From a virus: a DNA stretch of 21,071 bases. Shown piece by piece: positions 1-21,071 of the stretch. The translations under genes and the position numbers were made by a program. The stretch lies in IMG/VR virus record IMGVR_UViG_3300035659_000115, positions 1-21,071 of that record; one strand, written 5' to 3'. Position 1 is the stretch's first letter. The number at the start of each line of letters is the position of its first letter. The notes below the pieces were generated by a model, which was not told the origin of the DNA, searched no databases, and saw nothing but the letters and a program-made list of their open reading frames with translations.

Positions 1-173
1 CCATAATCAATCTGTATTTGATAATTATTAATCGCATTTTTTAAATCAGCTTCCAATTTAGTATTAGTATTGGTAATTAATATACTATTTCCCAATTTAA
101 CATCAAGTTCCAATCCCCAAATTATTCCTTGCAATCTATCTAATTCTTTTTTAAGATAAGCTTGGTAAGTCAT
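1..173 (-). CDS. Small hypothetical protein, C-terminus cut by window edge
   Basis: An ATG at 171-173 (complement) is preceded by AGAGAAG and opens a frame that stays open to base 1. The visible 57 residues begin MTYQAYLKKELDRLQGI and then run as an alternating hydrophobic/charged, probably helical stretch rich in N, L and K. It is the last visible gene of the leftward operon, just downstream of the 70-aa gene. I recognise no family. The gene continues outside the window, so its length is unknown. Confidence 0.6.
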   Translation of the reverse strand, partial: MTYQAYLKKELDRLQGIIWGLELDVKLGNSILITNTNTKLEADLKNAINNYQIQIDY

Positions 174-182
174 CTTCTCTCT

Positions 183-438
183 TTAATCGTTAATTTATCT
201 AATTTGTATCTTCTCTTTTTTATTCTGTTCCCTATCCCACTCCTTCAAATCCAACCACCAATTAAGTCCTCCCTCGAGTATTCTGGCCTTGCACTCGGCA
301 CAATCCCAGTTGAATTCGTCGTGACGGTGTTCGTCCGAGATAAAATCCTTTTTTAACTTCGTAAGCAGATGGTTGATGGCTTGGATTGTGGTTATTTCAG
401 CTTTCATCTCTTCTCCTTAATCGTTAATTTATCTAATT
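183..438. repeat. 22-bp direct repeat at two gene boundaries
   Basis: The same 22 bases occur at 183-204 and 417-438. On the - strand each copy covers the last codons and stop of one gene (ending ..IR stop) and the leader to the ribosome binding site of the next. The 70-aa gene sits between the copies, so it looks like a cassette flanked by repeats that could be gained or lost by recombination. Confidence 0.75.
195..407 (-). CDS. Hypothetical 70-aa protein
   Basis: The frame starts at an ATG preceded by AAGGAGAAGAG, a strong ribosome binding site whose wording recurs at the starts at 1600 and 2764. The protein (MKAEITTIQAINHLLTKLKK...) has an amphipathic helical N-terminal half, then a CAEC pair followed by a W-rich stretch (GGLNWWLDLKEW) and a basic tail. 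The single C-x2-C pair could be half of a metal site, but no second pair is present. No family is recognised. It lies in the leftward operon between two genes of similar size. Confidence 0.65.
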   Translation of the reverse strand: MKAEITTIQAINHLLTKLKKDFISDEHRHDEFNWDCAECKARILEGGLNWWLDLKEWDREQNKKEKIQIR

Positions 439-650
439 ACTCTACTTTGGGGGGGGGTTATTGGCTCCCAATGCGGGTGTCCACATTCCTTGCACATAAC
501 CCTTTTTAAACTATAATTATATTCCTGTTCATCTGGTAATCCACGACAAATATCACACAATATCCTGTGAGGGGGTATCATTTCCCCACATCTGTTACAG
601 TATGAATACCCTGTATAACTAACATCAGTTCCTCTTAATATCATTTTCAT
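429..650 (-). CDS. Small double zinc-ribbon protein, 73 aa
   Basis: The start is preceded by AGGAGGAG, which lies inside the end of the upstream gene; the upstream TGA and this ATG overlap (ATGA), so the two are probably translationally coupled. The protein shows CNRCG (about residues 18-22) and CDIC (32-35), a four-cysteine zinc ribbon, then a CKECGHPH motif near 53-60 that could make a second, incomplete metal site. Such tiny ribbons in phage early regions may bind DNA, RNA or host proteins; the sequence does not say which. The 3' end contains a run of nine C's (G9 at 449-457 on +) encoding T-P-P, a slippage-prone tract very near the stop. Confidence 0.7.
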   Translation of the reverse strand: MKMILRGTDVSYTGYSYCNRCGEMIPPHRILCDICRGLPDEQEYNYSLKRVMCKECGHPHWEPITPPQSRVIR

Positions 651-1600
651 CTCTCCTCCTGTAGTTTGTAAGTTGCCCCGTCAAACACAATCTCTGGCGG
701 ATTTTTAACTGTGTTATTTTTCTCGTCTTTGATTGGAGTAATTTCATAATCTCCCAAAACATACTGATTTTTCCAATAATTAGAACCGGTTTTGTCGGCA
801 ATGTCTGTAATCTTTCCAGAGTTGTCACCGCCAATAAACCAACCCTTTGTGAACGACGCTTTTGCAGAAATCCAAGTGTTGCCAGAAACCTGAGCGTCGC
901 CATAAACCTGAGCGTCGTCATAAACCTCAGCGTTGCCAGAAACCTGAGCGTTGCCATAAACCTGAGTGTCGCCATAAACCCGAGCGTCGTCAGAAACCCG
1001 AGCGTTGCCAGAAACCCAAGCGTCGTCATAAACCTCAGCGTCGCCAGAAACCTGAGCGTCGCCATAAACCTCAGCGTTGCCAGAAACCTGAGTGTTGCCA
1101 TAAATCCAAGTGTTGCCAGAAACCCGAGCGTTGCCATAAATCCAAGTGTTGCCATAAACCCAAGCGTCGCCATAAACCCGAGCGTTGCCAGAAACCTCAG
1201 CGTCGCCATAAACCTGAGCGTCGTCATAAACCTCAGCGTTGCCAGAAACCTGAGCGTTGCCATAAACCTGAGTGTCGCCATAAACCTGAGTGTTGCCATA
1301 AACCCAAGCGTCGCCATAAACCCGAGCGTTGCCAGAAACCTCAGCGTCGCCATAAACCCGAGCGTTGCCAGAAACCTCAGCGTTGCCAGAAACCCGAGCG
1401 TTGCCAGAAACCTCAGCGTCGCCAGAAACCTGAGCGTCGCCATAAACCCAAGCGTTGCCATCTTCGCTGAGATTTTCCTTCTTCTCTACCCATCCGCCTA
1501 ATTCTCCTCTTACTACTTCTCCAAATGAAACTAATGCCTTGATTTGGAATAGTTTTATTCCGCGCCGGTCCTTAGTTGTCTTTGTTAATTCAAATTTCAT
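647..1600 (-). CDS. Hexapeptide-repeat (beta-helix-like) protein, 317 aa
   Basis: I place the start at MKFELTKTT because AAAAGGAGAAGAG directly precedes it; an in-frame ATG 21 bases upstream lacks such a site. Residues 1-50 form a non-repeated head with an EGELGGWVEK-like segment, residues 52-243 are about 32 copies of a six-residue unit V-Y/S-G-D/N-A/T-x, and residues 244-317 are a unique tail. Regular V-x-G-x-A-x hexads are typical of stacked parallel beta-helix coils, with V and A pointing inwards. That predicts a long rod roughly 10-11 coils long if it is a triangular left-handed helix. Similar repeat proteins occur as uncharacterised phage proteins. Possible roles are a structural rod, a DNA-mimicking surface or a decoy; none can be chosen from sequence. 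The protein ends in an ATGA overlap with the next gene. Confidence 0.75.
   Translation of the reverse strand: MKFELTKTTKDRRGIKLFQIKALVSFGEVVRGELGGWVEKKENLSEDGNAWVYGDAQVSGDAEVSGNARVSGNAEVSGNARVYGDAEVSGNARVYGDAWVYGNTQVYGDTQVYGNAQVSGNAEVYDDAQVYGDAEVSGNARVYGDAWVYGNTWIYGNARVSGNTWIYGNTQVSGNAEVYGDAQVSGDAEVYDDAWVSGNARVSDDARVYGDTQVYGNAQVSGNAEVYDDAQVYGDAQVSGNTWISAKASFTKGWFIGGDNSGKITDIADKTGSNYWKNQYVLGDYEITPIKDEKNNTVKNPPEIVFDGATYKLQEER
872..1447 (-). repeat. 18-bp tandem repeat array, about 32 units
   Basis: The repeat region of the hexapeptide protein. Each unit is 18 bases and differs at a few positions (VYG/VSG/VYD and the last residue Q, E, R or W). Higher-order copies are visible: a block running VYGDAW-VYGNT and a block AQVSGNAEVYDDAQVYGDA recur. 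All three - frames and one + frame stay open across it, because the unit has no stop in those frames, which gives long spurious ORFs. Confidence 0.9.
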
Positions 1601-1722
1601 CTCTTCTCCTTTTTTACACAATTATCAAATTCTTTTTTTACCTTATCGCAGAATTTACATTTAGCAGTTATTATATGTATTACACCTCCGTGAGAAACCA
1701 TTATTTTTTTATTTTTACTCAT
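1597..1722 (-). CDS. Tiny CxxC protein, 41 aa
   Basis: A 41-codon frame starting MSKNKKIMVSHGGVIHI, preceded by AAGGAGAGAAG and overlapping its neighbours by ATGA at both ends (stop TGA shared with the ATG at 1600; start shared with the TGA at 1719). It has CKFC at about residues 23-26 and a further C near residue 35, within a lysine-rich context. Tight coupling on both sides and good spacing argue that it is real despite its size. Function is not recognisable; a small metal-binding or nucleic-acid-binding peptide is possible. Confidence 0.6.
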   Translation of the reverse strand: MSKNKKIMVSHGGVIHIITAKCKFCDKVKKEFDNCVKKEKR

Positions 1723-1898
1723 CTTCTCTCCTTCAAGTTAGGATTTTCAGTTAATTTGAGCCAATCATTAAATCTTTCGTATACCTTATGGATATCCTTT
1801 ACTTTTTTACCCCTAAAATAAAATTCCCCTTTTGATATTTTAATTATTTCTTTTTTCTGATTGTCAACAAAGAATTTAATCGTGTTTTCATCTTTCAT
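1719..1898 (-). CDS. Hypothetical 59-aa protein
   Basis: Starts MKDENTIKFFVDNQKKEI with its ATG overlapping the TGA of the upstream 289-aa gene (ATGA) and GGAG upstream (complement of 1901-1904). It ends in another ATGA overlap. The sequence alternates beta-like and helical segments and contains GEFYFRGKKVKDIHKVYERFND. No cysteine motif and no family recognised. Its place in a chain of coupled genes supports it as real. Confidence 0.65.
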   Translation of the reverse strand: MKDENTIKFFVDNQKKEIIKISKGEFYFRGKKVKDIHKVYERFNDWLKLTENPNLKERR

Positions 1899-2764
1899 TT
1901 GGAGCCCTTGGCTTTATTTATTAACTTTCTAATAATATAATTGTGGCACCTTTTGAGGATATTCTGTTTCGCCGTATAAGCCGCATTAGCCCCCTTAGCC
2001 CCCTTAGCCGCATTAGCCGCCTTAGCCGCCGCATCAGCCGCATAAGCCGCATAAGCCGCCGCATTAGCCCCCTTAGCCGTATAAGCCGCCGCATAAGCCG
2101 CATAAGCCGCCGCATAAGCCGCATAAGCCGCATAAGCCGCCGCATTAGCCCCCTTAGCCGCATTAGCCGCCGCATAAGCCGCCTTAGCCGCCACATCAGC
2201 CGCATAAGCCGCATAAGCCGCATTAGCCGCCGCATAAGCCGCCGCATAAGCCGCCGCATAAGCCGCCGCATAAGCCGCCGCATAAGCCGCCGCATAAGCC
2301 GCATAAGCCGCATAAGCCGCATTAGCCGCCGCATTAGCCGCCAACTTATTCTTTCTTGTATCTGCTTTTAATACTTTCTTGGCCGCTTCTATCGCTGAAC
2401 GGGGTCTCTTATCATCGGGATATTCTTTCTCAAAGTCTCTCAAAACCAATTCAACGGCGTAAATCGCCAATCTGATCGACATCGGTTTTGTCCATTTCCA
2501 TCTTTTAACAATTTTCATTTCTCCCCAGCACTCTTTATCCTCTTGAACCAATTGTTTCCCCTTAACTTCAACTTTCGCCAGCCATCCACAGTCGACATAA
2601 CTCATAGCGTCAATAATGTTCTTGCTGCAATGGAAACCGCTCCGGCACATTTCGAGTTGACCCTTGTATTTATACCATTTGAATGATGTAAACAAAAACC
2701 CATTTGGTTGCATATTGAGTGGTAATGACTTCCAACGATATTGTTTTTTGATTATTTGTTTCAT
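1895..2764 (-). CDS. Phage protein with CxxGFHC domain and Ala/Tyr repeat tail
   Basis: The start follows AAAGGAGAAGAG. Residues 1-135 form a compact domain with CRSGFHCS at 40-47, then DCGWLAKVEVKG and a charged WKWTKP segment. This C-x2-G-F/L-H-C/A pattern followed by a valine-rich strand is familiar from uncharacterised phage proteins that I believe are filed as DUF7666. Residues about 142-266 are a low-complexity repeat of A-A-Y, A-A-A-Y, A-A-N-A and A-K-G-A, and the last 23 residues are basic. Ala-rich tails of this kind are common in that phage family and should form long helices. Function is unknown. The reading frame is intact through the repeat, so the repeat length is likely maintained by selection or recent expansion. 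Confidence 0.75.
   Translation of the reverse strand: MKQIIKKQYRWKSLPLNMQPNGFLFTSFKWYKYKGQLEMCRSGFHCSKNIIDAMSYVDCGWLAKVEVKGKQLVQEDKECWGEMKIVKRWKWTKPMSIRLAIYAVELVLRDFEKEYPDDKRPRSAIEAAKKVLKADTRKNKLAANAAANAAYAAYAAYAAAYAAAYAAAYAAAYAAAYAAANAAYAAYAADVAAKAAYAAANAAKGANAAAYAAYAAYAAAYAAYAAAYTAKGANAAAYAAYAADAAAKAANAAKGAKGANAAYTAKQNILKRCHNYIIRKLINKAKGSK
1967..2341 (-). repeat. GC-rich short tandem repeat encoding Ala/Tyr tail
   Basis: On the + strand this is a run of CATAAGCCG, CATTAGCCGC and CCCTTAGCCG units in variable order, 9 to 15 bases each, far richer in GC than the flanks. The longest uniform block is at about 2221-2300, with a 12-base period (GCCGCCGCATAA). It codes for the Ala-rich tail of the 289-aa gene; long open frames on both strands here are by-products of the stop-free unit. 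Confidence 0.85.
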
Positions 2765-2791
2765 CTCTTCTCCTTTGGTTATTGGTTATCA

Positions 2792-2850
2792 ACCTGCCGG
2801 CAGAAGGTTAAGAGAAAGGAGGAGCCAAACCCTTAACCTTCTTTTGGCAG
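2792..2850. repeat. 22-base inverted repeat, 15-base loop
   Basis: Arms 2792-2813 and 2829-2850 pair over 22 positions with mismatches only in the three bases after CCTGCC and near the loop. The outer CCTGCC/GGCAGG ends and the inner GAAGGTTAAG/CTTAACCTTC block are perfect. It lies in the 126-base gap between the 116-aa gene and the 289-aa gene. There is no clear T-tract, so it is either a weak terminator or RNA-processing hairpin, or a miniature palindromic insertion. Confidence 0.8.
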
Positions 2851-2890
2851 GCGGAAACCTGATTAGGTTTATGTCCTGTCATAATAATTC

Positions 2891-3241
2891 CTATTGAATA
2901 TTTTGAGTATATTTACAAATGGGATTTTCACAAGAAAAGAACGCCTTATATGATTTGCCGGTTTTTTTACTAATTCCCGCTGCCACAAACTTTAACTCTG
3001 TTCCGCATAGCGGGCAAACCTTATTTACGGGAATTGTTGTCTTTTCAGTAGGTTCGATTTCTTCTATCCCAATTTCTTTCAAGACTTCTTTGGCGTCTTT
3101 TTCTACTTCTAATCCCAATTCGTTTTTTAAATCTTTAAAATTCTTCACCGCCTTATCTACTTTATTATCATAGATATTGATTAGAATATCGCCGAACTTT
3201 TGGTTGATTTGGACTTTATATCCCTCGCCCGATTCTTTCAT
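2891..3241 (-). CDS. C-terminal zinc-ribbon protein, 116 aa
   Basis: Start preceded by AAGGAGACAAA, inside the end of the upstream gene, with an ATGA overlap. Residues 1-60 look like an amphipathic helical domain (KVDKAVKNFKDLKNELGLEVEKD). Residues 75-116 hold CPLCG followed about 28 residues later by CENPIC, a C-x2-C/C-x4-C zinc ribbon in the style of topoisomerase or single-strand-binding fingers (G-K-S-Y-K-A-F-F-S-C). A nucleic-acid-binding role is plausible from the ribbon, but no exact family is recognised. Confidence 0.7.
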   Translation of the reverse strand: MKESGEGYKVQINQKFGDILINIYDNKVDKAVKNFKDLKNELGLEVEKDAKEVLKEIGIEEIEPTEKTTIPVNKVCPLCGTELKFVAAGISKKTGKSYKAFFSCENPICKYTQNIQ

Positions 3242-3465
3242 TTTGTCTCCTTGATTAGTTTATTTATTTTTCTTTCTTCTTTCTCAGCTTTTTTAAATCT
3301 TAATTCTTTAGTATCACCGACAATCCAATAATAAATTACGGCAATTAGTCCCGCCAATAATCCTGCGGCGGCTCCCAATATCTCATTTCTTCCCCGATTT
3401 TTAGCCATTACATAACAGATTAAGCCAAACCCTAAATAGATAGTAAAAACTTTAACGCTTTCCAT
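3238..3465 (-). CDS. Small two-helix membrane protein, 75 aa
   Basis: Residues 5-20 (KVFTIYLGFGLICYVM) and 28-50 (EILGAAAGLLAGLIAVIYYWIVG) are hydrophobic membrane segments joined by a short basic turn (AKNRGRN). The C-terminus (ELRFKKAEKEERKINKLIKETK) is a charged helix likely to sit in the cytoplasm. Starts at ATG 3465 with AGGAGGAATA and a one-base overlap (TAATG) with the previous gene, and ends in ATGA with the next. It could be a phage membrane or exclusion-type protein; a holin is possible but it is far from the lysin gene and lacks a diagnostic motif. Confidence 0.65.
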   Translation of the reverse strand: MESVKVFTIYLGFGLICYVMAKNRGRNEILGAAAGLLAGLIAVIYYWIVGDTKELRFKKAEKEERKINKLIKETK

Positions 3466-3683
3466 TATTCCTCCGGTTTTTCTACTTTAAAGCCCCTTTT
3501 TTTTAAGTAATTAGTATAAGCCGCAATCCGAAATCTCTCGGCATTGACTGACCAGTGTTCCTTGTTATAGACCTTTTGTTGTTGTCTTTTTCTGACTTTG
3601 ATGCATTCTTTACAGAATCGGTGATGTCTTCCCATTGAAATAAATTCTTGGCCGCACGTTTCACATCCTCTTTTAGTTTTCAT
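3465..3683 (-). CDS. Small zinc-finger protein, 72 aa
   Basis: The N-terminus carries C-E-T-C-G at residues 7-11 and F-C-K-E-C at 23-27, with two His just before the second pair, and then a strongly basic helix (KVRKRQQQKVYNKEHW). This resembles HNH-like or ribbon fingers of unannotated phage proteins and suggests nucleic acid binding. The start is preceded by GAGGGAAATTAA, which overlaps the stop of the 105-aa gene. No enzymatic motif is visible. Confidence 0.65.
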   Translation of the reverse strand: MKTKRGCETCGQEFISMGRHHRFCKECIKVRKRQQQKVYNKEHWSVNAERFRIAAYTNYLKKRGFKVEKPEE

Positions 3684-4001
3684 TTAATTTCCCTCATCGT
3701 TTATATCAGTAATATTTGATTTTAACTCTTGTCTTTTGTTTCTTGCCAGCTCTATGATGGTTTCAAGCGTATTATACAGCTCGTGATAATGGGACCTCAA
3801 AGCAGCTATCTTTCTATCTATTTTGTTGGCTGAAATCTCGGCGGTTGATTTTCGTATCGGCATTGCTCCCTCTGTCGCCAAGAAAGCGGCATTAAATGCC
3901 TGGTCTCTATCCACTTCCGCTAATAAAAGTTCTTCTTCGGTTCTGGCAATCTTAGCTGGCAATTGCTCTAATTCCTCATTTATTTCCGGTAAATTTTTCA
4001 T
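3684..4001 (-). CDS. Coiled-coil protein, 105 aa, first gene of the leftward operon
   Basis: Starts MKNLPEINEELEQLPAKIAR after AAAGGAAAATT. Nearly the whole protein is predicted helical with heptad-like spacing of I/L (residues 8-35 and 60-95), with A- and E-rich faces, so a dimeric coiled coil is likely. No family is recognised. It is the first gene after the leftward promoter at 4029-4057, about 25 bases from the expected transcription start. Confidence 0.7.
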   Translation of the reverse strand: MKNLPEINEELEQLPAKIARTEEELLLAEVDRDQAFNAAFLATEGAMPIRKSTAEISANKIDRKIAALRSHYHELYNTLETIIELARNKRQELKSNITDINDEGN

Positions 4002-4028
4002 AATTTTCCTTTCTTTATATCTGATTTG

Positions 4029-4057
4029 ATATTAGCATATCTGTTTGTCTTTGTCAA
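4029..4057 (-). promoter_or_regulatory. Leftward sigma70-type promoter
   Basis: On the - strand TTGACA (4057-4052), a 17-base spacer and TAATAT (4034-4029) preceded by TG one base upstream (extended -10). It points at the 105-aa gene and the operon below it. Confidence 0.75.
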
Positions 4058-4077
4058 TGGTTTTATTCAGATTATCT

Positions 4078-4086
4078 TGTGGATAA
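4078..4086 (+). promoter_or_regulatory. TGTGGATAA box (DnaA-box match)
   Basis: Perfect complement of the classic DnaA box TTATCCACA, lying between the two divergent promoters and 21 bases upstream of the leftward -35. Identical boxes lie at 7686 and 8263. It could be a DnaA site or an operator for a phage protein. Confidence 0.5.
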
Positions 4087-4127
4087 CTAAAAGAAATTTC
4101 CTAAAATGAAGCTAATTTGAAACGATA

Positions 4128-4155
4128 TTGACAAATGGTTTTCTTATAATATAAT
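4128..4155 (+). promoter_or_regulatory. Rightward sigma70-type promoter
   Basis: TTGACA (4128-4133), 16-base spacer, TATAAT (4150-4155). Both hexamers match consensus. Transcription should begin near 4162 and runs into the attenuator and the 65-aa ORF. Confidence 0.8.
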
Positions 4156-4211
4156 AGAAATGTAATGAAGTGCCATTATTTGTTTATAAAATAGCTATTG
4201 AATAAGCAATT

Positions 4212-4237
4212 AGCTCGAGGCACTTCTCGGGCTTTTT
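4212..4237 (+). terminator. Intrinsic terminator with competing anti-terminator arm
   Basis: Stem 4212-4219 pairs with 4226-4233 (eight pairs, one G-U) around a six-base loop, followed at once by TTTTT. The promoter is only about 60 bases upstream. Bases 4167-4174 (GAAGTGCC) are perfectly complementary to 4219-4226 (GGCACTTC), which includes the loop and the closing base of the stem, so the two structures exclude each other. This is either an attenuator for the ORF at 4256 or the end of a roughly 75-base small RNA. Confidence 0.7.
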
Positions 4238-4255
4238 GCTTTTAAAGGAGAAAAT

Positions 4256-4453
4256 ATGAAAATTAAATATGGTTTAGCCAGAAAAAAAGCTACTAAAAAA
4301 CAACTTGAAATGATTAAATCATTAGAACAAAAATTCTTTGGATTTATTTTGCCAAATTATAATTATACTCAATATCAAGCTAATTCTATTATCAAAAAGT
4401 ATTTAAGATATTATAAACATAATAGAAAAAAACTGCTTTCGGGCAACCAGTAA
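4256..4453 (+). CDS. Basic 65-aa protein under attenuator
   Basis: ATG preceded by AAAGGAGAAAAT, a strong ribosome binding site, just downstream of the terminator-like hairpin. The protein (MKIKYGLARKKATKKQLEMI...) is very rich in K, Y, N and Q with the helix KKATKKQLEMIKSLEQKF and the segment YNYTQYQANSIIKKYLRYYKHNRKK. Its basic composition suits nucleic acid binding. It resembles short phage proteins with a T-x-K-Q-L-x-x-I-x-x-L start, but I cannot name the family. It is the first of two rightward early ORFs facing away from the leftward operon. Confidence 0.65.
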   Translation: MKIKYGLARKKATKKQLEMIKSLEQKFFGFILPNYNYTQYQANSIIKKYLRYYKHNRKKLLSGNQ

Positions 4454-4472
4454 AGAAAAACCTTGTCCGCAA

Positions 4473-4565
4473 CTTGTTTTTAAGTCCAACATAGTCCTGA
4501 TTAGTAAATTAAATCTATGCTCTGGCAACCACAAGCTATCTTCAGGTATAGCTCAAAAAAACAAG
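4473..4565 (+). ncRNA. Possible structured RNA (three-way junction)
   Basis: Within the 181-base gap between the two small rightward ORFs, 4473-4481 (CTTGTTTTT) pairs perfectly with 4557-4565. Inside, 4490-4494 pairs with 4515-4519 (extended by CCA/TGG 4486-4488 with 4523-4525), and 4534-4539 pairs with 4548-4553 (AGCTAT/ATAGCT). This would be a closed stem with two hairpins. The stems are AT-rich, so chance pairing is not excluded. Confidence 0.3.
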
Positions 4566-4634
4566 CAAGTTCCTTTATCATTCTATTATCATCAAAGGTA
4601 TTCTAATCCCTATCATATCAGGTAAGAGTGGCTA

Positions 4635-4790
4635 ATGACTAAACAACAAAGAGAATTTCTAACAAGAATTGACGGCAAACAACTTTTTTCTTTAAAAGAT
4701 AAGTTTGAATTGAAAAAGTTTAGTAAAATCTGTGAACTTTGGTTGAAAATCAGACAAGAAGCAATTGATAATGTTTTATCTGAGATGTGA
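4635..4790 (+). CDS. Small hypothetical protein, 51 aa
   Basis: Frame MTKQQREFLTRIDGKQLFSLKDKF... to TGA at 4788-4790. It is helical and basic with a plausible G-K-Q turn. The ribosome binding site is weak (GGTAAGAG 10-15 bases upstream). It opens with T-K-Q-Q-R-E-F-L, reminiscent of the T-K-K-Q-L-E-M-I helix of the 65-aa protein at 4256, so the two could be distant relatives. Its last five codons overlap the 3' end of the convergent membrane gene at 4776. Confidence 0.5.
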   Translation: MTKQQREFLTRIDGKQLFSLKDKFELKKFSKICELWLKIRQEAIDNVLSEM

Positions 4791-4946
4791 ATTTCTTTTT
4801 AACCAATCAGCGATATTTCTTTTGGTTTTCTTTTTTAGAGTTGGTTTAAACATAAAATACTCTTGCAATGATAAGAGAATAACGGCAATCAATACTCCAC
4901 CCAAAAAGGTAAGAATCAACCAGTCCCAAGTATTCCAAATGTTCAT
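4776..4946 (-). CDS. Small single-pass membrane protein, 56 aa
   Basis: I use the ATG at 4946 (MNIWNTWDWL) because AAGGAG sits just upstream, within the end of the preceding gene, whose stop is one base away. An in-frame ATG further upstream lacks such a site. Residues 8-32 (DWLILTFLGGVLIAVILLSLQEYF) form one membrane helix, followed by a strongly basic tail (KPTLKKKTKRN) that should face the cytoplasm. Function unknown. It ends the second leftward operon, convergent with the 51-aa ORF. Confidence 0.6.
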   Translation of the reverse strand: MNIWNTWDWLILTFLGGVLIAVILLSLQEYFMFKPTLKKKTKRNIADWLKRNSHLR

Positions 4947-4947
4947 T

Positions 4948-5103
4948 TTACTCCTTATCACTTTGATAATTATAATCATTATTAGCTTCTAAATCTGCTC
5001 TACAATTCTTGCAACAAGGAACTTTAATGCCATTATCATCGGGACTTTCCACGATTAGACAATAACCAGTCGCCCACTCACCGCAAATATAACATTGTTT
5101 CAC
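4948..5103 (-). CDS. Small zinc-ribbon protein with GTG start, 51 aa
   Basis: A GTG at 5101-5103 overlaps the TGA of the upstream gene (GTGA) and has AAGGAAGGTCAA before it. The product (V/M-KQCYICGEWATGYCLIV...) carries CYIC at 4-7, another C at residue 15, and CCKNC at 30-34, a compact four-cysteine zinc ribbon. It shares its stop region with the ribosome binding site of the next gene. Tiny ribbons of this type recur through this operon; the role is unknown. Confidence 0.65.
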   Translation of the reverse strand: MKQCYICGEWATGYCLIVESPDDNGIKVPCCKNCRADLEANNDYNYQSDKE

Positions 5104-5309
5104 TTGACCTTCCTTTTTTTATTTTTAAATTCTTTATAATATAATCCCCAACAGATTTGTTGGAAGTGGAAATTCCGGTGATTTCTAATTTTAACTTTAT
5201 CGGGATTAGCCTCAGCATAATCCTGATAGATTAAATTGGCTTTTAGAGCTAAAATTGGATTTTTGATGATGTAATAAAATGCTTCTTCCGGAGTGATTTT
5301 ATATTTCAT
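5100..5309 (-). CDS. Hypothetical 69-aa protein
   Basis: The start is at MKYKITPEEAFYYII (5309), because AGGAGGT lies directly upstream and overlaps the last codons of the preceding gene; the ATG nine codons earlier lies inside that gene. The product is helical and basic, with PEEAFYYIIKNPILALKANLIYQDYAEAN and an aromatic, His-rich middle (HRNFHFQQICWGLYYKEF). No family recognised. Coupled to its neighbours by a one-base gap upstream and a GTGA overlap downstream. Confidence 0.65.
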   Translation of the reverse strand: MKYKITPEEAFYYIIKNPILALKANLIYQDYAEANPDKVKIRNHRNFHFQQICWGLYYKEFKNKKRKVK

Positions 5310-5310
5310 T

Positions 5311-5493
5311 TTACCTCCTAATTTTAATTTTTCCATTGTTTAGACCGGCCACTAAACTTTCTTTTGATATTTTCCCATTTGCTAAATCAATACAATCCTG
5401 GCAAATAAAACCATTTTTTCCGTTTAATTTAACTAATTTTACTCTGGAAGCCATAAATAAATTATGGCAGAAATCACAAGTTCTTAGTTTCAT
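5311..5493 (-). CDS. ClpX-type small zinc finger, 60 aa
   Basis: The protein reads MKLRTCDFCHNLF...GFICQDCIDLANG, giving C-x2-C at residues 6-9 and C-x2-C at 31-34, spaced like the N-terminal zinc-binding domain of ClpX (C-S-F-C ... I-C-D-x-C-I). Here the finger stands alone with no AAA+ domain. In ClpX that domain dimerises and binds adaptors and substrates, so a stand-alone copy could act as an adaptor or mimic, but this is inference. The C-terminus (KIKIRR) is basic. Confidence 0.65.
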   Translation of the reverse strand: MKLRTCDFCHNLFMASRVKLVKLNGKNGFICQDCIDLANGKISKESLVAGLNNGKIKIRR

Positions 5494-5663
5494 TATTCCT
5501 CAGTTTTTAATGGCATTACTAAAATTTTCATTTTCTGACCTTCATTTTCGGCTTCCATCACAATTGGAGTTTGTTTTCCTGACACTTTGAATTTAATCGT
5601 AGTGGCAAAACCATTATTAGAGAATAAAAAAGATAAAACCAGCGAAAAACTCTTTTTTAATTC
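5493..5663 (-). pseudogene. Open frame without clear start, probably a decayed gene
   Basis: A frame open from a TGA at 5664-5666 down to TAA at 5493-5495, overlapping the next gene by one base (TAATG). The C-terminal part (GFATTIKFKVSGKQTPIVMEAENEGQ..., to PLKTEE) looks like a genuine beta-rich small protein and ends exactly where an operon gene should. There is no ATG with a ribosome binding site at its head; the first in-frame methionine is inside the conserved-looking part. The 5' end was probably lost, or an upstream frameshift hides it. Use of a rare start codon is the alternative. Confidence 0.4.
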
Positions 5664-5743
5664 TCAATTTACTTTGGTCTTTTCCAAATTGTCAGTCAAC
5701 ATTTGAGGCGTTGACCGCCTGATTTTTTTAACCGCAATCGGGT

Positions 5744-5772
5744 TTGTCAATTCTCTATTGACGAGCTATAAT
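5744..5772 (+). promoter_or_regulatory. Rightward promoter inside leftward operon
   Basis: TTGTCA (5744-5749), 17-base spacer, TATAAT (5767-5772). It points against the surrounding leftward genes and no rightward ORF follows, so it may drive a small or antisense RNA. Confidence 0.55.
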
Positions 5773-5778
5773 GGTGTT

Positions 5779-5893
5779 AAGCAATTATTAGAGATTTTAT
5801 TCAGAGTATTTTTAGTAATCAGATGGCTGGTTTTTGATTTTGGCACATCTTAACTAAAAATTAACAAGCAAAAAAACCTCTAAATTTTTAATT
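5779..5893 (+). ncRNA. Possible small RNA from the 5744 promoter
   Basis: The 221-base gap 5667-5887 holds no convincing gene. Starting at the expected start site, 5783-5787 and 5788-5793 (AATTA, TTAGAG) can pair with 5889-5893 and 5878-5883 (TAATT, CTCTAA). The right arm is interrupted by an ATTTTT run (5884-5889) that also resembles a terminator tail. Pairing is short and AT-rich. Confidence 0.25.
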
Positions 5894-6058
5894 AACATCT
5901 TCGGCACTTTGGATCAAACCTTTTTTATGGGCGTCAATTATATCAAAATCTCGTTTGATTTCCCGCAATTTATCAAAACAATAAAAACAGATCGCTTTAT
6001 CGCCATAGATATAGGATTCTTTGGTTAATTTTTTTTGACATAATTTGCATTTGTTCAT
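5888..6058 (-). CDS. Small zinc-finger protein, 56 aa
   Basis: Begins MNKCKLCQKKLTKESYIYGD with C-x2-C at 4-7 and C-x2-C (CFYC) at 24-27, followed by a helical, charged C-terminus (FDKLREIKRDFDIIDAHKKG). The start ATG overlaps the TGA of the upstream gene (ATGA) with GAGAAG eight bases before. It is another member of the tiny four-cysteine proteins of this operon; partner and function unknown. Confidence 0.65.
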   Translation of the reverse strand: MNKCKLCQKKLTKESYIYGDKAICFYCFDKLREIKRDFDIIDAHKKGLIQSAEDVN

Positions 6059-6198
6059 TTTTGCTTCTCATAATCTTCTGCTACTTCGTCAATCCAATCT
6101 CTAACTTTTACAAAATCAAGGCCGTTTATTCCTTTAATAGGCGTTTTGTGTAATTGAAATATCAATCTTTTTAATGCTTCGTATGTTTCTTTGTTCAT
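6055..6198 (-). CDS. Small acidic helical protein, 47 aa
   Basis: ATG preceded by GAAGAAGGATAATAAA. The product MNKETYEALKRLIFQLHKTP... ends with a helix (DFVKVRDWIDEVAEDYEKQK). It looks like a genuine small folded protein: two amphipathic helices separated by a turn (PIKGINGLD). No family recognised. It ends in an ATGA overlap with the next gene, indicating coupling. Confidence 0.65.
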   Translation of the reverse strand: MNKETYEALKRLIFQLHKTPIKGINGLDFVKVRDWIDEVAEDYEKQK

Positions 6199-6231
6199 TT
6201 TATTATCCTTCTTCTCATTTTATGATATTTA

Positions 6232-6381
6232 TTATAGGAAACCCAAGCTATATCTTTTATTTATTCCGTAATTATCTGTTAATTTATGACATTCACGACA
6301 TAAGGTTTGACCATTTTTAACTTCATATTTAAATTCTGGATATTTTGATTGTTCTTTAATTAAGATATTTATTTTAAATTG
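6232..6381 (-). pseudogene. C-terminal remnant of an HNH endonuclease
   Basis: A frame open from a TGA at 6382-6384 to TAA at 6232-6234 reads ...KEQSKYPEFKYEVKNGQTLCRECHKLTDNYG..., which matches the C-terminal part of HNH nucleases (YP-x-L/F-..-NG-x-TLC-x-x-CH). The first half, with the other zinc cysteines and the catalytic His, is missing, and there is no start codon. The fragment begins inside the 3' end of the lysin gene. It looks like a truncated homing-type HNH gene left after deletion. Confidence 0.65.
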
Positions 6382-6937
6382 TCAAGGTGATGTTTCCACG
6401 ATACCCACGCAGTCCAACCACTTTCATTTTTAATTTGAGACGCTACTTTGACATTAAATTCGGGATTAAGTAATTGATTAGCATATTGATATTTGTTTTT
6501 GTGCCAATAGTCGTTTATCTGGAATAGTCCCCAATCTTTTGAATGATGTTCGTCGTTGTTTGGCGGTGATACTCTTGAAGCAACGCCCTTGCTTTCGTGT
6601 TCTATTATCCAAAGAGCGATTTTCGTCTCTTCCGGCTTAAAGTATTTTGCGACCAGCTGTTTTAAATCTTTTTGTGGAGGTTTAATACCCTCTTTTTTAG
6701 CCGTGAGTTCATTTTGAGAAATTAGCTGTTGTTTCTTTTCCTCAACTCCTTCAACGGCGGTTATTTTTTTACTTGGATAGTTTGGGCGACTTGCGCCGGA
6801 ATAACTAAATTATTGACTAAATAGTTTTCAAGCGTTTTTTCCAAATTGAAAGCGCCGTAAACCGCAAAGGCGAACAAAACAACAATAACTAAATTTTTAA
6901 CTGAAATTCTTTTTTGTTTTAAGTTTTCTAAATTCAT
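6369..6937 (-). CDS. Membrane-anchored lysozyme/transglycosylase, -1 frame change at A7
   Basis: The first frame starts at 6937 (MNLENLKQKRISVKNL), has a membrane or signal segment at residues 15-30 (NLVIVVLFAFAVYGAF) and stops at TAA 6761-6763 after 58 codons. The -1 frame continues directly as ITAVEGVEEKK... for 131 residues and holds a lysozyme-like/lytic transglycosylase domain: catalytic-type E in IIEHESKG, then GLFQINDYW, LLNPEFNVKVA and GWTAWVSW. At the junction are seven A's (6764-6770 on the complement). In the first frame this is A-AAA-AAA, the canonical heptamer for -1 slippage, immediately followed by the stop. The fused product would be about 189 aa: anchor, linker, muramidase domain. 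Either a programmed shift, transcript slippage or a homopolymer sequencing error explains it. Its job would be cleaving peptidoglycan at lysis or entry. Confidence 0.65.
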
Positions 6938-6946
6938 TTTTGCCTT

Positions 6947-7393
6947 TCATAAGATAAATTTATATTTTATTTTGCTATTCATTAAACCTAAATTAGTTTT
7001 AAAACTTAAAAATCCTGTTTTTGTTATTATTATATGGTCTATAACTTCAATCCCTAAAAGATCACCCGCTTTTTTTAATTGTTGGGTAATTTCTAAATCG
7101 TCTTCTGATGGTTGAGTATCGCCTGATGGATGATTGTGAATCACAAAAATTGAGGCAACTCCCTTCAAAATCGCCAATTTAAAAACTTCTCGGGGGTGGA
7201 CAAGGTTGGCGTTCAAAATGCCTAAACTCACAAGCTCAATATATTGAATAATATTGCGGGCATTCAACCCAATAGCCCAAAGATGTTCTTTTTCCTGATC
7301 AATTTTGTTTTCTTTATTCAAAATTTCTTGTAAAATTTCCGCCAATTCTTTCGGATTTGCTATTTGTTTTTTTTCTTTAATTTTGATTTTCAT
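6947..7393 (-). CDS. radC: RadC-family JAB/MPN domain protein, 148 aa
   Basis: Starts after AATAGGAGTAAA. The JAMM metal motif is complete: HNHPSGD at residues 86-92 with D99, and an upstream E around residue 35 in EKEHLWAIGLNARN. The following IEVIDHIIITKTGFLSFK is the typical end of the RadC JAB domain. Cellular RadC is about 220 aa with a helix-hairpin-helix domain in front; this copy has only a short helical lead, as in phage and plasmid versions. The family is a predicted metal-dependent hydrolase of unproven function, once linked to DNA repair and often found with anti-restriction genes. First gene of the second leftward operon. Confidence 0.85.
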   Translation of the reverse strand: MKIKIKEKKQIANPKELAEILQEILNKENKIDQEKEHLWAIGLNARNIIQYIELVSLGILNANLVHPREVFKLAILKGVASIFVIHNHPSGDTQPSEDDLEITQQLKKAGDLLGIEVIDHIIITKTGFLSFKTNLGLMNSKIKYKFIL

Positions 7394-7440
7394 TTTACTC
7401 CTATTATTTAATTAAACCGACCTTCCTTTTTTTATTATGA

Positions 7441-7516
7441 GATTGAAGCGGTGATATTTGACCCTTGAATTGTAATCTCTTATAAGAGCAACCAAGTTTT
7501 AGCCGCCGCCTCAATC
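7441..7516 (-). promoter_or_regulatory. Structured leader of the radC operon
   Basis: Between the leftward promoter (7566-7594) and the RadC-family gene, bases 7441-7453 and 7504-7516 form a 13-position stem with one mismatch and one G-U in the - strand RNA, and enclose a perfect 12-base palindrome CTCTTATAAGAG at 7477-7488. No U-tract follows, so it is not a simple terminator. Regulatory leader or binding site is inferred. Confidence 0.5.
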
Positions 7517-7565
7517 AAATTAATCTTCAAATCTGTCTTCTAACACTATTTATCTTGATAATACC

Positions 7566-7594
7566 ATTGTATCATACCATTAAATACTTGTCAA
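7566..7594 (-). promoter_or_regulatory. Leftward promoter of the radC operon
   Basis: On the - strand TTGACA (7594-7589), 17-base spacer, TACAAT (7571-7566). The leader to the RadC-family start is about 165 bases long and contains the stem at 7441-7516. Confidence 0.8.
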
Positions 7595-7640
7595 GTAATA
7601 ACACTAAAAGAAATGTTGGAAAATAGCTTTAAAAATGCTA

Positions 7641-7669
7641 TTCACTTTTTATACTAATTAGGGTATAAT
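7641..7669 (+). promoter_or_regulatory. Rightward promoter, weak -35
   Basis: TTCACT (7641-7646), 17-base spacer, TATAAT (7664-7669). It may be a secondary or activator-dependent promoter upstream of the stronger one at 7727. Confidence 0.45.
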
Positions 7670-7685
7670 ATATTTAACTAAACCC

Positions 7686-7694
7686 TGTGGATAA
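7686..7694 (+). promoter_or_regulatory. TGTGGATAA box, second copy
   Basis: Same 9-mer as at 4078, extended to TGTGGATAACTA in both. It lies between the promoters at 7641 and 7727, 32 bases upstream of the latter's -35, a good place for replication initiation or transcription control. Confidence 0.5.
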
Positions 7695-7726
7695 CTATTC
7701 AATTTTAAGACATTGAGGCGGAAAAC

Positions 7727-7755
7727 TTGACAAGATAAAAACCCATTGATATAAT
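7727..7755 (+). promoter_or_regulatory. Strong rightward promoter for the packaging/head module
   Basis: TTGACA (7727-7732), 17-base spacer, TATAAT (7750-7755), both perfect. The next good start codon is terS at 8286, so the leader would be about 520 bases. No credible gene lies between; the leader holds short direct repeats and a GC-rich hairpin. Confidence 0.8.
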
Positions 7756-7885
7756 AAGAATAACTGAAATGTCGTAAAAACTATTTTTAGGGGAAAAATA
7801 AACCTTAACAATTTACCTTATAAAGATATATTTTAAGCTATTTCAGGGTATAGAGGATAAGAGAAAATAAACAGAGCAGGGGAAC

Positions 7886-7950
7886 AAGCTGAATAAGCTG
7901 AGCATAGATAGAGTAAGCTGAGTATGGATAGAGTAAGCTGAGCAAGCTGA
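7886..7950 (+). repeat. Iteron-like direct repeats (AAGCTGA, 20-bp units)
   Basis: AAGCTGA occurs five times, starting at 7886, 7895, 7915, 7935 and 7944. The units at 7894-7913 and 7914-7933 are 20 bases long and differ at two positions. Regular spacing of one or two helical turns fits binding sites for a replication or packaging protein. Confidence 0.65.
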
Positions 7951-7955
7951 GCATA

Positions 7956-8262
7956 GATAACCTAACCCGTATCCGGCCAGCCAGCAATCTTTTAGCTACC
8001 AACCCCTAAGCAAGTTAGCCGCTTCTTTAACTATAATAGGTGGGAGCAGGTTAGCAGGCAGGCAGGAAGGCATGGAGAGGGGTATCCCCCCCTTGAGGGG
8101 GGCGGTACGGGTCACCTCCACCCAGCTAAAATAAGCTTTAGCCTTAGCTTCAACTCGGCTATAAATAAAGATATTCTTGCTTCCAAAAATAAGAAAAAAA
8201 GCAGTTTTATTTAGCTTCAAACCCACAGGAGTGAGATGAAATTATCAATTAGAGAGTTTGCC
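7956..8262. other. Non-coding GC-rich block upstream of terS
   Basis: About 300 bases with no convincing gene. Base composition rises sharply at 8041-8125, where seven C's (8086-8092) and six G's (8097-8102) form a very stable hairpin with a TTGA loop. It is flanked by purine-rich GGTGGGAGCAGG (from 8040) and pyrimidine-rich ACCTCCACCC (8114-8123), which are partly complementary. An open - frame spans 7996-8226 but lacks a ribosome binding site. The position just before terS is typical for a cos or pac site, and an origin is also possible; neither is shown. Confidence 0.4.
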
Positions 8263-8271
8263 TGTGGATAA
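8263..8271 (+). promoter_or_regulatory. TGTGGATAA box, third copy, next to terS start
   Basis: The 9-mer sits six bases before the ribosome binding site (AGGAG) of terS. A protein bound here at the DNA level, or at the RNA level, could affect expression of the packaging operon. Confidence 0.45.
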
Positions 8272-8285
8272 CTTTTAGGAGAACT

Positions 8286-8678
8286 ATGTATTCAGCCCTA
8301 GATGGCAGACCAACTAAATTAGAAACCGAGATACTTGTCAAGAAGGCTTTTAAATATCGTTTGAATGGTTTGAGATTTAAAAAGATTGCCAAGCAGCTAA
8401 ATCGTTCCGTTCCCACTATTACCGCCTATTTTTCGGTTTATAAGAAACTATGGCAAGAAGAAAAAGAAAAACAAACCAAAGAACTGGAAGAACTTTCTTC
8501 AATCAAATTAGATAATTTATTGGAAAAATCTTTAAATAAAGCCGATAAACTTTTAGAAAATCCCAGAGCCAGAACTTCTCAGAAACAGGTGGAAATGATT
8601 TGGAAAGCCAAGAAACTTTTAACCGAGCAAAGAGATACTTCTCCCACGATTCCGATTAGGATTTCGTTCGAGGAGTAA
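8286..8678 (+). CDS. terS: Terminase small subunit-like HTH protein, 130 aa
   Basis: ATG after TTAGGAGAACT. Residues about 10-55 (TKLETEILVKKAFKYRLNGL through AKQLNRSVPTITAYFSVYKK) form a helix-turn-helix of the kind that opens phage small terminases, and residues 58-110 are a long charged helix suited to oligomerisation. It lies seven bases upstream of the large terminase, the usual order. Small terminases recognise the packaging site and load the large subunit. Assignment rests on domain type plus position; a transcription regulator with HTH is the alternative. Confidence 0.7.
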   Translation: MYSALDGRPTKLETEILVKKAFKYRLNGLRFKKIAKQLNRSVPTITAYFSVYKKLWQEEKEKQTKELEELSSIKLDNLLEKSLNKADKLLENPRARTSQKQVEMIWKAKKLLTEQRDTSPTIPIRISFEE

Positions 8679-8685
8679 TTTTTCT

Positions 8686-10089
8686 ATGAAGATAAAATAT
8701 CAAAATGAAAAAACTGGTGAATTGATAAAAGAATTTAATTTACTGCCCGGACAGGAAATATTCCTTAAATCAAAATCAAAATATCTTCTTTATTCTGGGG
8801 GATTCGGCTGTGGAAAAACCCTGGCCCTGTGTTTAAAAGTTTTACAACACTGCACTTTACCAAATAATTATGGTCTGTTGGGTCGTCTGACCTATAATGA
8901 ACTGCAGGATTCGGTCCAAAAAACCTTTTTTGAGATTTGTCCAGCCAGTTTTATTCGCAATTTTAATAAAGCTCAAAGTCGGATTACCTTTACCAATAAT
9001 TCAGAATTGATTTTTCGTCATTTGGATACGATTGCCGAATCGGAAATTCGTTCCTTAAACTTGGGATTCTTTGCCATTGACCAGGCGGAAGAAATCTCGG
9101 AAAATGTCTTTTTGGCTCTGCAAGGAAGATTGAGAAGAGAAGACAGTTTGCGTCAGGGATTTATGACTTGCAATCCAGCAATGACTTGGCTATATAAATA
9201 TTACAAACAAGAACAGGGTCGGGATTATGAGTTAATTGAGGGTTCAACCCTGGATAATCGGAAAAATCTGCCGCAAGACTATATTGAGAGTTTATTAAAA
9301 TATCCCGAATCATGGAAAAGACAATTTGTTTATGGAATTTGGGATGAATCTTTATTATCGGAAAAAGCTTATTTTCCCATTGAATACATTAATGAACAGA
9401 GAGAATTTTCCAAAAAGTCAATTCGCGACTTTGAAGGATTCAGAATTTATCAGGAAAAGCAATTTGACGATGAATATCAGATTGGCGCCGATCCAGCTGA
9501 TTTTGGTCAAGATTATTCGGTAATTATTGTTACTTCCAAAAGACATGGAGATGTGGTGGCGACCTGGAAAGGAAAAATTCCGGCTGATGAATTGTCAAAT
9601 AAAATAAATCAGATTGGCAGAATTTATCGTTTCCCGTTAGTGATTCTGGAAAAAAACGGCATTGGTTTAGCAACTTTAAACAGTTTGAAAAAAATCTATT
9701 CTAATATTTATCAAGAAGAAATATTTGACAATGTCACCAAGAAAAAAAGACAGAAACTTGGTTGGACGACCACTTTCGCCAACAAACCCTTATTGTTCGA
9801 TAATTATTTACGGCTTTTGCGGGAAAATCGGATTAGAATAAATGATGAAAGAATTTTAGATGAAATGAAAACCTTTGTTTGGTCCGATGAGGCGAAAACC
9901 AAGGGTTTGGGCGCGGAAACTGGTTTCCATGACGATATGGTAATGGCTGCGGCTTTGGCTTTTTGGGGGATTAAATCCCGAGTTAAAAGTTCCGAATTAA
10001 TACTGCCGGAACCGCCCAGAAACTCTTTTAAGGGATTACTGACTCAAGTTCAAAACCAAGAAACTCTAGACGATTATATCGGCAATTAA
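8686..10089 (+). CDS. terL: Terminase large subunit, 467 aa
   Basis: Packaging ATPase and nuclease. The Walker A motif is GGFGCGKT at residues 38-45, the Walker B region is LGFFAIDQAEE at 127-137 with D132 and the following E as catalytic carboxylates, and the C-terminal RNase H-like nuclease has D269 (GADPADFG), E322 (VILEKNG) and D416/D417 (FHDDMVMAAALA). All expected parts are present and the length is typical. It cuts concatemeric phage DNA and pumps it into the prohead through the portal encoded downstream. The ribosome binding site GAGGAG lies ten bases before the ATG and overlaps the end of terS. Confidence 0.95.
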   Translation: MKIKYQNEKTGELIKEFNLLPGQEIFLKSKSKYLLYSGGFGCGKTLALCLKVLQHCTLPNNYGLLGRLTYNELQDSVQKTFFEICPASFIRNFNKAQSRITFTNNSELIFRHLDTIAESEIRSLNLGFFAIDQAEEISENVFLALQGRLRREDSLRQGFMTCNPAMTWLYKYYKQEQGRDYELIEGSTLDNRKNLPQDYIESLLKYPESWKRQFVYGIWDESLLSEKAYFPIEYINEQREFSKKSIRDFEGFRIYQEKQFDDEYQIGADPADFGQDYSVIIVTSKRHGDVVATWKGKIPADELSNKINQIGRIYRFPLVILEKNGIGLATLNSLKKIYSNIYQEEIFDNVTKKKRQKLGWTTTFANKPLLFDNYLRLLRENRIRINDERILDEMKTFVWSDEAKTKGLGAETGFHDDMVMAAALAFWGIKSRVKSSELILPEPPRNSFKGLLTQVQNQETLDDYIGN

Positions 10090-10114
10090 ATGGCAATTAA
10101 AAAAAGGAGAAATA

Positions 10115-10459
10115 ATGCCAAAATTAAAAAATGTTTCTTATTATCAAATTGAAGCGGTAAAAGATGATGGTTCTCTGGTAGTTTTTGCTCCAGGCGAAGT
10201 AAAAGAAATTAATGAGCAGTATGGTTATGTCGCTTCAACTCCCGAAGAATCAAAGTCGGGAAAGTTTACTAGACAAGTGGAAATTTTGGTCAGCAGATTT
10301 TTGTCTCGTTATCCGGAATTAGAAAGATTGCCGGATGAGCCGATATTAAAAGATGTCGCTGAAAAATCTGATACCAATTGCGCGGTTTGCGGTTTTGTGG
10401 CTAAATCAAAATTTGGATTGATTTCTCACATGAAGTCGCATAAAAATATAGGAAAATAG
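10115..10459 (+). CDS. C2H2 zinc-finger protein between terL and portal, 114 aa
   Basis: Start preceded by AAAAAGGAGAAATA. Residues 1-60 are a beta-rich segment (VSYYQIEAVKDDGSLVVFAPGEVKEINEQYGYV) and residues 85-110 hold a textbook C2H2 finger: CAVCGFVAKSKFGLISHMKSH. C-x2-C-x12-H-x3-H fingers are uncommon in bacteria but do occur in phages and archaeal viruses. Place in the packaging module suggests a small virion or packaging accessory protein; the finger suggests contact with DNA or a protein. No family name is recognised. Confidence 0.75.
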   Translation: MPKLKNVSYYQIEAVKDDGSLVVFAPGEVKEINEQYGYVASTPEESKSGKFTRQVEILVSRFLSRYPELERLPDEPILKDVAEKSDTNCAVCGFVAKSKFGLISHMKSHKNIGK

Positions 10460-10469
10460 CGGGAAAATA

Positions 10470-12209
10470 ATGGCAGAACTTAAAGAAGAAGAAATTAAAA
10501 AAATTATTGACCGAATCCATCTTGGAACTAAGTATTTTGAAAAAGAAAACAAAAAAAAGTTCCAGAGATTTGTCAATTATTTGAAATTAAAACATCGCTG
10601 GTCGGGAAAAGAAACCAGAGACCGAATCACTATTCCGATGATTCACGCTATCATTAGAACCAAACTTCCGGCAATCTGGATGAGAAATCCCAAATATCTG
10701 GTTAAAGCCAAGAAAATGGATTCAATGGAGAATATTAGCAGAGCTCAACAGATTATGAATTATTTTCCTCCAGAGATTGGATTATTTGATGAAGTTAAAA
10801 AATCCATTACCGACTTTCTAACAGTCGGTCGAGGGGTGGTGAAAATTGGTTTTATGTTTAAGACTGCTAAAGATGGCGAAGAACAGAAAATAAAAGTTAA
10901 TCGGTTCTATGTTAAAAGAGTTTCTTATACCAAGGGAGAAATAATTTACAGTCCCGACGCTTCTTGCGGATTAGATGATACCCAGTGGGTTGCCCAATTA
11001 ATGGAAAAACCGCTTTCAGTATTACAAAAAGATAAAAGTCTGAAAAATACTGATAAATTAAAAGAAAATACTGAAACTCAAATTGATGATGAAGATAAAC
11101 ATGATGAAAATCAAGAAGATATTAAAAAGGTTAGATTTTGGGAATATTGGGAAAAGAATGAATATGGGGTTGTGGATAAGTATTTCTGGATAGTTCCCGA
11201 CCAGAATTTAATTATTAAGGGTCCAGAAGAAAATCCTTATGGTCATAAGGAATTTCCTTTTGAAGAATGCAATAATTATGAAGTTCCAGATTATCAATTC
11301 CCGCTGGGTGATATTCAACCCCTGGAAGTTCAACAGGATGAAATGGATAAAATGGAGACTTTACTTTTAGAATATGTTAAAAAGATTATTCCCAAATACA
11401 AGACAAAGGCCGGAGCGTTAACTTCAAAAGGCAAACGGGCTTTAGAAAATCCTGAAATTGGCACAGTGATCGAGATGAAGGGAGATTTGGACCAATTAAC
11501 CTCTTTGGATAATCCAAACTGGTCTCCCGAAGTGACTTATATCACTCGGTCAATTGATGAGAGAATGAATAAAATCTCTGGTATTTCCGAGTATCAGCAA
11601 GCCGCAATGCCCAAAGTCCAACGAACTTTAGGGGAAGCCCAATTAGTTGAAGGCGGGTCTCAGCAACGGTCGGATGAAGCTCGTCAATCGGTGGAAAAAT
11701 TTGCTAAAAAGATTGGCAGAAAATTATTCCAAGTTATTCAGCAAGAATTAGAACCAGGCGACGCTCTTAGAATATCGGGAATTGGCGACCAACAAAGTGA
11801 TTGGTTAAATATTACTTCCAAAGAAGAAATACAGGGTGAATTTGATATAGATGTTGAACCCCACTCAACGACAGTTTTAAATCAAGATGTTATTAAAGAC
11901 CAAGCGTTAATGTTATATAAAACATTAAGAATAGACCCACTGGTTCAAAATCCCAGGGCTTTAATCGCTAGTTTATTGGAAGCGTTTGAGATTAAGGATA
12001 TTGATAAAATACTGGGGCCAGAACTTCCGCCAACTGTTTCAAATCTGCCGCCAGAATCATCGGGACAAATACCGCCTGGTTCTTCTCCACCAGGTTCTCC
12101 ACCAGGTTCTCCACCAGGTTCTCCACCAACAGGAATTCTGCCGACGGCAGCGCCAGCCGGAATGCCGCAAATAACACTACCAACCGGTCCGACGAGTCCA
12201 ACGGGTTAA
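10470..12209 (+). CDS. Portal protein, 579 aa
   Basis: Follows terL in the standard position, with the size and composition of portal proteins. N-terminal region: RFVNYLKLKHRWSGKETRDRI, then a tail rich in W/Y strands (FWEYWEKNEYGVVDKYFWIV). The central helical stem has the pattern QPLEVQQDEMDKMETLLLEYV...SKGKRALENPEIGTVIEM and GISEYQQAAMPKVQRTLGEAQ, typical of portal stem and wing regions. The last 55 residues are a Pro/Gly/Ser-rich disordered tail with repeated S-P-P-G, encoded by 15-base DNA repeats at about 12075-12125. Portals form the dodecameric DNA gate that binds terminase and tail. Superfamily (HK97-type or P22-type) cannot be fixed by eye. The ribosome binding site is weak (GCGGGAAAATA). 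Confidence 0.8.
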   Translation: MAELKEEEIKKIIDRIHLGTKYFEKENKKKFQRFVNYLKLKHRWSGKETRDRITIPMIHAIIRTKLPAIWMRNPKYLVKAKKMDSMENISRAQQIMNYFPPEIGLFDEVKKSITDFLTVGRGVVKIGFMFKTAKDGEEQKIKVNRFYVKRVSYTKGEIIYSPDASCGLDDTQWVAQLMEKPLSVLQKDKSLKNTDKLKENTETQIDDEDKHDENQEDIKKVRFWEYWEKNEYGVVDKYFWIVPDQNLIIKGPEENPYGHKEFPFEECNNYEVPDYQFPLGDIQPLEVQQDEMDKMETLLLEYVKKIIPKYKTKAGALTSKGKRALENPEIGTVIEMKGDLDQLTSLDNPNWSPEVTYITRSIDERMNKISGISEYQQAAMPKVQRTLGEAQLVEGGSQQRSDEARQSVEKFAKKIGRKLFQVIQQELEPGDALRISGIGDQQSDWLNITSKEEIQGEFDIDVEPHSTTVLNQDVIKDQALMLYKTLRIDPLVQNPRALIASLLEAFEIKDIDKILGPELPPTVSNLPPESSGQIPPGSSPPGSPPGSPPGSPPTGILPTAAPAGMPQITLPTGPTSPTG

Positions 12210-12230
12210 AAATGAAATAAGGAGTATAAG

Positions 12231-12368
12231 ATGATGGGCGACTATTTAAAAAAAATAATAGAAGCTGGCAGAATGTTTGATTTAGCAATGAAGCTAAACA
12301 GGCCGTTGCCTATTTCCCTAAGAAGAAAAAAGGGGAGTAAAAAGGAGTATTATGCCTTACAACATTAA
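12231..12368 (+). CDS. Small protein, possibly frameshifted
   Basis: ATG preceded by AAGGAGTATAAG. The frame reads MMGDYLKKIIEAGRMFDLAMKL.. to TAA at 12366-12368, running into the next gene by 17 bases. A second frame across 12290-12340 reads SNEAKQAVAYFPKKKKGE and stops at 12338-12340, right before the next ribosome binding site, where an operon gene would be expected to end. Joining the first 16 codons to that frame gives a natural-looking small basic protein. A small insertion or deletion near 12276-12285 would explain it, but a TGA stands directly in front of the second frame, so simple slippage does not. Confidence 0.45.
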   Translation: MMGDYLKKIIEAGRMFDLAMKLNRPLPISLRRKKGSKKEYYALQH

Positions 12369-12543
12369 AAATGAGACACCAAAAATTACTTCCAAAATGG
12401 AAGATTGTGTCAATCGAGTAATGTCTAAAGGAGTAAAAAGTTATAAAGGACGAACTGCCGAAGAATCGGCAATTGCGATTTGTAAATCCAGTATCACTGA
12501 AGGAATAGCCAGGTCTCAAGCCATGATAAAAAGGAAAAAATAA
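12352..12543 (+). CDS. Small head-region protein, 63 aa
   Basis: Starts after AAAAGGAGTATT. The sequence MPYNIKNETPKITSKMEDCVNRVMSKG... ends with RTAEESAIAICKSSITEGIARSQAMIKRKK. The pattern C-V-x-x-V-M-x-K-G followed by E-E-S-A-I-A-I-C-K is one I associate with short phage proteins and portal-adjacent tails, although I cannot name a family. Two cysteines lie in otherwise helical segments. It overlaps the next gene by one base (TAATG). Confidence 0.65.
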   Translation: MPYNIKNETPKITSKMEDCVNRVMSKGVKSYKGRTAEESAIAICKSSITEGIARSQAMIKRKK

Positions 12544-12779
12544 TGAAAGATGAATTGAAGGAAATATTAATGTCACGAAATCTGGCTCCCACTATTTCTT
12601 TAACAATTAATCTTGGTTCGGCTTTAAAATCAAAATTGAAACCAGAAACTGCTGAAACCGCGCCGACTGCGCCAAACCAAAGAAACCCAAATGAATTAAT
12701 TGATAAATTAATGAGAAGACTGCACAAGGAACCACTTTATGTTAAAAGTTCTTCGTCTCATGTTGGCGGGGCCATTTAA
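12543..12779 (+). CDS. Hypothetical 78-aa protein
   Basis: Starts by TAATG overlap with the previous gene. The product MKDELKEILMSRNLAPTISL... has a helical start, a Pro/Thr/Ala-rich middle (KPETAETAPTAPNQRN) that should be unstructured and a helical, then Ser-rich end (LIDKLMRRLHKEPLYVKSSSSHVGG). It sits between portal and scaffold, where prohead protease or small head proteins are often found, but no protease motif is present. Function unknown. Confidence 0.6.
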   Translation: MKDELKEILMSRNLAPTISLTINLGSALKSKLKPETAETAPTAPNQRNPNELIDKLMRRLHKEPLYVKSSSSHVGGAI

Positions 12780-12785
12780 GATTGC

Positions 12786-12831
12786 CAAAAGGGTGAACCT
12801 TTTTGATAGTCTCTAAATGGTCGTTTAGAGA
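12786..12831 (+). promoter_or_regulatory. Two hairpins before the scaffold gene
   Basis: AAAAGG/CCTTTT (12787-12792 with 12798-12803) is followed by TCTCTAAA/TTTAGAGA (12810-12817 with 12824-12831, loop TGGTCG), a perfect eight-base stem. They fill the 78-base gap before the scaffold start. The first has T's after its stem and could weakly terminate; the second may protect or regulate the downstream mRNA. Confidence 0.5.
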
Positions 12832-12857
12832 TAGTAAATTTTCTCGGAGGTTGTATT

Positions 12858-13610
12858 ATGACTAAAGAACCTTCTAATTCAAATGCGGCAGAACCTAAAA
12901 ATGTTCCAGAAAAACCATTGGGTGAATCGGGAACAGCAGAACCTGTTGTATTGAATGAAGAACCTGAGTCAAAAGACTCAACTTCTCAAGAACCCTCAAA
13001 AGAGGAACCTGAGAAAGAAGAAAAAGAGGCCAGTTATCAAGATTTGAAAACTGTCCCTACGGAGCTTCAACCAATTGCCAAAAAAATGCAGGCTCAATAC
13101 ACTAAGGATATGCAAGCTCTCAAAAAAATCAGAGATGAGGTGGGTAAAATTAATCCTGTTCAACCAGAATATGGTTATGGACCACCAAATTCAGAAGAAG
13201 TTCAGCAAGTTAAGGAATTTATGCAGAGTCCCCAAGGCGGAGCATTAAAAGAAGTGGTAGAAGAGATTGTGGGAGATAGGATCGGAGATTTACCGCAAAA
13301 AGTAAATGCTGCTGAAGCTGATAAGGAAATTGACGCGGCAATTGCCAAATATGGCAAATCACAAATTGATGAGCATTATGACGAGATACAAGATGCCATT
13401 AGTCAATTTCCGACCGTTCCCCTGGATATGATTTGTTCCCATGTGTTATATGATAATGCCAAAGAATCAGGCAAAAGTGAACTTCGTAAACAATTTGATG
13501 AGAAAAGTAAAAAATCAATTGAATTTGGGGGAACATCTCCTGTCTCAGCCCCATCAACAAGAGCAAAAACAATTGAAGAGGCATTTAAACAGGCAGCTGA
13601 TAAAACCTAA
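12858..13610 (+). CDS. Scaffold-like acidic head protein, 250 aa
   Basis: ATG after CGGAGGTTGT. Residues 1-60 are a low-complexity acidic stretch rich in E, P, S and T (EEPEKEEKEA), residues 65-100 a helix (KTVPTELQPIAKKMQAQYTKDMQALKKI), and the rest helical with a Y-G-Y-G-P-P loop, ending in a basic tail. Composition, length and the position directly before the major capsid gene are those of a phage scaffolding protein, which directs shell assembly and is then removed. There is no sequence motif that proves it. Confidence 0.75.
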   Translation: MTKEPSNSNAAEPKNVPEKPLGESGTAEPVVLNEEPESKDSTSQEPSKEEPEKEEKEASYQDLKTVPTELQPIAKKMQAQYTKDMQALKKIRDEVGKINPVQPEYGYGPPNSEEVQQVKEFMQSPQGGALKEVVEEIVGDRIGDLPQKVNAAEADKEIDAAIAKYGKSQIDEHYDEIQDAISQFPTVPLDMICSHVLYDNAKESGKSELRKQFDEKSKKSIEFGGTSPVSAPSTRAKTIEEAFKQAADKT

Positions 13611-13626
13611 ATTCTTAGGAGTATAA

Positions 13627-15900
13627 ATGTCATTAACTTTTAGTATACCAGATTCGGTTCTATCGACTACTCTTGCTAATTATAGAAAAACGATGGAGGA
13701 TAATATTTTTAAAGCAATTCCTCTTTTCTATAAACTTTACCAAGATGGTAATAAGAAAACTTTATCTGGTGGCGAGTCTATAGTTGTGCCATTAATGTAT
13801 GGCACCAACTCAACCGTTGGAGCATATTCTGGTTATGAATCGATTGACGTGACACCTCAAGACGGTAGGACTTCAGCGAAGTATAATTGGAAACAAATTG
13901 CGGCTACTATTGCAATTTCTGGTCGAGAAGAAAGACAAAATTCAGGAGCTGAACGGATAATTAATTTGTTGTCTTCTAAAACCAAACAGACTGAACAATC
14001 AATTAGGGAGTTTATCTCAACAAGAATGTTTACTGCTGGCTCAGATTCGGGACAGCATATTCACGGTCTGCCATCTTTAGTTGCCGCTTCGGGAACCGTT
14101 GGCGGAATTCCTAAAGGAAGTTACAGTTGGTGGCAGTCACAGACAGGAACCGCTGCTTCGTTTGCCGCTAATGGTCTTGATGAGATGAGAAACATCTTTA
14201 ACGATTGTTCTAAACAAGCAGGCACTGATTCACCTAATTTGATAGTAACTACTCAAACTGAATTTGAAAGATACGAAAAAGTCTTACAACCGCAGGAAAG
14301 ATTTAATGATTCTAAAATGGCTGATGGTGGATTAAATTTTAGTCCCTTGATGGAAGTTATATGACCAAAAAAGAACAACTATTACGAGCTTACTTAGCGG
14401 GAGTATTAGATGGTGAGGGGTGTATAAATATAAACCAGATGAAAAGATTGGCAAGAAATGGAAATATTTATCACACTCTATATGTAACAGTAGGTACAAC
14501 AGATAATATCTTACCTCAACTTTTCCATAAAACTTTTGGCGGTTCTCTGATGACAAGAATGGTTAAGGGATATGATAAGCCAAGATATATTTGGCAAGTA
14601 GCTGCTCGTAAAGCAAAAAAAGTTCTTCTCGAATTATTACCTTACTTAAAACTTAAAAAAGAACAAGCAGAGTTAGCAATAGAATTTGCTACTGAGAAAC
14701 AGAAATCACCTAAATTGTGGGATAGAGAAAAAAATGGAAATTTTAAGGGAGTAGGGTTATCTAAAGAACGGATAAAGTTGTACTATCAATATTGGTTGAA
14801 AATGAAACAACTTCATCAAGCAAATCGCTCGAATTCGGGGAAAGCCTGTAATGGTAATCCCGAGCTAAGCCCTTTAAGGGAAAGTGTAACGACTAATGCG
14901 GGCGATACCCTAATGGGTAATGAGATAGTCTGAACTTACGAGGAATAAAAACCGTAAGATTAACATAATGTTCAAAACTTACTTTTCAAAGCCGTTCCAA
15001 TGGTTTGGGATCCGTCCGCAACTCCAGGAAAAGTCTATTTCCTAAATACTAATTATCTTAACTGGACAGTTCATCGAGATGCTGATTTTACAACTACTGA
15101 TTTTGTCCGACCTGAGAATTTGACGAAAGTCTTGGTTCTCTTTAAATCTCTTCTAATTAATTTGCGAAAGTCCTTCAGCTTTGTTATACTGAAATTACAG
15201 GAGGCAAAAAAATGTATAACAAAAACAATGGACAACGCAGTGCAAGTCTGGAAAAAAATCTCATTTGCTACCTCGCTGGTATAATTGACGGCGAGGGTTA
15301 TGTAACAATTAAAAGGTCGTACCTTAAAAGAAAATCTTCAAAGAAAACATACCAATATTATGTTTATACCCCAGTTATCGCAATTGCTATGACTTCTCAG
15401 GATTTTATGGTTTGGTTAAAAAAGACAATTCCTTGTAATGGTAGATTATGGGTAAGAAAGTTTAAAAATCCGAATTGGCGAGACTCTTACACAGTTAGTT
15501 TCCATAATAGAAACGCAATTGAATTAGCTCAATTACTCCTACCATATTCAAGGATTAAAAAAGAACAATTAAAAATTCTGGCAGAATATCCAATTGGCGG
15601 GGCAAGAACTTTAACTACTCCCCAAAGGGAAAAACTATATTGGCAAATGAGAGAAGAAAATTTAAAATCCAGACAGCAGCAGAGACTAAGCGAAGAGACT
15701 TTGAGACATTTAAACTCAAAGATGCAATAGTCCGAACTACCTTAAATGATAAATAGGTAGAACAAGGCAGAAATGACCTTGTCCTCGAAAGAGAGTAACA
15801 AGCATCGCAAGATGCTCGGGTGGCTCAAATATTAATAATGGGTGAATTGGTCGCTTCTAATTGCGCCAAACAGGGTGTATTAACCATTACCGCCGCTTAA
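13627..15900 (+). CDS. Major capsid protein, three exons (315 aa after splicing)
   Basis: Exons: 13627-14332, 14971-15119 and 15808-15900. Together they are 948 bases and give a 315-aa protein without internal stops. Start after TTAGGAGTATAA. The first exon (MSLTFSIPDSVLSTTLANYR...) shows a capsid-type N-arm and a ...AYSGYESIDVTPQDG segment; the joined C-terminal part reads GGF-QNLLFKAVPMVWDP, YFLNTNYLNWTVH, DFVRPEN-QDARVAQILIMGEL and ends VLTITAA. The motif order F-K-x-V-P-x-V-W-D, Y-F-L-N-T-x-Y-L and D-A-R-V-A-Q-I is typical of a family of phage major capsid proteins with an HK97-like fold. Exon 1 breaks inside codon 236 and exon 2 ends after codon 285. Unspliced RNA would give a 245-aa truncated product ending at 14364, so splicing is required for an intact shell. 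Confidence 0.85.
14333..14970 (+). mobile_element. Group I intron 1 in the capsid gene, 638 bases
   Basis: The 5' exon ends in GGAT and pairs with GTCC at 14342-14345 inside the intron, giving P1 with the required U-G at the splice site. The last intron base is G (14970). Core elements near the 3' end: P7 GACTA 14891-14895 with TAGTC 14926-14930; P8 TACCC 14906-14910 with GGGTA 14915-14919; P9 CTTACG 14935-14940 with CGTAAG 14953-14958. Removing it restores the frame GGF-QNLLFKAVP. It carries a LAGLIDADG gene (14361-14933) for homing. Subgroup not assigned. Confidence 0.8.
14361..14933 (+). CDS. LAGLIDADG homing endonuclease in intron 1, 190 aa
   Basis: One LAGLIDADG motif at residues 11-20 (YLAGVLDGEG), with catalytic-type D17 and E19, followed by beta strands and LLPYLKLKKEQAELAIEF near the middle. 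One copy of the motif implies a homodimer. Its ATG overlaps the TGA of the capsid frame read into the intron (ATGA), with GGAAG just upstream, so translation of unspliced RNA could feed into it. The last 35 or so residues (from about RSNSGKACNG to GNEIV) are encoded by the ribozyme core, and the stop TGA follows P7. It would cut intronless capsid genes to spread the intron. Related to the endonuclease in intron 2. Confidence 0.85.
   Translation: MTKKEQLLRAYLAGVLDGEGCININQMKRLARNGNIYHTLYVTVGTTDNILPQLFHKTFGGSLMTRMVKGYDKPRYIWQVAARKAKKVLLELLPYLKLKKEQAELAIEFATEKQKSPKLWDREKNGNFKGVGLSKERIKLYYQYWLKMKQLHQANRSNSGKACNGNPELSPLRESVTTNAGDTLMGNEIV
15162..15190 (+). promoter_or_regulatory. Possible promoter inside intron 2
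   Basis: TTGCGA (15162-15167), 17-base spacer, TATACT (15185-15190), about 22 bases before the homing endonuclease start. Four of six bases match at -35 and five of six at -10. It could express the endonuclease independently of capsid transcription. Confidence 0.35.
15212..15730 (+). CDS. LAGLIDADG homing endonuclease in intron 2, 172 aa
   Basis: Start after ACAGGAGGCAAAAAA, one of the strongest ribosome binding sites in the window. The LAGLIDADG motif YLAGIIDGEG is at residues 20-29 (D26, E28), followed by VTIKRSYLKRK and a LLLPYSRIKKEQLKILAEY segment that matches LLPYLKLKKEQAELAIEF of the intron 1 enzyme; the two are paralogues. It is a single-motif, probably dimeric enzyme. Its stop codon TAG (15728-15730) lies exactly on the 3' strand of the P7 stem, and its last 15 or so codons lie in the ribozyme core, so protein and RNA share sequence. 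Confidence 0.85.
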   Translation: MYNKNNGQRSASLEKNLICYLAGIIDGEGYVTIKRSYLKRKSSKKTYQYYVYTPVIAIAMTSQDFMVWLKKTIPCNGRLWVRKFKNPNWRDSYTVSFHNRNAIELAQLLLPYSRIKKEQLKILAEYPIGGARTLTTPQREKLYWQMREENLKSRQQQRLSEETLRHLNSKMQ

Positions 15901-15921
15901 TTAGTTTAGATAGGAGTTAAA

Positions 15922-16173
15922 ATGGGAACATTCAGTTCAACAATTGATGGAAAAGGAATTGTTGGAGATAATAGGATAATTTACGGAACATATACCGATG
16001 CTCAATCAACTGGCAATACCGCTATTGGGACGGGTTTTGGAGCTATTAAAGCCTATGGAGTAAGTTCTATAACCGCTGCTAAAGCTGATACTGGAACAGT
16101 ATCTGGCGGAGATTTAACTATCTATGCTGAGTCAAATGATGATGACGGTATTTGGTGGGCAATTGGAAAGTAG
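15922..16173 (+). CDS. Small virion-type protein, 83 aa (paralogue 1)
   Basis: ATG after ATAGGAGTTAAA, directly behind the capsid gene. The protein MGTFSSTIDGKGIVGDNRIIYGTYTD... is beta-rich and ends GIWWAIGK. It aligns with the next 83-aa protein through V-G-D/N-x-R-x-I/V-Y-G-T-Y/F-T, a stretch of G/T/S repeats and a final W-x-A-x-G. Proteins of this shape follow major capsid genes in many phages and are likely head or head-tail components; a decoration protein is possible. Exact role unknown. Confidence 0.7.
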   Translation: MGTFSSTIDGKGIVGDNRIIYGTYTDAQSTGNTAIGTGFGAIKAYGVSSITAAKADTGTVSGGDLTIYAESNDDDGIWWAIGK

Positions 16174-16181
16174 GAGGAAAT

Positions 16182-16433
16182 ATGGCTTTCGCATCGACAG
16201 TAACTGACCAAACAGTTGTTGGTAACATCCGAATGGTTTATGGGACTTTTACCAATGGCGAAACTGATTCAGGTGGTGATATTACCCCAGGATTGGATAA
16301 TGTTAGAGGTTTCAGTTGTGTTCCAACGGGTCAGGTTGGGGCAACTATGCCCAAATATTCATTTGCATCGGGAGTGATTACTTTAGTAACTGATAATGGT
16401 GTGGATGGTAATTGGATTGCCTGGGGAAATTAA
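16182..16433 (+). CDS. Small virion-type protein, 83 aa (paralogue 2)
   Basis: I start at MAFASTVTDQTVVGNIRMVYG (16182), because TAGGAGGAAAT precedes that ATG; an in-frame ATG ten codons upstream lies inside the previous gene. Both paralogues are then exactly 83 residues. The core V-V-G-N-I-R-M-V-Y-G-T-F-T and the end G-N-W-I-A-W-G-N match the first copy, with a longer GETDSGGDITPGLDN insertion. Duplication suggests distinct positions in the same structure or hetero-oligomers. Confidence 0.7.
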   Translation: MAFASTVTDQTVVGNIRMVYGTFTNGETDSGGDITPGLDNVRGFSCVPTGQVGATMPKYSFASGVITLVTDNGVDGNWIAWGN

Positions 16434-16442
16434 TAATAAACT

Positions 16443-16498
16443 CTCGACTATTCCTCCGAGATATTCTTTTGAGATTTATCTCGGAGTGAATAGCTGAG
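16443..16498 (+). promoter_or_regulatory. Hairpin before first 157-aa gene
   Basis: CTC-GA-CTATTC-CTCCGAG pairs with CTCGGAG-T-GAATAG-CT-GAG (16443-16460 with 16480-16498), a long stem. It is followed by the ribosome binding site GAAAGGAAAAAT. It has the same outer frame (CTCGA ... CTGA) as the hairpins at 16994 and 17509. Confidence 0.65.
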
Positions 16499-16512
16499 TG
16501 GAAAGGAAAAAT

Positions 16513-16986
16513 ATGCAAATTCAAAAAGTAAATCGCACAGACGTTGAAAAGGTTTATGTGGTGGTAAAAAATGTTTCTGCCACTGTTGCCACAGCTGGTT
16601 CGGCTATGAGGTATCGCGGCACATTGGGAGTAGGTGAAGTGGTATCAGCCGATGGTTCACAGGCGCAACTTTTAACCAATAAAGGTTGTATGCCTGGATT
16701 GGTTGGTATTGCTATTGAAGATATTGCTTCCAATGGTTATGGTCGAGTTCAGACTTGGGGATATAATGCGACTGCCCTATATTCGTTTGAAGCGGATAAA
16801 ACTTGCGGAATTGTTTCAATTTCCGAATCTTATTTGCAGCCAGGCGGTGCGGCCGGAACACTAACCTCGGGTTTAGGTCCAGAAGTGGGAATGTTGTCAA
16901 CTAATTTCAAGTATATCCAAGCGCTTTCGACAGTCAATATTTCTGGCGGCGCTCCTTATGGTCCTGTTTTCATCAGGGCTTTATAA
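16513..16986 (+). CDS. Tandem virion protein copy 1, 157 aa
   Basis: I take the ATG at 16513 (MQIQKVNRTDVEKVYVVVKN) because the ribosome binding site AAAGG and the N-terminus agree with the two later copies; five extra codons upstream are not in those copies. The protein is beta-rich with V-Y-V-V-V-K-N-V-S-x-T-V-A-T-A-G-S-A-M-R-Y, a G-I-A-x-E-D-I-A centre, G-Y-G-R-V-Q-T-W-G-Y, and an end S-T-V-N-I-S-G-G-A-P. This pattern suggests a small shell-like decoration or tail-adjacent domain, but I recognise no named family. The triplet of such genes may be decoration or spike proteins. Confidence 0.75.
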   Translation: MQIQKVNRTDVEKVYVVVKNVSATVATAGSAMRYRGTLGVGEVVSADGSQAQLLTNKGCMPGLVGIAIEDIASNGYGRVQTWGYNATALYSFEADKTCGIVSISESYLQPGGAAGTLTSGLGPEVGMLSTNFKYIQALSTVNISGGAPYGPVFIRAL

Positions 16987-16993
16987 TTCTCGA

Positions 16994-17010
16994 CCCCTAG
17001 CAATTAGGGG
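16994..17010 (+). promoter_or_regulatory. Hairpin before second 157-aa gene
   Basis: CCCCTA (16994-16999) pairs with TAGGGG (17005-17010) around GCAAT. It lies inside the frame TTCTCGA...CTGAAAGGAAAATATGCA shared with the next copy. Stem sequence differs from its neighbours but the pairing is kept. Confidence 0.65.
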
Positions 17011-17023
17011 CTGAAAGGAAAAT

Positions 17024-17497
17024 ATGCAGATTCAACGAATAAATAGAACTGAAGCGGAAAAGGTTTACATTGTGGTAAAAAATGTTTCAGGTGCTATCGC
17101 AACTGCTGGTTCGGCTATGAGATTTGTCGGCACAAATGCTAAATCTGAAATAGCTTCAACCGATGGTATACAGGCTGTTTTGTTGACAGCAATAAATCAG
17201 ATGGTTGGGCTTGCTGGTATTGCGGTAGAGGATATCGCTGATAATAGTTACGGAAGAGTTCAAGCGTGGGGTTATTGTAATACCGCCTTGTTTTCGTTCC
17301 AAGCCGACAAAACTTGTGGAGTAGTGACAATTTCAGAAACCTACCTAAGACCAGGTGGTGCTGCTGGCACTTTGACTTCAGGATTGGGTCCAGAAGCAGC
17401 GATGAAATCTACCAACTACAAGTATATCCAGAATATGTCGACGGTTAATATCTCTGGTGGTGCTCCTTCTGGGGCGGTATTTGTGAGAGCTTTATAA
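17024..17497 (+). CDS. Tandem virion protein copy 2, 157 aa
   Basis: Same length and domain pattern as the copies before and after: MQIQRINRTEAEKVYIVVKN, G-I-A-V-E-D-I-A, G-R-V-Q-A-W-G-Y, P-G-G-A-A-G-T-L-T-S and V-N-I-S-G-G-A-P. Its N-terminal 13 residues are identical to those of copy 3, while the middle (NAKSEIASTDGIQAVLL) is its own. It retains a Cys pair region (TCGVV) like copy 1 that copy 3 has as TVGVA. Such differences hint at specialised surface roles. Confidence 0.75.
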   Translation: MQIQRINRTEAEKVYIVVKNVSGAIATAGSAMRFVGTNAKSEIASTDGIQAVLLTAINQMVGLAGIAVEDIADNSYGRVQAWGYCNTALFSFQADKTCGVVTISETYLRPGGAAGTLTSGLGPEAAMKSTNYKYIQNMSTVNISGGAPSGAVFVRAL

Positions 17498-17508
17498 GTA
17501 ATTCTCGA

Positions 17509-17529
17509 CTTCTCCCATTTGGTGAGGAG
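17509..17529 (+). promoter_or_regulatory. Hairpin before third 157-aa gene
   Basis: CTTCTC (17509-17514) pairs with GAGGAG (17524-17529) with one T-G pair, extended by CC/GG around ATTT. It lies in the same ATTCTCGA...CTGAAAGGAAAA frame as at 16994. Confidence 0.6.
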
Positions 17530-17543
17530 CTGAAAGGAAAAAT

Positions 17544-18017
17544 ATGCAAATTCAACGAATAAATAGAACTGAAGCGGAAAAAGTTTTTGTTGTGGTTAGA
17601 AATGTTAGTGGAACTGTTGCCACAGCCGGTTCTGCCATGAGGTATGTTGGAGCATTGGGTGCAGCAGAAGTTGCTTCAACTGACGGTGTAAATGCCTATT
17701 TGCTTACCGCAGTTGCTGAAATGCCAGGACTTGCAGGAATTGCTGTAGAAGATATTGCGGTGAATGGCTATGGAAGAGTTCAGGCTTGGGGATATCATCC
17801 AACTGCTTTGTTCTCGTTTGAGGCTGACAAAACCGTTGGTGTTGCTACAGTAACCGAGACTTTCTTACAGCCAGGCGGAGCAGCAGGAACGCTTACATCC
17901 GCTCTTGACCCAGCAGCAGCGATGCGTTCAACAAACTTCAAATATATTCAAAATCTCTCTACAGTCAATATTTCTGGTGGCGCTCCATCGGGAGCGGTAT
18001 TTGTTAGAGCGCTTTAA
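17544..18017 (+). CDS. Tandem virion protein copy 3, 157 aa
   Basis: Third tandem copy, starting MQIQRINRTEAEKVFVVVRN after AAAGGAAAAAT and ending ..NISGGAPSGAVFVRAL, as in copy 2. All three copies have 157 residues with no gaps, so the duplication is either recent or under strong structural constraint. Copies share the strand pattern SGTVATAGSAMRY and EDIA-x-N-G/S-Y-G-R-V-Q-x-W-G-Y. Function as for copy 1: beta-rich virion component, probably surface or decoration. Confidence 0.75.
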   Translation: MQIQRINRTEAEKVFVVVRNVSGTVATAGSAMRYVGALGAAEVASTDGVNAYLLTAVAEMPGLAGIAVEDIAVNGYGRVQAWGYHPTALFSFEADKTVGVATVTETFLQPGGAAGTLTSALDPAAAMRSTNFKYIQNLSTVNISGGAPSGAVFVRAL

Positions 18018-18028
18018 TCAGTTCTGGT

Positions 18029-18050
18029 GAAGCCCCCTTCAAGGGGTTTC
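18029..18050 (+). terminator. GC-rich hairpin after the head module
   Basis: GAA-CCCC pairs with GGGG-TTC around CTTCAA (18029-18037 with 18043-18050, with single unpaired bases). No T-run follows, so it may slow transcription or protect the 3' end of head mRNA rather than terminate fully. Confidence 0.4.
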
Positions 18051-18079
18051 CCATAGATGATTAAAAATGAAAGGAGTAA

Positions 18080-18244
18080 ATGAGATTAAATGACAAAGAA
18101 CGAACAATCTTTTTCCGATGTAGAACCTGTGGAAGATTAGTTGGCACCTTAAAAAAAGAATTATGCGCTGGACATCATCAGGGAAATGCTTATAATGTTT
18201 CTTTTTGGGAATGGTTACTTATCAAGATTGGAGTTTTACGATGA
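18080..18244 (+). CDS. Small zinc-finger-like protein, 54 aa
   Basis: ATG after AAAGGAGTAA. The product MRLNDKERTIFFRCRTCGRL... has C-R-T-C at residues 14-17 and C-A-G-H-H at 29-33, a possible zinc site of C2-CHH type, then an aromatic helix (SFWEWLLIKIGVL). Its TGA overlaps the ATG of the glycosyltransferase at 18241 (ATGA), so it is coupled to it. No family recognised. Confidence 0.6.
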   Translation: MRLNDKERTIFFRCRTCGRLVGTLKKELCAGHHQGNAYNVSFWEWLLIKIGVLR

Positions 18245-19035
18245 AAGAACCAAAAAACAAGATAGTTAAAGTATTCGTATGTATTCCAAATGAAGGGAAA
18301 ACCGAATCAGAATCTTATGACAACCGTCTGATAGGGACATATCATCTTGGAAGTTTGCAGGTTCTTTCTCATTATGGGATTAAGGAATTTGATGGATTGA
18401 AGTTTGATTATCCCGATGGAATAGAGTTCAAATTCTATCACGCTACTATTGGGAGAACCTTGACCCCGATTGCCAGAGAACGAATGGCGGAACATGCCAT
18501 GCAGGATAACGCTGATTACATATTATTTATTGACGATGATATGATTTGTCCGCCAGACCTATTTGAGAGGCTTTACAAACACCAAAAAGATATTGTTGGA
18601 GCTTTGGCATTTACTAGATATGCTCCGCACAAACCAGTGATTTTTAATCTTACCGAGGGCTACGACCAGGTGGATAAAAAGGAATACTATGTTTCCACGA
18701 TTTATTACAATTATCCAAAAGACACCTTAGTTGAGTGTGATGCGGTGGGATTCGGGGCGGTATTGATTGATTGCAAGGTTTTCAAGGCAATGAAACAACC
18801 GTGGTTTATCATGGGTACGGGAGCAGGCGAAGATGTCCAATTCTGTTTTGACGCTAAAAAAGCCGGATTCAAAGTCTTTATGGACACGGCAACAAAACTT
18901 GGTCATCTATCAACTCCATCAGAAATTACTGAATCAACCTACGAATCACAAACCAACATTGATGAATTACGAAAAACTCATGGTGATAAACCGACATTTG
19001 GACCCGTGATGAGTGCGAAAGTGGAGGCAAAATGA
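18241..19035 (+). CDS. GT-A fold glycosyltransferase, 264 aa
   Basis: I start at ATG 18241 (MKEPKNKIVKVFVCIPNEGK) because TTGGAG lies upstream and it overlaps the preceding small gene; an in-frame ATG 12 codons earlier lies inside that gene. Features: strand VFVCIPNEG near residue 11, the basic segment TIGRTLTPIARERMAEHA (about 69-86), and the metal-binding D-x-D region LFIDDDMICPPD with D98-D100, as in GT2-like enzymes that use nucleotide sugars. A second acidic motif, GAGEDVQFCFDAKKAG, fits the acceptor/catalytic region. It probably adds sugars to virion proteins, host glycans or modified bases; substrate unknown. Confidence 0.8.
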   Translation: MKEPKNKIVKVFVCIPNEGKTESESYDNRLIGTYHLGSLQVLSHYGIKEFDGLKFDYPDGIEFKFYHATIGRTLTPIARERMAEHAMQDNADYILFIDDDMICPPDLFERLYKHQKDIVGALAFTRYAPHKPVIFNLTEGYDQVDKKEYYVSTIYYNYPKDTLVECDAVGFGAVLIDCKVFKAMKQPWFIMGTGAGEDVQFCFDAKKAGFKVFMDTATKLGHLSTPSEITESTYESQTNIDELRKTHGDKPTFGPVMSAKVEAK

Positions 19036-19868
19036 AAAGAGAACCGAGGGTGACCTGTTTGATTCCGACATATAATAACACTGAACAACTCTTAAATTGT
19101 ATTACTTCTATTCTTGGTGGTTATCATGTTGAACCAGTTAAGATTATTGTTATCAATAATGGTGATACCGATATTGTAACCGATATGCCGTCTGAAAAAA
19201 TAGAGATTATAAAAGCGCCGCATAATCTTGGTTGGGAGGGCGGACTTAAACTTGGATTGGAACATTGTAACACGGAATTTGTGGTGTTTATGAATGATGA
19301 CACTTTTGTTCCAGTTTCATCAGTTTATTGGTTGAAGGAAATGGTCAGGAATATGGATGGTTATCACCCCAGAATTGGAGCAATTGGACCAGCGTCAAAT
19401 GTGGTTATGGGAAGACAAAACATTTTCTCCGACCCGAAAATAATGAAGTTTGAGACTACATTCCTGATAGGTTTTTGTATGTTGATTCGTAGAAGTGCCT
19501 TAGATGAGGTTGGTGGCATTGATGATACTTTACCAGGTGGTGATGACATTGACCTTTCAATTAGACTTCGAGATGCAGGATATGCTTTGGTGGTTAGAAA
19601 AGACCAATTTATCTGGCATTATGGGTTTCAAACAGGAGAGAAACTTAAAGGAACACCAGATAAACCAGGTGGTTGGAACTCACCAGAAATGTCAACCAAT
19701 ATCAATATTGCCTTAATCAGAAAACACGGATTAAGAAAATGGATGAATACAATGTACCCTGGAATGTATGACCCCATTAAGGAATTTGAAAGATTTGTTG
19801 ATACCGACCAAGAAGGAAAATTATGTCGTGAAGCAATTGACGAATATCGTCAAGAAAGGGGAATATGA
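19032..19868 (+). CDS. Family 2 glycosyltransferase, 278 aa
   Basis: Overlaps the previous gene by four bases (ATGA). The N-terminus VTCLIPTYNNTEQLLNCITSI (residues 7-27) and INNGDTD are the nucleotide-sugar binding start of GT2. The metal motif is NDDTF at residues 88-92, and GGDDIDLSIRLRDAGY later supplies the catalytic acidic pair, followed by WHYGFQ. Rhamnosyl-type GT2 enzymes have this layout. It acts with the preceding enzyme and the methyltransferase downstream as a small glycan-building set. Its 3' end overlaps by 19 bases the convergent HNH gene. Confidence 0.9.
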   Translation: MKREPRVTCLIPTYNNTEQLLNCITSILGGYHVEPVKIIVINNGDTDIVTDMPSEKIEIIKAPHNLGWEGGLKLGLEHCNTEFVVFMNDDTFVPVSSVYWLKEMVRNMDGYHPRIGAIGPASNVVMGRQNIFSDPKIMKFETTFLIGFCMLIRRSALDEVGGIDDTLPGGDDIDLSIRLRDAGYALVVRKDQFIWHYGFQTGEKLKGTPDKPGGWNSPEMSTNINIALIRKHGLRKWMNTMYPGMYDPIKEFERFVDTDQEGKLCREAIDEYRQERGI

Positions 19869-20212
19869 GAACTTTTGAATCGTCCCTTTCCGTCCCGTTT
19901 ATTCAAATGATATTCAATAAAATGTTTTCCATTGGAAACACACAAATAAAGATTATCTTCTCGGTTATCAAGTCGATTATGGTTAAGATGATGGATTCTT
20001 TCGCTTGGTTCCAAAAATCTACCCAACTTTTTTTCCATAACCAATCTGTGTTCACAAATATATCCATCTTTAGTGGAAAAGGGATGGGTGGGATTAAAAA
20101 TATAGATATAACCACCAACAATTATTTTTCCTCCACGCCAATGAGGATTACTAGAACCACAAAATTTTCCCTTTCGAGAATTAGAAAGTTTTACCTTTTG
20201 TTCATCACTCAT
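19850..20212 (-). CDS. HNH homing-type endonuclease, antisense in the glycan operon
   Basis: The product has a short DNA-binding NUMOD3-like motif (SDEQKVKLSNSRKGK) at its head, a NPHWRGG segment, and an HNH core ICEHRLVMEKKLGR..ERIHHLNHNRLDNREDNL with the paired H-H and N/D residues of the HNH_3 type. I start at MSDEQ (20212) because AAAAGG lies seven bases ahead; an ATG six codons upstream (20230) would give 126 aa but has no ribosome binding site and sits at the expected transcription start. It is encoded on the opposite strand, between the glycosyltransferase and methyltransferase genes, with its own promoter. That arrangement is typical of free-standing homing endonucleases that intrude into phage late regions. 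Confidence 0.8.
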   Translation of the reverse strand: MSDEQKVKLSNSRKGKFCGSSNPHWRGGKIIVGGYIYIFNPTHPFSTKDGYICEHRLVMEKKLGRFLEPSERIHHLNHNRLDNREDNLYLCVSNGKHFIEYHLNKRDGKGRFKSSHIPLS

Positions 20213-20236
20213 CTTTTGACCTTTTCTCATATATTC

Positions 20237-20266
20237 ATTATAGACCTTGGAGGTTTACAATGTCAA
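20237..20266 (-). promoter_or_regulatory. Promoter of the HNH gene, overlapping the methyltransferase start
   Basis: On the - strand TTGACA (20266-20261), 18-base spacer, TATAAT (20242-20237). The -35 box overlaps the start codon of the methyltransferase gene (20260) and its spacer covers that gene's ribosome binding site. Confidence 0.7.
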
Positions 20267-20727
20267 GTATAATAAAGGAAAAAGATAAATTTGTCTGTGT
20301 CGACCTCGGCTGCGGACATAAAAAAACAATCCCAGAAGCAATTGGAGTTGACTTGATTCCCAAAGGAGAAGAAATACCCAATATTTATCAAAATTCTGTC
20401 GCTGATGTTGTAGCAGATGTCCAGAATAAATTACCCTTTGAAGATAACTCTGTAGATACGATAATCGCCAGACATATTCTTGAACATTGCATTGATTCTA
20501 TTAACACCTTAAAAAAATGGATACGAATATTAAAACCTGGTGGAAGATTGATAATTGCTGTTCCCGATGAATCAGCAGAAGTGACAATTAACCTTAATCC
20601 TGAACATGTCCATGTCTTTACTCCCAAGAGTTTGCAAACAATCCTTGATTCTCTGGGACTGAAGAAGATTAAAGTTTTATCTGGTTATAATTCAAGTTCA
20701 TTCCTAACTGTTTATGAAAAGAGGTAA
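20260..20727 (+). CDS. SAM-dependent methyltransferase, 155 aa
   Basis: ATG after TTGGAGGTTTACA. Class I Rossmann methyltransferase of the Methyltransf_11 type: motif I VDLGCGHKKTIPEAIGVDL (around residues 13-33), acidic post-I D at GVDLIP, motif IV-like NSVDTIIARHILEH, and motif VI LKPGGRLIIAVPDE. Short for the family, with the substrate-binding cap reduced to NPEHVHVFTPKSLQTIL. In a glycan cluster it may methylate sugars, but a protein or small-molecule target is equally possible. Confidence 0.85.
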   Translation: MSSIIKEKDKFVCVDLGCGHKKTIPEAIGVDLIPKGEEIPNIYQNSVADVVADVQNKLPFEDNSVDTIIARHILEHCIDSINTLKKWIRILKPGGRLIIAVPDESAEVTINLNPEHVHVFTPKSLQTILDSLGLKKIKVLSGYNSSSFLTVYEKR

Positions 20728-20729
20728 AA

Positions 20730-21071
20730 ATGTTTCTTGGTCCATTCGACATACCCAAAAAGGATAAATGGTTGATTGTTGGGAAAGGTCCGACTTTTCC
20801 GTTTCACAAGGATTTTGATGGCGGAATTATTGCCTTGAATCATTCAATTATCAAGATAAAAAAAGCGGATATTCTTATTTTGTCTCATTACGAAGATGTT
20901 CTTAACACTATGAAATATTGGAAAAAGGCAAAACAAGTTTATATCTCAAACCCAGCCCCAGTGGGAATAGGGTCGGTGATGATAGATGTTTGTAATTTAT
21001 ACGAACCATCTTTAATAGATAGTGTCAGACTTTTCTGCCGTTTGGAAAACATTGATGATGACCCCAACGGA
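20730..21071 (+). CDS. Partial Rossmann-like protein, cut by window end
   Basis: Starts at ATG 20730 after AGAGGTAAAA, two bases behind the methyltransferase stop. The 114 visible residues read MFLGPFDIPKKDKWLIVGKGPTF... with a G-x-G-P motif after a hydrophobic strand, then GGIIALNHSIIKIKKADILILSHYEDV. A short strand with G-x-G-P-S/T, then A-x-N, then A-D-x, is found in DUF115/MptE-like and sialyltransferase-like proteins, which handle nucleotide-activated substrates. The assignment is tentative; the rest of the gene lies outside the window. Confidence 0.6.
   Translation, partial: MFLGPFDIPKKDKWLIVGKGPTFPFHKDFDGGIIALNHSIIKIKKADILILSHYEDVLNTMKYWKKAKQVYISNPAPVGIGSVMIDVCNLYEPSLIDSVRLFCRLENIDDDPNG

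Follow-up and report, generated by a model that had tools for sequence, protein, structure and literature searches.

Introns in phage capsid genes and phage genes carrying several introns are already known from published work. In LittleE, a Cluster J mycobacteriophage, the major capsid gene contains one likely group I intron, the splicing of which was proved by RT-PCR and protein sequence (PMC3706429), and a group I intron in the capsid subunit gene of Tuc2009 is mentioned in the same paper. Neighboring introns with exon skipping have been described in Twort orf142 and in a SIOphi gene, as recounted in PMC11878797, and Jug phages reach a mean of 18.5 introns per genome, with some of their terL genes in two to three pieces (PMC12363816). 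Self-splicing group I introns and homing-endonuclease genes are well-known mobile DNA; what is uncommon is a pair of them separated by 149 bases within a major capsid gene, and in our limited literature search no published example of two LAGLIDADG introns in one major capsid gene emerged.

The window analyzed here comprises an entire IMG/VR virus record, 21,071 bases long, from an uncultivated phage. We infer from its sequence, with a probability of about 0.93, that the capsid gene has acquired two mobile group I introns independently of each other; both are predicted to be self-splicing, and each to encode a homing endonuclease (Table 1). The head genes stand in their usual order, with the terminase large subunit at 8686-10089, the portal at 10470-12209, and the split gene at 13627-15900. 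Removal of both introns leaves 948 nt in a single open frame (315 codons plus stop), which bears out the exon boundaries and lengths given in the initial annotation. Without splicing, the capsid frame stops after 245 codons, and a gene finder that ignores splicing would call a 245-aa, truncated version of the capsid protein. The spliced protein matches the profile of phrog_9953, a major head protein, over residues 10-311 (E 4.7e-65), and a profile built from it and seven homologues matches the solved capsid proteins 7f38 (E 2.8e-7) and 6j3q (E 1.9e-5). An intein reading of both insertions was dropped, because they hold stops in the capsid frame. Elsewhere in the window, three tandem similar proteins of ~157 aa each are encoded downstream of the capsid gene (16498-18017, plus strand), the first without a Pfam match and the first two without a PHROGs match; on the minus strand, two highly repetitive proteins (647-1621 and 1895-2764) show VYGDAEVSGNA-type repeats and AAYAAYAA-type runs, with other frames open too.

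Table 1. Features of the split capsid gene, in window coordinates
Feature	Position	Strand	Details and basis
Capsid exon 1	13627-14332	+	706 nt; open frame, phrog_9953 match of spliced product
Intron 1 P1	14329-14345	+	GGAU 14329-14332 with GUCC 14342-14345; U.G at splice site
Group I intron 1	14333-14970	+	638 nt; Rfam RF00028, terminal bases, absence from intronless homologues
LAGLIDADG homing endonuclease gene 1	14361-14933	+	Pfam PF00961 E 9e-4 (below curated cut-off); I-MsoI PDB profile match
Intron 1 core	14824-14958	+	P3 14824-14830/14900-14906, P4 14834-14839/14859-14864
Intron 1 P7, P8, P9		+	P7 14891-14895/14926-14930, P8 14907-14918, P9 14935-14940/14953-14958
Capsid exon 2	14971-15119	+	149 nt; spliced frame, alignment to intronless L001
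Intron 2 P1	15114-15140	+	GAGAAU 15114-15119 with GUUCUC 15135-15140
Group I intron 2	15120-15807	+	688 nt; P1/P10 and core shuffle tests
Intron 2 P10	15129-15134 with 15808-15813	+	GUCUUG with 3' exon CAAGAU
Intron 2 core, 5' half	15147-15251	+	P3 15147-15153, P4 15162-15166/15236-15240, J4/5 AAA 15167-15169, P5 15170-15173/15230-15233, J5/4 AA 15234-15235, P6/P6a 15241-15251
LAGLIDADG homing endonuclease gene 2	15212-15730	+	phrog_5046 E 8e-17; PDB profile match I-MsoI, I-CreI
Intron 2 core, 3' half	15669-15760	+	P6a' CCAGAC from 15669, P7 15684-15688/15728-15732, P3' 15692-15698, P8 15699-15705/15715-15721, P9 15737-15742/15755-15760
Capsid exon 3	15808-15900	+	93 nt including stop codon; spliced frame, L001 alignment

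A search for an intronless homologue of the 315-aa protein recovered L001, which is 69% identical to it over the full length and gap-free at both joints; the alignment of the L001 DNA with the spliced sequence holds one internal 3-base gap, distant from both joints. All 169 full-length intronless homologues are free of gaps and stops for about five residues around joint 1, as are 127/169 at joint 2; the remaining 42 have indels or a stop near joint 2. The best 80 capsid matches all run unbroken from residues 4-11 to 310-315, in a ranking that favors unbroken genes. Intron 1 splits codon 236 between the first and second bases (T, then TC), placing the joint inside F, and intron 2 lies between codons 285 and 286 (PEN, then QDA). 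The joints had been annotated as F-QNLLFKAVP and PEN-QDARVAQ, of which the second is exact and the first slightly off. The two joints lie within the conserved motifs GF and NQDA, respectively, and an eight-sequence alignment shows no variation at G235, F236, D287, or A288; therefore, both introns occupy conserved codons, as homing predicts. The contigs of two related capsid genes (L245 and L247) had been assigned to archaeal bins (MAGs of Nitrososphaeraceae and Euryarchaeota); wrong binning or an origin from archaeal viruses may account for this.

At both introns, U is the last base of the 5' exon and G that of the intron, and P1 presents a U.G pair at the 5' splice site; P7 is GACUA/UAGUC in both, and both have P8 and P9 hairpins. 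All of these elements had been named in the initial annotation and were located in both introns, and P3-P6 of intron 2, which it had missed, were found in our follow-up. A covariance-model search of both intervals was positive for one of them: intron 1 matched Rfam RF00028 (Intron_gpI) with 59 bits at 14775-14952, above the gathering score of 50, whereas intron 2 gave no group I match up to E 10, and the same model also misses the introns of two related capsid genes (L102 and L047). Approximately 420 bases of endonuclease gene 2 sit in the P6a loop of intron 2, which is probably why Rfam misses it; Rfam alone overlooks the second intron. The P1 of intron 1 has just 4 bp and its P10 is weak, the two pairing together at 9/12 positions; thus, this splice site is placed by homology and by the terminal G, not by P10.

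For intron 2, splice sites were set beforehand from homology, and P1 and P10 each pair at 6/6 positions, a total of 12/12 that was reached in 0/5000 dinucleotide shuffles. Its core was assembled by hand, and P3 (UCUCUUC/GAAGAGA), P4 (UUGCG/CGCAG), J4/5, P5 (GUCC/GGAC), J5/4, P6 (UGC/GCA, with P6a GUCUGG/CCAGAC), P7, P8 (CUUUGAG/CUCAAAG), and P9 (CUACCU/AGGUAG) were all found in order. This P3 replaced a first candidate, CUUCAGCUU/AAGCGAAG, that left no space for P4-P6. A descriptor of the core (P3, P4, J4/5, P5, J5/4, P7, and P8), written post hoc after the sequence had been inspected, gave one match in the intron, matches in 2/400 shuffles, and 0 in 12 kb of other window sequence. A search with an IGS consensus pattern gave no match. 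The minimum-energy fold of the intron 2 5' end was no better than those of shuffles, as expected, because this end is half of a pseudoknotted core. That one or both introns are splicing-inactive, the record representing a capsid gene that is defective or was invaded recently, is very unlikely: the failure of Rfam to recognize intron 2 and the short P1 and weak P10 of intron 1 would fit such a state, but the core helices are all intact in both introns, the P1/P10 pairing of intron 2 is perfect, both endonuclease frames and the three exons are open, and a dead intron in the capsid gene would presumably be lethal to the phage. The original proposal of a major capsid gene with two LAGLIDADG-bearing group I introns, presumably active, is the reading that we retain, with the spliced-frame homology, the match to a major head protein, the Rfam match of intron 1, the hand-found core of intron 2, the LAGLIDADG assignment, and the order of the neighboring terminase and portal genes in its support.

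Each of the two intron-borne ORFs has one LAGLIDADG motif (LAGVLDGEG and LAGIIDGEG, respectively), and a joint profile of both proteins matches I-MsoI (E 5e-10), I-CvuI (E 4e-5), and I-CreI (E 2e-3) in the PDB, in agreement with the family assigned initially; their LAGLIDADG Pfam scores lie under the curated cut-offs. The PHROGs label for the family is "HNH endonuclease," but the PDB and Pfam matches indicate LAGLIDADG. I-CreI, which has one motif, acts as a homodimer, and the single motif per protein therefore leads us to expect homodimers for both predicted endonucleases. Single-sequence IMG/VR searches with each endonuclease returned no relatives; alignment-based searches recovered them. 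Gene 1 starts after P1, and its 3' part passes through the intron 1 core; gene 2 begins within the P5 loop, where AGGAGG precedes its start codon, continues across P6, and terminates at a TAG inside the P7 3' strand. This difference in gene placement, together with the low identity of the two proteins (28%), suggests that the introns were acquired separately.

We propose that each intron would fold as a ribozyme and leave the capsid mRNA by guanosine-initiated transesterification, with the exons being joined to encode the 315-aa capsid protein. Each LAGLIDADG homodimer could cut the intronless capsid genes of co-infecting relatives, leading to the intron being copied in, and insertion in conserved codons would keep target sites available. 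Read-through of exon 1 stops at TGA 14362-14364, which overlaps the ATG of gene 1 (ATGA, 14361-14364), suggesting translational coupling of the two. Read-through of exon 2 extends ~55 codons into intron 2, to 15284, over P1, P3, P4, P5, and the P6 5' strand. The cores would be disturbed by ribosomes translating either endonuclease gene or reading on from exon 2, so that splicing and endonuclease synthesis should be mutually exclusive on a given RNA. The introns might sometimes be spliced as one unit, with the 5' site of intron 1 joined to the 3' site of intron 2; the 149-nt exon would then be skipped and capsid output thereby tuned. Such skipping between neighboring group I introns is on record for the Twort and SIOphi genes (PMC11878797), and the middle exon is short; we nevertheless consider it unlikely here, as skipping would shift the frame and yield a 247-codon truncated capsid protein, and intron 2 has a P10 that matches its own IGS, with no sign of other-site use. 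Separate removal of the two introns is our preferred reading.

Two introns, of 667 and 709 nt, also interrupt a related capsid gene on an independent contig, IMG/VR 3300004481_000027 (L137/L188). Like the window, this gene carries a LAGLIDADG gene in each intron, and its frame is restored over both joints. Its sites differ, lying between T and P at window residues 76/77 and between R and P at 282/283, the second being 9 nt from the intron 2 site, and its second endonuclease, unlike those of the window, is antisense. The initial annotation had called two introns this close together in a capsid gene unusual, which is partly right, given this second case and the closely spaced phage introns already published (PMC11878797). 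One L137 intron matches Rfam with 30.7 bits (E 2e-4), under the cut-off. In the second (2779-3487, minus strand), P1 (GUCCGU/GCGGAC) and P10 (CCAGAA/UUUUGG) pair fully by eye, and its last base would, by homology and P10, be A instead of the usual terminal G. Exon 1 of the same gene contains an in-frame TAG and ~45 extra bases between the near-repeats ATTTAT/ATCTAT (~4915-4980, minus strand), for which a translational bypass element, a small insertion, and a sequencing error are all conceivable explanations.

It is scarcely credible that two unrelated ORFs were placed in the capsid gene by chance or misassembly. That the record is an IMG/VR virus contig would leave room for such an origin, but splice-site pairing and joint homology coincide at exact coordinates, and the same type of arrangement occurs in L137. 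Further relatives were also found to be interrupted, one near residue 25 with a LAGLIDADG gene inside (L102) and one near residue 88 with an HNH-like gene inside (L047); another candidate, L092, was ruled out, its capsid gene being intact. Some of these relatives were found via their endonucleases, and no intron frequency is therefore derivable. As judged from these genes, the capsid family is repeatedly invaded by introns, a single family being broken at six different sites in four phages. A more far-reaching idea, which we regard as doubtful, is that introns with different endonucleases contend for almost neighboring sites in this family, making it a hot spot, and that coupling of splicing to ribosome traffic, through the read-through of exons 1 and 2 described above, imposes an order on the two splicing events and regulates capsid output.

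Compared with the described systems, the window resembles LittleE in the interruption of a major capsid gene, an exon ending in U, an intron ending in G, and a LAGLIDADG gene inside (PMC3706429). LittleE differs in having a single intron and an antisense endonuclease, and the comparison between the two covers intron features. Tuc2009, a lactococcal phage, likewise has a single intron, as far as its mention in that paper goes. Twort orf142 is similar in that several group I introns reside in one phage structural gene (Landthaler and Shub 1999, via PMC11878797); in contrast to the window, it is, by that secondary account, a tail tube gene with three introns, in which exon skipping was seen. With the window, the few phage capsid-gene introns known so far are joined by a clear double-intron case.
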